Assembly: GCF_015840915.1 (NCBI RefSeq) | Contig: NZ_CP060398.1 | Location: 124,001 to 188,000 of the forward strand | Direction: 5' to 3' | Source of the DNA: Synechococcus sp. CBW1002 | Lineage (GTDB): Bacteria > Cyanobacteriota > Cyanobacteriia > PCC-6307 > Cyanobiaceae | DNA length: 64,000 bases | Part shown: positions 1 to 64,000 of the stretch, piece after piece | How the letters are laid out: each line of letters opens with the position of its first letter | Numbering within the stretch: position 1 is the first letter of the stretch | Position numbers and translations under genes: made by a program | Notes under the pieces: generated by a model | Told to the model about the DNA's origin: nothing | The model's database searches: none | Seen by the model: the letters and a program-made list of their open reading frames with translations, nothing else

Positions 1-641
1 ACATGGGCGGCAGCGCCGCCGTGCTGGGGGCAGCGCGTGCCCTTGCCGAGCTGCGGCCCGCGGGGGTGGAGGTGCATGTGATCGTGGCCGCCTGCGAAAA
101 CATGATCAGCGGTGGTGCCGTCCACCCCGGCGACATCGTCACCGCCTCCAACGGCAAGACGATCGAGATCAACAACACCGATGCCGAAGGGCGGCTCACC
201 CTGGCGGACGCCCTGATCTACGCCTGCAAGCTGGAACCGGATGCCGTGGTGGATCTGGCCACCCTGACCGGGGCGTGCGTGATCGCCCTGGGGGAGGAGA
301 TCGCCGGTCTCTGGTCGACCAGCGATGCGCTCGCCGCAGCCCTGCTGCAGGCCGGCCAGGTGGGCGGCGAGTCCTTCTGGCGCATGCCCCTGCGGGCTTC
401 CTATCGCAGCGGCCTCAAGAGCCCCGTGGCCGACATGAAGAACACCGGTCCGCGCCCCGGCGGCTCGATCACTGCCGCCCTGTTCCTGCAGGACTTCGTG
501 ACCAAGGATCTGCCCTGGGCCCACCTCGATATCGCCGGCACGGTCTGGAGCGACAAGGGGCGGGGCATGGATCCGGCCGGGGCCACCGGCTTCGGGGTGC
601 GCACTCTGGTGCAATGGGTGCAGGCGGGGGCCACCGCCTAG
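1..641 (+). CDS. pepA: Leucyl aminopeptidase, C-terminal part (cut by window start)
   Basis: This is the catalytic C-terminal part of an M17 cytosolic leucine aminopeptidase, a two-metal enzyme that removes N-terminal residues from peptides. The reading frame is open from base 3, so the true start lies upstream of the window. The family signature NTDAEGRL is at about residue 58 of the visible part; its Asp and Glu bind metal. It is followed by DLATLTGAC and, near residue 145, the segment around [13 protein letters not shown]. The end is full length for the family. The stop TAG at 639-641 is unusual: it is made of the target TA plus the first base of the insertion sequence, so the protein is intact despite the insertion. 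Confidence 0.95.
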
Positions 642-1729
642 TGTGCCGTCCCGGAGATCTGCGAGCAAAGTCGCTGGAGCTTCTCCAGGATTGAATCCGC
701 TGTGGCCGTCCAGTTGAACGGCGCCTTGGTCTTGTTGTAGGCCGCCACGAATTGCTCGATCTTGGAGATCAACTCCTTGACGCTGGAGAAGCTGCCGCGT
801 CGGATCGCCCGCTGGGTGATGATCCCAAACCAACGCTCCACCTGGTTGATCCAGGAGGCGTAGGTCGGTGTGTAGTGCACGTGGAAGCGGGGCCGCTGCG
901 CCAGCCAGGCCCTCACCTTGGCGTGCTTGTGGGTGCAGTAGTTGTCGACGATCAAGTGGACATCAAGCTCCTCGGGGACCGACTTCTCGATCTGGCGCAG
1001 GAACCCCAGGAACTCCTGATGCCTATGGCGGGGCTTGCATTGGGTGATCACCTCGCCTGTTGCCACATCCAGAGCAGCGAACAGCGTGGTGGTGCCGTGG
1101 CGGATGTAGTCGTGGGTGACGCCCTCCACGTAACCCAGGCCCATGGGCAACAGCGGCTGGGTGCGGTCCAGTGCCTGGATCTGCGTCTTCTCGTCGACGC
1201 AGAGCACCATCGCCTTATCCGGAGGGTTCAGGTACAGGCCGACGATGTCGCGGACCTTCTCCACAAAGAACGGGTCGGTGGAGAGCTTGAACGACTTCTG
1301 CCGGTGGGGCTGGACCGAGAAAGTCTGCAGCCAGCGGTGAACGGTGGTTTTGGAGATGCCGGTGGCAGCCGCGAGGGAGCGCGCAGACCACTGGGTGCTG
1401 CCATCGGTGGGCTTGGTCTGCAGTGCCCGGTTGATCACCTCCGCCACCGTGTCGTCCTCGTAGGTGCGAGGCCTACCCGGCCGCAGCTCGTCATGCAGGC
1501 CCTCCAGGCCCAGCTCCCGGTACCGCTTGCGCCACTTGCCAACGGTCATCCCCGTCAGCCCCATCCGTTTGGCGATGGCGGTGTTGGTCTCGCCGGCACC
1601 GCAGGCCAGCACGATCTGAGCGCGCTGCACGATCGAATGCGGCAACGACCGGGAATTTGCAAGGGCCCGCAACTGCTGAACCTCGTCCTCGCTGAGGACC
1701 AGCGGAGGCATCGGACGACCAAGCGCCAC
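638..1729 (-). CDS. IS630-family transposase
   Basis: This 363-residue transposase would cut and paste the surrounding element. The N-terminal third is a helix-turn-helix region of the IS630 type (about residues 15-70, then a PGRP-containing linker). The C-terminal part is the DDE catalytic domain: first Asp in CVDEKTQ, second Asp in IVDNYCTHK, and Glu in NQVERWF. All three catalytic residues are present and the frame is unbroken, so the enzyme may be active. The last codons lie in the left inverted repeat (ending ISGTAH). The stop TAG uses the flanking target TA plus one host base, so the element supplies no stop of its own at this end. Confidence 0.95.
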
Positions 1730-1783
1730 AAGGCACCTCGGGTGACACTCTCGATTCTAGCTGTTATTTCCGGGACGGCATAC
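641..1783 (-). mobile_element. Complete IS630-family insertion sequence
   Basis: The element is 1,143 bp, bounded by imperfect inverted repeats. The left end reads GTGTGCCGTCCCGGAGAT from 641, and the right end, on the other strand from 1783, reads GTATGCCGTCCCGGAAAT; 16 of 18 bases match. It is flanked by TA at 639-640 and 1784-1785, the target duplication expected of IS630/Tc1-type elements. The flanks also match as CTAG, so the exact edge is uncertain by one base. It carries one intact transposase gene on the minus strand. Removing it restores a continuous pepA end with the same stop codon. Confidence 0.93.
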
Positions 1784-1818
1784 TAGGTTGTAGCCCTTGA
1801 AGCCGGATTCCCAGCCCC

Positions 1819-2094
1819 ATGGCCGCTCAGAAGATCCGCTGGTACGCCAAAGCGCAACTGGGGGTGCTGATGCTCCCGGCGGGCCTGTGCCTGTTCGGCG
1901 AAGCGGTGATCCGCAAGGGCATCCAGACCCTGGCGGCCTCGGCCAAGACTGTGGACACCATTGCCGATCCAGGCCCCTGGTTCTGGTATGGCACCTTCGG
2001 CCTGATCCTGATCAATGCCGGCGTGGGCCTGATGATCGAAAGCGGACTGCTGCGGGGCTACCCGCGCCAGCCCCGGCCTGAGCAGCGGAACTGA
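1819..2094 (+). CDS. Small conserved membrane protein
   Basis: The gene encodes 91 residues. I do not recognise a named family. Two hydrophobic stretches, about residues 14-32 and 54-75, predict a two-pass membrane protein, with a short basic N-terminus (AAQKIRWYAKAQ) and an Arg/Pro-rich tail. It lies just downstream of pepA on the same strand. Before the insertion it would have begun about 37 bases after the pepA stop, so the two genes may have been one transcript; the insertion now separates them. An ATG start at 1819 fits the first membrane segment. Confidence 0.75.
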   Translation: MAAQKIRWYAKAQLGVLMLPAGLCLFGEAVIRKGIQTLAASAKTVDTIADPGPWFWYGTFGLILINAGVGLMIESGLLRGYPRQPRPEQRN

Positions 2095-2160
2095 AGCCGC
2101 AGGGGCGGCCTGTGGACCAGGCCGCCGGAACGTTGAAGTCGACCTGGACCGTTGAACCAG

Positions 2161-2367
2161 TCAGGCCGCCATGGCGGCCCGTCCGGGACGGGGGTTACGG
2201 AGCTGCTGCCGCAGCAACTCGGGAGATTCGAGCGCATGGATCTGCCAGCGAGCCCGCTCGCCGCAAGTGGCCAGCAGACGATCAAGATCGTCGGCCGCCT
2301 GCTTCGGGCTCTCGTAGGGCCCGATATGCCGGGTCTGCAGACCGTCTCGAATGGTCAGCAGATACAT
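2161..2367 (-). CDS. Small hypothetical protein, 68 aa
   Basis: This short protein begins MYLLTIRDGLQTRHIGPYES and has a soluble, mixed alpha/beta composition. I do not recognise the family. The frame stays open upstream to 2574, but that stretch overlaps msrA and has the Ala/Pro/Arg-rich look of a shadow frame, so the ATG at 2367 is preferred. It is the last gene of the minus-strand run that includes lpxB and msrA, 88 bases after the msrA stop. No catalytic or metal-binding motif is visible. Confidence 0.6.
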   Translation of the reverse strand: MYLLTIRDGLQTRHIGPYESPKQAADDLDRLLATCGERARWQIHALESPELLRQQLRNPRPGRAAMAA

Positions 2368-2455
2368 GGGCTGCTTCGGACGAATATGGCCAAACCCTAA
2401 CCGCAGCAGGCCTGGATGGGAAGGGTGGAAACACCTGCCCGCCAGCGTCTGCGCT

Positions 2456-3130
2456 TCAGCGGGAGCTCCAGGCCGAAGAGCCACGGGCTCGCTTGCCCCA
2501 CACGGCATCCAGGCGGCGGTCGCGGCCGCAGGACCAGCGGTAGTAGTTGTATTTGACCGCATTGCGATCGGCATAGTTCTGGTGGTAGCCCTCCGCCGGC
2601 CAGAAGCGCTGCAGCGGCTTGATCTCCACCTTCAGGGCCGAGACCGGCCGGCCCAGCTCTGCGGCCGCCGCCTTGAGGCTGGCCTGGGCAAGGTTGGCCT
2701 GCTCCGCCCCTTTGGTGAAGATCACCGGCCGGTAGGAATCACCGCGATCGCAGAACTGGCCGCCCCGGTCGAAGGGGTCCACATTGCGCCAGAAGGCGCG
2801 CAGCAGGGTGGCGTAACTGATGCGCCGATCATCGAAGCGCACCAGAACGCTTTCCTGATGTCCCGTGCCGCCGGCGGACACCCTTTTGTAGGTGGGCTGG
2901 GCCAGGGAGCCACCGCTGTAGCCGCTCACCGCCTCCAGCACACCTGGCTGAGTTTCGAGATCGTGCTCCAGGCACCAGAAGCAGCCTCCCGCGAACACGG
3001 CCTCCTGGGTGGCCGCCTGGGCCATTGGTGGAGCGATCGTGAGGCTGCAGCCCCCCAACACCAACGACAGCAGAACGGCAATCAGACGCACGGCGCCACA
3101 ACAGGCAAAGTTCGCCTCAGGATCGCGCAC
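2456..3130 (-). CDS. msrA: Peptide-methionine (S)-S-oxide reductase, predicted lipoprotein
   Basis: MsrA reduces the S form of methionine sulfoxide in proteins, repairing oxidative damage. The catalytic motif GGCFWC is present, with the usual downstream features GYSGG, GGTGHQESV and a C-terminal EGYHQNY. The N-terminus has a hydrophobic stretch ending in LGGC, a lipobox, so the enzyme is predicted to be exported and lipid-anchored rather than cytosolic. A GTG at 3091 would give a more typical lipoprotein signal (MRLIAVLLSLVLGGC) than the ATG at 3130 and may be the real start. It begins 44 bases after the lpxB stop on the same strand. An exported MsrB partner is at 40347. Confidence 0.92.
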   Translation of the reverse strand: MRDPEANFACCGAVRLIAVLLSLVLGGCSLTIAPPMAQAATQEAVFAGGCFWCLEHDLETQPGVLEAVSGYSGGSLAQPTYKRVSAGGTGHQESVLVRFDDRRISYATLLRAFWRNVDPFDRGGQFCDRGDSYRPVIFTKGAEQANLAQASLKAAAAELGRPVSALKVEIKPLQRFWPAEGYHQNYADRNAVKYNYYRWSCGRDRRLDAVWGKRARGSSAWSSR

Positions 3131-3174
3131 GCTCAGCCGGGTTGCGGGATGCCTGAAGGGCCGCTCGGATGCGT

Positions 3175-4383
3175 TCAGGCCGACACGGGGAGCGGCGGGC
3201 TTCCCTGGGGGATCTGATCGAGGATGGCCACGGCAGCCCGGCGGGTCACGCCCGGCTCCCCGAGGGTGCGACGCAGCCGCCCATAGCCTTCCAGGAGACG
3301 CTGGCGGGCCTCGCTGTCAGGATCCAGCAGGATCTCCGCCTCGCGGATCAACGCGTCACAGCTGAAGTCCTCCTGCAGCAGCTCCGGCACCAGACGCTCC
3401 TGGAGCACCAGATTCACCGGCGAGATGTGGGGAACGTTGAAACGCAGCAGGTGCTTGGCCACCGCGGCGGTGACGCGGCTGACCCGGTAGACCACCACCT
3501 GCGGCACCCCCCGCAGGGCCAGCTCCAGGTTGGCCGTGCCGGATTTGGTGAGGGCCAGATCGGCCGCGGCACAAAGGGCAGGCTTGAGCGCATCGGCCTC
3601 GCAGGCGGGAATGACGCGGGCCCGCAGCCCCTCAATCCTGCAGGCCTCCTCCAGCAATGGCTCGAAGCCAGGCAACCCAGTTGACACCAACACCTGCAGA
3701 TCAGGATGGCGCCGCTGCAGCTCCGCTGCCGCCGCCGCCATCTCCGGTAGCAGGTAGCGCAGCTCCTGGCGGCGGGAGGCGGGCAACAGAAGCAGCACCG
3801 GCACCGTCTCCGCCAATCCCAGCAGACGACGGGCCTCCGCACGGCCAGGCTGGCTGCCAAGGGTGTCCAGCAGGGGATGGCCCACCCAGGTGACCCGGGC
3901 ACCGTGCTCGGCATAGAAGCGGGCCTCCTCAGGGAAGATCGCCAGAATCCGATCGCTGAAGCCGATCAACCGGGTCGTCCCCCCGTCCCCCAGTCGAAAC
4001 GCCCACTCTTGGGGAGCGATGTAATAGGTGATCGGCACCTGGGGCCTGTCGCGCTTGAGCCGCAGGCCCAGATTCACGTTGGCACCCATGTAATCGATCA
4101 GCACCACACCATCGAGGGGATGGAGACGAAGCCACTGCCGCAGGCGATGCTGCAGACGCAGGGTGGGCCAGATCAGCGGCACCGCCTCCCACAGCCCGAT
4201 CGCGCCGAGAGAGGCAGTATCCGCCAACAGCTTGGCACCGGCGCGGCGCATGCGGTCACCACCGAGGGCCACGATCTCGAGATCAAGCCCTCGTTCAGCA
4301 GCCTCCTGATGCAGGGCCTGGATCAACAGCGACCCCTGCAGATCGCCAGACACCTCCCCGGTGCTGATCAACAGACGCGTCAT
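3175..4383 (-). CDS. lpxB: Lipid-A-disaccharide synthase
   Basis: LpxB, a GT19 glycosyltransferase, joins UDP-diacylglucosamine to lipid X to form the lipid A disaccharide on the inner face of the cytoplasmic membrane. The 402 residues have the family start (STGEVSGD), YIAPQEWAF near residue 145, and the C-terminal nucleotide-binding segment around [13 protein letters not shown] and PQVVVYR. The start codon overlaps the lpxA stop by one base (TGATG), which suggests coupled translation. It follows lpxC, fabZ and lpxA in the usual cluster order. Confidence 0.95.
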
Positions 4384-5204
4384 CAGCGCTGCGCCGGCAG
4401 GGGGCCGCGGCGGCCCGGGCCGATCGAGGCCTCCAGGAAGTCGCAGAGTTCCCTTGGCGCCCCCAGCAGGGAGAGCTGCCGCGCAGCCTTGAGGGCCTCC
4501 GCCAGCACCCGATCGCTGCGGTAGATCAGGGTCCAGATCTCCTGGAGCTGCCGCAGCTGAGCACCGTCGTCGTGATCAGCCAGGCCACTGCGCCGCAGGC
4601 CGACACGATTGAGACCGCGCACCCGACCGGGATGTCCCTCCACCATCATGAAGGGCGGCACATCCCTGTCGATGCGGCTCATGCCACCCACCATGGCGAG
4701 CTTGCCGATGTGCACGAACTGGTGGATGCCGAGCACGCCGCCGATCACGGCCCGATCGCCGATCTCCACATGACCGGCCACGGCCACACCATTGGCGATC
4801 ACGATCCGGTCCCCAAGCACGCAGTTATGGCCGATGTGGCTGTACGCCATCAGCAGGTTGCCGCTGCCGAGACGGGTGCATTCCTGGCCCGCCGTGGCGC
4901 GGTTGATGGTGACGCACTCCCGGATGGTGTTGTCGTCACCCATGACCACCTCGGTGGGGTCGCCGGAGTACTTGAGGTCCTGGGGCTCGAGGCCGATGCA
5001 GGCACCGGGGAAGATGCGGTTGCGAGCTCCCAGCCGCACCCGTCCGTCGATCACCACGTGGGGACCGACGCGGCAACCCTCGCCGAGCTGCACGTCCGGA
5101 CCGATCACGGCATAAGGACCGATCTCGACCCCTTCCCCCAACTGGGCCCGGGGATCCACCACGGCCGTGGGATGGACCAATGTCGCCATGGCTGAGCTGG
5201 TCAT
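4383..5204 (-). CDS. lpxA: Acyl-ACP--UDP-N-acetylglucosamine O-acyltransferase
   Basis: LpxA catalyses the first step of lipid A synthesis, moving a hydroxyacyl chain from acyl-ACP to UDP-GlcNAc. The 273 residues begin with hexapeptide repeats of the left-handed beta helix ([20 protein letters not shown] and later IGDRAVIGG). The catalytic His is probably in the segment [13 protein letters not shown]. The helical C-terminal part (from about residue 195) is the trimer-forming domain. ATG at 5204 is used here; ATG at 5189 is a close alternative (MATLVHP). It starts 5 bases after fabZ. Confidence 0.95.
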
Positions 5205-5209
5205 GCCGA

Positions 5210-5638
5210 TCAGTCCACCAAGGAGAACATCAGTTCACCGGAACAGACAAGTTCACCATCGACCGTGGCCTCAGCGCGCACCTTGCCGAAACGCTTGCGC
5301 TTCAGGGCCAGCAGTTCGCAGGTGATGCGCAGCTGATCGCCGGGAACCACAGGCCTGCGGAAGCGCACACCATCAATGCCCGCGAACACAAACAGCCCCT
5401 TGGGCAGATCCGGCATCTGGGTGACGATCAGGCCACCCACCTGGGCCATGGCCTCCACGATCAGCACCCCGGGCATCAGCGGGCGCCCGGGGAAGTGGCC
5501 TTGAAACTGGGGCTCATTGATCGTGACGTTCTTGATCGCCACGGCTCGTCGGCCGGGTTCGTGCTCGATGACGCGATCCACCAGGGCAAAGGGATAGCGG
5601 TGCGGCAGCAGACCCTGGATCTGCTCGCTGCCGAGCAC
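5210..5638 (-). CDS. fabZ: 3-hydroxyacyl-[ACP] dehydratase FabZ
   Basis: FabZ removes water from 3-hydroxyacyl-ACP in fatty-acid elongation. The hot-dog fold motifs are clear: [13 protein letters not shown] with the catalytic His, then [20 protein letters not shown] with the catalytic Glu. The frame is open much further upstream into lpxC, but that part is out-of-frame lpxC sequence. The GTG at 5638 gives 142 residues, the normal family length; a TTG at 5665 is the alternative. No strong ribosome-binding site is visible for either. Placement between lpxC and lpxA matches the common cluster, where FabZ and LpxA compete for the same hydroxyacyl-ACP. Confidence 0.9.
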
Positions 5639-5696
5639 AACGGACGTGGAGGCGAGAGCGGACAAGGAGGGAAGGAGCAGCGGGCGTGAGGATGGA

Positions 5697-6551
5697 TCAG
5701 GCGGCAACGGAAACCGCCCTGGCGAGGGCGGCAGCGAGGGCCGTGTGCAGACCGTGGGAGCCGCGGTAAGCAAACACCTGGGCGCGGGGGAGTCCCGCCA
5801 GGGCCAGATCCCCCAGCAGATCCAGGAGCTTATGGCGCACAGGCTCGTCGACGAAGCGCAGCGGCGGGTTGAGCCACGTGTCGCCATCGCAGACCAGGGC
5901 GTTGTCGAGATCACCACCACGGATCAGGCCGGCGGCGCGCAGCTGGTCCACCTGATCACGGAAGCCGAAGGTGCGCGCTGGAGCGACCTCGCGCACGAAC
6001 ACCTCTGGTGTGAGCGCCACGGAGAACACCTGGCGACCGATGGCCGCCTGGGGGAACTCGATGGCGGCACCCACATGCAGGCGTTCGGCCGGCAGGGCCA
6101 CCGCAAACCCACTGCCCTGCTGCAGGGTGATCGGCTCACGGGGCGCGGGAGCCCAGGTCGGGACCGCGACTGGGGCAAGCCCCGCCTCGGCGATCGCCTC
6201 CACCCAAGGCATGGCGGAACCATCCAGCACGGGGATCTCCTCACCATCCACCAGGATTTCAGCCTGAGTGATTCCTGTTCCAGCCAGGGCTGCCAGGAGG
6301 TGTTCCACGGTGGCGAGTCGCTCGCTGTTCAGGCGCAGGGCCGTGCACAGCTGCGTCTCACACACCTGGGAAGGATGCAGCGCCAGGCTGGGTCGCGCCG
6401 GATGCTGAAGCCAGCCAACCCGGTAACCGGGCTGCTCCGAAGGCCGCAGTCGCACACGGCCCTCAGCACCACTGTGAAGACCAACACCGGAGCGCTCGAT
6501 GCTGCTGGCCAGGGTCCAGCCATGGTCGTAATCGGAAGGCCAGATCCCCAT
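5697..6551 (-). CDS. lpxC: UDP-3-O-acyl-N-acetylglucosamine deacetylase
   Basis: LpxC is the zinc deacetylase that commits UDP-3-O-acyl-GlcNAc to lipid A. Visible motifs are SGVGLHSG at the N-terminus, TVEHLLAAL with a zinc His, LDGSAMPW, and [12 protein letters not shown] with the second zinc His and Asp. The frame is open to 6587, but the ATG at 6551 overlaps the bamA stop by one base (TGATG) and gives 284 residues, a normal length, so it is chosen. Outer-membrane protein insertion and lipid A synthesis are therefore directly linked at the gene level here. Confidence 0.95.
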
Positions 6552-8956
6552 CAGAACTTCCAGCCCACACCCAGGTTGAAGCGCCAATCGCCGGTGAAAT
6601 CCTGGCTGGCCACCTCCAGACGGAGCGGCCCCACCGGCGTGGTGACGATCAGGCCCGTACCGACCGAGAAGCCGCTGCCGGGTTTACTGAGCAGGCCGCC
6701 GGGGTTGCCCGGCACATTGGCCTGACTGCCGAAGGTGGTGCCGCCATCGACAAACAGCTCGCCACTGATAATGCTGAAGATCGGGAAGCGGTATTCGATC
6801 GTGGCCTCACCGAAGCTGCGGCCCACGCCCAGATCACAGTCGTAGTAGCCCCGCACCGAGTTGGAGCCACCAACACAGAAAGCTTCGTAGGGAGGTAGCT
6901 GACCAATGTTAGTGCCGGCACTGAACTGGAAGGCGAGAGCCTGCTTGCAATCGGCGGTTTCACCGGCCTTGGGGCGGCAGCCCTTATACAACTTCAGCCA
7001 GTTGACGGGGATGAAGTGGGTGTAGCTGGCCCGCACCCGATTGAAGGTGGGGGAATCGGGACCCACCGAGAAAAACTGTTCACTGGCCAGGCTGAGAAAA
7101 TTCCCCGAAGTGGGATTACGGGGATCATTGAGGTTATTCATCGTGGCAGCCACGCGGACCCCAACCAACTGATTCTGGTTGGCACAATTGTAAGAGAGGC
7201 AGATAATATCGTCGGTTGGAGCCTTGCTATTGTTGTTCTGCAACGATTGCTGGGCCACACCAAACACACGCGAATCGCCTGAGAAGTTGATCGGCGAGAC
7301 CTGCTGGATATTGAGACCAAGCACGACACTCCAGGGAGCTCGCTTGAAGGGGTTGCCTCCATTAAGCGGACGAATCACCTGGAGATTTCCACCGATCCGC
7401 TGGATCAGGACGGTGTTGCCGGAGTAGTCGAACCAGCTGGTTCTCGGATCGGCATTTTCAGCGTCGTTAACTGAATCGAACGTCTTCCCCTGAGGGTTCT
7501 TCCTCGAATCGATATTGTAGGCCACCTTCGTGCCGGGAGCCTCATAGAAATCACGCACGCTAAAGATATTGCCGTTGTTCTGACTCTGGAACACCTGCGG
7601 CACATCCCGGCTGATGAACAGCCGCCCGCGGAAAGCCGTTCGGTATTTGTCACCCTTGATCCAGGGATCGGTGAACGAGATGTCAGCAAGTCCACCGAAC
7701 TGGCCATAGGTGAAGTTGAAGGCCAGATCCCAGGCACGGCCGAACAGGTTGGAGTCCTGCACCTGGATCTGGCCGAACACCCCCTGGCTCTGGCTGTAGC
7801 CCAGGCCGCCCGAGAGGGAACCTGTCGACTGCTCGACAATGCCAAGCACGATCACCACCTCCCCCGGCTCAGCCGGCACCGGCTTGAGGGTCACCTTGAC
7901 ATCACTGAACAGGCCAGTGGCATAGATGCGCTTGATGTCATCTTCAAGATTGCGGCGGTTGAAGACATCCCCCTGCTTGAGGGAGATCTCCCGGGTGACC
8001 ACCCAGGGCTTGGTCTTGCCGCGGATCGGTTCACCCTTGTCGTTGGTGGCGGAGCCCTCCTTGTTGAGGAACTGCACCTCCACCCCACCGACACTTCCCT
8101 CGCGCACCATCAGCTCCACCACCCCCTCGGGACTCACCCGACCGGGGCCGGTGATGCGGGCCAGGGAGTAACCCTGATCGGCATACCACTTCTGCAGGTC
8201 CTGCATGCGGCCCTGCAGGGTGTTGAGGTTGAGGGTCTTGCCGTAATCAGCCGCGAAGGTGTCCTGAACCACCTCCGCCGGCAACTTGGCCGTGCTGGGT
8301 TCGATGGTTACTTTCTCCAGCACCGGGTTGGCGGTGACCAGCACCACCACCCTCACCCCCAGCGGGCCATCCACGGGCTGGATCCGCACATCCGAGAACC
8401 AGCCACTGGCATAGATGGCGGACAGATCGGTCTGGAGCTCGCTGCGGGTGACTCGGCTGCCTGGGGTGGTGGCCATGGCCGCATAGGCGGCAAGTTCGAG
8501 CCGTTCGCGCTCGGGATGGTTTTCAAGGCCCTCAATCACCACCTCGCTGATCAACACGCGTGGCTCACTGGGATCGGCAGGAGCCGCGGTGGTGCCCTGC
8601 GGAAACCCAGGAGCAGCTCCGTCGGCGGGCATGGGAACCGCATCGGCGGGAAGGGCGTCGGCGGGAATCGGGAAGCCCCCTCCACCCTCTGGGGTTTCGG
8701 AGCCATCCTCTGGGGTCTCGGCCGAACGTTCAGTGGGTGTTGTGGACCCTTCAGGGGTATCGGAGGACTGCGGCCGGTCCTCCTCAGAGGTCGTGGCGGC
8801 AGGCACCTGTTCCTCCTGGGCAGGCGCCACCTGAGCGATGCGACCGGCCTCCTTCACCTCAGCGGGAGGACGCTCCCCTGCGAGCACACCGGCAGGAACC
8901 GCCAGGGCGAGCGCCATCAGGGGGAGGGTGGCGGTAATGCCAGGCAGGCCTGCCAT
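6551..8956 (-). CDS. bamA: BamA/Omp85 outer-membrane assembly protein
   Basis: This Omp85-family protein folds and inserts beta-barrel proteins into the outer membrane; chloroplast Toc75 is a relative. In order it shows a signal peptide (GITATLPLMALALAVPAGVLAG), a low-complexity Pro/Glu/Thr/Ser/Gly linker to about residue 140, three POTRA-like repeats (about 140-400), and a beta barrel ending in NLGVGWKF with the terminal Phe typical of the outer-membrane sorting signal. ATG at 8956 is preferred to ATG at 8986 because it puts the hydrophobic signal nearer the N-terminus. It begins 42 bases after purC and overlaps lpxC at its stop. Confidence 0.92.
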   Translation of the reverse strand: MAGLPGITATLPLMALALAVPAGVLAGERPPAEVKEAGRIAQVAPAQEEQVPAATTSEEDRPQSSDTPEGSTTPTERSAETPEDGSETPEGGGGFPIPADALPADAVPMPADGAAPGFPQGTTAAPADPSEPRVLISEVVIEGLENHPERERLELAAYAAMATTPGSRVTRSELQTDLSAIYASGWFSDVRIQPVDGPLGVRVVVLVTANPVLEKVTIEPSTAKLPAEVVQDTFAADYGKTLNLNTLQGRMQDLQKWYADQGYSLARITGPGRVSPEGVVELMVREGSVGGVEVQFLNKEGSATNDKGEPIRGKTKPWVVTREISLKQGDVFNRRNLEDDIKRIYATGLFSDVKVTLKPVPAEPGEVVIVLGIVEQSTGSLSGGLGYSQSQGVFGQIQVQDSNLFGRAWDLAFNFTYGQFGGLADISFTDPWIKGDKYRTAFRGRLFISRDVPQVFQSQNNGNIFSVRDFYEAPGTKVAYNIDSRKNPQGKTFDSVNDAENADPRTSWFDYSGNTVLIQRIGGNLQVIRPLNGGNPFKRAPWSVVLGLNIQQVSPINFSGDSRVFGVAQQSLQNNNSKAPTDDIICLSYNCANQNQLVGVRVAATMNNLNDPRNPTSGNFLSLASEQFFSVGPDSPTFNRVRASYTHFIPVNWLKLYKGCRPKAGETADCKQALAFQFSAGTNIGQLPPYEAFCVGGSNSVRGYYDCDLGVGRSFGEATIEYRFPIFSIISGELFVDGGTTFGSQANVPGNPGGLLSKPGSGFSVGTGLIVTTPVGPLRLEVASQDFTGDWRFNLGVGWKF

Positions 8957-8998
8957 GGTGTCGGGTACGGAGCGGCCAGGCCGCAAATTGGGCTGACC

Positions 8999-9763
8999 TT
9001 ACCGGTAGAAGCGCGGTGAAGGACAGACCCCTTGGACCCGTTTGAGGACCTCCCCGTAGGCCTCGATCACGCCACCGAGGTCGCGGCGGAAGCGATCCTT
9101 GTCGAGGATCCGCTCATCACTGGGGTCCTCACCACCGGCGCGGAGGTCCCAGAGGCGGCAGGTATCCGGACTGATCTCGTCGGCCAGCAGCAGGGTTCCA
9201 TCGGCCGCCAGGCCCAGCTCGATCTTGAAATCCACCAACTGCAGATCTGCCTCGAGGAACAAGGTCAACAGGACGTCGTTGATGCGACGGGCCAGAGCTT
9301 CGATCGCCCGGCGCTGCTCGGGAGTCACCAACTCCAGCCGTTCCAGCCGGGCTTCGGTGAGCAAGGGATCACCCAGGGCATCGTCCTTGTAATAGAGATC
9401 CAGCAGGGCCGGTTGCAACGGCGTGCCAGCCGCGATCGGCATCTGCCGGCACAGCGAACCGGCGGCCAGGTTGCGGAGCACCACTTCCAGCGGGATCACA
9501 TCAACCGGCCGCACCAGCATCCAGCGGTCTTCACCCACGCCGCGGTAGTGGGTCGGAATCCCGGCCGCGTCCAGCCGCTCGAAGATCAGGGCCGAGATGC
9601 GGCAGTTGAGCGAGCCCTTGCCCTGCAGGGAGGCTTTTTTCTGGGCGTTGAACGCCGTGGCGTCGTCCTTGAACTCGACCGCGACCAGATCGGCCTGGTC
9701 GGTGGCAAACACCCGTTTGGCCTTGCCTTCGTGCAACAGGGCCCCGAGGGAGTAGGCAGTCAT
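8999..9763 (-). CDS. purC: Phosphoribosylaminoimidazole-succinocarboxamide synthase
   Basis: PurC (SAICAR synthetase) joins aspartate to CAIR using ATP in de novo purine synthesis. At 254 residues it is the normal bacterial length. The N-terminus has [10 protein letters not shown], followed by [11 protein letters not shown] and [14 protein letters not shown]. The mid-section has [13 protein letters not shown], and the late motif [14 protein letters not shown] is the second family signature. Its start overlaps the stop of the upstream unknown gene by four bases (ATGA). Another purine gene, purD, lies on the opposite strand 1.2 kb away. Confidence 0.97.
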
Positions 9764-10932
9764 GGCTGGGGAACAGCGGGCTCAGCCGGATCCTGCCCGG
9801 TCGCCGGGACAGGATTCGGCTGGACTGCTGCGGCTGGAGAGGTGGTCGTCGGCTGGTGCCCTCCCGGATCGCGAGGGGAACGCAGCTGGCGCTCCAGCTG
9901 GCGGCTGCGGTCGCTGGCGGCGGGATCCTGGCGGCGCAGGAGCCATTCGCCATAGGCGTCGTCGATGCGGCCACTGAGGCGCAGCCGCCGTTCAATCGCA
10001 CGGCTGGGATCGCCACCCGGCTCTGCCTGAAGCCTGGCCTGATCATCGAGCAGCTGGGTCACCAGCCCCCAGGCCCCCGCCGCCGCCGCCTGCTCCAGGG
10101 CCCGCTCGTACAAACTGTCCCGCTCCGCCAGGGGAAGGGTCTCGAGCAGGGCAGCGGCCTGTTGCAGCCGCGACGCGGTGGCAACGCCAGGCACCCGCGA
10201 GGCCAGCAGCACCTCGGCGGCCTGGCGGCGACGTCCCTGGGCGATGTAGTGCTCGGCCAGCTGATCCAGAGCCACGCGGGTGGTGGTGGTGCCGTCCGCG
10301 GCCTGTTTCACCGGCAGCAGCACGGCCTCGAGGCGAGCCGCATCACCGGCCGCCAGCCGCCAGAGGGCCTCGGCGGCGCGGCGGTGATCCAGGCCAGCGT
10401 TGGCGGCGCGCCACTGCAGCAGGAGCCACTGCTGCCGTTCGCCACCGGCAGCGGGTCCGAAGCGATCCAGCACCGCCAAAGCCTGCTGGGGGGCCCGGCA
10501 GCTGATCAGCACATGGGCGTTGGCCAGCACCACCGCCAGGGGCTGAGGCGCCGGATGGAGGGTCATCAAGCGGGTGTGAAGCTGGCGCACCCGCGCATCG
10601 TCCCCCAGATCCAGCAGGGTGAGACAGGCCTGCTCGATCTGCTCGAGGCTGCCCTTCTCCAGCAGCAAGGCAAAGACCTCGGGCGGGTAGGGCTGGGGAG
10701 GCACCCCCGGGGTGGCAGCAGCGGCAGGGCTGGCGGCCGGCGCGCTGGCAGCGGGCGGGCTGGCAGGACTGACCGCAGACGGATTGACTGGAATGACCGC
10801 TGGAGCCAAGCCCCGGGAAGCAGCACTGGCCGGGGGGATGGCGTCTGCCGCAGCAGCCCTGCTGATCCCCAGGCAGGCGCCGGCCAGGCAGAGCCCGATC
10901 AGGCTGGACAATGGCGACCGGCCAGCCGGCAT
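9760..10932 (-). CDS. Secreted or membrane-anchored helical-repeat protein of unknown function
   Basis: The gene encodes 390 residues. An N-terminal hydrophobic segment ([21 protein letters not shown]) looks like a signal peptide, followed by an Ala/Pro/Ser linker to about residue 80. The central part is made of Ala/Leu-rich helical pairs resembling TPR or similar repeats (for example [22 protein letters not shown]), and the tail is Pro/Gln-rich. I do not recognise the family. The open frame extends far upstream, but that region is the complement of purD; ATG at 10932 sits just before the signal and is preferred. It starts 75 bases from divergent purD and overlaps purC by four bases, so it probably leads the purC-bamA-lpx run. 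Confidence 0.75.
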
Positions 10933-11007
10933 GTTGATGGAGACGGCCGTCGCGGCCAAGACTGGCTCACAACCTAAGGGCACTGCCCCCAACCCGCTCC
11001 CCTCGCC

Positions 11008-12342
11008 ATGCTCGACCCGGCCGCGCCGCCCTCCCCCACTGCACCCACCGCGGCAGGCAGGACGCCCCGGCGGATCCTGGTGGTGGGCGGCGGCGGCCGC
11101 GAGAACGCCCTCGGCTGGGCCCTGGCCCGCTGTGCCGGGGTGGAGGCCGTATGGGTGAGCCCCGGCAACGGCGGCACCGCCGAGCTGGAGGGCTGCCGTC
11201 AACTGGCGGTGGCCGAGACCGACCATGAAGGCCTGCTGCAAGCCTGCGCGAAGCACGCGGTCGAGCTGGTGGTCGTGGGGCCTGAGGCTCCCCTGGCTGC
11301 GGGGCTGGCGGATCGGCTGCGCGGCGCCGGGCTGGCGGTGTTCGGCCCCGGCGCCGATGGCGCCCTGCTGGAGGCCAGCAAGCGCTGGGCCAAGACCCTG
11401 ATGCAGGAGGCCGGCATCCCCACCGCTGGCCACTGGAGCGCCACCAGTGCCGCTGAGGCCCTGTTGGTTCTGGAGCAGCAGAACCGTCCCCTGGTGGTCA
11501 AGGCCGATGGCCTGGCCGCGGGGAAGGGGGTGACGGTGGCCGAAAGCGTGGCCGAGACCCGCGCCGCGATCGAGGAGGCCTTTGCCGGACGCTTCGGCGA
11601 GGCGGGCACCTGCCTGGTGCTGGAGGAGCGGATGAGCGGCCCGGAGGTTTCGGTCTTTGCCCTCTGTGACGGCGAGAGGATGGTGTTGCTCCCCCCTGCC
11701 CAGGACCACAAACGCATCGGTGACGGGGACACCGGGCCCAACACCGGCGGCATGGGCGCCTATGCGCCGGCCCCCCTGCTCGATGCCGCCGCTCTGGAGG
11801 CGGTTCGCCACCAGGTGCTGGAGCCCACCCTGGCGGCCCTGCGCCAGCGTGGCATCAACTACCGGGGCGTCATCTACGCCGGGCTGATGCTGACAGCGGA
11901 GGGGCCGAGCGTGATCGAATACAACTGCCGCTTCGGCGACCCGGAGTGCGAAACCCTGATGCCCCTGCTGGGTCCGGAACTGGCGGCGGTGCTTCTGGCC
12001 TGCGCCGAAGGCTGCCTGGAGGCAGCCCCCAGCCTCACGATCGCGCCGCACTGCAGTGCCTGCGTGATTGCTGCCGCCGGGGGCTATCCGGGCACGGTGC
12101 GCCAGGGCGATCCGATTGAGGGTCGGCCCGCCGCGGATCCGCACCGGCAGCTGTTCCATGCCGGCAGCCGCCGCGATGCGGACGGCCTCTGCCGCACCAG
12201 TGGCGGCCGGGTGCTGGCCATGGTGGCCCAGGCCGACGACTTCGACACCGCCTTCGAGCTGGCCTATGACGGACTCGCCCAGGTGCACTTTGAGGGCATG
12301 ACCTTCCGCCGCGACATCGGTCATCAGGTCCGGCAGCGCTGA
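11008..12342 (+). CDS. purD: Phosphoribosylamine--glycine ligase
   Basis: PurD (GAR synthetase) makes glycinamide ribonucleotide from phosphoribosylamine, glycine and ATP, the second step of purine synthesis. The 444 residues show RRILVVGGGGRENALGWAL at the N-terminus, VVVGPEAPLAAGLAD, the ATP-grasp segment LVVKADGLAAGKGV, QDHKRIGDGDTGPNTGGMGA, and YNCRFGDPECE near the end of the ATP-grasp domain. The N-terminal 20 residues before the first beta strand are a short extension rich in Pro and Ala. The stop overlaps the next start by one base (TGATG). Confidence 0.97.
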   Translation: MLDPAAPPSPTAPTAAGRTPRRILVVGGGGRENALGWALARCAGVEAVWVSPGNGGTAELEGCRQLAVAETDHEGLLQACAKHAVELVVVGPEAPLAAGLADRLRGAGLAVFGPGADGALLEASKRWAKTLMQEAGIPTAGHWSATSAAEALLVLEQQNRPLVVKADGLAAGKGVTVAESVAETRAAIEEAFAGRFGEAGTCLVLEERMSGPEVSVFALCDGERMVLLPPAQDHKRIGDGDTGPNTGGMGAYAPAPLLDAAALEAVRHQVLEPTLAALRQRGINYRGVIYAGLMLTAEGPSVIEYNCRFGDPECETLMPLLGPELAAVLLACAEGCLEAAPSLTIAPHCSACVIAAAGGYPGTVRQGDPIEGRPAADPHRQLFHAGSRRDADGLCRTSGGRVLAMVAQADDFDTAFELAYDGLAQVHFEGMTFRRDIGHQVRQR

Positions 12343-14390
12343 TGGCGGAATCGATGCCCAGCTCCTTGCCGAACACCAGTCCTCACTCCTGGCAGCAACG
12401 CCTGGCCCGCTGGTGGGCCGAGTTCAGTCTGCAGACCAAGCTGCTGGCGGTGGCCACCCTGGTGGTGAGCCTGCTGATGACAGGCATCACCTTCCTCGCC
12501 CTCAACGGCATCCAGCGTGATGCCCGCATGAGCGACACCCGCTATGCCCGTGACCTGGGCCTGCTGCTCTCGGCCAATGTGACACCTCTGGTGGCCGAGG
12601 GCAACGACCGGGAACTGGCGCAGGTGTCGGAACGCTTCTGGCGCTCCAGCCGCAGCCTGCGCTACATCCTCTTCGCCGATCCCGAAGGAGTGATCTACCT
12701 CGGCATTCCGATCGGCAACGGCAGCGGCAACGGCGACCAACTGCTGACCCGCCGCCTGGAGCTGCCCGCCGATATCCAGCGCCGTCCGGACAATCCCCTG
12801 GTCCGCCAGCACCTCACCCCCGACGGTCGGGTCACCGACGTGTTCGTGCCGATGGTGAACGACGGCCGGTATCTAGGAGTGCTGGCTCTGGGCATCAACC
12901 CCAACGAAACCCTGCTGGCCAGCGCCGCCCTGACCCGGGAGGTGACCGTGGCGGTGTTCATCTCGATCTGGGTGCTGGTGATCCTCGGTGCCGTGTTCAA
13001 CGCCCTCACGATCACCCAGCCGGTGAAGGAACTGCTCCGAGGCGTGCGTCTGATTGCCAGTGGCACCTTTGAGGCCCGTATTGCGCTGCCGGTGGGTGGC
13101 GAACTGGGTGAATTGCTGAATGGCTTCAACACCATGGCGTCCCAGCTGGAGGCCTACAAAGCCGCCAACATCGAAGAGCTCACCGCGGCCCAGGTGAAGC
13201 AGCAGTCGCTGATCGCCACCATGGCCGATGGGGCGGTGCTTCTCGATGCCGAAGGCCGGATCGTGCTGGCCAACCCCACGGCCCGGCGTCTGTTCCGCTG
13301 GGAAGGGCGCAGCCTGGAGGGCAACGACCTGGAGCGGGAGCTGCCGGAGCGGTTGGCGGTTGAACTGCACGCCCCGCTCGAAAGCCTGATCGGCAACCAG
13401 CGCGACAGCACCGATGTTCGCTGCAGCTTCGGCGAGCCACCGCGCACCCTGCGGATCGTGTTGCAATCGGTGCGGGATGCCAGCGGTGAGAGCCTCAAGG
13501 GCATCGCCGTAACGATTCAGGATCTCACCCGCGAGGTGGAACTCAACGCGGCCCAGAGCCGCTTCATCAGCAACGTCTCGCACGAACTGCGCACGCCCCT
13601 GTTCAACATCAAGAGCTACGTGGAAACCCTCCACGATCTCGGCGATCAGTTGAGTGAAGCCGAGAAGCGCGAATTCCTGGGCATCGCCAACGACGAGACC
13701 GATCGGCTGACCCGATTGGTGAACGATGTGCTTGATCTCTCCCGGCTCGAATCCGAGCGGGTCTGGACCCTGGAGCCGCTGGAACTGCCGCCGGCGATCG
13801 AGCAGACCCTGCGCACCTACCGCCTGAACGCCGAAGATAAGGGGGTTAATCTGGCCTTCGAGAGCGATCCAACCCTGCCAAGGGTGCTGGGGAACTGGGA
13901 CCTGCTGCTGCAGGTGCTCGACAATCTGGTGGGCAATGCCCTCAAGTTCACGCCCAAGGGAGGCGGCCTGATGATCCGAGCCTACCCCTGGCCCGATCTC
14001 TGCCAGATCGAACCCGGCGAACCTGGCGAAGAGGAGCATCCCCGTTGCACGCTCACCTCCCCATTGCCGCGGTTGCGGATCGAGATCGCTGATACGGGCT
14101 GCGGAATCTCAGAAGCGGATCAGGACCGAATCTTCGACCGGTTCTTTCGGGTGGAAAACGCGGTCCACACCGAAGCCGGCACCGGCCTGGGGCTCTCGAT
14201 CGTCCGCGGCATCATCGACAAGCACGGCAGCCGTATTCACATGGCGAGCGAGATGGGGACCGGCACCACTTTCTGGTTTGATCTGCCTCTAGAGCACTCT
14301 GACGACGACGAACTCAGGGTGGCCGGTGAACGCCGCTCGCTCCTGAATGACAGTCTCGCCGGCCAGGCTGTTCTCACGTCGAACAGCTAA
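12342..14390 (+). CDS. nblS: Sensor histidine kinase NblS (Hik33/DspA type)
   Basis: NblS is the essential cyanobacterial sensor kinase that controls high-light and nutrient-stress genes. The 682 residues contain a first membrane segment (LLAVATLVVSLLMTGITFLAL, about 35-55), a periplasmic sensor region, a second membrane segment (about 205-225), a HAMP region, a PAS domain (from ADGAVLLDAEGRIVLANPTA), the HisKA motif NVSHELRTPLFNIKSY with the phosphorylated His, and an ATPase domain with N box (DNLVGNALKF), DTGCGIS and GTGLGLSIV. Full length supports NblS rather than a generic kinase. It converges on kaiC; translation is probably coupled to purD. Confidence 0.93.
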   Translation: MAESMPSSLPNTSPHSWQQRLARWWAEFSLQTKLLAVATLVVSLLMTGITFLALNGIQRDARMSDTRYARDLGLLLSANVTPLVAEGNDRELAQVSERFWRSSRSLRYILFADPEGVIYLGIPIGNGSGNGDQLLTRRLELPADIQRRPDNPLVRQHLTPDGRVTDVFVPMVNDGRYLGVLALGINPNETLLASAALTREVTVAVFISIWVLVILGAVFNALTITQPVKELLRGVRLIASGTFEARIALPVGGELGELLNGFNTMASQLEAYKAANIEELTAAQVKQQSLIATMADGAVLLDAEGRIVLANPTARRLFRWEGRSLEGNDLERELPERLAVELHAPLESLIGNQRDSTDVRCSFGEPPRTLRIVLQSVRDASGESLKGIAVTIQDLTREVELNAAQSRFISNVSHELRTPLFNIKSYVETLHDLGDQLSEAEKREFLGIANDETDRLTRLVNDVLDLSRLESERVWTLEPLELPPAIEQTLRTYRLNAEDKGVNLAFESDPTLPRVLGNWDLLLQVLDNLVGNALKFTPKGGGLMIRAYPWPDLCQIEPGEPGEEEHPRCTLTSPLPRLRIEIADTGCGISEADQDRIFDRFFRVENAVHTEAGTGLGLSIVRGIIDKHGSRIHMASEMGTGTTFWFDLPLEHSDDDELRVAGERRSLLNDSLAGQAVLTSNS

Positions 14391-14449
14391 GACAGCCCAT
14401 TCACATTGATCTGGCCTGTGCAGTCTGGCAACTGCGATCATGACGGTCT

Positions 14450-15991
14450 TCAGAGATCGTCAGTAGTCACACCGCGCACGATACGGGCCAGCTCACTGCG
14501 TTCATCGTTGGTGATGCGATGCGGCACACCGGAAATGATCCGCTCAAAGTTCGAGAAGGAATCCTTGATCTCAGGGCCCTGGCCCGTGATCACAAACTCA
14601 CGGATGCCCTTGTCGTGCCACGAGCCACGCATCTTGAACACGTTGAGAGCGCGGGCCATTTCGCCACGAATCTCGACATACTGCAGAAGCAGAATCGTAT
14701 CCGTGATTGTGGAGATATGCGAGTCGGTGATCGAGTGGCTACCCATGAATTCCTCTGAGGTATTCGTGAAGAAGCCGGTGATCTCCTCTTGCTTGGCAAA
14801 ACCGGTGATGCCGATCACAAACTGACGAAACGCGTTATGACTCACTCCCCTGGCCAAGGCTGAAAGCGAATCAATCGCCATGCGTGAAGGCTTGAACTGA
14901 CTGATTTCTGTCTTGATGATCTGGAGATGATCCTCCAGACCGGTGGACTCGGGATAGGCACAGATGATCTTGAGCAGTCCGTCCTGCTCCATCTGCTCAA
15001 AGTCAATTCCCCAGCTGGTCGCGTTGCGCAGCAGCTGAGCCCTTGACTCCTCATAGGCAAACAAGATGGCGCGCTCCTTGCTGCGGCAGCCATCTTCAAC
15101 GAACTTGCTCACCAGAAGAGTCTTGCCCGTGCCGGTAGCACCGGTAGCGAGAATGATCGAATCCTTGAAGAATCCACCACCGCACATCTCGTCCAGCCGA
15201 GGCACGCCGGAACTAACACGCACATTGGAGGAACGCTGGGTCAATCGCATCGCACCCAAGGGGAAGATACTCATGCCATTTCTACCCATCGTGAATGGAA
15301 ATTCACCCTTCATATGGGTGGTGCCGCGTAATTTGAGCACCTCCAAGGTGCGGCGGCGGCGCTCCCCTTCGAGCACATTTCGGAGAATGATGACATTATC
15401 CGAAACGAACTCTTCGACGCCATAGCGAGCGATCGGACCATATTCATCGATCCGCTCGGATGTCATCACAGTCGTGACGCCAATTTCTTTCAGGCGAGCA
15501 ATCAGGCGAAAAATCTCACGACGCACCACGGACAAGGCATCGTACTGCTGAAAAACCGACGTGATCGAATCGATCGCCACTCGCCGCGCCTTATACTTGC
15601 GAATCGCATAGTTAATTCGCTCGATCAATCCAGAAAGATCAAAAGAGCCAGCTACATCTTGACCATCTGGGTCAGGAGAAGCGTCCAATATAAAAAGCTT
15701 ATCTTGTTCAACTAATTCCTGCATATTCCAGCCAAAACTCGAGGCATTTCGCAGGATATCGAGTGGCGATTCTTCGAAGGTCACGAAGATGCCAGGCTCG
15801 TTGAACTGATGGATGCCGTTGTAGAGAAAACTCAGCGACAGCACAGTCTTCCCCGTTCCAGAGGTGCCACTGATCAGCGTGGAACGACCGATCGGCAGAC
15901 CCCCATGGCAGATGTCATCCAGTCCCTCAATCGCAGTCGGGAGCTTCTGAACCTGCATCTGACTGTGACTGGGTCGATTCAAATCCTGCAT
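14450..15991 (-). CDS. kaiC: Circadian clock ATPase/autokinase KaiC
   Basis: KaiC is the hexameric core of the cyanobacterial clock; it autophosphorylates and dephosphorylates over about a day. It has two RecA-like domains, CI with Walker A GTSGTGKT at about residue 42 and CII with a second Walker A (GATGTGKT) near residue 285. The phosphorylation motif TDSHISTITDT is intact: Ser427-Thr428 here correspond to Ser431-Thr432 of S. elongatus, with the preceding Thr also kept. The length of 513 residues is close to the usual 519. The C-terminal tail needed for KaiA binding is present. It is separated from kaiB by 137 bases, which may hold its own promoter. Confidence 0.97.
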   Translation of the reverse strand: MQDLNRPSHSQMQVQKLPTAIEGLDDICHGGLPIGRSTLISGTSGTGKTVLSLSFLYNGIHQFNEPGIFVTFEESPLDILRNASSFGWNMQELVEQDKLFILDASPDPDGQDVAGSFDLSGLIERINYAIRKYKARRVAIDSITSVFQQYDALSVVRREIFRLIARLKEIGVTTVMTSERIDEYGPIARYGVEEFVSDNVIILRNVLEGERRRRTLEVLKLRGTTHMKGEFPFTMGRNGMSIFPLGAMRLTQRSSNVRVSSGVPRLDEMCGGGFFKDSIILATGATGTGKTLLVSKFVEDGCRSKERAILFAYEESRAQLLRNATSWGIDFEQMEQDGLLKIICAYPESTGLEDHLQIIKTEISQFKPSRMAIDSLSALARGVSHNAFRQFVIGITGFAKQEEITGFFTNTSEEFMGSHSITDSHISTITDTILLLQYVEIRGEMARALNVFKMRGSWHDKGIREFVITGQGPEIKDSFSNFERIISGVPHRITNDERSELARIVRGVTTDDL

Positions 15992-16128
15992 TGACGGGAA
16001 GACCTTGTGGAGAGGCTAGGCCGCGAAGGAGCTTGTGGGCCCTTGGGACGTAAAGAGATGTGGGGTTGACAGGGTTGACGCCGATCCGTCCAGAAACGAT
16101 CAACGCAGAGCCTGCTCCTCAGGAAGGC

Positions 16129-16524
16129 TCAAAGGGACTCACCCTCAACAATCATGCCCTGTCCCGAGCTGTCGTTCTCAACCTGCCACTCCCCAAAGAG
16201 TCTGGGGTCGAGATCCGAAAGCCCTTCTTCGGAGAGCTCCTCATAGAGCAGATCAAGGCCGATCAGCACTCGCTCTCGATCGGACAGATCCCCGATGATG
16301 CGGCGCACCGGCGGTGGCAGAATCTTCGAAAGGGTGGGAGTGGCCAGAATTTTATCCTCCTCGGCCAATTGAGGACTCTTGAGTACGTCAATGACTTTGA
16401 GGGCATAGACGCCCTTGAACTCCGTTTCAAGAATGTTGCGGAGCGTCCTCAAGGCCCGTATGGAGCTGGGGGTGTTCCCGGCCACATAGAGCTTCAGGAT
16501 GTAGGTCTTGCGGGGAAGCGTCAT
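16129..16524 (-). CDS. kaiB: Circadian clock protein KaiB
   Basis: KaiB binds phosphorylated KaiC, sequesters KaiA and signals to output kinases. The thioredoxin-like, fold-switching core is clear: [20 protein letters not shown] at the N-terminus, then [24 protein letters not shown]. It is 131 residues, longer than the roughly 102 of S. elongatus; the extra residues form an acidic C-terminal tail (from about residue 95). Its start overlaps the kaiA stop by four bases (ATGA), so kaiA and kaiB are cotranscribed and probably translationally coupled. Confidence 0.96.
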
Positions 16525-17414
16525 TCAGAACTCTCGATCGTCAAGGACTGACTGGCGTGGATCTCACTGGACTCGACAAGAGGTTTGGACCCCTGAGCGA
16601 GGGCGGTGTCGGGAGGAAGGGAGCGGCGGTACATTTCGCATAGATGCGCCATCACATCTAAAAGGGCAATGCGGTAGTCCTGCAGGAAATCATCATCACG
16701 GCCCTCCAACCGTACCTTCTTCCAGAGCCCATCAATGAGACTTGTATGAATTTCAACAACTTTGGTGATGGAAAGATCACTGAAGAAGGCTGTATTCACG
16801 AAGTTCTCCAGAGCCTGATTGGCGGCGGCTGGGTCCCGGAAATAACTGAGCAGAAGGTCGCGATAGGTGCGCTGCAATGATTGCAACAACTTCTGAGCTT
16901 CCTGCTTGGGCAGATTGCGCAGGAAGCGGGCTGCATCCCGCTTGTAGAAAACGCCAAGATAGCCAAGCCGATCCTTGAGACGATTAGCCAGTTTCCATGC
17001 CTCAGGAGTCGGAGCCTCACTGTCAACGGACTGACTGGAGCCGTGAAGCAGGCCTTGCCTGAGAAAGCGCGACACAGCTGCATCAATGCTGTACTTGAGC
17101 TGCTCAAGCTGATCGGGCTGGAGGTGCACCTCCGCTTCATGGTATTGACACTGGCCTCCACCCCGTCCGATCACCACGGCCGGCAGCAACAATCCCTGCT
17201 TGGCCAAGCTTTGGAGCAGCTCAGAAGTGGTCTCCGTCTGGTCCACCAGGACCACATCGAAGTCTTCAAGGTGGCGATCGAGTTTGGCGATCACATCCGC
17301 CTCCGGTGGGATCGGCACAAGCTCGTAACGACCATCCCGCAGCATCTGGGCAGAGGCCTGGGCGAGCTGCTCGTCGCGAACCAGGGAAGCAACCGTGAGG
17401 GCCGGCTTGGGCAT
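16521..17414 (-). CDS. kaiA: Circadian clock protein KaiA, full length
   Basis: KaiA stimulates KaiC phosphorylation. The N-terminal half is the pseudo-receiver domain ([16 protein letters not shown] to about residue 125). The C-terminal half is the KaiC-binding and dimer domain, with [30 protein letters not shown] and the highly conserved end [13 protein letters not shown]. Starting at ATG 17414 gives 297 residues, close to the usual 284; the upstream extension to 17525 looks non-coding. A full-length KaiA means this lineage has kept a three-protein clock. It is divergent from rplU. Confidence 0.95.
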
Positions 17415-17597
17415 CGGGCGCGGAACAGGCAGCCTCCGGTGGACCACCGTGAGGGTCAGGTGCGGGCAACCGCATGGTTGCACGGCCATATCTTGACGGC
17501 GGGTGGGCCGAACTGTGAGGATCACTCTTTCTTATCCAAATCCCGTGCGCTCAGGCTCCCAATGGCTTAACGCCAGCCTGGCCACGTCCCTGAGCCC

Positions 17598-17963
17598 ATG
17601 ACCAAGACCGACAACCCTGCTGCGGCGGCGGCTCCCTACGCGATCGTCGAAGCCAGTGGTCAGCAATTCTGGCTGCAACCCAACCGCTACGTGGACCTGG
17701 ACCGCCTGGCGGCCGAAGTGGACAGCAGCGTGACCCTCGAGACTGTGCTTCTGGTTCATGACGGCAACGCCACCACCCTGGGTCAGCCCTATGTGACCGG
17801 TGCCACTGTCGAACTGAAGGTGATGGAGCATCGCCGCGGTCCGAAACTGATCGTGTACAAGATGCGTCCCAAGAAAAAGACCCGCCGCAAGAACGGTCAC
17901 CGGCAGGAGCTTACCCGTGTGATGGTCCAGTCCATCAACCTGGCCGGTAAGCCGATCTCCTGA
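17598..17963 (+). CDS. rplU: 50S ribosomal protein L21
   Basis: L21 is a large-subunit protein that binds 23S rRNA. The 121 residues contain [24 protein letters not shown], typical of cyanobacterial L21, and a basic C-terminal segment ([17 protein letters not shown]) for RNA binding. It lies 80 bases upstream of rpmA in the classic L21-L27 operon order and is transcribed away from kaiA, with 183 bases between the two starts. Confidence 0.97.
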
Positions 17964-18043
17964 ATGCCGCACGCCGATCGCGAGGCTCCGTGAAGTGGCG
18001 ATCCGCGTTCCACCATCTATCCCTCCTTATTCCCTGACCCCCC

Positions 18044-18307
18044 ATGGCCCACAAGAAAGGCACAGGTTCCACACGGAACGGCCGCGATTCCAATTCCAAG
18101 CGCCTTGGAGTCAAGGCCTACGGCGGTGAAGCCGTGAGTGCCGGTTCGATCCTGATCCGCCAGCGGGGCACCTCGGTCCTGCCTGGCGTCAATGTCGGTC
18201 GCGGCTCCGACGACACCCTCTTCTCCCTGGTGGATGGAGTGGTGAGCTTCGACAGCATCAAGCGTGGACTGCGCAACCGCAAACGCATCAACGTGGCTGT
18301 CGCCTGA
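18044..18307 (+). CDS. rpmA: 50S ribosomal protein L27
   Basis: L27 sits near the peptidyl transferase centre. The N-terminus [20 protein letters not shown] is the standard sequence and needs no processing of the Firmicutes type. The following [22 protein letters not shown] is diagnostic. At 87 residues it is the normal length. It is the second gene of the rplU-rpmA operon and is followed 52 bases later by a strong terminator. Confidence 0.98.
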
Positions 18308-18359
18308 AGGCCTGGTCAACCCAGACCAAGACCGGCGTCCATGGCCGGGCTTTCTCATG

Positions 18360-18386
18360 GCCGGCGCGATGTCGCCGGCTTTTTTT
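18360..18386 (+). terminator. Rho-independent terminator of rplU-rpmA
   Basis: A perfect 7-bp stem (GCCGGCG at 18360-18366 with CGCCGGC at 18373-18379) around a six-base loop is followed at once by seven T residues at 18380-18386. It lies after rpmA and before the stop of the convergent methyltransferase gene. Confidence 0.92.
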
Positions 18387-18418
18387 GTGGGTGGCGCCGG
18401 ACGAGCCGCACCAGCACC

Positions 18419-19222
18419 TCATGCTGCCGGCAGCAATCGATAGGCGCGGGTCGTGATCAGGTAGGGGTGGAACACCTCGAGGAAGCGGCCCTGCAGACGC
18501 CGGAAGAAGGCCTCCACCAGGGCGGGGTCATCGAAATGGAAGGGATATTCGCCGTCAAAGCCGCGGAAGAAATACCAGTTCAGCAGGGCAATCGCCTCAG
18601 GACTCATCCTGGCGGCAAAGCAGTCCAGCTGGCCCGCCGGGTCAGGCAGGTGCTCCAGCACGTCCAGACAGACGATGGTGTCGAACTGTGGCGGCAGACG
18701 TGAATCCTCCAGATCGCGGCAGCAGAGCAGGCGATCCGCCAGCCCCATGCGCTCGGCCCGCCACTGCACGAAAGCCCGGTTGCGGGGATTGAGGTCCACG
18801 ACACACACCCGATCCACCGCCGGCAGGGCCGCCGCCGCCAGAGCGTGCGTGCCGATGCCGCCGCCGAAATCCAGCACCTGGCCGCGGGCAAAACGCTGCT
18901 GCAGGCGCAGGGTGTCGGCGATGTAATCGGCGCTGCCCAGGTGCCAGGCGGCCAGCTCCAGGAGATGCCCATCTCCCACCGTGTCTTCGTAGAAGGCACT
19001 GGCCCGCTCCGGGCTGAACCCACCCGGATGCAGTGCCGCCAGCGCATCGGTGCTGCGCGGCATCCGCGCCTCCAGCTCCTCAGGCTGGATCGCCAGGAAG
19101 GCAGCCAGCTGGCTGCGCAGATCGAAACCGCTGGCCAGGAACACCTCCAGCCCCAGACCCGACAGGAGCGGTTCCGTCGCGCTTCGGAGGGCAGGATCAG
19201 CGACCGGATCGGCGGCAGGCAT
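18419..19222 (-). CDS. Class I SAM-dependent methyltransferase, substrate unknown
   Basis: The gene encodes 267 residues. The Rossmann-like methyltransferase core has motif I VLDFGGGIGTHALAA near residue 115, an acidic residue in the next strand (VCVVDLNPRNRAF), and FDTIVCLDVLEHLPDPAGQLD for the later motifs. The N-terminal 100 residues contain no methyltransferase motif and may recognise the substrate. The sequence does not tell which molecule is methylated. It is transcribed toward rpmA and lies alone, 54 bases beyond the start of the transporter gene's end. Confidence 0.8.
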   Translation of the reverse strand: MPAADPVADPALRSATEPLLSGLGLEVFLASGFDLRSQLAAFLAIQPEELEARMPRSTDALAALHPGGFSPERASAFYEDTVGDGHLLELAAWHLGSADYIADTLRLQQRFARGQVLDFGGGIGTHALAAAALPAVDRVCVVDLNPRNRAFVQWRAERMGLADRLLCCRDLEDSRLPPQFDTIVCLDVLEHLPDPAGQLDCFAARMSPEAIALLNWYFFRGFDGEYPFHFDDPALVEAFFRRLQGRFLEVFHPYLITTRAYRLLPAA

Positions 19223-19276
19223 CGGCAGGGGAACGGACAGCGGCCGCCAACTTAGGGGTGAGGGAAGCCGCAGGGC

Positions 19277-20056
19277 TCAGGCCGGAAACTGCTCCTGCCC
19301 CAACTCAGCCCCGGGACCGGGCACCTCCAGCCAACGGCGCAGCACGGCCACCAGCCCGTAGAAGGGCAGGGTGTCGGCCAGGGCAGCCACCACTTTGAAC
19401 AGGTAACCGCTGGCGATGAAACTGGCCAGCTGCGGCAGCACTGGCTCCGCCTCCTGCACCGGGAGCACATGGTTGGCGTAGTGGCTGATCAGCACCACCG
19501 CCGTAGTGTCCACCAGCTGGCTCACCAGGGTGGAGCCGTTGTTGCGCAGCCACAGGGCACGGCCACCGCTGAAGCGCTTCCAGAAATGGAACAGGCGCAC
19601 GTCGGTGAACTGGGCGGCCAGGTAGGCCACCATCGAGGCCCCCACCGCCCCGAAGGCGAGCCGGCGCATCTCATAGAACACAGGCAGCTCCGTGCTGCCA
19701 GCCCCGACCCCAAGACCGCTGCCGGCACCGGGCACGCCGGCGGCACCACCCCAGCCATCGAGCCCCGGCAGCACGCCCCCCAGCCAGAGGATCAGCACGA
19801 TCCAGCCGTTCAGCAGCAACCCCACCCAGACCAGCTGGCTGGCCTTCTGCTCCCCCCAGATCTCGCTGATCAGATCGGTGCAGAGGAAGGTGACCGGGTA
19901 GGGCAGGGCCCCCACCGCCACCACGATCGGCCAGGAGCCGATCGATCCCAGGGTGAGGAAGCGGGTCAGCCCCAGGATGTTGAGCATCCCCATGGTGCCC
20001 AGGAAGAGGCCCGCCAGCACCAGAAACACGAGATCGCGGCGCTGCTGCAGGGTCAC
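19277..20056 (-). CDS. VUT-family (YhhQ-like) queuosine precursor transporter
   Basis: This 259-residue integral membrane protein matches the YhhQ/VUT family, whose E. coli member takes up queuosine precursors for tRNA modification. About six hydrophobic segments are visible, starting at LVFLVLAGLFLGTMGMLNIL. The conserved sequence PYPVTFLCTDLISEIWGEQKA is typical of the family. A Gly/Ala-rich loop at about residues 98-120 is a local insertion. The substrate is inferred from the family only. It is divergent from truB, another tRNA-modification gene, with a palindrome between the two starts. Confidence 0.85.
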   Translation of the reverse strand: MTLQQRRDLVFLVLAGLFLGTMGMLNILGLTRFLTLGSIGSWPIVVAVGALPYPVTFLCTDLISEIWGEQKASQLVWVGLLLNGWIVLILWLGGVLPGLDGWGGAAGVPGAGSGLGVGAGSTELPVFYEMRRLAFGAVGASMVAYLAAQFTDVRLFHFWKRFSGGRALWLRNNGSTLVSQLVDTTAVVLISHYANHVLPVQEAEPVLPQLASFIASGYLFKVVAALADTLPFYGLVAVLRRWLEVPGPGAELGQEQFPA

Positions 20057-20121
20057 GGAGGGCGAGGCGACAACCGTCCCAGGTTGAAGGGAGGACCAGC
20101 CGCCGCGCCGGCGCTGACAAC

Positions 20122-20138
20122 GGGACTGTCACAGTCCC
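20122..20138. promoter_or_regulatory. Palindrome between divergent transporter gene and truB
   Basis: GGGACTGT at 20122-20129 and ACAGTCCC at 20131-20138 are perfect inverted copies around one base. The site lies in the 112-base gap between the start codons at 20056 and 20169 and could be a repressor site or an RNA hairpin in the truB leader. No regulator can be named. Confidence 0.45.
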
Positions 20139-20168
20139 TGGCGGCACCCATACTCCCGTCGTCCGCCC

Positions 20169-21068
20169 ATGCCAGCTGCCCCGCCCAGCGACCCCTGCGG
20201 CTTCCTGGTGCTTGACAAGCCCGCCGGGCTCACCTCCCACGGCTGCGTCGCCAGGGTGCGGCGCGCCTACGGCCTGCGGCGGGTGGGCCATGGCGGCACC
20301 CTGGATCCGGCCGTGACAGGGGTGCTGCCGCTCGCCCTGGGGGCGGCCACCCGGCTGCTCCCCTATCTGGAGGGCGACAAGACCTACCGCGGCATTGTGC
20401 AGCTGGGCCTGCGCACCAGCAGCGATGACCTGGACGGCGCGGTGATCAGCCAAGCGTCGGTTCCGCCCCTCGAAACAGCCGATCTGGAGGCGGCCCTGGC
20501 GCCCTTCCGGGGAGCGATTCAGCAGCGGCCTCCCCAGGTCTCGGCGGTGCACGTGGAGGGACAGCGGGCCTATGCGCGGGTGCGAGGCGGCGAGACGCTT
20601 GATCTGGCGGCCCGACCGGTGCGGATCGAGCAGCTGGACCTGCTCGGCTGGGACCCCGGCAGCAGCCGTCTGGAGCTGGCGGTGACCTGTGGCGCCGGTA
20701 CCTACATCCGCGCCCTGGCCCGCGATCTGGGCGAGGCCCTGGGCTGTGGGGGCTGCCTGGCCCAGTTACGCCGCACCGCTGCTCTTGGGTTCGACCTCCG
20801 GCAGGCGGTGAACCTGGAGCAGCTGGAAGCAGAGGCATTGCCCAAACTGCTCGATCCGCTGGCGGCCCTGACGCACCTGCCGCAGCAGCGGCTCGATCCG
20901 GCAGCCTGGCCAGGCTGGCGCTGCGGCCGGGCCTTTGCCGCCGCCGAAGACCATCCAGGCGGGCGGGCCGTGGCGGTGCTCAGCCCGGATGGCAATCTGG
21001 CCGGCATGGCCAGGGCCGATGGGCAGGGTCTGCTGCAACCGAAGCTGGTGTTCGATGCCGCTGGTTGA
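20169..21068 (+). CDS. truB: tRNA pseudouridine-55 synthase
   Basis: TruB converts U55 to pseudouridine in the T loop of tRNAs. The 299 residues show LVLDKPAGLTSH at the N-terminus, then RVGHGGTLDPAVTGVLPLALGAATR, where the Asp of GTLDP is the catalytic residue. KTYRGIVQLG and GTYIRALARDLGEALG follow. The final 80 residues correspond to the C-terminal RNA-binding part. ATG at 20169 fits the usual N-terminus. It is followed 49 bases later by yebC on the same strand. Confidence 0.96.
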   Translation: MPAAPPSDPCGFLVLDKPAGLTSHGCVARVRRAYGLRRVGHGGTLDPAVTGVLPLALGAATRLLPYLEGDKTYRGIVQLGLRTSSDDLDGAVISQASVPPLETADLEAALAPFRGAIQQRPPQVSAVHVEGQRAYARVRGGETLDLAARPVRIEQLDLLGWDPGSSRLELAVTCGAGTYIRALARDLGEALGCGGCLAQLRRTAALGFDLRQAVNLEQLEAEALPKLLDPLAALTHLPQQRLDPAAWPGWRCGRAFAAAEDHPGGRAVAVLSPDGNLAGMARADGQGLLQPKLVFDAAG

Positions 21069-21117
21069 GCCCCGCCCAGTCTTGGCCGTTTCCCCCTTCC
21101 GTTTCCCCTTCTGATCG

Positions 21118-21966
21118 ATGGCCGGCCACAGCAAATGGGCCCAGATCAAGCGCAGCAAGGCTGTGGTGGATGCCAAGCGCGGGGCGGTGTTCACCCGCCT
21201 GGGCCGCGAGATCATGGTGGCGGCCAGGGGCGGCGCCGATCCGGCCGGAAATTTCCAGCTGCGCACCGCCATCGAGAAGGCCAAGGCGGCGGGAGTGCCT
21301 AACAACAACATCGATCGGGCCATCCTCAAGGGCTCCGGTCAGCTGAGTGGCGAGGGCGACCAGTTCGAAACGGTGCGCTACGAGGGCTACGGCCCCGGCG
21401 GCGTTGCCGTTCTTATCGAGGCCTTCACCGACAACCGCAACCGCACCGCCGCCGACGTGCGGCTGGCCTTCGGCAAACATGGTGGCAACCTGGGGGAGAC
21501 AGGCTGTGTGGGCTACCTGTTCGAGCAGCGGGCTGTCGTGCGCCTCGAGTCGACCGTGAGCAGCAGCAGCAGCCGGGAGTCGAAGCGAGCGGCCACCGCG
21601 GGGGCGGGCCAAGCGGCCAGCAGCCCCGCCAGCCTGGATGAGGAGAGCCTGCTCGATCGGTTGCTGATGCTGGAAGAGAGCGGCGGACCGGCAGTGAGCG
21701 GCTACGAGATCGAGGCTGGTGCTGCCGAGGTGTTCGGAGACTTTGCGGATCTCGAGGCCCTGCAGGACGGTCTGGGGCAGCTCGGCCTGCCGGTGCTCAG
21801 CTGGGAACACCGCTGGATTCCCCAGACCAGCTGCCACCTCGACGACCCGGAACAGCTGCGCGCCTGTCTGCGCATGCTCGACGCGCTTGAGGAGCTCGAC
21901 GACGTGCGCAGTGTCACCGCGAACCTTGAGGCCGACGCCGACCTCCTGGAGGCCATCGCAGCCTGA
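21118..21966 (+). CDS. YebC/PmpR family regulatory protein
   Basis: The family (also called TACO1) includes DNA-binding regulators and factors that help ribosomes through difficult peptides. The N-terminus [20 protein letters not shown] and the segment [14 protein letters not shown] are diagnostic. The protein is 282 residues, about 30 longer than usual. The extra length is a Ser/Ala/Gly-rich low-complexity insertion (about residues 145-175, [14 protein letters not shown]), between two structured domains. It lies 49 bases after truB. Confidence 0.93.
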
Positions 21967-21968
21967 GT

Positions 21969-22727
21969 TCAACCATCGAGGGCCGCCTGGTCGACCACCA
22001 GGGTGCAATCGGGATGACGACGCAACCAACTGGCCGGCAGCTGGGCCGAGGCGGGCTCCTGGAGCAGCCGACGGAGCACGGCGGCTTTGGCCGCGCCGGT
22101 GACCACCAGCACGAGGCGACGGGCGGCCAGGATCTGCACCAGCCCGAGGGTGATCGCCCGGGTCGGCACCGCGGTCGCATCGCCACCGAACGCGGCGGCA
22201 TTCTGCAGGCGTGTCGCCGCGCTCAGGTGCAGACATCGGCAGCGGGACTCCGGGCTGCAGGGAGGTTCGTTGAAGCCCACATGGCCATTGAGGCCCAGCC
22301 CCAGAAGCTGCAGACCGATCCCCCCGGCAGCTGCAACCGCGGCGGCATAGCGCTGGGCTTCCGCCTGGGGATCGGGCGCCGTGCCATCAGGAAGCCGCAC
22401 CGCACCGACCTCCAGACCGAGAGGGCCGACCAGATGGCGGGCCATCTCCGCCATGAAGGAACGGGGATCGGCCGCGGCCAGGCCCACATACTCATCGAGG
22501 TTGAAGCTGAGCCAGCCCCTGCGAAGCCGCGCCTGATCGACTGGTGGCTGGCCAGCCACGCGCTCGACCAGGCGGGCATAGATCGGCTCCATCGTGCGAC
22601 CGGTGGCCAGACCGAGGGGCCTTGACCCGCCGACTTGCGACTGAAGACGATCGTCCAGAACGGCCTTGCTCACCCAATCAGCCACCGCTGCGGCATCGCG
22701 CTGGGCCACAAGCTGGAACGTCGTCAC
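21969..22727 (-). CDS. nagB: Glucosamine-6-phosphate deaminase-like protein
   Basis: NagB converts glucosamine-6-phosphate to fructose-6-phosphate and ammonia. Family motifs are LGLATGRTMEP, FNLDEYVGL with the catalytic Asp, and GLGLNGHVGFNEP with the active-site His and Glu. A GTG at 22727 gives 252 residues, near family length, and lies 4 bases after the preceding stop; an ATG at 22760 would overlap that gene by 29 bases. Its stop is 2 bases from that of yebC (convergent). It follows a cell-wall-related SpoIID protein, so a role in amino-sugar recycling is plausible but inferred. Confidence 0.87.
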   Translation of the reverse strand: MTTFQLVAQRDAAAVADWVSKAVLDDRLQSQVGGSRPLGLATGRTMEPIYARLVERVAGQPPVDQARLRRGWLSFNLDEYVGLAAADPRSFMAEMARHLVGPLGLEVGAVRLPDGTAPDPQAEAQRYAAAVAAAGGIGLQLLGLGLNGHVGFNEPPCSPESRCRCLHLSAATRLQNAAAFGGDATAVPTRAITLGLVQILAARRLVLVVTGAAKAAVLRRLLQEPASAQLPASWLRRHPDCTLVVDQAALDG

Positions 22728-22731
22728 CCGC

Positions 22732-24114
22732 TCACTGGGGGAAGGGCCGAAGCTCAGCACCCCGGTAGTAATGCCTCAGGATCTGGTCATAACTGCTGCC
22801 CTGGCGGGCCATGCCCAAGGCCCCCCACTGACTCATCCCCACACCGTGGCCGAAGCCACGTCCGATCGCCAGGATGGCGGGCTGGGGAACCTGCAACGGC
22901 AGGGCCGGCATCACCGGAATCATGCGCGGACCAGCTGGATTGCCACTGGCTGAGTCCACCGGAGAACCGTTTCCATCGGACCCCTGTGGGGAGGAGAAGG
23001 CCACCGGAGAGGGTGGTGGGGCCACCGGCAGGGCCGCAATCTCCGGCTGCAGCAGCTCAAACCGCACCATGGTGCTGCGCAATCCGAGCCGGCTGCGCAG
23101 ATCGGCACCGCTCACGAGCAAGCTGCCACTCGGCCCCGTGATCCGCGCCTGGCGGACCCGGCCGGAGCTGGTGGTGGAGACCACTTCAATGCGGTTGACG
23201 CCACGGGTCTCGGGAAAGGCCTTGCGCAACTGCTCCTGTTCGAGACGGAGCTGCCAGTGGCTCACCGGGCTGCTGTCGTCGAAGTCCGGCACGCTCACCA
23301 GGTAGGGGAGCTGCTGGCGCCAGAGATCACCGCTGTTCTCGGTGGCTCCGCCGCTGCTGCTGTGGAACACGGCGGTGATCAGGTTATTGCCATGCAGCAG
23401 AACCTGAGACCGGGTGCTGGCCACAGCCTCGCGGGTGGACGAGGTTTCCGCCTCCACGCCCTTGTACACCTGACTGGCGACGGTGGCCTTGAGGTCGAAG
23501 GGGTCCTTGGGGCGGCGTTGCTGCAAGGCATAGGTGCGAGCCGCCACCGCCTGGGCACGCAGGGCCTCCAACGGCCAGCTGGCCGGCATCTCACTCCCCA
23601 CCACGCTGGGCAGATAACTCTCGATGCCGATCACATTGATCGCCTGCAGCCGCGAGCCGCGACTGAGCAGGCGCAGACGACCCCGGTAGGGCTTGCTCTG
23701 CAGCAGGAATGCGCCATCAACGTCCGATCCGGACGGACCGCCTGCCCCGCCGGCCGTGGGGAGCGGCTCAATCCAGAGCTCAGACAGAGGCAGCGTGCGG
23801 GGGGGCTGGGGAGAGCGCGCTGTGAGGGATTCCGTCCGCAGCGCCGTGGCGGTGGCGCTGAGACGCAGGCCAGTGCCGGGCTTCAGTTGCAGCAGCTCGC
23901 GGCCACGGACATCGGCGATACGCAAAGGAGCGACAGAGGCAGCGATCTCAAGACTGGATCCCTCCTTCAACAGGATCCGCAGCTGCGGCTCAGCCGTTCG
24001 GGCCTGAACAGCCACCGGGGGCACCAGTGCCACCAGGGGGAGAGCAACCACAGGACAGGCGGCGGTCAACAGGGACAGCGGCGCCAGGATCCTCAGGGGC
24101 GGTTTCGACCACAT
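22732..24114 (-). CDS. SpoIID/LytB-domain protein, exported
   Basis: SpoIID-domain proteins act on peptidoglycan; the sporulation enzyme is a lytic transglycosylase, but in cyanobacteria the role is unproven. An N-terminal hydrophobic segment (LRILAPLSLLTAACPVVALPLVALV) predicts export. The domain core is at about residues 180-330: GIESYLPSVVGSEMPASWPLEALRAQAVAARTYAL, where the Glu of GSEMP is the likely catalytic acid, then VFHSSSGGATENS. The end has GFGHGVGMSQWGALGMA. ATG at 24114 gives 460 residues; the frame further upstream is the complement of rnz. Confidence 0.88.
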   Translation of the reverse strand: MWSKPPLRILAPLSLLTAACPVVALPLVALVPPVAVQARTAEPQLRILLKEGSSLEIAASVAPLRIADVRGRELLQLKPGTGLRLSATATALRTESLTARSPQPPRTLPLSELWIEPLPTAGGAGGPSGSDVDGAFLLQSKPYRGRLRLLSRGSRLQAINVIGIESYLPSVVGSEMPASWPLEALRAQAVAARTYALQQRRPKDPFDLKATVASQVYKGVEAETSSTREAVASTRSQVLLHGNNLITAVFHSSSGGATENSGDLWRQQLPYLVSVPDFDDSSPVSHWQLRLEQEQLRKAFPETRGVNRIEVVSTTSSGRVRQARITGPSGSLLVSGADLRSRLGLRSTMVRFELLQPEIAALPVAPPPSPVAFSSPQGSDGNGSPVDSASGNPAGPRMIPVMPALPLQVPQPAILAIGRGFGHGVGMSQWGALGMARQGSSYDQILRHYYRGAELRPFPQ

Positions 24115-24240
24115 CGGCGTGGGCAGCGCTAGGAAGACGGGCCCATTGTGCGGAGTCCGCAGGGAAGGGGCCAGGCGGCGGCTGTGGAACCGGCCGACCC
24201 AGCGGCGACGTGGCAGCATCCAGATCAAAGGCTGGGTGCC

Positions 24241-25284
24241 GTGCAGGTCACATTTCTGGGAACCAGTTCCGGTGTGCCCACGCGCGCGCGCAATGTGTCG
24301 GCCGTGGCCCTGCGGCTGCCGCAGCGCAGCGAGCTGTGGCTGTTCGACTGCGGCGAAGCGACGCAGCATCAGTTCCTGCGCAGTGAGCTGCGGGTGTCGC
24401 AGCTGAGCCGGATCTTCATCACCCACATGCACGGCGATCACGTCTTCGGATTGCCGGGCCTGCTGGCCAGCCTGGGTCTGGCCGGCAGCTGCAGCGGGGT
24501 GGACCTCTACGGTCCCGATCCCCTGCGCGACTACCTCGAAGGGGTGCTGCGCACCTCCTCCACCCGGATCGGCTACCCGCTCCGCACCCACCGGGTGCGC
24601 GAAGCGGCCCAGAGCGGCGCTGTGCTGCTGGACGACGACGACCTCTGCGTGCGCTGCACGCCCCTGACCCACCGGGTACCGGCCTACGCCTATCGCGTCG
24701 ATCAGAAGCCGCGGCCGGGGCGCTTCGACGTGGAGAAGGCCCGGGCCCTCGGCATCCCACCGGGTCCGATCTATGCCGAACTGAAGGCCGGCCGGAGCAT
24801 CCGGCTCGAGAACGGTGAACACATCGACGGCGCCAGCCTGTGTGGACCGGAGCGGCCGGGCTGCAGCGTGGTCTATTGCACCGACACCGTGTTCAGCGAA
24901 GCGGCCGTGGAGCTGGCCAGGGGCGCCGACCTTCTGATTCATGAGTCGACCTTTTCGCACGGGGAGGCCGATCTCGCCTTCGCCAGGCAGCATTCCACCA
25001 GCACCATGGCGGCCCAGACGGCCCTGGCAGCCGGCGTGAAGCGTCTGGCGCTCACCCACCTGAGCCCGCGCTACATGCCCGGCAACCCGATGACGCCCGA
25101 TGACCTGCTGGCCGAAGCACGGGCGATCTTCCCGGAGACGGTGATCGCCAGAGACTTCCTCACCCTCGACGTCGCAGCACCCGAACCTGCCGCAGACAGC
25201 AACGACCAACCCCAGCAGACAGGGGCCGCGAAGCAGGCCAAAACCCACAAAAGCAGCCGTTCAACAGCACCGCTGCAGGGGTAA
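24241..25284 (+). CDS. rnz: Ribonuclease Z
   Basis: RNase Z cuts the 3' trailer from tRNA precursors. It is a metallo-beta-lactamase-fold zinc enzyme: the motif [15 protein letters not shown] carries the HxHxDH ligands, and later ligands are in CTDT and THLSPRY. The GTG at 24241 gives the standard start ([14 protein letters not shown]); the open frame upstream is unlikely to be coding. The 347 residues include an extra C-terminal tail of about 30 residues (after [11 protein letters not shown]), rich in Gln, Lys and Ser. It is divergent from the SpoIID gene by 126 bases and 96 bases upstream of psbV. Confidence 0.94.
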
Positions 25285-25380
25285 AACCTGCAACAGTTCT
25301 TGATTCCCTGCCGGGGAACCCTTCCCCCGTGATACAAGGTCTCAGGTGCGGTGACACCCGCCATTTCGCCGGCTTTCTCC

Positions 25381-25893
25381 ATGGCCCCTCTCCTCTCCTC
25401 AGCCCTACGCGCCCTTGTCCGGACCGCGCTGGTCCTGCCCCTGGCGCTGCTGGTCTGCTTCGGTGGCCCCGCGCTTGCCGCCCAGTGGGATGCCGACACG
25501 CTCACCGTACCGGTATCGGCAGATGGCAGCACCGTGACCTTCAGCGAACGGGACATCAAGACCGGCCGCAAACTGTTCAACGATTCCTGCGGCACCTGCC
25601 ATGCCGGCGGCATCACCAAGACCAACCAGAATGTGGGCCTGGATCCCGAAACGCTGGCCTTGGCCACACCTCCCCGCGACTCGGTCGATGCATTGGTCGA
25701 CTACATGAAGGATCCCACCTCCTATGACGGCGAATACAGCATTTCCGACGTGCACCCCAGCCTGCGCAGCAGTGACGTTTTCGTGAAGATGCGTGACCTG
25801 GATGATGAAGACCTTCGCCTGATCGCCGGTTACATCCTGGTGGCCCCGAAAGTTCAGGGCATTCAGTGGGGCGGCGGCAAGATCTACTTCTGA
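25381..25893 (+). CDS. psbV: Photosystem II cytochrome c-550
   Basis: PsbV is an extrinsic lumenal subunit that stabilises the oxygen-evolving manganese cluster. The 170-residue precursor has a signal peptide (LVLPLALLVCFGGPALAA, cleaved near residue 34). CGTCH attaches haem c, and the strongly conserved ITKTNQNVGLDPE follows. The His in DVHPSLRSSDVF is the second axial haem ligand in this family. The conserved end is WGGGKIYF. ATG at 25381 is preferred to the in-frame ATG at 25351, because it puts the signal at the N-terminus. A strong terminator follows. Confidence 0.97.
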   Translation: MAPLLSSALRALVRTALVLPLALLVCFGGPALAAQWDADTLTVPVSADGSTVTFSERDIKTGRKLFNDSCGTCHAGGITKTNQNVGLDPETLALATPPRDSVDALVDYMKDPTSYDGEYSISDVHPSLRSSDVFVKMRDLDDEDLRLIAGYILVAPKVQGIQWGGGKIYF

Positions 25894-25937
25894 AGATTGC
25901 GAGAAGAGTCTCCGGACTTCAGAGCAACATCATCATC

Positions 25938-25973
25938 TGCCCCGACCGCAACTGCGATCGGGGCAATTTTTTT
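25938..25973 (+). terminator. Rho-independent terminator of psbV
   Basis: A perfect 8-bp stem (TGCCCCGA at 25938-25945 with TCGGGGCA at 25958-25965) encloses a 12-base loop and is followed by seven T residues at 25967-25973. It lies 45 bases after the psbV stop. Confidence 0.93.
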
Positions 25974-26013
25974 GAACCATGCCATCGCCCGAACCATTCC
26001 CCAGGAGGAGCAA

Positions 26014-26436
26014 CTATGCCCCCGCTGGTTGTTGCTGTTGCTGTTGCAGTGGAGGAGGCGTTGGCGGTGGGACTGGCGGTTGATGGTTGGCCGCATCCCA
26101 GGAGGTTGAAAGTTTGCTGTACCACCACTCCTGGAGGGCAGGGGCCAGCCGCTGGGGAAACAGCGTGATCACGGTGCGGGTGGGACGGGATCCCGGCTGC
26201 AGCAATTCCACCACATAGGACGGGCAGCGCCTCGCCGCCAGATCGGCCACGAAACGGCGGCCGATCCGCCGCCAACTGGGCTCCTTGCTGCGCCAGGCCA
26301 GGCGGCAGCAGGGCCATGGCAGCTCTTCGCGATCGAACAGACGGCAGCAGGGGCCGAGGACCCGGAAGCTGTACTGTCCGCCTGGACTGCCGTGCTCAGT
26401 GCCGGGATCCAGAAGGACATGAACCTGCTGGGACAT
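26014..26436 (-). CDS. Conserved hypothetical protein with polyglutamine-proline tail
   Basis: The gene encodes 140 residues. I do not recognise the family. The N-terminal 110 residues look globular: MSQQVHVLLDPG, then FRVLGPCCRLF with paired Cys and WRRIGRRFVADLAARRCPSYVVELL. The tail is low complexity, PPPTPPPLQQQQQQ, encoded by a CAG/CAA-type trinucleotide run at about 26020-26060. The ATG at 26436 lies directly after the T tract of the petF terminator, so translation requires read-through of that terminator or a promoter inside it. An upstream in-frame ATG at 26499 is less likely. Confidence 0.65.
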   Translation of the reverse strand: MSQQVHVLLDPGTEHGSPGGQYSFRVLGPCCRLFDREELPWPCCRLAWRSKEPSWRRIGRRFVADLAARRCPSYVVELLQPGSRPTRTVITLFPQRLAPALQEWWYSKLSTSWDAANHQPPVPPPTPPPLQQQQQQPAGA

Positions 26437-26437
26437 C

Positions 26438-26460
26438 AAAAAGCCACCCCGAAAGGTGGC
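26438..26460 (-). terminator. Terminator of petF, touching the next start codon
   Basis: On the minus strand GCCACC and GGTGGC form a 6-bp stem (26443-26460) around a six-base loop, followed by five T residues at 26442-26438. The ATG of the next minus-strand gene begins two bases later, at 26436. Confidence 0.8.
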
Positions 26461-26639
26461 AGGAGAGAACAGAACGGGAACCCGAGAACTCAGAAGCAAG
26501 AGGCCTGGAAACCAGACAGATCACAACTGATCTCGAGCCACTAGCTAGATGTGAACAGCCCTTTGGCGGCAGCAGTGCCGTTGGAGGGCTGCTTGTCCGA
26601 CATGGAGCAGGAACCTGACGGAGGCCCCGCAGAGAAAGC

Positions 26640-26939
26640 TCAGTAGAGCTCTTCTTCGGAGTGGGTCTTGATGGTGCAGTCGCTGGTGGGGTAAGCCACA
26701 CAGGTCAGCACGAAGCCAGCTTCGATCTGGTCGTCGTCGAGGAAGCTCTGATCAGACTGGTCCACGGTGCCGGAGGTCAGCTTGCCTGCGCAGGTGGAGC
26801 AGGCGCCGGCGCGGCAGGAGTAGGGGAGATCAACACCCTGCTCTTCGGCTGCATCGAGGATGTACTGGTCGTCAGGAACCTCGATGGTCTTGTTGAGGCC
26901 CTCGCTCTCGTTGATGAGGGTGACCTTGTAGGAAGCCAT
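26640..26939 (-). CDS. petF: Plant-type [2Fe-2S] ferredoxin
   Basis: PetF carries electrons from photosystem I to FNR, ferredoxin-thioredoxin reductase and nitrogen-assimilation enzymes. The 99 residues have the cluster motif [13 protein letters not shown], with three Cys, and the fourth Cys in [12 protein letters not shown]. The acidic C-terminus EEELY and the acidic segment [12 protein letters not shown] are typical for partner docking. It stands alone, with about 157 bases upstream before prmA and a terminator downstream. Its electron acceptor partner gene ftrV is at 37450. Confidence 0.98.
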
Positions 26940-27096
26940 GAATGGGGTTGGAGCTGACAGGAGACATGGTCATCCGCAACGGAACGACCCGGCCTGTAGG
27001 ACAGCCCATTCATACATCCGCCGCCGCTGATTCCCGGTGATTTGGATTGGGCGGCGTGGGAAGGCCAATCAAAGGCAGGTCACAGATCAGCGTGCC

Positions 27097-28038
27097 TTAT
27101 GCAACATCCGGTCGCCGGCGGATGGTGAGCAGCCCCCACTGGCTCTGGCTGGCCGTGAGCTCGGCCTGCCAGCCGGCCCCGGCCAGAGCGTCCTCCAGAG
27201 CCGGCACCTGCTCCACCAGCAGGCCGCTGAGCAGGCCCACCCCATCGGCCGCCAGCAGGCGATCGAACGCAGGACAGAGCGCCTCGATCACCGGCGCCAG
27301 GATGTTGCAGAGCAGCAGATTGGCCGGCACACCCTCCAGCAACGCCTCAAGGGCTTCCACGGAGCCCTCCGCCACCCGCACCACGCCGCCTGGAGCCAGG
27401 GGGAGGCCGTTGAGCGCCGCGTTCTCCGCTGTGGCCCGCACCGCCAGCGGATCGGTGTCGCTGGCAGCTAGAGCGGCAGCTCCGAGCCGCAGGGCACCGA
27501 AACCGAGGATGCCGCTGCCGCAGCCAAGGTCGGCGACCCGCCAGCCCGCCAGAGATCCGGCCCCTGGATCCTGCATCGCCAGGCGTTCCATCGCCTCAAG
27601 GCAGAGGCGGGTGGTGGGGTGACTGCCGGTGCCGAAGGCACTGCCCGGATCAATCCTGATCACCAGACGCTGCCCAAACTCCGGCGGCACCTCCAGCCAG
27701 GCCGGCAGGATCAGCAGCCGCTCCCCGATCGGATCGGCCTGCCAGTGCTGCTTCCAGCTCAGGCCCCAGTCCTCCTCATCCTGGCGGTGCCAATCGAGCG
27801 GAGGAAGGGCCAGATCAAACGGTTCACCCAGGGCGGCCAGGGCCCGCTCCAGCTCAGCGCGCTGCGGCGCCGGCCAGTCGATCTCCGGCAACCAGGCCAC
27901 AAGCCGATGCTGCTCAGGCGTGTCGGGATGGGACTGGATCGCCACCCGTCCCACCCCGAGGGTCTGGAGCTTCCAGAGGAGCGATTCCTCCAGTTCGGCT
28001 GGAGCATCCATCTCCAGGCGCCACCAGGTGAGAGTCAT
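27097..28038 (-). CDS. prmA: Ribosomal protein L11 methyltransferase
   Basis: PrmA trimethylates ribosomal protein L11. The 313 residues have an N-terminal substrate-recognition domain (WWRLEMDAPAELEESLLWKL) and a C-terminal methyltransferase. Motifs are DPGSAFGTGSHPTTRLCLE, VADLGCGSGILGFGAL (SAM binding) and NLLCNILAPVIEAL (the NILA motif of this family). It starts 56 bases after the serA stop on the same strand and may be in the same transcript. Confidence 0.95.
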   Translation of the reverse strand: MTLTWWRLEMDAPAELEESLLWKLQTLGVGRVAIQSHPDTPEQHRLVAWLPEIDWPAPQRAELERALAALGEPFDLALPPLDWHRQDEEDWGLSWKQHWQADPIGERLLILPAWLEVPPEFGQRLVIRIDPGSAFGTGSHPTTRLCLEAMERLAMQDPGAGSLAGWRVADLGCGSGILGFGALRLGAAALAASDTDPLAVRATAENAALNGLPLAPGGVVRVAEGSVEALEALLEGVPANLLLCNILAPVIEALCPAFDRLLAADGVGLLSGLLVEQVPALEDALAGAGWQAELTASQSQWGLLTIRRRPDVA

Positions 28039-28094
28039 CGGGTCACGGAACCGCCTTGCACCCGCCAGCCTCCTTCAGCGGCGCCCCCAGGCCC

Positions 28095-29681
28095 TCAGAG
28101 GGTGACCGGATAGGCCTCCTGGACGCCGTTGATCGTGTGAATCGTCGCCAGCAGGCTGGGAGGGATCGGATCGTCGAGGCTGAGCACCATCACGGCATCG
28201 CCACGCACGATGCGGCGGCCCACCTGCATCGAGGCGATGTTGACGTTGTGCTCGCCCAGCAGCGATCCCAGCTGGCCAATGATGCCCGGCATGTCCCGGT
28301 GGCGGGTGAACAGCATGTGGTGGCTGGGAGCCACGTTCACCGGGAATTCGTCGATGGTGACCACCCGCAGTTCGCCATCGGCGAACACGGCACCGGTCAC
28401 ACAGTGATTGCCACTGGAACTGCGCGACACCAGCTGCAGGGACCCCCCGGCGAAGTCGCGGCTGCCATCGTCCTTCACCTCCAGCACGTGGATGCCACGG
28501 GCCTTGGCCTCGAGGCTGGCATTGACGTAGTTGATGCTGTCGCCCAGGGCGGTGGACAGCACCCCCTTGAGCGCCGCCACCACCAGGGGCTGGGCCGGAT
28601 GGGCCGCAAAGTCGCCCTGCAGCCGCACTTCCAGCTCGCTGATCTGGCCGCCGGCCAGCTGGCTGATCAGCTGACCCAGGGTTTCGGCCAGCTGCAGGTG
28701 GGGCTTGAGCTGCTCCATCACCTCAGCATTGAGGCCCGGGATGTTGACGGCGCTGCGGGCCGGCAGGCCCAGCAACACATCACGGATCTGCTCGGCCACG
28801 TCGATGGCCACGTTTTCCTGCGCCTCCTCGGTGGACGCCCCCAGGTGGGGCGTGAGGATCAGCCGTTCCTTCACCCCCCGCAACGGGGAATCGGCCACGA
28901 GGGGCTCCTTGGCGTACACATCCAGAGCGGCGCCGGCGATCACCCCCTGCTCCACCGCCTCCGCCAGGGCGGCCTCATCGACGATGCCGCCGCGGGCGCA
29001 GTTGACCAGTCGGGCCGTGGGTTTCATCGTGCGCAGCAGCTCCGCATTCACCAGGTTTTCGGTATCCGGCGTGCGGGGCAGGTGGAGGGTGATGTAGTCG
29101 GCCTCCGCAAACAGCTGGGGCAGAGGCAGCAGCTTCACCTGCATCTGCTGGGCCCGTTCGGCCGACACAAATGGGTCGTAGGCCACCACCTCCATGCCCA
29201 TCGCCCGCGCCACCCGGGCCACATGGGAACCGATCTTGCCGAGTCCCACCACGCCGAGCGTCTTCTTGTAGAGCTCGTTGCCCACGTACTTCTTGCGGTC
29301 CCAGCCGCCGGCCATGGTGCTGGCGTGGGCATGGGGCACATGACGCGAGAGCGACAGCAGCAGGGCCAGGGCCTGTTCGGCCGCCGCGATCGTGTTCCCC
29401 TCCGGTGAGTTCACCACCAGCACGCCGCGCTTGGTGGCGGCCGGCACATCGACGTTGTCGACGCCCACGCCGGCCCGACCGATGATCCGCAGCTTGTCGG
29501 CTGCCGCGATCACCTCCGCGGTGACCGTGGTGCCCGAACGGATCATCAGGGCGTCGTAGTCGCCGATGACCTGCTGCAGCTCCTCCGGCGACAGGCCCGT
29601 GCGCACATCCACCTGAGCCACCTGGGAGAGGATGTCGATCCCCGCCTGATCGATGGGATCGGAAACCAGAACCTTTGTCAT
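28095..29681 (-). CDS. serA: D-3-phosphoglycerate dehydrogenase
   Basis: SerA catalyses the first step of serine synthesis, oxidising 3-phosphoglycerate with NAD. The 528 residues show the catalytic domain ([26 protein letters not shown]), the NAD-binding segment [30 protein letters not shown], and the catalytic [14 protein letters not shown]. An intervening domain and an ACT domain ([25 protein letters not shown]), probably sensing serine, complete the long form. ATG at 29681 is the standard start; the frame upstream is out of keeping with the family. It is divergent from the membrane protein at 29807. Confidence 0.97.
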
Positions 29682-29806
29682 CACCCGGCGTGCGAAAGGG
29701 AGGCCCGCGGTGGCGAGAAGCGCGATGCCGTGGCCGGCGGTGCAGTGTAGTGAGCAGGGAGAATCAGACCGGTAACGCGTCGCCGCCAGTGGCGGGGAGA
29801 GACGGC

Positions 29807-30310
29807 ATGGCGACATGTGTGGTGGTGCTCAACGACCGCAAGCGGCTGCATCAGCTGCGGGATCGGCTGGCGGCCCTGTCAGCGCCTCCGGTGCTGCTGC
29901 TGGCGATCGGTGATGGGGAAGCGGATCTGGCGGGGGTGGAACGGCTGGATCCGGCAACCACCCGGCGGCGGCGTCAGCGGTCGATGGTCCGCTGGCTGCT
30001 GCCGTTCGGCTTCTTCGCGGGCTTCACCTTCACCTTCGTGGCGGATCTCGACACCTTCGCCTTCGCCGGTAGCTGGGGCAATCACCTGATCGGCGGCCTG
30101 CTGGGTCTGATTTCGGGCTGGATGGGCAGCTTCGCCGCCGCTGCCAGCGTGGCCTCCGACGACGACGACCGGATCCGCACCCTGCGCAACCGGGTGGGCG
30201 AGGGCCACTGGCTGCTGCTGGCCGAAACCCGCGGAGCCCAGGAACTCCCCTGGAGCGTGGTGCAACAGGCCAAGCCGATGGCCGTGATTCAGCTGGAGGA
30301 CAACTCCTGA
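29807..30310 (+). CDS. Conserved membrane protein of unknown function
   Basis: The gene encodes 167 residues. The N-terminal 60 residues are soluble (ATCVVVLNDRKRLHQLRDRLAAL) and end in Arg-rich TTRRRRQRS. Two hydrophobic segments follow (WLLPFGFFAGFTFTFVA and HLIGGLLGLISGWMGSFAAAA), then a soluble C-terminal part with DDDDRIRTLRNRVGEGHWLLL. I recognise no named family. ATG at 29807 is preferred to the upstream in-frame ATG at 29675, which overlaps serA. It is 43 bases upstream of the PSII S4 gene on the same strand. Confidence 0.7.
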   Translation: MATCVVVLNDRKRLHQLRDRLAALSAPPVLLLAIGDGEADLAGVERLDPATTRRRRQRSMVRWLLPFGFFAGFTFTFVADLDTFAFAGSWGNHLIGGLLGLISGWMGSFAAAASVASDDDDRIRTLRNRVGEGHWLLLAETRGAQELPWSVVQQAKPMAVIQLEDNS

Positions 30311-30353
30311 ACCCCTCGACAGCGCGTTCTCACAACTGATCCATCGAACCGCC

Positions 30354-31142
30354 ATGGTGTTGCCCCGCAAGGCCCTGCTCGAGGGCAGCCGTTATCCCGA
30401 GGCGCTGAACCCCCTGATCGATGCCGCCGAGCAGGCCCTGCGCACCTGGGAGCCGGTCTGGAGCGCCATCGTGGCCGCACCGGTCCGGGAAGAGGCCGAG
30501 CAGCGCCTCGGCGAACTGGCCGACCTGGATCTCCAGAGCTGGGGCGGCTTCGCGGGGGCAGAGCGGCGGCGGTTGCTGCTGCAGCGCCGCGAGGCGGTGC
30601 AGCCGATCAACAATCTGCCGGCGGGCCTGGCCGGCCTGGAGATCAGCGGCAACTTTCTGTTCGATCCCGCCTCGATCGACGACCTCCAGGCCGGCCTGCA
30701 GGCCGCCGGCCTGGAGGACCAGGAGCGCGGCGATCTCTGGTTGCGCGGCGACCGGGGGGGGCAAGCGGTGGTCACTGCGGCCGCAGCCGAAAGGCTGCAT
30801 GAGCAGCAGGGGCTGGTGCGCACGGTGGCGGTGCGTTTCGAGGCCCGGCCCCTCAACACCCTGCAATTGCCGACCCGACGCCAGCCGCGCCAGATCAGCG
30901 TGGTGGAGGCGTCGATGCGGCTTGATGCCGTGGGTTCGGCCGGGTTCGGGGTCTCCCGCAACCGCATGGCCGACGCGATCCGCCAGGGACTGGTGCGGCT
31001 CAACTGGCAACCGGTGAGCAGCCCCAGCAAGGAGCTGGCGCGAGGGGATCGGGTGCAGTGGCACAGCCGCGGTGAGCTGGAGATCCAGGCGGCCAGCCCC
31101 ACCCAGAGGGGTCGGATCCGGATCGGGCTGCTGCGCCGCTGA
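30354..31142 (+). CDS. Photosystem II S4-domain protein
   Basis: This 262-residue protein matches the cyanobacterial and plastid 'photosystem II S4 domain' family, related to YlmH RNA-binding proteins. The N-terminal two-thirds begin LPRKALLEGSRYPEALNPLIDAAEQAL. The C-terminal S4 RNA-binding domain is visible as VVEASMRLDAVGSAGFGVSRNRMADAIRQGLVRLNW, followed by LARGDRVQW. The photosystem II link comes from the family name; a role in RNA or ribosome-quality control is also possible. A tRNA gene follows 194 bases downstream. Confidence 0.87.
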   Translation: MVLPRKALLEGSRYPEALNPLIDAAEQALRTWEPVWSAIVAAPVREEAEQRLGELADLDLQSWGGFAGAERRRLLLQRREAVQPINNLPAGLAGLEISGNFLFDPASIDDLQAGLQAAGLEDQERGDLWLRGDRGGQAVVTAAAAERLHEQQGLVRTVAVRFEARPLNTLQLPTRRQPRQISVVEASMRLDAVGSAGFGVSRNRMADAIRQGLVRLNWQPVSSPSKELARGDRVQWHSRGELEIQAASPTQRGRIRIGLLRR

Positions 31143-31336
31143 GCCCATTGGTGGCTCGCCACGGCGATCGTTCCAGGTGAAGAGCAGCTCTGCGTGAAGA
31201 CAGCTGCACAGGCGATGCGCATCAAGGGTGTTGCGCGTCAGGGCCCAGTACTGCCGGCTGCTAAGTTACTGCCGCTGGAGACAAACCGCTCCCCCGGGAC
31301 CTCACCTTCCGGGCTGCTGCATCTTCCAACACCAAG

Positions 31337-31408
31337 GGGCGATTAGCTCAGAGGTAGAGCACTACCTTGACACGGTAGGAGTCACTGGTTCGATTCCAGT
31401 ATCGCCCA
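31337..31408 (+). tRNA. tRNA-Val (GAC)
   Basis: The cloverleaf is complete in 72 bases. The acceptor stem GGGCGAT pairs with ATCGCCC, followed by discriminator A. The anticodon stem CTACC/GGTAG holds the loop TTGACAC with anticodon GAC, and the T arm is ACTGG-TTCGATT-CCAGT. The CCA end is not encoded. It reads valine codons GUC and GUU and lies just upstream of murD. Confidence 0.97.
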
Positions 31409-31429
31409 TTTCTTTCCTTTACCCTTCCA

Positions 31430-32824
<1,395 letters not shown>

Positions 32825-32919
32825 CACCACCGTCAGGCCCCCGCACGCCATCAGCGGTCTGCACGCCATGATCCCTTCGCCATCTCCGTCCGCGCCCTGA
32901 ATCGCGGCAGCCGCCCGCC

Positions 32920-33375
32920 ATGGCCCACTGGTTGATGAAGAGCGAACCCGACGTTTACGGGATCGACCATCTGGCACGGGAGGGGAGCACCCTCTGGGAC
33001 GGGATCCGCAACTACCAGGCCCGCAACTTCATGCGCAGCATGGAGGTGGGCGATCGAGCCTTCTTCTATCACTCCAATGCCAGACCGCCGGGCATCGTGG
33101 GCCTGATGGAGGTGATCGAAACCGGCCTCACCGATCCGAGTCAGTTTGATCCAGCCTCCAAATACTTCGATCCGAACAGCAGGCGCGAGGCTCCTCGCTG
33201 GGACTGCGTCCGGCTCGGGTACCTCTGCACCTATCCCCGCCTGCTGAGCCTGGAGGCGTTGCGCGACGAGTTCAGCGCGGAAGAGCTGGGGGTGGTGAAG
33301 CGAGGCAACCGGCTCTCGATCCTGCCGGTGCCGGAGGCCTCAGCCACTCGCCTGCTGGCGCTGCTGGAAGGCTGA
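32920..33375 (+). CDS. EVE-domain protein
   Basis: EVE domains belong to the PUA-like fold and are thought to bind modified nucleotides in RNA or DNA. The 151 residues begin with the typical MAHWLMKSEPDVYGIDHL, followed by WDGIRNYQARNFMRSMEVGDRAFFYHSN and GIVGLMEVIE, with an aromatic-rich binding cage expected in this segment. The C-terminus has VKRGNRLSILPVPEASA. The molecular target is not known from the sequence. It lies 95 bases after murD. Confidence 0.93.
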   Translation: MAHWLMKSEPDVYGIDHLAREGSTLWDGIRNYQARNFMRSMEVGDRAFFYHSNARPPGIVGLMEVIETGLTDPSQFDPASKYFDPNSRREAPRWDCVRLGYLCTYPRLLSLEALRDEFSAEELGVVKRGNRLSILPVPEASATRLLALLEG

Positions 33376-33453
33376 GGGCTGGAGCCTGACCGGCGCTAAC
33401 TGCTTGCAGTGAGCAACGACGCTGCAGGCAGTCAGTGATCAGAGGCAGCGAAT

Positions 33454-33729
33454 TCAGAGGCGTCGAATCGGAGCTGCGCGGCGCACCGGCTCGTTCGCCA
33501 GCAGGGGCTTGCTGAAGCTGTTCTGCCCCGGAAACAGGTTGGCCAGGTAGCAGCGGGTCACTTCCCGGCTCTGCACGCCGTTCTGCACCAGAAAACCGGC
33601 CAGGGCGGCCTGAAACAGCCGGTACTGGTCCCAGTTGGGATGGCACTCAATGAAGCCACGCATGGCCGAGAGCAGAGCCTCGGGCACCTCGGCCCGCAGG
33701 CTCACCGTGCCACTGGCCTCCTGCTCCAT
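33454..33729 (-). CDS. DUF2811-family protein
   Basis: This small cyanobacterial protein of unknown function has the core SLRAEVPEALLSAMRGFIECHPNWDQYRLFQAALAGFLVQNG followed by VTRCYLANLF, which matches the DUF2811 pattern as I recall it. ATG at 33729 gives 91 residues, the family core plus a short basic tail (VRRAAPIRRL). An in-frame ATG at 33771 and the longer frame to 33810 are alternatives. The helical composition suggests a small regulatory or binding protein. No DNA-binding motif is evident. Confidence 0.7.
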   Translation of the reverse strand: MEQEASGTVSLRAEVPEALLSAMRGFIECHPNWDQYRLFQAALAGFLVQNGVQSREVTRCYLANLFPGQNSFSKPLLANEPVRRAAPIRRL

Positions 33730-34162
33730 CTGCAGCCCCACCCCTGCTCCTGACTCCACGGCATACCGCATGCGATTGCTCCCCCTGACACGGACACCAG
33801 TTCCCCACATCCCAGGGTCCCCGTCAAATGGCTGCAGCGGGATGGCCAGGCAGGAATCCCAACCTGAGACAGCTTGCGGGGCAAGGGATGTCGCATCCGT
33901 TGCGCGGAAGCACCGCTGGACCGAGCCCCGCCGGCCAAAGCGTCAAGGGACAAACGGAGGCGGGCGGGTTTTCCCCAGGGCGGGGCGGCCAGCATCGCTT
34001 CGGGATCCAGGCTTGTGGAAAACCCCGGGAAAGGGGTGGTCAGTCTGCGGAATCAACCGGCTGAACCGGACGCATCAGCAGTGCTGATCAGCAGGGAAAC
34101 CGCCACCGGTCTTAAAGACTGAGCCGCGCTGCGGGGGGAGGCGATGACGGCAGCCGCGCCCT
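33730..34162. other. Gene-poor stretch with one palindrome
   Basis: I see no convincing gene in these 430 bases; the open frames are short and of shadow composition. It holds an inverted repeat at 34074-34088 (ATCAGCA, one base, TGCTGAT) and GC-rich runs. The DUF2811 promoter should be near 33730-33830. Confidence 0.4.
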
Positions 34163-34546
34163 TCAGATCAGCCCCTGCAGGGGGGCCTCCAGCGGAACCA
34201 GGGCAGCGGCGAAAGCGGCGGCGGCGGCAGCGGACCAGGCTCCTTCCAGACCACGCTGGCCATCGTCAGGGCTCAGCACGAAGCGCAGACTCCACGCGGT
34301 CCGGTCTCCCTCCAGGGACATCCACAGCGGGCCGCGCTCCCACTCCAGCTCAATCGCCTCCTCATCCAGCAACTGATCGGTGAGGGCGCCGTGCTGGGCC
34401 GTGAGGGTGGCGATGCCCTGCAGCAGGGCCAGGGCCTCTGGAGCCCTCAGCTCGGCAGCCCAATCGGTGGAACCCACCAGAAGCACAAAGGGGTGGCGGG
34501 CTGGATCCAGGACCAGCCGCCACCCCTGCGCATCCTCGACCCGCAT
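34163..34546 (-). CDS. DUF1818-family protein
   Basis: The gene encodes 127 residues. The pattern GWRLVLDPARHPFVLLVGSTDWAAEL, then LMDEE-like LLDEEAIELEWERGPLWMSLEGDRTAWSLRFVL, matches the cyanobacterial DUF1818 family, whose function is unknown. There is no signal or membrane segment. It starts 8 bases after rpoZ, so it is very probably in the same operon and shares its growth-linked expression. Confidence 0.8.
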   Translation of the reverse strand: MRVEDAQGWRLVLDPARHPFVLLVGSTDWAAELRAPEALALLQGIATLTAQHGALTDQLLDEEAIELEWERGPLWMSLEGDRTAWSLRFVLSPDDGQRGLEGAWSAAAAAAFAAALVPLEAPLQGLI

Positions 34547-34554
34547 GGCCGCAA

Positions 34555-34785
34555 TCAGCCAGGCAACAGATCGGGCTGGTCCTGTTCGTCGCTCAGCTCA
34601 ATGATGGCGCGTTGCACGGGCTTCACCATCGACTCATCGAGGAGGCCGTCAAAATCGTCGAAGCGACGCTGCTTGGCCCGGAAGGCGATTCGGACGGTGG
34701 TGAGGTAGCGGTTACTGGAGTGGCGGATCAAACTTTCCCCCCTCTGGGCCAGTTCCTTGGCGTTGAGTTCCACACCGAGCTGCAT
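34555..34785 (-). CDS. rpoZ: RNA polymerase omega subunit
   Basis: Omega helps assemble the RNA polymerase core. The 76 residues carry the cyanobacterial omega pattern [25 protein letters not shown] and the very conserved end [23 protein letters not shown]. It is divergent from the Hsp70-like gene, with 61 bases between the start codons, which must hold both promoters. Confidence 0.93.
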
Positions 34786-34846
34786 GTCAATTCCACTCCT
34801 GATCAGCCGAATCTAAGCGAGCGTCTCGCCGCGCCATCCTGGCTGC

Positions 34847-36430
34847 ATGACCGGCACCCTTGCGATCGACCTGGGCAGCAGCACCACCGTGGTGGCCTGG
34901 CAGCCCGATCACGGCCCGCCAACGCTTCTCGAACTCGCTCCCTACGCCTGCGGTGATCCTGTCGTGGTGCCGAGCCTGCTCTGGCTCGCGGCCGCCGACA
35001 GTCCCCGTCCCCTGATCGGCCGCCAGGTGCTTGAGGCGGGCCTGGCCGCCGATTCCAGCCCCAGCCTCTGCCGCGACTTCAAGCGCCTGATCGGCTCCGG
35101 CGACACTGTGCCATCCCAGGAGAACGCAGCAATGCTGCTCAGCCCGGAGCAGGCGGGTGAGCGCCTGCTGCAGGCCCTCTGGGCAGCCCTGCCGGCCGGG
35201 ATCGAGCCACGCCGGCTGGTGCTCACCGCCCCGATCGAGAGCTACCGCGGCTACCGGCGCTGGCTGCAGGAGATCAGCACCAACCTGGCGGTGGAGGAGG
35301 TGGCCCTGGTGGACGAGCCCACGGCTGCGGCGATCGGCTGTGGCCTGAGCCCCGGCAGCCGCGTGCTGGTGGTGGACCTCGGCGGCGGCACGATCGATCT
35401 CTCGCTGGTGGCGCTGGAGGGGGGGGAAGGGCGAGCCGCACCGATCGCCCAGCTGCTGCGCTTTGCGGGCCGCAGCCTCGAGGATGGGCGTCAGGCCCTG
35501 CGCTGCGCCCGGGTGATCGGCAAGGCGGGACTGGCCCTGGGGGGCCGGGACATCGATCGCTGGATCGCCGATCTGCTCCATCCCGGCGGCGCCAGCGACA
35601 GCAGCCTGCTGGCAGTGGCCGAGCGCCTCAAATGCCGGCTCAGCGAAGCCGAGGAGGCCCTCGAGATCTGGTGTCCTCCGCAGGCCCCCCTCCAGCCCCT
35701 GCGCCTGAGCCGACAACAGCTTGATCAGCTGCTCGAGGAGCGGGGCCTGCTGCTGCAACTGGACGACCTGCTCGAGCAGGTGCTGGCGGCGGCCCGGCGG
35801 GAGGGCGGCGGCGGCGACAGCCTCCAGGGGGGCCTTGGGAACGGCATTGCCGCCGTGCTGCCGGTGGGCGGCAGCAGCCGCATACCCCGAATTCGCCGCT
35901 GGCTGCAAGAGCATTGCGGCACCATTCCCCTGCGCGATGAACGCCCCGTGGAAGCGGTGGTGCTGGGGGCCCTCGCCCTCACGCCGGGGGTGCAGATCCG
36001 CGATGTTCTCGCCCAGGGTGTGAGCCTGCGCTGCTGGGACCGGCGCAGCAATCGACATCACTGGCATCCACTGTTCGTGACGGGCCAGGCCTGGCCCACC
36101 AGCGAGCCCCTGGAGCTGGTGCTGGCCTGCAGCCGTGACGGGCAGTCCTGCCTGGAGCTGGTGCTGGGGGAACCCCAGCCGCAGCAACGTTCCGAGGTGG
36201 TCTTCCGAGACGGCCTGCCTGTGCTGCGGCCCCGGCAGGCCGGGGCCGCGACCGTTCGCCCCTGGCCCCAGCAACCCAGCCCCCTGTCGCTCGATCCCCC
36301 CGGCCAGCGGGGCGAAGACCGTCTGCGGCTGCGCCTGTGGATCGATGCAGCGGGTCAACTGCAGCTCGAAGGAACGGATCTTCGCAGCCAGGCGCCAGTG
36401 GAGCCGCGCAGCCTCGGAATCGTGCGCTGA
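34847..36430 (+). CDS. Hsp70-like ATPase, divergent
   Basis: The 527 residues have an actin/Hsp70-type nucleotide-binding domain: phosphate 1 motif LAIDLGSSTTVVAW, connecting segment VDEPTAAAIGCG, phosphate 2 motif VVDLGGGTIDLSLV, and a later VLPVGGSSRIPRIRRWL. The C-terminal 150 residues do not resemble the normal peptide-binding domain and lack an EEVD-type end. It is therefore a specialised Hsp70-like protein, not DnaK. It is followed 97 bases later by a membrane-anchored unknown, which may act with it. The client is unknown. Confidence 0.85.
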   Translation: MTGTLAIDLGSSTTVVAWQPDHGPPTLLELAPYACGDPVVVPSLLWLAAADSPRPLIGRQVLEAGLAADSSPSLCRDFKRLIGSGDTVPSQENAAMLLSPEQAGERLLQALWAALPAGIEPRRLVLTAPIESYRGYRRWLQEISTNLAVEEVALVDEPTAAAIGCGLSPGSRVLVVDLGGGTIDLSLVALEGGEGRAAPIAQLLRFAGRSLEDGRQALRCARVIGKAGLALGGRDIDRWIADLLHPGGASDSSLLAVAERLKCRLSEAEEALEIWCPPQAPLQPLRLSRQQLDQLLEERGLLLQLDDLLEQVLAAARREGGGGDSLQGGLGNGIAAVLPVGGSSRIPRIRRWLQEHCGTIPLRDERPVEAVVLGALALTPGVQIRDVLAQGVSLRCWDRRSNRHHWHPLFVTGQAWPTSEPLELVLACSRDGQSCLELVLGEPQPQQRSEVVFRDGLPVLRPRQAGAATVRPWPQQPSPLSLDPPGQRGEDRLRLRLWIDAAGQLQLEGTDLRSQAPVEPRSLGIVR

Positions 36431-36527
36431 GGGAGGCCCAACCCAGGTGGACGACATCGGGGCTGCCCCCTCCAGGCGTTGAGGCGGCCCTCAGGTCCAT
36501 AGAAAGGTTCCAGTTCTTGGTCTGTAC

Positions 36528-37355
36528 TTGGCCATCCGCCGCCACCGGCTGCCGCGTGTCTGGCTGGCGATCACCCTCGGGCTGGTGGCCACCGCCGTGG
36601 GGGTGGCCCGTTGGTGGGAAGGCGAGCTGCCAAAACGGCTGGCAGATGCCTCTCAGCGCGGCGACCTCGATGCCTGCCTGCGGTACAGCGAGCAGCTCTC
36701 AGCCCTGCAGTGGATGGCCGGCCGGGCCCCCCTGGAGCAGGGCCAGTGCCGTCGGCTCAAGGCTCGCCAGCTCTGGGAGCAGGAGAACTGGTCCGAGGCC
36801 CTGGCCCTGCAGCTGCAGCTCGTCAACTCCGCCGCTGGCGGCCCCGCCGATCGCAAGGAGCTGCAGACCTGGCAGGAGGAGCTCCGCCGCCGCGCCCTCA
36901 CCCTGTTCCGGGATGGCGATCTGGAAGGAGCCCTGACGGTGCTGGCCGCCATGGGCGAAGAACGTCGCGAGAACGGCACCGCCCTGGGGGACAGCCTGCG
37001 CGAGCAATGGAACCGCAACCGTCTGCAGCTGGAACGGGCACGCCAGCTGGCCGAACGGCAGCGCTGGTGGGAGGCCCTCGATGCCCTCAACCGCATCGAC
37101 CATCCCTGGTGGAAGCAGGAAAGCAAGGCCGTTCGCGAGGAGGTCGACGCGGGTGTGAAAAACCTGGCTGGTGCCGACAAGGAGCACGACAGCCACGGAG
37201 ATCTCCCCCACACGGTGCCCACCGACAAGCTCGATGCCCTGGTGCAGAAGCGGATCGCCGCCGGGGTGGATGAGTGGAATGCCTTCGAGCAGGCCTGCCA
37301 GGAACTGGGGGGCCAGATTGTCGAAGCGGGTCCGGAATCCGCCTGTCAGCGCTGA
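36528..37355 (+). CDS. Membrane-anchored helical protein of unknown function
   Basis: The 275 residues begin with a membrane anchor (VWLAITLGLVATAVGVARWW), followed by Arg/Glu/Leu-rich helices resembling TPR or coiled-coil repeats (for example LDACLRYSEQLSALQWMAGRAPLEQGQCRRLKARQLWE). I do not recognise the family. The start used is TTG at 36528, the codon that places the basic residues RRHRLPR before the anchor; no ATG fits well. It follows the Hsp70-like gene on the same strand, and many cyanobacterial Hsp70-like proteins have such partners, so joint action is possible. Confidence 0.68.
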   Translation: MAIRRHRLPRVWLAITLGLVATAVGVARWWEGELPKRLADASQRGDLDACLRYSEQLSALQWMAGRAPLEQGQCRRLKARQLWEQENWSEALALQLQLVNSAAGGPADRKELQTWQEELRRRALTLFRDGDLEGALTVLAAMGEERRENGTALGDSLREQWNRNRLQLERARQLAERQRWWEALDALNRIDHPWWKQESKAVREEVDAGVKNLAGADKEHDSHGDLPHTVPTDKLDALVQKRIAAGVDEWNAFEQACQELGGQIVEAGPESACQR

Positions 37356-37449
37356 ATCACTGCCGCATCTGCAGGGCATCCCACCAGGGCTGCATGACAG
37401 GATGGGCGGCCGAAGTTGTTCTCCCGATGGGCCGTAAGGCCCAGAGCCC

Positions 37450-37668
37450 ATGCAGCCAGGCGATCCGGTCAGCGTCAGCAGCAGCGTGGTGGTGTTCCAC
37501 CATCCCCAGCACCGGGGGCAAGCCTTCGATCTGAAGGGACAGCAGGGGGAAGTGGTCAGCGTGCTGAACGACTGGAAAGGCCGGCCGATCAGCCCGACCC
37601 TGCCGGTGATCGTGGCCTTCGGCAAGTTCCGCGCCCACTTCCGCAGCGACGAACTCTCGCCGGCCTGA
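37450..37668 (+). CDS. ftrV: Ferredoxin-thioredoxin reductase, variable subunit
   Basis: FtrV supports the catalytic subunit that passes electrons from ferredoxin to thioredoxin, linking light to enzyme activity. The 72 residues fold as a small SH3-like barrel: PGDPVSVSSSVVVFHHPQHRGQAFDLKGQQGEVVSVLNDWKGRPISPTLPVIVAF, with the family end FRAHFRSDEL. The catalytic subunit gene is not in the window. It converges on pyrR, 18 bases away. Confidence 0.95.
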   Translation: MQPGDPVSVSSSVVVFHHPQHRGQAFDLKGQQGEVVSVLNDWKGRPISPTLPVIVAFGKFRAHFRSDELSPA

Positions 37669-37686
37669 GGTCTCTGGCTTCAGGCG

Positions 37687-38277
37687 TCAGGCGTCAGGCG
37701 CCAGCAGGTAAACCCCCTCGTGACCATCGATCGCACGGAGGCAGAGCTGGATGCTTTCCAATCGACGGGTCGGCACCAGCCGGCCGCAGAAATCCGGTTG
37801 AATCGGCAGTTCCCGGTGGCCCCGATCCACCATGACCAGCAGGCTCACCCGCCGCGGTCGGCCCCAGGCCTGCAGGGCTTCCAGGGCCGCGCGCACGGTG
37901 CGGCCGGTGAAGATCACATCGTCCACCAGCACCACATCTCGATCCTCCAGGCCACCGGCGGGCAGCTGGGTGGCTTCCACCAGTCGCGTGCCGACCCGAT
38001 CGAGATCATCGCGGTGAAACGTGGGATCGAGGCTGCCCTGATCGATCGGATGGCCGCAGCGCTGCTCAAGCCGTTCCGCCAGGACACGGGCCAGGGCCAC
38101 GCCACGGGTGGGAATGCCGAGCAGAAGCAGGGCCCGGCTGTCATCGGTGCGCTCCAGCACCTGGGAGGCGAGACGATCGATCGTGCGGCCCAGGTCCTGG
38201 GAGGAGAGCAGTTCCCGGCGGCCGCCGGCCTGATCAGCCTGGGTCGCGGCGATGGCCTCTGCAGGCAGGGGTTCCAT
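37687..38277 (-). CDS. pyrR: PyrR-type pyrimidine regulator / uracil phosphoribosyltransferase
   Basis: PyrR proteins bind pyr mRNA in some bacteria and have uracil phosphoribosyltransferase activity. The 196 residues show LLLGIPTRGVALARVLAERL and the PRPP-binding loop VVLVDDVIFTGRTVRAAL, followed by VSLLVMVDRGHRELPIQPDFCGR. Whether it still regulates RNA here cannot be told from the protein. A 12-base palindrome lies immediately upstream of its ATG. Its last codons contain three tandem copies of a seven-base unit (37681-37701). It is divergent from gpmI. Confidence 0.92.
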   Translation of the reverse strand: MEPLPAEAIAATQADQAGGRRELLSSQDLGRTIDRLASQVLERTDDSRALLLLGIPTRGVALARVLAERLEQRCGHPIDQGSLDPTFHRDDLDRVGTRLVEATQLPAGGLEDRDVVLVDDVIFTGRTVRAALEALQAWGRPRRVSLLVMVDRGHRELPIQPDFCGRLVPTRRLESIQLCLRAIDGHEGVYLLAPDA

Positions 38278-38279
38278 GC

Positions 38280-38291
38280 TCAGACGTCTGA
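38280..38291 (-). promoter_or_regulatory. Palindrome at the pyrR start codon
   Basis: TCAGACGTCTGA is a perfect 12-base palindrome two bases before the pyrR ATG. Flanking CCAT and ATGG, the latter containing the start codon, can extend the hairpin with a small bulge. It could hide the start site or bind a protein; neither is shown. Confidence 0.45.
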
Positions 38292-38416
38292 TGGTTCACG
38301 CTAAGACAGGGGGTGTCGCCAAAGCCTGACGAAGCCGATCGCCTGTTGATGCGTGCTCGCAGAAGCGGAGTAGGCTGGGGTTGGTCAGAGATGTGTCGAC
38401 GATTGCGGATGTTCGG

Positions 38417-40096
38417 GTGAAAACAGTTGATTCCCCTCAGAACTCCTCACCTCCCGCTTCTCAGCGTTCCGGAGGACACGACGCCATCGCCACCCTGCCT
38501 GGTCGAGGTTCTATCGCTCCCGTTGTCTTAGCCATTCTGGATGGATGGGGCTATCGGCACGAGACCGATCACAACGCGATCCGAGCCGCCTCCACCCCGG
38601 TGATGGATGCCCTTTGGGATGCCTATCCCCACACGTTGATTGAAGCCAGCGGCGGCGCCGTCGGTCTGCCCGACGGGCAGATGGGGAATTCCGAGGTGGG
38701 CCACCTCACCATTGGTTGCGGTCGGATCATCCGCCAGGAACTGGTGCGGATCGGCCAGGCCGTGCGAGACGGATCGATTGCCACCAATGCCTCCCTCAAT
38801 GCCCTGGGCGACCGCCTCCTGGCCAGCGGCGGCACCCTCCATCTGATCGGCCTCTGTTCAGACGGCGGAGTCCATAGCCATGTCGACCACATTGCCGGCC
38901 TGCTGCGCTGGGCGTCGCAACGCGGACTCCAGGACGTCTGCCTGCACGTGATCACCGACGGTCGCGACACGGCCCCGACCAGCGCCATCACCTTCCTGCA
39001 GCGCATTGAGGCTCAGATCGCCGAAGCCGGTGTCGGCCGGATCGCCACCATCTGCGGCCGTTACTGGGCCATGGATCGCGACAACCGCTGGGAGCGCACC
39101 GAAAAGGCCTACCGGCTGCTCACCGAAACAGAGTCTTCTTGCGGACTGACGCCTGAAGAGGTGGTGGAGGCTTGCTACGCCGAAGACATCACCGACGAGT
39201 TCATCGAACCCACCCGCATCAGTTCAGGACTGGTCAAGGCCGGCGACGGTCTGGTCTGTTTCAACTTCCGCCCCGACCGCGCCCGCCAGCTGATCCGCGC
39301 CCTGGTGCTGCCCGAATTCGACAACTTCCCGCGCCAGCGAATTGAACCGCTGGATGTGGTCACCTTCACCCAATACGAACAGGGTCTTCCTGTGGCCGTG
39401 GCCTTTCCGCCTGAATCACTCGAAGGCCTTCTGGGTCAAGTGATTTCAGAGGCTGGCCTACGGCAGTTCCGCACCGCAGAAACGGAAAAATATCCCCATG
39501 TCACCTACTTCATGAATGGTGGCATCGAGAAGGCCTTCCCGGGAGAAGACCGTCACCTTGTGCCTTCGCCACGGGTCCCCACCTACGACCAGGCACCCAC
39601 CATGTCAGCAGAGCAACTGACTGACAGCTGCATCGCGGCAATCAACAAGGGCATCTATTCCTTTGTCGTGATCAACTACGCCAACCCCGACATGGTCGGG
39701 CATACAGGCCGAATGGAAGCCACCACCGAGGCCATCTCCATGGTCGACACCTGCGTGGGGCGCCTGATGGAAGCCACCAACCGCATGGGTGGGACCCTGC
39801 TGGTCACCGCTGATCACGGCAACGCTGAACTGATGGAAGGTCCGGATGGTCGTCCCTGGACAGCCCACACCACCAATCCCGTGCCCGTGATCCTCGTGGA
39901 AGGGGAAGAGCGCAAACTGCCTGGCCACGGTACTGATATCCACCTGCGTGAAGGCGGTGGGCTGGCAGACATCGCCCCCACCCTGCTGGACATTCTTGAG
40001 CTGTCCAAACCCGCCAGCATGACGGGCACATCCCTGATCATGCCCGTTGAGACTGCTGCCAAGTCCCAGCGCATTCCCCAGGCGATCGGCGTCTGA
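38417..40096 (+). CDS. gpmI: 2,3-bisphosphoglycerate-independent phosphoglycerate mutase
   Basis: GpmI interconverts 3- and 2-phosphoglycerate using two metal ions. Motifs are [24 protein letters not shown] with the catalytic Ser, [14 protein letters not shown], and the metal-binding ends [12 protein letters not shown] and VTADHGNAE. The start is uncertain: GTG at 38417 gives 559 residues; GTG at 38393 and TTG at 38381 are longer options. A possible -10 element (TAGGCT at 38371) would put the transcript start near 38380 and exclude the longest one. It is divergent from pyrR. Confidence 0.95.
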
Positions 40097-40116
40097 GCAG
40101 GTCCTAATCTGGGTTG

Positions 40117-40347
40117 ATGATCACTTCAACGATTTCCTGGATCTGGATCGGCAGTGGTGTGCTGCTGATCATCAGCGTGTTGTTGCACAGCCCCAAGGGC
40201 GATGGCATGGGCGGACTGGCCTCCAGCGGCGGGTCCATGTTCACCAGCGCCCGCAGCGCCGAAGCCACGCTGAACCGCATCACCTGGACTCTTCTCGCCC
40301 TTTTTCTCGGCCTGGCCGTCCTCCTGAGCGCCGGATGGCTGGGCTGA
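40117..40347 (+). CDS. secG: Preprotein translocase subunit SecG
   Basis: SecG is the small third subunit of the SecYEG channel. The 76 residues have two membrane segments (WIWIGSGVLLIISVLLH and ITWTLLALFLGLAVLLSAGWL) flanking the conserved loop SPKGDGMGGLASSGGSMF. ATG at 40117 is used; a TTG three bases earlier is possible. It lies 20 bases after gpmI, and its stop overlaps the msrB start by one base (TGATG), so the three genes are probably one transcript. Confidence 0.95.
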   Translation: MITSTISWIWIGSGVLLIISVLLHSPKGDGMGGLASSGGSMFTSARSAEATLNRITWTLLALFLGLAVLLSAGWLG

Positions 40348-40826
40348 TGAGCCGCCGCGGGCTGCTGGCCTCCTTCGGCGTCAGCCTCACCGCCCTTGTG
40401 GGGGCGCGTCCAGCCTTGGCGGCCTCGAAAGCCGGTGATCCTGCCTGGCAACTGAGCGAAGCCGCATGGAAAAAGCGGCTCAGTCCCGCGGCCTACGAGG
40501 TGTTGCGGCGGGAAGGAACCGAGCGCCCCTTCAGCAGTCCACTCAACAATGAAAAGCGCAAGGGCACGTTCCTCTGTGCCGGCTGCCGGCTACCCCTGTT
40601 CAGCTCCTCCACCAAGTACGACAGTGGCACAGGTTGGCCCAGCTTCTGGGAACCGCTGCCGAACGGAATCGCCACCAAGATCGATTTCAAGCTGATCATC
40701 CCCCGCACCGAGTACCACTGCAGGCGCTGCGGTGGGCATCAGGGTCATGTGTTTGATGATGGCCCCCGGCCCACGGGCAAGCGGTATTGCAATAACGGCG
40801 TCGCCTTGGTCTTTCAGCCAGCCTGA
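40347..40826 (+). CDS. msrB: Peptide-methionine (R)-S-oxide reductase, Tat-exported
   Basis: MsrB reduces the R form of methionine sulfoxide. The 159 residues start with a twin-arginine signal (SRRGLLASFGVSLTALVGARPALA, cleaved near residue 26), so the enzyme is predicted to be exported folded to the periplasm or thylakoid lumen. Zinc Cys pairs are at CAGC and CRRCGGHQGHVF, with FDDGPRPTGKRYCNNG holding the catalytic Cys. GWPSF is also conserved. It pairs functionally with the predicted lipoprotein MsrA at 2456, covering both sulfoxide forms outside the cytosol. Confidence 0.94.
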   Translation: MSRRGLLASFGVSLTALVGARPALAASKAGDPAWQLSEAAWKKRLSPAAYEVLRREGTERPFSSPLNNEKRKGTFLCAGCRLPLFSSSTKYDSGTGWPSFWEPLPNGIATKIDFKLIIPRTEYHCRRCGGHQGHVFDDGPRPTGKRYCNNGVALVFQPA

Positions 40827-40871
40827 ACCGCTGAATCGATCTAGCGTGATCGGGTTGACCGTCCTGGGCCC

Positions 40872-41000
40872 ATGATCCGCCTGTTCACAGCTGCGCTGCT
40901 GGCCACCCTGGTGGGAGCCGGCTCCGCCATGGCCTGTGAGAAGCACCCCCGTGGTCATCAGGGCAGTTCCGACACCACCACCGAAGCGATGCGGCAGTAG
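40872..41000 (+). CDS. 42-residue secreted peptide
   Basis: A short gene starts with ATG at 40872 and stops with TAG at 40998. The predicted product begins MIRLFTAALLATLVGAGSAMA, a near-ideal signal peptide with a cleavage site after AMA. The mature part, starting CEKHPRGHQGSSDTTTEA, is about 21 residues, hydrophilic, with one Cys and two His. A lipoprotein reading is possible but the lipobox is poor. I know no family. It follows msrB by 45 bases on the same strand. Confidence 0.55.
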   Translation: MIRLFTAALLATLVGAGSAMACEKHPRGHQGSSDTTTEAMRQ

Positions 41001-41048
41001 GGGAGCAACCCTGAAGCGTGAGAGGGGTCCCATGCTGAAGCGTGAGCG

Positions 41049-41243
41049 ATGGCCATCGAACTGCTGATCGCACTGGTGTTGCCGGTGGTGCTGCTGGTCA
41101 CCGCCACGCTCCTGCTGGAATCCCACCCCGGCAATCTGCCCCGTCCGCTGGGCTGGCTCAGACGACGGCAGTCGCTGATCTGGAACAGCGGCATCGGCCT
41201 GATTCTTGGTCTCAGTGCGCTGCGCTATCTGCTCACCCGCTGA
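41049..41243 (+). CDS. Small two-segment membrane protein
   Basis: The gene encodes 64 residues. The first hydrophobic segment is near the N-terminus (MAIELLIALVLPVVLLVTATLLLE) and the second near the end (WNSGIGLILGLSALRYLL), with a basic loop PLGWLRRRQS between them. I recognise no family. It lies 48 bases after the small secreted peptide, on the same strand, and ends before the groEL terminator. Confidence 0.62.
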   Translation: MAIELLIALVLPVVLLVTATLLLESHPGNLPRPLGWLRRRQSLIWNSGIGLILGLSALRYLLTR

Positions 41244-41298
41244 GAACACAGCCTCTGAATAGAGCAGCCACTCCACAGAGCAGACAGCGACCTGCCAC

Positions 41299-41324
41299 AA
41301 AAAAGCCCCCGCCGAAGCGGGGGC
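41299..41324 (-). terminator. Terminator of groES-groEL with a UUCG loop
   Basis: On the minus strand a perfect 8-bp stem (GCCCCCGC with GCGGGGGC, 41305-41324) closes a C-UUCG-G tetraloop, an especially stable RNA fold. Six T residues follow (41304-41299). It lies 45 bases after the groEL stop. Confidence 0.95.
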
Positions 41325-41368
41325 AGAAACCGGCCAGCCAACCAGGCGGGCCGGAAACCAGAAGGCGA

Positions 41369-43051
<1,683 letters not shown>

Positions 43052-43363
43052 TCAGTTGACGATGGCCAGAATGTCCTTCTCGGAGAGCAGCACGAACTCG
43101 TCGCTGCCCAGCTTGATATCGGTGCCGGCGTACTTGCTGTAGAGGACCTGGTCACCCACGCTCACCTCGGGAGTCTGGCGGGTGCCGTCATCGTTGCGCT
43201 TGCCGGGGCCGACCTGGACCACCTCACCCACCTGGGGCTTTTCCTTGGCGGTATCGGGAAGCAGGATGCCTCCGGCAGTCTTTTCCTCCGACTCGGAGAC
43301 CTTGATGAAGATGCGATCTCCGAGCGGTTTGACCGTGGAGACGCTGAGGGAAACAGCAGCCAT
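43052..43363 (-). CDS. groS: Co-chaperonin GroES
   Basis: GroES caps the GroEL ring. The 103 residues start [22 protein letters not shown]; the mobile loop is [22 protein letters not shown], and the end has [15 protein letters not shown] at 43363 is chosen over the in-frame ATG at 43426, which would overlap the CIRCE operator and is not conserved. groEL starts 48 bases downstream. Transcription is predicted to be controlled by CIRCE and the K-box upstream. Confidence 0.97.
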
Positions 43364-43419
43364 GAATTGATGCGATAGCAACGGCATGGCGCCTGAGACG
43401 CCACTGAACAACGGGAGAG

Positions 43420-43446
43420 TTGGCACTCGGCCCCGTTGACTGCCAA
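43420..43446 (-). promoter_or_regulatory. CIRCE operator of groES-groEL (HrcA site)
   Basis: TTGGCACTC at 43420-43428 and GACTGCCAA at 43438-43446 are inverted arms with a 9-base spacer, the CIRCE layout (consensus arms TTAGCACTC/GAGTGCTAA). The arms match each other at all but one base. It is 57 bases upstream of the groES start. HrcA repression at normal temperature is the known role; hrcA itself is not in the window. Confidence 0.9.
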
Positions 43447-43485
43447 CGTATGCGAGCCAGTGGGCAACAAGCCAGCCCCAGGCCT

Positions 43486-43501
43486 GTGCGGTTGACCGAA
43501 C
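43486..43501 (-). promoter_or_regulatory. K-box-like element upstream of CIRCE
   Basis: On the minus strand GTTCGGTCAACCGCAC fits the cyanobacterial K-box pattern GTTCGG-NNAN-CCNNAC at every fixed base. That element was described for light- and heat-dependent groE control. It lies 40 bases upstream of CIRCE with respect to groES transcription, and 91 bases from the atpD start on the other strand. Confidence 0.75.
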
Positions 43502-43555
43502 TCCCAGGGTCGGGTGAGCTGCGGTGGTAAGGTTGCGCCGCTCAAGACGGGCTGA

Positions 43556-45058
<1,503 letters not shown>

Positions 45059-45099
45059 GCGCGTCCATCCACCGCTCGTTTCCCTGAGGTCCCCGATCC

Positions 45100-45507
45100 A
45101 TGAGTCTCACTCTCCGCGTTCTGGCACCAGACCAGAGCGTTTTCGACGGCAGCGCCGACGAGGTGATCCTGCCCAGCACCACCGGTCAGGTGGGTATCCT
45201 TCCCGGGCATGTCACCATGCTGGCGGCCCTGGATACCGGCGTGATGCGCCTGCGTGACGCCAATGGCTGGAGCACCATCGCCCTGATGGGTGGCTTCGCC
45301 GAGGTGGAAGCCGATGAAGTCACGGTGCTGGTCAACGCCGCCGAACTCGGCAGCAGCATCAACACCGCCGCCGCCGAAACGGCCTTCGAGGCCGCTCAGC
45401 AGGCTGCCGCGGTGTTCGAAGGCCAGCAGCCCAGCCCCGAAAAGCTGAAGGCTCAACAGAGCCTGGCCCGGGCCAGGGCGCGGCTGCAGGCCAGCAAAGC
45501 CAGCTGA
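45100..45507 (+). CDS. atpC: ATP synthase F1 epsilon subunit
   Basis: Epsilon couples the rotor to the catalytic head and can inhibit ATP hydrolysis. The 135 residues have the N-terminal beta sandwich (LTLRVLAPDQSVFDGSADEVILPSTTGQVGILPGHV) and a C-terminal helical hairpin rich in Ala, Glu and Gln (from about residue 88). Length and order after atpD are typical. The next gene on this strand begins 64 bases downstream and is probably separate. Confidence 0.97.
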   Translation: MSLTLRVLAPDQSVFDGSADEVILPSTTGQVGILPGHVTMLAALDTGVMRLRDANGWSTIALMGGFAEVEADEVTVLVNAAELGSSINTAAAETAFEAAQQAAAVFEGQQPSPEKLKAQQSLARARARLQASKAS

Positions 45508-45571
45508 AAACCCAAGGCTGGTTTGGCCCTCCCCATCACCCTCCTAAGCTCGCCCCGCAGGGTTCGAGGGC

Positions 45572-46753
45572 ATGGGGAAGGGTGAAGAGCTGGGCCAGCA
45601 GCTGAGGGCATGGAATGAGGCTGGACTGCTCGACCTCGAGCACCCCACAGCTCTGGCCAACCGCCTGATCGATGGACTGGGCGCGGAGGAATGGCTCAAA
45701 GGGCCGATCCGCGATCTGGCCTCCCAGCCGCTGCTCCGCCAGGTGCTTCGCCAACGGGATGGGGGCACCCGGCACTCGGCCCTGCAGAGCCTGGTCCATC
45801 AGCTCGAATCGACCTACGCCCCCAAGGTTCTCGTTGAGCTGCTGGCGCTCCTTCAGGCTGCCACCGGTCAATCCATCAGCCTGTCAGCGCTCGCTGAGTC
45901 CATCCCCGATCGGGCCTTGATCACTGGACCGTCCAGTGATGGACCGTGCCTTGTCAATGCTTCCGGCCCCGCTCCTGCTGCTGTGGAGATTGCAGCAGGA
46001 GCGGCAGGTCTCGCTCACCAGCTTCATCTCCTGGGTCCTGGAGTCGCCCTGGCGGCCACCGCCGCCCTGGTGTGGCGCTGGTCGGCCGGGGAGTTACAGC
46101 GCTGGGTGTTTGAACCCTGGGGCTGGAGCGGCGGAGTGGTGCTGGTGGTGCTGCTGGCACTGCTTCAGGCCCTGGCCCTCGGTCCCCTCAAGGTGGTCCG
46201 GCGTCAGTGGCCCCTGGAACAGGCCGATGCCACCGATCCCCACCAGGCGTGGCGCTGGATCTGCGCCCCCTGGATTCACCATGCCAATGGGGAGGCGCTG
46301 CTCAACCTGGTGCTGCTGCTGATCCTGCTGGGGCCATCCCCTTTGCCCCTGCCGGAGGTGGTGCTGCGCTACTGCCTCACCAGCCTGGCCACCGCAGCCC
46401 TGGCCCTGCTGCTGGCGCAACGCCGCACCAGCGAAGGGCGCTGGGATGGAGCTTCGGGGGCCGTCAGCGCTCTGATCGGCCTGGGCAGTGGCGCCAGCCT
46501 GTTGCACTGGCGATCGCTGAGCTATCCCTTCGGCCCCCTGGCGATTCCCGCCTGGGTGCTGCTGGTGGTGTACGGAACCCTGCAACTCAGCTGGCTGCTG
46601 CCCCGGCGCAGCCCCCAGGACAGCAGCCGTCCGATCGACCGCCTGCTCAGCAGCCAGTGGTGGTGGGGACTGCAGCTCGGCCTCGCCTGGGCGCTGATCA
46701 GCCGGCTTGGCCAGTGGCTGCAGGTGCTGCAGCAGACCCGCCCAGCCGGCTGA
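45572..46753 (+). CDS. Rhomboid-like membrane protein, possibly inactive
   Basis: The gene encodes 393 residues. The first 150 are soluble and helical (RLIDGLGAEEWLKGPIRDL). From about residue 152 there are six or so membrane segments. Rhomboid-like features are WRWICAPWIHHANGEALLN near 228-245 and DGASGAVSALIG, whose Ser296 sits where the rhomboid catalytic Ser would be. The expected catalytic His in the last segment is not seen; that segment reads QWWWGLQLGLAWALIS. The assignment rests on pattern only and a pseudoprotease is possible. Its last 56 bases overlap the end of the convergent penicillin-binding protein gene. Confidence 0.65.
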   Translation: MGKGEELGQQLRAWNEAGLLDLEHPTALANRLIDGLGAEEWLKGPIRDLASQPLLRQVLRQRDGGTRHSALQSLVHQLESTYAPKVLVELLALLQAATGQSISLSALAESIPDRALITGPSSDGPCLVNASGPAPAAVEIAAGAAGLAHQLHLLGPGVALAATAALVWRWSAGELQRWVFEPWGWSGGVVLVVLLALLQALALGPLKVVRRQWPLEQADATDPHQAWRWICAPWIHHANGEALLNLVLLLILLGPSPLPLPEVVLRYCLTSLATAALALLLAQRRTSEGRWDGASGAVSALIGLGSGASLLHWRSLSYPFGPLAIPAWVLLVVYGTLQLSWLLPRRSPQDSSRPIDRLLSSQWWWGLQLGLAWALISRLGQWLQVLQQTRPAG

Positions 46754-49061
46754 CGTCAGCAGCAGCAGCCATGTAGCGCCCCCACAACTCCGCCACCAGG
46801 GCCCCACTGGCGGCTTCGGCGGGTTTGTTGTCGTCGTTGCCCATCCAGATGGCGGTGAGAATTTTCAGCGACGGTGAATAGCCGACAAACAGCACATCAA
46901 CGCCGTTGTTGGTGGTGCCGGTCTTGCCGCGGGCATCGGCCACCAGAGCGGCCGCCTTGCCGGTGCCGCGCTGCACCACCGCGGCCAGCAGGGCATCCAT
47001 CTGTTGCGCATGCTCCGGCGGGATCAACTGACGGGATGTCTCCCCCACCGGCACCGTCACCCCCCGCTCCGGGCAGGTGGCAAGGCTGTAGATCGACTGG
47101 CAGATGCCCAGGTCATAGATGCGGCTGACGCCGTGCATCGGCACCGATTGGCCACCATTCGCCACCACCGCATAGGCCCGGGCCAGCTCATAGAGCAGGG
47201 TTTCACGTCCGCCCAGGATGGTGTTGAAGTCGAGGTCGAGGGGGGTGCTGATCCCCAGCCGGCGGGCCTGGTCCACCACCTGGCGCAGGCCGGCCCGCTG
47301 GGCCAGGCGCAGGGCCACCACATTCTCGGAAGCGGCGAAGCCATCGGCCACGCTGGTGGTGCCATCGGCTGAGCCTGCCCCGTGGCGGCAGCCGGCCACA
47401 TAGGACAGCGGCGCGCAGGAGATGCGGTCGTCCGGGCTGACCCCACGGGCCAGGGCCGCCAGAAAGGTGAACAGCTTGAAGGCCGAGCCGGGCTGGCGCA
47501 ACGCCTGAACCCGATCAAAGCTGGAGCGGCTGTAATCGCCGCCGCCCACGTAGGCGAGGATGTCACCACTCTCGAAATTCAGGGAAATCAGTGCTCCCTG
47601 GGTGAGGCCTGCCCGGGCCGCCGGACCCTCCAGGAAGCGCTGCAACTGTTGCTGCGCCAGGGCCTGCAGCCTGGGATCAATCGTGCTCACCACGCTGTAG
47701 TTTCCGCCACTCTCCTGTTCGGAGAGGTTGAGACCGAAGCGGGTGCCCTCCAGCTCACCTAGCACGTAATCGCTGAAGAATGGATAGCTGGTGAAGGTGG
47801 ACGCGCGGCAGGCGGAGGGATCAATGTTGAGTGGACGGCGCTCGGCATCGATCAGCCCCTGATCGGAGAGAAAGCCCTGCTCGTGCATCAGTTTCAGCAC
47901 GAGGTTGCGCCGCTCCCGACCGGCGGTGGGGTCGTCGCGGTTGCAGGGGCTGTAGCCATTGGGGCTAGGCAGCAGACCCACCAGAAACGCGGCCTGGCCC
48001 ACATCCAGATCGCGGGCCGACTGACGGAAATACAGCTGAGAAGCCTGCTCGAACCCATCGGTGCCCAGGCCGAGATGGGCCCGGTCCAGATACATCTTCA
48101 GGATCCGGTTCTTGCTGTAGCCCACCTCCAGCTGCAGCGCCACCCATAATTCCCGCAGCTTGCGGGCCAGGCTCACCTCCGTGCCCACGGAGGGGTAGTA
48201 GAGACGCGCCACCTGCTGGGTGAGGCCGCTGCCACCACCGCTGCCGAGCAGGACGGAGCGCAGGGTGCCGAACAGGTCGAGGCCACTGTTCCAGCCGAAC
48301 CGCGATTCCTCCGAGGCCACAAGGGCCTGGCGCAGATGCAGGGGATAGTCCTGCAGGGAGGGCAGGGCCGTGGCCGAGCCCTCACGGGCATCGACCTGCT
48401 CACCGCTGGCCGCAAAGATCTTCACCGGTCCGGCAATGGCGCGGATCCGGGAGCCGCCCCCCACCGAGGCCGCCGCCAGCAGCCCGCCCACCAGCAGCCC
48501 CGAGCCCAGCAAGGCCGCCAGGCCAGCCAGGTGGACCACCTGCTCGAGGGCACTGCGGGGATGGCGATACAGCAGCCGCGGCGCTTCCCCCTTCAGCGGC
48601 GATCCCAGCTGCACCACATCACCGTGGCGCAGGCGGATGGCACGGATGCGGCGGTCGCGGTGGAACAGGCCGTTGGCGGAGTTGAAATCTTCGAGGCAGA
48701 AGTCGCGATCGCCCAGCCGCTTCTGCTCGAGGATGGCGTGTACCCGGCTGAGGCTGGGATCGGCGACCGGCAGCTCGCAGGCCGGATCGCGACCGATGCG
48801 CAGCCGCTGGCCTGGCTTGAGGGAACGGGCCAGCACCAACCGATCGCCTTGCCACAGTTCGGCGCGGGCCTGTCGGGCCACCAGGTGTCGCCAGGCGGAG
48901 CCGAGGGCCCCGGGGCGCTGGGCCAATGGGCCGCGGCTGCAGGCAATCCAGAGGGCCCGCCAGCGACGGCGGCGGCTGTGTGCTGCGGCGGTGCGGCCAA
49001 CGACTTGGGCGCCGGGGTCGGACGACGGCACGGGCAGGGCAGTCCACGGCGACGGCCCCAT
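46698..49061 (-). CDS. Penicillin-binding protein 1A-type enzyme with N-terminal FHA domain
   Basis: This class A penicillin-binding protein builds and cross-links peptidoglycan. The order is unusual: a basic N-terminus, an FHA phosphothreonine-binding domain (about 70-165: GRDPACEL, SRVHAI, SANG), one membrane segment (about 175-197), a GT51 glycosyltransferase (LVASEESRFGWNSGLD, GGGSGLTQQVARLYY) and a transpeptidase (RQPGSAFKLF with active-site Ser, SEN, KTGTT). All catalytic motifs are present in 787 residues. The FHA domain faces the cytoplasm. The start is uncertain, since ATG 49061 is only 29 bases from the divergent signalling operon. That operon encodes a kinase-like protein. Confidence 0.92.
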   Translation of the reverse strand: MGPSPWTALPVPSSDPGAQVVGRTAAAHSRRRRWRALWIACSRGPLAQRPGALGSAWRHLVARQARAELWQGDRLVLARSLKPGQRLRIGRDPACELPVADPSLSRVHAILEQKRLGDRDFCLEDFNSANGLFHRDRRIRAIRLRHGDVVQLGSPLKGEAPRLLYRHPRSALEQVVHLAGLAALLGSGLLVGGLLAAASVGGGSRIRAIAGPVKIFAASGEQVDAREGSATALPSLQDYPLHLRQALVASEESRFGWNSGLDLFGTLRSVLLGSGGGSGLTQQVARLYYPSVGTEVSLARKLRELWVALQLEVGYSKNRILKMYLDRAHLGLGTDGFEQASQLYFRQSARDLDVGQAAFLVGLLPSPNGYSPCNRDDPTAGRERRNLVLKLMHEQGFLSDQGLIDAERRPLNIDPSACRASTFTSYPFFSDYVLGELEGTRFGLNLSEQESGGNYSVVSTIDPRLQALAQQQLQRFLEGPAARAGLTQGALISLNFESGDILAYVGGGDYSRSSFDRVQALRQPGSAFKLFTFLAALARGVSPDDRISCAPLSYVAGCRHGAGSADGTTSVADGFAASENVVALRLAQRAGLRQVVDQARRLGISTPLDLDFNTILGGRETLLYELARAYAVVANGGQSVPMHGVSRIYDLGICQSIYSLATCPERGVTVPVGETSRQLIPPEHAQQMDALLAAVVQRGTGKAAALVADARGKTGTTNNGVDVLFVGYSPSLKILTAIWMGNDDNKPAEAASGALVAELWGRYMAAAADVSRLGGSAAAPAATGQAG

Positions 49062-49090
49062 AGGCTACGGACAGCGATGGCGGGAAACGG

Positions 49091-49363
49091 GTGGAGCGCC
49101 AGCGGGATCCCTGGGAGCCCTTCCGGCTGTGGCTGGCCCTCACGATCGGGCTCTATGCCCTGCGCGCCAGCTTTGCGGCGACCTGGCTCGGGGCGATCCC
49201 CGGCTGGGTGCTGCTGACCCTGGTGCTCCTGGCCCTGGCGCTGGCCAGCAAGGCCCTGTTGTTCCCGGGCCGCGTCGTGCCCTACCGCGAGGGGGACGGG
49301 GGCTGGTGGGCAGACCTGCGCGAAGACTGGCAGCTCTGGTGGCAGCGCCGCCGCGGCCCATGA
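49091..49363 (+). CDS. Small membrane protein, first gene of the kinase-phosphatase operon
   Basis: The gene encodes 90 residues from a GTG start. Two hydrophobic segments (FRLWLALTIGLYALRASFAATWL and PGWVLLTLVLLALALASKALLF) are followed by a soluble Trp-rich tail (GWWADLREDWQLWWQRR). I recognise no family. Its stop overlaps the FHA gene start by four bases (ATGA), so the two are coupled. It is divergent from the FHA-penicillin-binding protein gene and may be a membrane subunit of the same system. Confidence 0.7.
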   Translation: MERQRDPWEPFRLWLALTIGLYALRASFAATWLGAIPGWVLLTLVLLALALASKALLFPGRVVPYREGDGGWWADLREDWQLWWQRRRGP

Positions 49364-50187
49364 CCAACCCAGCCCCCGCACCACCCCACGCTCGGCTGGT
49401 GCAGCAGAACGATCCGGGCAGCAGCGTGCCACTCGATTCCGGCCGGCCCCTGAGCATCGGCCGTGACCCGGCCAATCAGCTCTGCCTGCCGAACGCGGCT
49501 GGGCTGTCGCGTCGGCATGCGGAGATCCGCAGCTCCAGCGACAACACGGGCTGGGTGATCGCGGATCTGGGCAGCGCCAACGGCACCTACGTGGGCCGCC
49601 AGCGGATCACAGCCCCCCACCCCCTGCAGGACGGCGATCGGATCCAGCTGGGCCGCAACGGACCGGTGTTCTTGTTTCAGTGGGAGTCCGCCACTGCTCA
49701 GCAGAGCAGCGCTTCGAGCGCCACGGGTTCGCAGGCCACTGCTGCGACGACCACTGCTTCGAAGACCACTGCTTCGAAATCCACTTCCGGAAAGGCCCGT
49801 GCAGCAAGGCCGGCGCCGCAGCCCGCCGTGGCAGCGCAAGCTGCGGGATCCGCCCCTGCCGAGATCGACATCGGTGGGGAACGGATCAGCCTCGATCGGA
49901 TCCGCTCGGCCGAGCTGCGCAGCCAGGCCCTCCACCACCACATCTTCAGCTGGTGGGTGCTTGCCTGTCTTGGCGGCCTGCTGCTGCTGCCCTTTCCCCT
50001 GGTGTTCTGGCCCCTGCAGGTGGCAGCCCTGGCCGGCGCGGTGCTGCTGGGCTCGCGCAAGCAGCACGTTCTGGTGGTGGTGCTGCGCGACGGGCTGGCC
50101 TACCGGCGCAGCTTCTCCAACCGGATCACCGCCCTGTCGCACCGCAATGGCATCCGCCGGGCCCTGGGCCAGCCGGTGGAGCCATGA
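49360..50187 (+). CDS. FHA-domain membrane protein
   Basis: The 275 residues start with an FHA domain (about 12-105) that should bind phosphothreonine: SIGRDPANQL, SRRHAEI and DLGSANGTYVG carry the conserved Arg, Ser, His and Asn-Gly. A Thr/Ser/Ala/Lys-rich linker (about 110-165, with repeated TTASKTTASK) offers many possible phosphorylation sites. Two membrane segments (about 195-235) and a basic tail follow. It lies between the small membrane protein and the kinase-like gene, overlapping both by four bases. Confidence 0.9.
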   Translation: MTNPAPAPPHARLVQQNDPGSSVPLDSGRPLSIGRDPANQLCLPNAAGLSRRHAEIRSSSDNTGWVIADLGSANGTYVGRQRITAPHPLQDGDRIQLGRNGPVFLFQWESATAQQSSASSATGSQATAATTTASKTTASKSTSGKARAARPAPQPAVAAQAAGSAPAEIDIGGERISLDRIRSAELRSQALHHHIFSWWVLACLGGLLLLPFPLVFWPLQVAALAGAVLLGSRKQHVLVVVLRDGLAYRRSFSNRITALSHRNGIRRALGQPVEP

Positions 50188-51515
50188 CCTGGATCCTGCC
50201 GTTGGGCGAGAGCCTGCAGATGGAGGAACTCAGCAGCCCGATGCGAATCCGGCGCGCCCTGGGGGGCGGCACCCAGGGCCAGGTGTTCGCGGTGGAGGTG
50301 GACGGCGAAACTCTGGCTCTGAAGTGGTATCTGCCGGCCTGCCTGGCCCGTGATCCCCAGTTGGCCCGCCGCCTCAGCGACAGCATTCGCGCCACGGCCC
50401 CCAATCAGGATTTCCTCTGGCCGATCGCCCTGCTGCACCCGACCGCCGCCAGCCGTGGGCAGATTCGCTGCCGCGACGCCGGTTTCGGGTATCTGATGGA
50501 CCTGAGACCGGCGGACTACGTGGGCGCCCATGAGCACGTCGCGGGCCGCATCGAGATCAGCCTGCGCTCTGTGCTGCGGGCCTGCTTCTTCCTGGCTGAC
50601 GCCTTCCATGCCCTGCACCTGCGCGGCCTCTGTTACAAGGACATCTCCCTGGGCAACCTGTTCCTCCAACCCGGCAGCGGCCGCATCCTGATCTGCGACA
50701 ACGACAACGTCGATGTGGACGGGCGTGACCCTGGCAGCGTGCTGGGTACGCCCGGGTTCATGGCTCCCGAGGTGCTGCTGGGCCAGGCCTGCCCCGGCGC
50801 CGACAGCGATCTGTTCTCGCTGGCGGTGCTGATCTTCAGGCTGCTCACCCGCCACGATCCCCTGCGGGGACAACGGGAGCTGGCGATTCGCTGCCTCGAT
50901 GAACCCGCCCGCCGCCGCCTCTACGGCGAAGACCCCCTGTTCATCTTTGATCCGGCCGATCCGTCCAACCGACCCGATCCGATCGAGCACACCGCCGCCC
51001 TGATCACCTGGCCGATCTACCCGGAGCGGCTCAAGGACCTGTTCGAGCAGACCTTCTGCCGCGGCCTGCGCCAGCCCAGCCAGCGGGCCCTGACGGGCCA
51101 GTGGCGCCGGGCCCTGTCGATCACCCTGGACCAGCGGCAACTGTGCCGGGCCTGCGGCCAGGAGGTCTTCCCCGACGATCAGAGTGCCAGAACCTGCTGG
51201 AGCTGCGGCTCGCCGCTGCAGCCGGTCCTGCGGCTGCAGCTGGCCCATGGCGAGGTGATCGCCGCACCGGACAACGAGCTGCATCCCCATCACTTCGATG
51301 CCCTCGTACCCGAGAGCCTGCTCACCCCCCTGGCACGGGTGGAGGCCCACCCCGTCGATCCCTCAATCGTGGGGCTGCGCAACCTCTCGCCGGAACTCTG
51401 GAGCGTGGAGCTGATCGACGGCGCCGTGGTGCCGTTGCAACCCCAAAAAACCTGTAATCTCGCGCCCGTGCGACGGCTCACCACGCCGGCCGGGGCGATC
51501 ACGGTGCTGCGCTGA
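50184..51515 (+). CDS. Ser/Thr protein kinase-like protein with C-terminal zinc ribbon
   Basis: The 443 residues have a kinase fold: glycine loop GGGTQGQVF (27-35), Lys47 in LALKWY, catalytic loop YKDISLGNLF with Asp153 and Asn158, metal motif ICDNDNV with Asp172 in place of DFG, and GTPGFMAPE (188-196). The usual HRD is YKD. A four-Cys zinc ribbon follows (CRAC at 321, CWSC at 338). The C-terminal 100 residues are of unknown type. Catalytic residues are kept, so activity is likely. Kinases with zinc ribbons occur with vWA and PP2C genes in tellurite-resistance-type TerY triads, and both follow here. Confidence 0.88.
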   Translation: MTWILPLGESLQMEELSSPMRIRRALGGGTQGQVFAVEVDGETLALKWYLPACLARDPQLARRLSDSIRATAPNQDFLWPIALLHPTAASRGQIRCRDAGFGYLMDLRPADYVGAHEHVAGRIEISLRSVLRACFFLADAFHALHLRGLCYKDISLGNLFLQPGSGRILICDNDNVDVDGRDPGSVLGTPGFMAPEVLLGQACPGADSDLFSLAVLIFRLLTRHDPLRGQRELAIRCLDEPARRRLYGEDPLFIFDPADPSNRPDPIEHTAALITWPIYPERLKDLFEQTFCRGLRQPSQRALTGQWRRALSITLDQRQLCRACGQEVFPDDQSARTCWSCGSPLQPVLRLQLAHGEVIAAPDNELHPHHFDALVPESLLTPLARVEAHPVDPSIVGLRNLSPELWSVELIDGAVVPLQPQKTCNLAPVRRLTTPAGAITVLR

Positions 51516-51535
51516 CCCCTGGCCCGTAGTGCCCC

Positions 51536-52273
51536 ATGCCCTTCCCCAACGTTCGCCTCGCCAACCGACCGCTCCACTTCCTCTACCTGTGCGACTGCTC
51601 CGGTTCGATGGCAGCCCAGGGCAAGATGCAGGCGCTCAACCAGGCGATCCGCCAGTCGCTGCCGGGCATGGCCGAGGTAGCCCGGCAGAACCCGGAAGCC
51701 CGGCTGTTGGTGCGGGCGGTGCGCTTCGCCGACCAGGCCCGCTGGCACATCGCCGAGCCCACGCCAGTGGAGCAGCTCAGCTGGATCGACCTTGAGGCCG
51801 GCGGCGTGACCGCCATGGGCGAGGCCCTGGAACTGGTGGCGGCCGCCCTGCAGACGCCACCGATGGAGGAACGGGCTCTGCCGCCGGTGCTGGTGCTGAT
51901 TTCCGACGGCCAACCGACCGATGATTTCGATCGCGGCCTGCGCACGTTGATCCGCCAGCCCTGGGCCCAGAAGGCGGTGCGGCTGGCGATTGCCCTCGGC
52001 CACGACGCCGATCTGGAGGTGCTGCAGCAGTTCATCGGCCAGGATCCCGGCGGCAGCGGCCGATCAGCGCGACGCCCGCTGCAGGCCGGCAACGCCACCT
52101 CCCTGGCCCAGTACATCCAGTGGGCTTCCACGGCCGTGGTGAACGCCGCCTCCATGCCCGCCAGCCGCATGGTGCCGTCGGCAGAGGCCGCAGCCCCGGG
52201 CCCCATCCCCCTGCCGGATCTGCCTCCGACCGTGCTCGATCCCACCGACGATGTCGGTCCCCTGGTGTGGTGA
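51536..52273 (+). CDS. TerY-like von Willebrand factor A domain protein
   Basis: The 245 residues form a vWA domain with a complete metal-ion-dependent adhesion site: DCSGS (Asp20, Ser22, Ser24), Thr91 in GGVTAMGEAL, and Asp123 in LISDGQPTDD. The pattern resembles TerY/COG4245. The last 60 residues are a Pro/Ala-rich tail. It has no signal or membrane segment. It starts 20 bases after the kinase-like gene and ends in a GTGA overlap with the phosphatase. In known TerY triads the vWA protein is thought to be a scaffold or substrate. Confidence 0.9.
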   Translation: MPFPNVRLANRPLHFLYLCDCSGSMAAQGKMQALNQAIRQSLPGMAEVARQNPEARLLVRAVRFADQARWHIAEPTPVEQLSWIDLEAGGVTAMGEALELVAAALQTPPMEERALPPVLVLISDGQPTDDFDRGLRTLIRQPWAQKAVRLAIALGHDADLEVLQQFIGQDPGGSGRSARRPLQAGNATSLAQYIQWASTAVVNAASMPASRMVPSAEAAAPGPIPLPDLPPTVLDPTDDVGPLVW

Positions 52274-53859
52274 CCCCCTGGCAGCCGGCCAGGATCTGCA
52301 GCCGCCCCGGAGCAGCCCACCAACGCCGCGGCCAGGTCTGTCAGGACGGGAGCGCGGCCATCGAACTGCGTAGCCTCGATGGCCTGCCCGTGAAGGTGAT
52401 GGCCGTGGCCGATGGCCATGGTGGCGCCCGGTACCACCGCAGCGACATCGGCAGCCGCCTCGCCTGCACAGCCGCCCTGACGGCCGTGGCCGCCACGCTG
52501 GAGACCAGCCGTCTGGCCGACAGTGCCGCTGGCCAGCCGATGGAGCAGTGGCGACGGTGGCTGCAACAGGCGTTGCCGCTGGCCATTCTCTCCACCTGGC
52601 GAGAAGCGGTGGAGGCCGACCGGGCCAGGCGGCCGGAGCCAGACAACCCAGCGGGACAGGAGGGCGTCCCCGCACTGGAAAGCGCAGCGGCGCAAGACTG
52701 GCTGGCCTATGGCACCACCCTGGGGCTGGTGGTGCTGACACCGCACTGGTGGGGCCACACCGGACTGGGCGACTGGGACCTGGTGCGGGTGGATGCCCAG
52801 GGCGTCGCCGTGCTGCTGGACGAGGAAGCGGACGACCCAGCCTCACCGGGGGAAGCCACCGGCAGCCTCTGCCTGCCCGACGCCGCCTCGCTGTTTGCGT
52901 CGCGCTCCGGGCTGCACCGGCTCGACAGCCCCCAGGCGCGCTTCGCCCTGCTGCTCAGCACCGATGGACTGCGCAAGTCCTGCGCCACGGATCCTGACTT
53001 CCTGGCACTTGCTGCGTTCCTGGTGAGCGCAGTCCAAGCCGGATCGACGACTCCGGCCCATGCGTTGGATCAAGCGGCCGCACCGGCAGACGCTCCAGAG
53101 GCAAGCCAGGAGTCCACTGAGCTTCCCAGCCTGCTGGATCGCATCAGCCGCGAGGGCAGCGGCGACGATGTGAGCGTGGCCATGACCTGGTTCGAGCCTG
53201 AGGGGTCGCTCGCGGCTGAACCGGTCAATCCTGAGCGAACAAAGCCTGTGCAACGGAGGGCGGAGCAAGCAACCGCTGAGCCAACACCCGCGGCAACCGC
53301 AACGGCGAAACCAACAACGGTTCAGCCAGAAGCTTCTCAGCCAGCCAACGAAACCGCCGATGCTCCTGATGTTGGTTCCTCTGCCGTCGCCGGCAAGGGG
53401 CGACCATCCACTCCACGCCTCCTGCTGGGTCTCAGTCTGGGTCTGGCAGGAGCGCTGGCTCTGTTGAGCTCCTTGGGGCTGCTGGGGCAGCGGTCCCCAC
53501 CGAGGCCTGCCACGCCCCTGAAAATGGAGCCTTCTTCCCCTGAGTCCCTGCCACCTGAGCCAGTCCGTCAGTTGGTCCAGACACTCTGCCAGGGTTCACC
53601 GGCATCGATCCGAGGCACCCTGCGCAACCGCCGCGCCCAGTTCGAGGGGCTGGGGCGGGGCACAATCGCTCCAGATCTGCTCAACGCATCCAGCACCAGC
53701 GATCCCCTCGGCGCCCTGATCGCGGCCAGCTTCGATCCGGCGCAGCGCACGATGGTGCGCGGATCAGCCCTTCAGGCTCTGGGCGCCTGTGCAGCGTTGC
53801 AGTCCGCCTTGCAGGAGCAATGGCAGCAGACCATGCCCAGCCCATCCCCATCCCGCTGA
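52270..53859 (+). CDS. PP2C-type Ser/Thr phosphatase with membrane segment
   Basis: The 529 residues start at a GTG that overlaps the vWA stop by four bases. PP2C motifs are Asp26 in QVCQDG, VADGHGG (metal-binding Asp48), YGTTLGLVV, GDWD, LLSTDGL and GDDVSVAM, so the metal site is complete. The phosphatase spans about residues 10-350. It includes charged and Pro-rich insertions. A low-complexity Ala/Thr/Pro linker, a membrane segment (about 384-406, LLLGLSLGLAGALALLSSLGLLG) and a C-terminal domain of about 100 residues follow. It would remove phosphates placed by the kinase. Confidence 0.9.
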   Translation: MTPWQPARICSRPGAAHQRRGQVCQDGSAAIELRSLDGLPVKVMAVADGHGGARYHRSDIGSRLACTAALTAVAATLETSRLADSAAGQPMEQWRRWLQQALPLAILSTWREAVEADRARRPEPDNPAGQEGVPALESAAAQDWLAYGTTLGLVVLTPHWWGHTGLGDWDLVRVDAQGVAVLLDEEADDPASPGEATGSLCLPDAASLFASRSGLHRLDSPQARFALLLSTDGLRKSCATDPDFLALAAFLVSAVQAGSTTPAHALDQAAAPADAPEASQESTELPSLLDRISREGSGDDVSVAMTWFEPEGSLAAEPVNPERTKPVQRRAEQATAEPTPAATATAKPTTVQPEASQPANETADAPDVGSSAVAGKGRPSTPRLLLGLSLGLAGALALLSSLGLLGQRSPPRPATPLKMEPSSPESLPPEPVRQLVQTLCQGSPASIRGTLRNRRAQFEGLGRGTIAPDLLNASSTSDPLGALIAASFDPAQRTMVRGSALQALGACAALQSALQEQWQQTMPSPSPSR

Positions 53860-53869
53860 TCCGCCTGCC

Positions 53870-54928
53870 ATGAACGACTACCAGCTCGGGGCCGCCCTGC
53901 GGGAGCGGGTGCTGCAGCTTCGTTCCCAGAACCTGCCGATCGAGGGCCGTCGTCTGCAGGGGCTGGTGGGTGACCTCTGCGGCAGTGAGCAGACCGCCCT
54001 GCTGCCGGCACTGCGCCATCTGGTGTTGTCCGCCGCCTTCCACAGCGGTGCGAGCCAGGCCAGGCCCCTGGCGGATCCGCGCCTGGCGGCCCGGCTGATG
54101 GCGGAACTGCGCGAGGTGTTCGCCGTCACGATCTGTGCCCGCATGGAGGGGGTGGTACTGGGCCTGCTGGCCCTGCCAGGGCCGATGACCCCTTCAGGCT
54201 CAGAGGCGGCACCCCATCCAGGCGTGCCCCGGCAAACCGCTGCTGTGCCAGTGGCGGTAGCAGCGGTGCCCGTAGAGGTATCAGCCGTTCAACCGCCCGT
54301 GGTGCCACAGATGCCGCCTGCGGCACCAGCCGCCGAGGATGTCTATGCGGTGGAGGCACCGAGGGCATCAGGCGGCAGCCGGGGCCTCGTGGCCTTCCTG
54401 GCCTTTCTCACCGGCAGCCTCAGCGTGGCACTGGTGGCCGTGGTGCTGTGGATGCACCAGTCGGCGCAGCAGAGCGCCCTGCAACCGAGCGCGCCGGTGG
54501 TGCGCCAACCGGTGGCACCCCCTACCCCCGCACCTGTAAGCCAGCCTGAGCCCCCCCAGGTGCCAGAGCTGCCCGAACCTGAACCCACTCCTGAGGCCGC
54601 CACGGCGGAGCAGGCCATGGAGAGCATCCGCAGCCTCTACGAGAGCCTCAGCCGCAAAGATTTCGAGCAGGCCCGTCAGTGGTTTGCCGGCGCGGCAGCC
54701 GACCAGTTCGACGCCGCCTTCTTCGAGCAGTTCCAACAGGTGACCGTGTCGGATCTGCAGACCACCGGCAGCAATGGCAGCAGCCTCACCCTCGATGGGG
54801 TGGTGACCTTCGTCTACCCGGATGGCACCAGCCAGAGCGAGACACGCAGCTTCACGGTGGACACCGCCACCTCGCCGGCCCTGATCACGAACAGTGCCTT
54901 CGTTCGGGTGCTGCAGGCGCGCCGGTGA
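53870..54928 (+). CDS. Membrane-anchored protein with a C-terminal NTF2-like domain
   Basis: The 352 residues begin with a helical cytosolic domain (about 1-105, MNDYQLGAALRERVLQLRSQ). A Pro/Val/Ala linker and one membrane segment (172-195) follow. After them comes a Pro-rich stretch and a domain of about 100 residues (EQAMESIRSLYESLSRKDFEQARQWF) that resembles an NTF2/SnoaL-like cone fold; that match is by eye. Such domains occur on the far side of the membrane in some kinases and may sense a ligand. It lies 10 bases after the phosphatase and is the last gene of the operon. Confidence 0.75.
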   Translation: MNDYQLGAALRERVLQLRSQNLPIEGRRLQGLVGDLCGSEQTALLPALRHLVLSAAFHSGASQARPLADPRLAARLMAELREVFAVTICARMEGVVLGLLALPGPMTPSGSEAAPHPGVPRQTAAVPVAVAAVPVEVSAVQPPVVPQMPPAAPAAEDVYAVEAPRASGGSRGLVAFLAFLTGSLSVALVAVVLWMHQSAQQSALQPSAPVVRQPVAPPTPAPVSQPEPPQVPELPEPEPTPEAATAEQAMESIRSLYESLSRKDFEQARQWFAGAAADQFDAAFFEQFQQVTVSDLQTTGSNGSSLTLDGVVTFVYPDGTSQSETRSFTVDTATSPALITNSAFVRVLQARR

Positions 54929-55008
54929 TTCCAAAGCTCTGAATCAAGACCTCTGAATTCAGAACCCTGTATCCAAAGCTGATGCCAGCCCGGTGAAGCA
55001 AGGTCCCG

Positions 55009-55052
55009 AAAAAATCCCGTGATGGAACCCTGGCAGGGTTCCATCACGGGAT
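55009..55052 (-). terminator. Terminator with a perfect 18-bp stem
   Basis: ATCCCGTGATGGAACCCT at 55014-55031 and its exact complement at 55035-55052 surround a 3-base loop. On the minus strand six T residues follow the stem (55014-55009, the first also the end of the stem), so it ends transcription of the PSRP-3 gene. Read in the other direction it faces the end of the kinase operon. Confidence 0.9.
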
Positions 55053-55093
55053 GCGGGACATCGTCAATGCCCAAGGAAACTCCAGCGGAAGGA

Positions 55094-55645
<552 letters not shown>

Positions 55646-55696
55646 TCAAACAATTAACCTACCAGTCCCCAAGGCGCGACCGGCTCGATCCCGCCC

Positions 55697-56356
55697 ATGA
55701 CGCTGCGCCTGTTCCTCGATTCCGCCGACCCCAGCGACTGGGAGGCGTGGCTGCCCAGCGGGCTGTTCTTTGGGATCACCACCAATCCCAGCCTGCTGAA
55801 AAAGGCCGGCCAGCCCTGCGATCTGGACCATCTGCGCCAGCTCAGCCGCCGCGCCCTGGAGCTGCTGCCCCAGGAACTGCATCTGCAGGCCTGGGGCAGC
55901 AGCACCGCCGACCTGGTGCGCCGTGGCACTGCCCTGCATGCCATTGCACCAGACCAGATCGTCGTGAAAGTACCGGTGACCGCCACCGGTGCTGCGGCAG
56001 CGAAACAGCTGATCAGCCAGGCCATCCCCGTCACGTTCACCGCCTGTTACGAGCCGGCCCAGGTGTTGATCGCCGCCGCCCTGGGAGCCCGTTACATCGC
56101 CCCCTACCTCGGCCGCATCAGTGACCTGGGACGCGATGGTCACGCCGAGCTGATCACCATGCAGCGCTGCCTCGATGGCGTGGGCTCTGGCGTGAGGCTC
56201 CTGGTGGCCAGCCTCCGCCAGGCCAGCGATCTGACCCGCCTGGCGGAGGCAGGGATGACCACCTTCACCATGGGCCCAGCCATCGCCGCAGGGCTGTTCG
56301 CCAGTGAAGCCACCGAAGCCGCCGCCGCCCAGTTCGAGCAGGATGCGATCGCCTGA
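55697..56356 (+). CDS. Transaldolase-family protein (TalC/Fsa size)
   Basis: The 219 residues have the length of the small transaldolases and fructose-6-phosphate aldolases. Motifs are LFLDSADPSDWEAWLPSGLFFGITTNPSLLKKAG, IVVKVPVTATG with the Schiff-base Lys, and PVTFTACYEPAQVLIAAALGARYIAPYLGR. A larger canonical transaldolase is usual elsewhere in cyanobacteria, so the substrate is uncertain: transaldolase or Fsa-type aldolase. The next gene starts 13 bases later. Confidence 0.88.
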   Translation: MTLRLFLDSADPSDWEAWLPSGLFFGITTNPSLLKKAGQPCDLDHLRQLSRRALELLPQELHLQAWGSSTADLVRRGTALHAIAPDQIVVKVPVTATGAAAAKQLISQAIPVTFTACYEPAQVLIAAALGARYIAPYLGRISDLGRDGHAELITMQRCLDGVGSGVRLLVASLRQASDLTRLAEAGMTTFTMGPAIAAGLFASEATEAAAAQFEQDAIA

Positions 56357-56369
56357 TCGGCACCGCCTG

Positions 56370-57170
56370 ATGTCCCCCCGTGCCGTTCTGCTCTTCGACA
56401 TCGACGGTGTGATCCGGGATGTCGGCGGCAGTTATCGGCGCGCCATCGTGGAAACGGTGCACCAGTTCAGCGGCCAGCGCCCTGAGCCCGGTGCCATCGA
56501 CACCCTCAAAAGTGAAGGCTGCTGGAACAACGACTGGGAAGCCTCGCTGGAGCTGCTGCGCCGCTCAGGTCATACCCCGCTCCCAGCCTTCGAAGCCCTG
56601 GTGGACGTGTTTGGCGGCTTCTACTTCGGTGGCGACCCCGAGGGGGATTCCAGTCTGTGGCAGGGGTTCATCGGCAGCGAACCGCTGCTGGTGGAATCTG
56701 ATTTCTTTGCTGCGCTGACCAGGGCCAACGTGGCCTGGGGCTTCGTGAGCGGTGCGGAGCCCCCGTCCTGCCGCTACGTGCTGGAGACACGGCTGGGGCT
56801 GCGCGAGCCCCCTCTGATCGCCATGGGCCAGGCTCCCGACAAGCCCGACCCCACGGGCCTGCTGCTGCTTGCCAGCCAGCTCACGGGCGCAGCGCTGGAT
56901 CAGGCGAGTCCGCCGATCGCCTACCTGGGCGACACCGTGGCGGATGTTCTCACCGTGCAGCGGGCTCGGCAGCACTGCCCTGCTGTCCGCTTCCTCAGCC
57001 TGGCCGTCGCCCCACCCCACCTGCAGGTCCCGGAAGCCATCGACCTCCGAGCTGCCTACGAAGCCCGGCTGATCGAAGCCGGAGCCGATGTGGTGCTGCC
57101 CTGCACCAGGGCCCTCGAACCCGAAGCCCTGTTGCGCTGGCTCAGCGCTCCATCGCCGCCGGCGCCTTGA
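56370..57170 (+). CDS. HAD-superfamily hydrolase, TIGR01548-like
   Basis: The 266 residues have the HAD phosphatase pattern: VLLFDIDGVIRDV with two catalytic Asp, WGFVSGAEP for motif II, the Lys of PDKPDPTGLLLL for motif III, and AYLGDTVADVL for the acidic motif IV. The cap domain is between about residues 15 and 120. The family is similar to TIGR01548 as I recall it, but the substrate is unknown. ATG at 56370 is used. Its last 29 bases overlap the end of pepP on the other strand. Confidence 0.83.
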   Translation: MSPRAVLLFDIDGVIRDVGGSYRRAIVETVHQFSGQRPEPGAIDTLKSEGCWNNDWEASLELLRRSGHTPLPAFEALVDVFGGFYFGGDPEGDSSLWQGFIGSEPLLVESDFFAALTRANVAWGFVSGAEPPSCRYVLETRLGLREPPLIAMGQAPDKPDPTGLLLLASQLTGAALDQASPPIAYLGDTVADVLTVQRARQHCPAVRFLSLAVAPPHLQVPEAIDLRAAYEARLIEAGADVVLPCTRALEPEALLRWLSAPSPPAP

Positions 57171-58473
57171 GAGCAGCAGCCGTGAGGACCTCGTGGCCCT
57201 GCTCCGTCACCGCCACGTCATCCTCGATGCGGATGCCGATCCCCTTCCAACGCTCCTCGATCGCCGGCTGGCCATCCGGCACCGGCAACCGATCGCTCAC
57301 GTACAACCCCGGCTCCACGGTGAGCACCATGCCGGGCTCGAGCGCCACTGGATGCTCGCCGAGCCGGTAGGCGCCCACATCGTGCACATCCAGGCCGAGC
57401 CAGTGGCCGGTGCGGTGCATGTAGAGATGGCGGTAGGCGCCCTGCTCGATCACGCTGTCGGCCGAGCCCCGCAGCAGGCCCAGCTCCAGCAGGCCCTCCA
57501 CCAGCACCCGCACCGCCGTGTCGTGGACCTGTTCGGCGGTGGCCTCCGGCCGCACCACCGCCACGGCCGCCTCCTGGGCCGCCAGCACCAGCTCGTAGAG
57601 GGCCCGTTGCTCGGCGCTGAAGCGGCCGCCCACCGGAAAGGTGCGGGTGATGTCGCCGTTGTAGTAGTCGCCCAGGCTGCAGCCGGCATCGATCAGCAGC
57701 AGGTCGCCATCCCGCAGCTCGGCGGCATTGGCGGTGTAATGCAACACGCAGGCGTTGTCGCCGCCGGCGACGATCGAGCCGTAGGCCGCTCCGCGCGCGC
57801 CCCGTTCGAGGAAGTGCTGCTCGATCACCGCCTGAACCTGCCGCTCCAGCAGGCCCGGCCGCGTCACCCGGCGAGCCAGTTCGTGGGCTTCGGCGGAGAT
57901 CCGCGCCGCTTCCCGCAGCCGCTCCAGTTCCTCGGGGCTCTTGCGCAGGCGCAACTCATGCAGCATCGGACAGGGGGCGACCAGCCCCAGGGCGGCGCTG
58001 CCGGTGCGGGGGGCCCGATCCAGCTGATGGGCCCAGGCCTGCAGCACCAGCGGCTCCACCGTGGGATGCCGCCCCACCCGGAAAGCGATGCCCTCGGCAC
58101 CCTTGAGGTAGTCGGCCAGCCGCTGGGGCAGCTCGGCGATCGGATGGGCCCGGTCAGCACCGAAGCGCTCCACCGCCCCCTCACAACCCCAGCGGAAGCC
58201 GTTCCAGACTTCAGCGGTGGGATCCTTCGGCTCCACGAAGAGCACGAAGGGATGCTCGGGGCAATGGGGCAGGAACAGGGCCACCGCCCCGGGCTCATCG
58301 AAGCCGGTGAGATACCAGAAATCACTGTTCTGGCGGAAGGCATGCTCCACATCGGCGTGGTGCGTCGCCAGGGAGGAGGCCGGGATCACCGCCGCCACGC
58401 CACCGAGGCGGTGCAGGAAGCGTCCGCGCCGCTCCGCATAGGCCGCGGCGTCAATCGGAGGCGGGCTGGCCAT
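57142..58473 (-). CDS. pepP: Xaa-Pro aminopeptidase
   Basis: PepP removes N-terminal residues that precede proline, using two manganese ions. The 443 residues have an N-terminal domain (YAERRGRFLHRLG, HAFRQNSDFWYLTGFDEPGA) and a pita-bread catalytic domain. Metal ligands are in LLIDAGCSLGDYYNGDITRTFP (two Asp), HRTGHWLGLDVHD (His), VEPGLY (Glu) and IRIEDDVAVT (Glu). ATG at 58473 gives the expected start; the upstream ATG at 58536 is unlikely. It is divergent from the CNNM-type gene. Confidence 0.95.
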   Translation of the reverse strand: MASPPPIDAAAYAERRGRFLHRLGGVAAVIPASSLATHHADVEHAFRQNSDFWYLTGFDEPGAVALFLPHCPEHPFVLFVEPKDPTAEVWNGFRWGCEGAVERFGADRAHPIAELPQRLADYLKGAEGIAFRVGRHPTVEPLVLQAWAHQLDRAPRTGSAALGLVAPCPMLHELRLRKSPEELERLREAARISAEAHELARRVTRPGLLERQVQAVIEQHFLERGARGAAYGSIVAGGDNACVLHYTANAAELRDGDLLLIDAGCSLGDYYNGDITRTFPVGGRFSAEQRALYELVLAAQEAAVAVVRPEATAEQVHDTAVRVLVEGLLELGLLRGSADSVIEQGAYRHLYMHRTGHWLGLDVHDVGAYRLGEHPVALEPGMVLTVEPGLYVSDRLPVPDGQPAIEERWKGIGIRIEDDVAVTEQGHEVLTAAALKAPAAMER

Positions 58474-58647
58474 GGGCGGCGGAACGGCTCGACAGCCAGA
58501 AGTTGGAACAGCCGGTTTAATACAGAGACCGCGCAAGTTGCGTGCCTTGGGCCCGGAACGGCCAGCACGCTTCCCGGTTGTTGACGCCGCCCCTGCGATC
58601 GCTCACCTCTCCACCACCTCCGTCCCCCCCCACGCGCCCGTCGCCGG

Positions 58648-59688
58648 ATGAACGATTACCTCGTCCTCGGCGTGTTGGTGGTGGTGATGCTGCTGGGCTC
58701 GGCGGTGTGCTCCGGTGTCGAGGCCGCCCTGCTCACCGTGAGCCCGATCCGGGTGCATGAGCTGGCCCATCGTCCTCGGCCATCCGGCAGCGCCCGCCGC
58801 CTTGAGCAGCTGCGCAACCGCCTGGGCCGCACCCTGTCGGTGCTGGTGATCGTCAACAACACCTTCAACATCTTCGGCAGCCTGATGGTGGGCGGCTTCG
58901 CCAGCTGGGTGTTCAGCCGCCACAACATCGATCCCGTCGCCCTGCCGCTGTTCTCGGTGGGGCTCACCCTGCTGGTCATCCTGCTGGGCGAGATCCTGCC
59001 CAAGGCCCTCGGCAGCCGGCTGGCGCTGCCGGTCTCCCTGGCCAGCGCGCAGAGCCTGACGCTGCTCCTGAAGCTGATGCTGCCCCTGGTGCTGGTGCTG
59101 GAACGCCTGCTGCCTGGCATCAGCGATGAGAATGAGCTCAACACCGACGAAGAGGAAATCCGACTGCTGGCCAGGCTCGGCTCCCAGAAAGGGCAGATCG
59201 AGGCCGACGAGGCCGCCATGATCGCCAAGGTGTTCCAGCTCAATGACCTCACCGCCAGGGATCTGATGGTGCCGCGGGTGGCGGCCCCCACCCTGCAGGG
59301 CCAGGCCAGCCTCGAGAGTCTGCGGTCCAACCTGCTGTCCAACCCGGCCTCCTGGTGGGTGGTGCTGGGCGAGGAGGTCGATGAGGTGCTGGGGGTGGCA
59401 AACCGCGAACGGCTGCTCAGTGCCCTGTTGCAGCAGGAAGGCGCGATGACCGCCGCCGAGCTGTGCGAGCCGGTGGAATACGTGCCGGAGATGATTCGCG
59501 CCGATCGGCTGCTCACCGGCTTCCGGCGGAACAGCAGCGGCATCCGCGTGGTGGTGGATGAATTCGGTGGCTTCGTGGGGGTGATCGGCGCCGATGCGGT
59601 GCTGGCGGTGCTGGCCGGCTGGTGGCGCCGCCCCCAGACCGGTGGGGACAACCTCGCCCTCAACGTGGAGCAGGAACAGCCGTCATGA
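58648..59688 (+). CDS. CNNM transmembrane / CBS-domain protein
   Basis: The 346 residues belong to the family once called hemolysin-like, related to CorC and CNNM magnesium transport proteins. About four membrane segments are seen (LGVLVVVMLLGSAVCSGVEAALL; TLSVLVIVNNTFNIFGSLMVGGF; LFSVGLTLLVILLGEILPKALGS; LLLKLMLPLVLVLERLL). A CBS pair with MVPRVAAPTLQ near residue 210 follows, ending near VVVDEFGGFVGVI. The C-terminal CorC domain is missing. Ion transport is inferred from the family. The stop overlaps the GTPase start by four bases (ATGA). Confidence 0.88.
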   Translation: MNDYLVLGVLVVVMLLGSAVCSGVEAALLTVSPIRVHELAHRPRPSGSARRLEQLRNRLGRTLSVLVIVNNTFNIFGSLMVGGFASWVFSRHNIDPVALPLFSVGLTLLVILLGEILPKALGSRLALPVSLASAQSLTLLLKLMLPLVLVLERLLPGISDENELNTDEEEIRLLARLGSQKGQIEADEAAMIAKVFQLNDLTARDLMVPRVAAPTLQGQASLESLRSNLLSNPASWWVVLGEEVDEVLGVANRERLLSALLQQEGAMTAAELCEPVEYVPEMIRADRLLTGFRRNSSGIRVVVDEFGGFVGVIGADAVLAVLAGWWRRPQTGGDNLALNVEQEQPS

Positions 59689-61067
59689 CCTCCCCCTCGC
59701 TGAGCCACGGGTCCCGCCGGGGCTCCGCACCACCAGCCCATCGCCCGAGGCTGACGCCCCCGCCCACCGCTGAGCGCTGCCTGCTGCTGCTGCGCCGCTG
59801 GCGGGCAGAGCTGCAGCTCAGCCCCCGCGAAACCACCCTGCTTGGACCGGAGCTGGCAGGGCTGGACCGGCAACTGCAGCGTCTGGAGCAGAAGCAGCCG
59901 CGCCTGGCCGTGTTCGGCCGGGTGGGGGTCGGGAAATCGAGCCTGCTCAATGCCCTGCTTGGCGAGGAGGCCTTTGCCACGGATGTGGCCCATGGCTGCA
60001 CCCGTCGCCAGGCGAGCCGGCCCTGGCAGCAGCCGATCGCGGGGCTGAGCGCCGTTGAGCTGGTCGACACGCCGGGGATCGACGAGATCGCCGCCGAAGC
60101 GCGTTCCCGGCTGGCGGCCCGTCTGGCCCTCGGCGCTGATCTGGTGCTGCTGGTGCTGGATGGTGATCTCACCAGCGTCGAGCTGGAGGCGCTTGAACCC
60201 TTGCTGGCCAGTGGCAAACCGCTGCTGCTGGTGCTCAACCGCTGCGACTGCTGGCCCGAGCCGGAACGCCAGGCGCTGCTGGCCAGCATCCGCCGCCGGC
60301 TCCCCGCCGCCGCCCGCACCCTGGAGCCGATCGCGGTGGCGGCGGCGCCGCGGCGGCCCCAGCTGCTCGACGATGGCCGTGTGCGCAGCGTCCGCGAAGC
60401 CGCCCAGGTGGAACCGCTGCGCCACACCCTGCGGCAACTGCTGAGCGATCACGGGCCCCTGTTGCTGGGCCTCAACGCCCTGCGGGCCGCTGATCGCTTC
60501 AGCCAGAGCCTCCACGCCCACCGCCTGCGCCAGGGCCGCCGCCACGCCCAGACCCTGATCGGCCGTTTCGCCGCCCTCAAAGCCACCGGCGTCGCGGCCA
60601 ATCCGCTGCTGCTGCTCGATCTGGCGGGAGGCCTGGCCTGCGATACCGCCCTGGTGCTGCAGCTCTGTCAGCTCTACGGCCTGCCGATGACCAGCAGCGG
60701 CGCCCGCCAGCTGCTCTCACGCCTCTCCGGCCACAATGCCCTGCTGGGCGGCGTTCAGCTGGGCCTGCAGCTGCTGCTGGGTGGCATGCGCCAGGTCCTG
60801 CTGCTGGCGGCGCCCTTCAGCGGTGGTCTCAGCCTCGCGCCGGCGGCGCCGGTGGCCCTGGCCCAGGCGGCCCTGGCCGTGCACACCACCCGTCGCACCG
60901 GCCGCCTCGCGGCCGCCGAGCTGCTGCGCGGCGCCAGCGGCGCCGGCCGGCCAGGCGCCCTGCTGCAGCGCCTCTGCGGCCAGGATCCGGAAGTGCGCCG
61001 CTGGTTGGCCAGCTGGCAGCAGGCTCCCGTCGCCCTGCCACCGCGGCCTGCCAGCCTGCTGCCCTGA
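59685..61067 (+). CDS. Era-like GTPase with C-terminal DUF697-type domain
   Basis: The 460 residues have a complete small-GTPase domain: G1 GRVGVGKSSLLN, G3 VDTPGIDE, and G4 NRCD, after a helical N-terminus (about 25-85). The G domain ends near residue 230. The last 200 residues are hydrophobic helices and an Ala/Leu-rich region (GGVQLGLQLLLGGMRQVLLLAAPF), the DUF697 type of membrane-associated C-terminus. The role is unknown. It overlaps the CNNM-type gene and precedes nadD by 11 bases. Confidence 0.87.
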   Translation: MTSPSLSHGSRRGSAPPAHRPRLTPPPTAERCLLLLRRWRAELQLSPRETTLLGPELAGLDRQLQRLEQKQPRLAVFGRVGVGKSSLLNALLGEEAFATDVAHGCTRRQASRPWQQPIAGLSAVELVDTPGIDEIAAEARSRLAARLALGADLVLLVLDGDLTSVELEALEPLLASGKPLLLVLNRCDCWPEPERQALLASIRRRLPAAARTLEPIAVAAAPRRPQLLDDGRVRSVREAAQVEPLRHTLRQLLSDHGPLLLGLNALRAADRFSQSLHAHRLRQGRRHAQTLIGRFAALKATGVAANPLLLLDLAGGLACDTALVLQLCQLYGLPMTSSGARQLLSRLSGHNALLGGVQLGLQLLLGGMRQVLLLAAPFSGGLSLAPAAPVALAQAALAVHTTRRTGRLAAAELLRGASGAGRPGALLQRLCGQDPEVRRWLASWQQAPVALPPRPASLLP

Positions 61068-61078
61068 GCCGGCCACCG

Positions 61079-61672
61079 ATGCCCGCCGTTGCCCTGTTCG
61101 GCACCAGCGCCGATCCACCCACCCTCGGCCACCGCGCCCTGCTCGAGGGGCTGCTGACCCTCTACCCAGAGGTGGCGACCTGGGCCAGTGACAATCCCCT
61201 CAAGCACCATGCGGCCCCGCTGCCCATGCGGGCAGCCCTGCTGGAGGCCCTGGTGGCAGCGATCGGCGATCCGCGGCTGCACCACCGGCAGGAGCTCAGC
61301 AGCCCCTGGACGATCGAAACCCTGGAGCGCGCCGCCCGGCAGTGGCCCCAGCACGAACTGGTGTTTGTGGTGGGGAGCGATCTGGCTCCCCAGATCCCCA
61401 GCTGGAAAGCCGCCGATGCGATCCTGCGCCGCTGCCGCCTGGCGATCGCCCCGCGCCGGGGTTGGCCGCTCACGGCGGAGCAGCAGCAGGCGCTGCGAGA
61501 GCTGGGGGCGGAGCTGGAGCTGCTGCCTCTGGAGATTCCCGCCACGGCCAGCTCAGCGGTGCGCCGCTGCCCCGATCCGGCCCAGGTTCCGCCGGAGCTG
61601 CACCCCCTGCTGCTGCAGCACAATCTGTACGGCTTCCAAGGGGGTGGTCCTGCGGCAGGCCGAATCGGCTGA
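61079..61672 (+). CDS. nadD: Nicotinate-nucleotide adenylyltransferase
   Basis: NadD makes deamido-NAD from nicotinate mononucleotide and ATP. The 197 residues have the nucleotidyltransferase start VALFGTSADPPTLGHRALL, then SDNPLKHHAAPLPMRAALLEAL, FVVGSDLAPQIPSW and the late TASSAVRRC with the conserved Ser-x-x-Arg. The next gene, nadE, catalyses the next step, so the pair makes NAD. A 25-base tandem repeat lies between them. Confidence 0.94.
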   Translation: MPAVALFGTSADPPTLGHRALLEGLLTLYPEVATWASDNPLKHHAAPLPMRAALLEALVAAIGDPRLHHRQELSSPWTIETLERAARQWPQHELVFVVGSDLAPQIPSWKAADAILRRCRLAIAPRRGWPLTAEQQQALRELGAELELLPLEIPATASSAVRRCPDPAQVPPELHPLLLQHNLYGFQGGGPAAGRIG

Positions 61673-61675
61673 TGC

Positions 61676-61725
61676 AGCCTGATCGGGCTGCAGATGCACC
61701 AGCCTGATTGGGCTGCAGATGCAGC
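61676..61725 (+). repeat. Two-copy 25-base tandem repeat between nadD and nadE
   Basis: Units at 61676-61700 and 61701-61725 differ at two bases; a decayed third copy may follow. Each unit, with the preceding C, contains CAGCC and GGCTG, five-base arms around a six-base loop, so each can form a small hairpin. No gene is coded here. Confidence 0.7.
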
Positions 61726-61788
61726 AGCTTGAGTCGACTGCGACCACTTCCGCCTCCTTCCCTTCCCCTCACGCCGTTCCCGCTGCCG

Positions 61789-63474
61789 ATGCGTCTTGCT
61801 CTGGCCCAGATCGATCCCCTGGTGGGCGACCTGCGAGGCAACGGCGCCCGCATCCTGACGGCCTGCCGGGAGGCGGAGAGCGCTGGCGCCGAACTGGTGC
61901 TGACGCCGGAACTCTCGCTCTGGGGCTATCCGCCCCGCGACCTGCTGCTGCGCGCCAGCCTCGTGCAGCGCCAGGGCGAAGAGCTCGACCGACTCGCCGC
62001 CTCACTGCCCGCGGAGCTGGCGGTGCTGGTGGGGGTGGTGGAACCGGTGGAGGATGCCGGGGTGCCGGGCCTCTACAACAGCCTGGCCCTTGTGGAGCCG
62101 GGCCAGTGGCGCTTCGTGGCCCGCAAACGGCTGCTGCCCACCTACGACGTCTTTGACGAGCAGCGCTATTTCCGCAGCGGCACCAGCGCCGCCGTGCTGG
62201 AGCTGGTGCGCAGCGGCCGCCCGTGGCGCCTTGGGCTGACGATCTGCGAAGACCTCTGGGTGGACGAGCAGCTGCAGGGCCACCGCCTCGCCGGCGCGGA
62301 TCCGATCGCGGCACTGCTGCCGCATCGGCTCGATCTGTTGCTCAACCTCTCGGCCTCCCCCTTCGGCCAGGAGAAGGTGGCCCTGCGGCAAACCCTGGCC
62401 TCGCGCGCCGCCAGGCGCCTGGGCTGCCCGGTGGTGTACGTGAACCAGGTGGGCGGCAACGACGAACTGGTGTTCGACGGCGTCAGCTTCGTGGTGGATG
62501 GCGAAGGGACGCTGGTGGCTCGCCTGCCCTGCGCCCGTGAAGCCCTCGGTTTCTGGGACGCCGCTCGCGACCAGGCCAGCGCCATCGCGCCGTTGCCCGA
62601 GCGGCTGGAGCAGATCTTCCGCGTGCTGGTGCTGGGGGTGCGCGACTATGCCGGCAAGTGCGGCTTCCAGCGGGCGCTGCTGGGCCTGAGCGGCGGCATC
62701 GATTCGGCCCTGGTGGCAGTGATCGCCGCCGCGGCCCTCGGCCCCGAGCAGGTGCGGGTGCTGCGGATGCCCTCCCCCTGGAGCTCCGCCGGGTCCCTCA
62801 GCGACGCCACAGCCCTGATCGAACGGCTGCACCTGCCCAGCAGCACCCTGCCGATCGCTGCGCTGATGGACAGCTTCGACACGGTGCTGACCCCAGCGCT
62901 GGGAGAAGCCCCCCGCGGGATCACGGCGGAGAACCTGCAATCCCGCATCCGCGGCACGCTGCTGATGGCCCTGGCCAACCAGGAGGGCCGGCTGCTGCTC
63001 TCCACCGGCAACAAATCCGAACTGGCGGTGGGCTATTGCACCCTCTACGGCGACATGAACGGCGGCCTGGCCGTGATCGGCGATCTCTACAAAAGCACCG
63101 TGTTTGCCCTGTGCGCCTGGCTGGACAGCCCCGCCGCAGGCCCCTGCCGCCGTGATCTGGGCCTGCCCGAGTGCGGCGAACTGGTGGGCAGGGCCATCCG
63201 CGACAAGCCCCCCAGCGCCGAGCTGCGGCCCGACCAGCGCGACAGCGACTCCCTGCCGGACTACGCCGTGCTCGATCCGCTGCTGAAGGCCTACATCGAG
63301 GAGCTGCGCACCCCCGAGCAGCTGATCGCTGCCGGCACCGATGCCGCCCTGGCCGAACGGGTGCATCGGCTGCTGCGTCTGGCCGAATTCAAGCGGCGCC
63401 AGGCTGCACCACTGCTGAAAGTGAGCGCTCGGGCCTTCGGCAGCGGTTGGCGGATGCCGATCGCCGCACGCTGA
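61789..63474 (+). CDS. nadE: Glutamine-dependent NAD synthetase
   Basis: NadE amidates deamido-NAD to NAD using glutamine. The 561 residues have an N-terminal nitrilase-type glutaminase domain (LALAQIDPLVGDLRGN; catalytic Glu in TPELSLWGYPPRD, Lys in ARKRLLPTYDVFDE, Cys in GLTICEDLW) and a C-terminal synthetase (SGGIDSALVAVIAAAALG, STGNKSELAVGYCTLYGDM, SDSLPDYAVLD). Both halves are complete, so it is the long form. ATG at 61789 fits the domain start, and an upstream open frame is dismissed. Confidence 0.97.
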   Translation: MRLALAQIDPLVGDLRGNGARILTACREAESAGAELVLTPELSLWGYPPRDLLLRASLVQRQGEELDRLAASLPAELAVLVGVVEPVEDAGVPGLYNSLALVEPGQWRFVARKRLLPTYDVFDEQRYFRSGTSAAVLELVRSGRPWRLGLTICEDLWVDEQLQGHRLAGADPIAALLPHRLDLLLNLSASPFGQEKVALRQTLASRAARRLGCPVVYVNQVGGNDELVFDGVSFVVDGEGTLVARLPCAREALGFWDAARDQASAIAPLPERLEQIFRVLVLGVRDYAGKCGFQRALLGLSGGIDSALVAVIAAAALGPEQVRVLRMPSPWSSAGSLSDATALIERLHLPSSTLPIAALMDSFDTVLTPALGEAPRGITAENLQSRIRGTLLMALANQEGRLLLSTGNKSELAVGYCTLYGDMNGGLAVIGDLYKSTVFALCAWLDSPAAGPCRRDLGLPECGELVGRAIRDKPPSAELRPDQRDSDSLPDYAVLDPLLKAYIEELRTPEQLIAAGTDAALAERVHRLLRLAEFKRRQAAPLLKVSARAFGSGWRMPIAAR

Positions 63475-63541
63475 TCCCGTCACGAATGCGTGGCAGTTCC
63501 GCCCCGGCCCCGCCAATCTGGTGCAAGCCCTGCAGTGGTCC

Positions 63542-64000
63542 ATGACAGCACCCGGCCTGACGGCCCCGATGGCCAGCATCGGCGTGCCTACGGAAATCAA
63601 GCAGGACGAGCAGCGGGTGGCGCTCAGTCCTGATGGGGTGCGCGAGCTGGTGGGCCAGGGCATGGAGGTGCGGGTGCAGGAGGGCGCCGGGCTCGGCGCC
63701 GGCATCGCCGACGATGACTACGCCGCGGCCGGGGCCCTTCTGGTGAGCTGCGAGGACGCCTGGGGCGCCCATCTGGTGGTGAAGGTGAAAGAACCGCAAC
63801 CGGAGGAGTTTCGCTATCTGCGCAGCGACCTGGTGCTGTTCACCTACCTCCATCTGGCCGCCTATCCCGAGGTGGGCGAGGCCCTGCTGGAGGCCGGTAC
63901 CACCGCGGTGGCCTACGAAACCGTGCAGCTCGAAGACGGCAGCCTGCCGCTGCTGGCGCCCATGAGCGAGATCGCCGGGCGCATCGCCGCCCAGGTGGGC
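63542..64000 (+). CDS. ald: Alanine dehydrogenase, N-terminal part (cut by window end)
   Basis: The frame is open to the window end, giving 153 residues. The N-terminus has ASIGVPTEIKQDEQRVALSPDGVRELVGQG, then VVKVKEPQPEEFRYLRSDLVLFTYLHLAAYP, and TTAVAYETVQLEDGSLPLLAPMSEIAGR, the pattern of alanine dehydrogenase, which interconverts alanine and pyruvate with NAD. Pyridine nucleotide transhydrogenase has a related N-terminus but a different HLAA segment, so alanine dehydrogenase is preferred. ATG at 63542 or ATG at 63569 may be the start; the latter is the commoner form. The rest is outside the window. Confidence 0.88.
   Translation, partial: MTAPGLTAPMASIGVPTEIKQDEQRVALSPDGVRELVGQGMEVRVQEGAGLGAGIADDDYAAAGALLVSCEDAWGAHLVVKVKEPQPEEFRYLRSDLVLFTYLHLAAYPEVGEALLEAGTTAVAYETVQLEDGSLPLLAPMSEIAGRIAAQVG

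Follow-up and report, generated by a model that had tools for sequence, protein, structure and literature searches.

A six-gene operon of Synechococcus sp. CBW1002 and a divergent gene for a penicillin-binding protein bearing an FHA domain (FHA-PBP) may together form one membrane-proximal kinase/phosphatase switch, which would govern peptidoglycan synthesis via phospho-dependent FHA docking; we give this reading a probability of about 0.6. The switch genes adjoin an FHA-bearing cell-wall synthase back-to-back, in relatives as well, and therefore probably control cell-wall growth. Kinase activity, the phosphosite and its substrate, FHA binding and its ligand, the direction of the effect and the signal are the parts of the switch that we infer.

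Organization of the operon and its divergent neighbor

The window, the 64,000-nucleotide stretch of the genome that was analyzed, contains the following features:

46698-49061, - strand: FHA-PBP, a class A (bifunctional) penicillin-binding protein whose N-terminus carries an FHA domain; one transmembrane (TM) segment; divergent from the operon
48603-48800, - strand: FHA domain of the PBP, with the signature residues GR / SxxH / NG
49091-49363, + strand: gene A, 90-aa membrane protein with a conserved RDPWxPFR close to the N-terminus
49360-50187, + strand: gene B, FHA protein with a hydrophobic stretch, probably two TM segments, and an unconserved Ser/Thr-rich linker
49453-49653, + strand: FHA domain of B, signature residues present in the window copy
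50184-51515, + strand: gene C, Ser/Thr kinase with a C-terminal zinc ribbon
51144-51206, + strand: zinc-ribbon cysteines of C (C321, C324, C338, C341)
51536-52273, + strand: gene D, TerY-like vWA protein with intact MIDAS (DxSxS, T92, D124)
52208-52270, + strand: tail of D, predicted disordered, with PLPDLPPT (T232) and a C-terminal W
52270-53859, + strand: gene E, PP2C phosphatase with one TM segment and a C-terminal region of variable length
53870-54928, + strand: gene F, N-terminal helical module, TM segment, linker and C-terminal NTF2-like domain
55014-55052, - strand: 18-bp terminator-like hairpin between F and the convergent next gene

The six genes occur in the order given by the original prediction, with coordinates re-derived from the sequence and Pfam domains in B to E (B, FHA at 4e-20; C, Pkinase at 3e-13; D, VWA at 5e-7; E, PP2C_2 at 6e-23); A and F have no significant Pfam match. 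Overlaps of 4 bases (A/B, B/C, D/E), short gaps (C-D, 20 bases; E-F, 10 bases) and an order kept in relatives support a single coordinated operon, as had been proposed. Terminator-like sites in the region number 2 vs 1.8 expected by chance. Membrane anchoring is likewise supported by hydropathy, which identifies hydrophobic stretches in A (28-63), B (194-232), E (381-406) and F (171-196), together with a weaker stretch in F (82-103) inside a predicted helix of the N-terminal module; no hydrophobic stretch is evident in C or D.

The TerY-P triad has been defined as a TerY-like vWA protein, a PP2C phosphatase and a Ser/Thr kinase with a C-terminal zinc ribbon (Anantharaman et al. 2012, via the available text of PMC11090510). 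Judged from domains and residues, C-D-E is a triad of this type with intact catalytic residues, and it includes a vWA protein with MIDAS, a PP2C and a kinase with the zinc ribbon in the same position. Invariant across 41/41 rows are K47, D153, N158, D172 and D174 of C, the four zinc-ribbon Cys (although the Pfam match itself falls below the cut-off; DZR E 0.011) and the MIDAS residues DxSxS/T/D of D; D26, D48, D168, D232, D299 and D300 of E are invariant in 40/40 rows. The TerY-type core anticipated from the sequence is thereby supported. This fit to the triad of PMC11090510 (available text), with invariant MIDAS and zinc-ribbon residues, could also indicate a generic TerY-P switch for stress or metal sensing that acts on many substrates, with the FHA-PBP as one output of several and B as the main reader. 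We consider this rather unlikely, and one point against it is that the whole genome has 0 TerD matches. Membership in a tellurite-resistance (ter) system was rejected on the same count, and the reported absence of terZ/terD-type genes extends beyond the locus.

We regard an anti-phage or conflict module of the TerY-P kind as very improbable. TerY-P triads are found alongside CoCoNuT systems, and modules resembling them serve as defense systems in their own right (PMC11090510, available text); PADLOC defense kinase models match C (PD-T4-6 best, at 6e-15), and the TerY model gives a weak match to D (0.0018). However, the PADLOC matches may equal what any Ser/Thr kinase yields, no nuclease was identified by Pfam among the operon products, and the pairing with the PBP persists in 69 genomes.

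The divergent gene had been overlooked in the earlier sequence-only note. Its product matches FHA (8e-16), Transgly (4e-40) and Transpeptidase (8e-26) in Pfam, and the presence of both transglycosylase and transpeptidase domains identifies a class A PBP. The FHA signature GR / SxxH / NG, a phosphothreonine-binding motif taken from PMC1262709 (available text), is invariant in operon-linked PBPs (40/40 orthologue rows) and in cyanobacterial FHA-PBPs (25/25 rows, representing 24 distinct genes, 4 of them operon-linked). The genome contains three FHA matches at E<=0.001: B, the operon-side PBP and a second FHA-PBP. Across 37 rows of B orthologues (L063, L064 and L080 were left out, B being mis-called there), the signature R is kept in 30, S in 29 and N in 15. 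A signature replaced in some B orthologues yet intact in those of the PBP argues against the generic switch with B as main reader. B was rejected as a TagH-type T6SS FHA protein (43.7 bits vs the TIGR03354 cut-off of 120.25).

The predicted starts of PBP and A are 29 bases apart in the window and near or overlapping in most other loci, although start positions are uncertain. The two sides might thus share a promoter region for co-expression only, with no phospho-docking; FHA-PBPs are also widespread without the operon. This explanation appears improbable, as phospho-signaling parts lie on both sides, a scan of the region shows no sigma-70-like promoter, and only 1/71 genomes with the operon-side PBP clade (among the matches listed) lacks the kinase, a case explained by a contig end.

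Linkage within the family and beyond

PBP and A-E are tightly linked in genomes within one family. Among the matches listed for 400 family genomes, C and the PBP are both present in 70, C only in 2, the PBP only in 1 and neither in 327; orthologue and paralogue PBPs were told apart among those matches, so that any weaker fragment would have been scored as a paralogue or as missing. In G252, the one genome with the PBP only, B is present too and ends 49 bases before the contig end; C was therefore probably lost to assembly. C and PBP are divergent and 1.1-2.7 kb apart in 69/70 genomes, the exception having them on different contigs. Gene order in close relatives, which the original prediction had proposed as a check, was conserved rather than lost: A-E are in the same order in 38/40 fetched loci (in L096, E was found only in part), and the PBP is divergent from the operon in 38/40. 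A matching locus also occurs in the culturable relative Synechococcus sp. WH 5701. In six loci (L070, L071, L074, L089, L090, L091), PBP and A-E are kept and the six other tested window neighbors and F are all undetected; this retention of the PBP is a further point against the generic switch. Family loci share ancestry, and linkage is not mechanism.

The arrangement had been described as comprising six genes. The unit extends further, since in the family the divergent FHA-PBP accompanies the operon. The same association points to peptidoglycan synthesis more than to the generic stress or cell-surface signaling that had been suggested.

The pairing has exceptions in both directions. Two family genomes, G029 and G142, retain C-D-E together with the tail of D and have no PBP match at E<=1e-100, and the PBP is therefore not an obligate partner. 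The FHA domains of G029 occur only in one FHA-FHA-ABC transporter, ~5 kb from the triad, and an integrase-like gene nearby (L111:15663-16856; identified by eye) adds a point in favor of the anti-phage module. In 20/20 sampled family genomes with only a paralogous FHA-PBP, another kinase scores above the Pfam cut-off. FHA-PBPs are present in 206/242 class genomes, only 10 of which are among the listed kinase-C genomes; the FHA-PBP thus does not need kinase C, and its exclusive dependence on this kinase was rejected.

Outside the family, six genomes (G043, G427, G505, G514, G528, G587) have a kinase-C relative and an FHA-PBP, far apart or on separate contigs, which counts against the peptidoglycan reading. 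In its favor, one + strand run of the distant cyanobacterium G514 (L132) encodes a vWA protein, a PP2C, an anchored protein, an L,D-transpeptidase, two FHA proteins and the kinase. Related triads also occur in loci of Methylococcales, Chloroflexota, Myxococcota and Alphaproteobacteria, with FHA in 3/40 and PBP in none (searched with a small HMM set in loci <= 13.3 kb, some cut by contig ends), a distribution that favors the generic switch.

The vWA tail and the proposed switch

Under the peptidoglycan reading, kinase C would place a phosphate, most likely on Thr, on a partner at the inner membrane; the PP2C E, membrane-tethered in the strain studied, would take the mark off; and the FHA domain of the PBP would read it, with the synthase recruited, positioned or released by phosphorylation state. 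A, B and F would form a membrane scaffold, F placing its NTF2-like domain in the periplasm beside the PBP, where it may serve as a sensor or as a partner of the synthase. The NTF2-like domain originally suggested for F (residues 246-349, predicted periplasmic) fits the AlphaFold2 model, in which the helical N-terminus and the C-terminal alpha+beta domain are mostly at pLDDT > 90 (whole-chain pTM 0.37), and Foldseek matches to NTF2-like folds (one at E < 0.001, most of the 50 listed at 0.001-0.02). F is less fixed than A-E, being found by tblastn in 22/40 loci; row L076 of its alignment is badly aligned at the N-terminus.

The best candidate phosphosite would be T232 in the tail of D, which is predicted to be disordered. 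T232 is invariant in 41/41 family rows, with TxxD in 38 and the +3 Asp lacking in three; TxxD arises in 20% of shuffled window tails. Within hand-set regions outside folded domains, the only 95%-conserved Thr are T232 and T304 of C, the latter probably still belonging to the kinase fold, and Ser at 95% are S170, S187 and S204 of the PBP and S177, S206 and S210 of D. The Ser/Thr-rich linkers of B, E and F were rejected as a conserved FHA ligand, no Ser/Thr there being 95%-conserved. AlphaFold2 models D with low confidence (mean pLDDT 64; < 50 in the tail, 207-245), and the model thus indicates only that the tail is not predicted to pack.

Among 44 distant vWA ORFs, 41 end in W (counting L219:4411-4974, whose tail is probably wrong-frame) and 7 have TxxD within the last 35 residues; the C-terminal W is absent from the more distant vWA of L077 and from the genome's second vWA (L110). 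T232 was rejected as a universal TerY signal, being unconserved in distant triads, and the C-terminal W is the wide feature. This lack of conservation, the three rows without the +3 Asp and the TxxD in shuffled tails suggest that the tail may dock the kinase or PP2C without phosphorylation.

More tentatively, and with considerable doubt, C would phosphorylate T232, the PBP FHA domain would read it and the PP2C would reset it. The vWA tail motif PLPxLPPTxxDP...W carries the invariant Thr, and the C-terminal-Trp tail would be an old docking signal of this TerY clade with swappable effectors: the PBP (Cyanobium/Synechococcus-like), an FHA-ABC exporter (Prochlorococcus-named) and possibly an L,D-transpeptidase (distant cyanobacterium). 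If so, this would suggest a kind of writer for the class A PBP FHA domain in most sampled cyanobacteria.

We found no published account of such a locus in the open-access literature, and the available text of the open-access papers found states no ligand for the FHA domain on a cyanobacterial class A PBP. Here, one FHA-PBP copy is accompanied by a kinase, a phosphatase, a vWA adaptor and a candidate phosphosite of its own, so that what its FHA domain binds can be tested directly. The TerY-P triad has so far been discussed for tellurite resistance, restriction and defense (PMC11090510, available text); if the peptidoglycan switch is correct, the triad gains a housekeeping role in cell-wall growth.

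Comparison with known systems

The present triad differs from described TerY-P systems in that TerD is absent from the genome, no nuclease is seen, and FHA-TM, TM and NTF2-like proteins accompany it along with a divergent FHA-PBP. Among systems that invite comparison, PknB is a PASTA-type kinase, FhaA belongs with the Gram-positive Ser/Thr kinase control of cell-wall enzymes, and PknF is a membrane kinase not known to involve a vWA protein or a zinc ribbon; to our knowledge, the kinase-controlled PBPs of Gram-positive bacteria have no fused FHA domain. Such control, with a Ser/Thr kinase governing peptidoglycan synthesis as we propose here, is represented by PrkC-YvcK-PBP1 and PknB-PBPA (PMC6213207, available text).

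A precedent comes from Sulfolobus, where the kinases ArnC/ArnD phosphorylate sites in the C-terminus of the vWA protein ArnB and the FHA protein ArnA binds this C-terminus (PMC6509490, available text); the PBP FHA domain would bind the tail of D in a similar way. However, the Arn system is archaeal and governs archaellum expression, the ArnB C-terminus is a helix bundle whereas that of D is a short tail, and the Arn reader is a zinc-finger protein rather than a PBP. PknF and Rv1747 of Mycobacterium likewise pair a kinase with an FHA-headed membrane effector, although the effector there is an ABC transporter (PMC2877116, PMC6213207, available text); Rv1747 has the same domain set as the FHA-FHA-ABC transporter near the G029 triad.

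The kinase operon and its divergent penicillin-binding protein

The six plus-strand genes A–F (A, small membrane protein; B, FHA protein; C, kinase with zinc ribbon; D, TerY-like vWA protein; E, PP2C; F, anchored NTF2-like protein) lie as claimed; the pairs A/B, B/C, and D/E each overlap by 4 bases, and the remaining neighbors are separated by short gaps. Pfam recovered the domains predicted for B (FHA), C (kinase), D (vWA), and E (PP2C), and gave no significant family for A or F. Across up to 41 aligned orthologue rows, the window included, K47, D153, N158, D172, and D174 of kinase C, its four zinc-ribbon cysteines, the MIDAS residues of D, and the checked Asp of E are invariant, which makes C, D, and E look functional. 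The genome is one contig of 3.85 Mb; by kinase C, its nearest named relative is Synechococcus sp. CS-1328 (95% identity, in a match list that may omit the window's own genome). The original prediction stood for the operon genes but overlooked their opposite-strand neighbor:

46698–49061, minus strand: class A penicillin-binding protein (PBP) with an FHA domain N-terminal to its transmembrane (TM) helix

Inside the family, this PBP and the operon are strongly linked. Among 40 fetched loci (39 from the family, one class-level), the PBP is divergent to A–E in 38, the exceptions being L073 (C-D-E only) and L077 (a distant kinase–vWA pair). PBP and A–E stay linked in six loci (L070, L071, L074, L089, L090, and L091) where F and six other tested window neighbors were undetected, L090 being truncated by a contig end. 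Kinase C is present in 72 and the orthologous PBP (at least 58% identity over at least part of the protein; paralogues 41–46% among the matches listed) in 71 of the 400 family genomes searched; both occur in 70 and neither in 327, counts for which a Fisher p-value overstates independence, as the genomes share ancestry. The two genes are divergent and 1.1–2.7 kb apart in 69 of the 70 genomes having both, and in G386 they are on separate contigs of a 570-contig assembly. In the PBP-only genome (G252), B extends to the contig end, so that C is probably just unassembled. A further 98 family genomes have PBP matches at paralogue level only.

A search of 388 class genomes with the kinase profile matched 18, nine of them outside the family. 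Six of the nine (G043, G427, G505, G514, G528, and G587) also have an FHA-PBP, which never adjoins the kinase; this marks the PBP linkage as a trait of one family.

FHA domains as putative readers

Three FHA matches were found in the whole genome at E ≤ 0.001: B, the operon-linked PBP, which is the second FHA-PBP of this genome, and a paralogue:

3157286–3159442 of the genome: paralogous FHA-PBP

The signature of phosphothreonine-binding FHA domains (GR, SxxH, and NG, according to the accessible part of PMC1262709) is invariant in the PBP (40/40 rows) but variable in B (of 37 rows, 30 have the Arg, 29 the Ser, and 15 the Asn); because of this difference, the PBP rather than B is the predicted conserved reader. 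We put a probability of roughly 0.6 on the operon and the FHA-PBP forming a unit that controls peptidoglycan synthesis. In the inferred mechanism, C would write a phosphorylation mark, the FHA domain of the PBP would read it, E would erase it, and A, B, and F would act as a scaffold.

Of 242 class genomes, 206 encode a PBP with the FHA, TM, and transglycosylase layout; 20 of those lacking a match are listed, all from the window's own family, and 16 more are unlisted. All 25 rows of cyanobacterial FHA-PBPs examined (24 distinct genes) keep the signature. Given how widespread the layout is at class level, the operon-linked copy is regarded as a distinct FHA-PBP. Most of the sampled cyanobacteria thus carry such a class A PBP with an N-terminal FHA domain (L224–L239).

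The paralogous FHA-PBP may have its own kinase: in a small, hand-picked sample of 25 operon-less family genomes, it is accompanied by a kinase over the Pfam cut-off in 20/20, and 0/5 genomes without it have such a kinase (4/5 have weak matches). The window's genome encodes a 715-aa kinase over the cut-off, with a hydrophobic stretch by eye (L109:5834-7981), possibly the writer for the paralogue.

The tail of D and the fold of F

Residues 207–245 of D are predicted to be disordered (pLDDT <50, in a weak structure model). This tail carries PLPxLPPT (41/41 rows), TxxD (38/41), and a C-terminal W (41/41). A terminal W is shared by 41 of 44 distant vWA ORFs (37 loci), but TxxD occurs within the last 35 residues of only seven. 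This suggests that the W is ancient and probably serves in docking, and that the Thr motif is a feature of the lineage. Its Thr T232 is a rather doubtful candidate for the docking mark. The distant ORFs with a terminal W, which encode TerY-like vWA proteins from several phyla (L179–L219 and L132–L137), mostly end in V/I-W. A second kinase–vWA pair lies elsewhere in the genome (L110:5866-9448; C1 ~3,545,865-3,549,447); its kinase, which we take to resemble E. coli YegI, has a zinc-binding-like motif and a long C-terminal region, and the tail of its vWA protein has no terminal W. Sulfolobus offers a precedent, its FHA protein ArnA binding the C-terminus of the phosphorylated vWA protein ArnB; mutation of ArnB phosphothreonine pairs affected neither motility nor the ArnA/ArnB interaction (PMC6509490, available portion).

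The membrane segment proposed for F was upheld, and the NTF2-like domain is likely. AlphaFold2 models an N-terminal helical module and a C-terminal domain with confidence (mostly pLDDT >90), separated by a TM segment and a low-confidence linker. Foldseek matched the C-terminal domain to NTF2-like folds, including part of Enterococcus faecium PBP5; with E-values mostly 0.001–0.02, the fold is likely and the link to PBPs suggestive. Anchored proteins with an F-like N-terminal region by eye and differing outer domains occur at L132:3668-4717, L133:3337-4938, and L134:10250-11998. Beside F lies a convergent gene, presumably for a PSRP-3/Ycf65-like ribosomal protein:

55094–55636, minus strand: gene convergent with F, an 18-bp hairpin lying between them

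Triads with other partners

C-D-E share the features of the TerY-P triad (PMC11090510, as far as its accessible text extends), in agreement with the predicted TerY-type kinase–vWA–PP2C core; unlike that triad, the locus adds FHA-TM, TM, and NTF2-like parts and a dedicated FHA-PBP, and thus appears to be a new variant. No description of a triad/FHA-PBP pairing was found in the accessible parts of the open-access literature searched.

In family f15 (L134, L136, and L137), a kinase, an anchored protein, a kinase–vWA fusion, and PP2C are grouped. The anchored protein scanned, that of L136, has a phosphonate-binding-like domain, and Pfam scored two FHA proteins close by in that locus; among the f15 genes scanned, no cell-wall enzyme was seen. 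A distant cyanobacterium (G514, L132) encodes vWA, PP2C, an anchored MORN protein, an L,D-transpeptidase, two FHA proteins, and a kinase in one plus-strand run.

C-D-E and the D tail are kept in two genomes without a PBP match at E ≤ 1e-100: G029, whose contig matches Prochlorococcus sp. MIT 0701 (L162), and G142 (Prochlorococcus sp. AG-412-I05, L167). The FHA protein of G142 is on another contig. The sole FHA domains of G029 are the two of one transporter, ~5 kb from the kinase and separated from it by several genes, one F-like by eye:

L111:3347-5704, genome matching Prochlorococcus sp. MIT 0701: FHA-FHA-ABC transporter, with an integrase-like gene and the triad nearby
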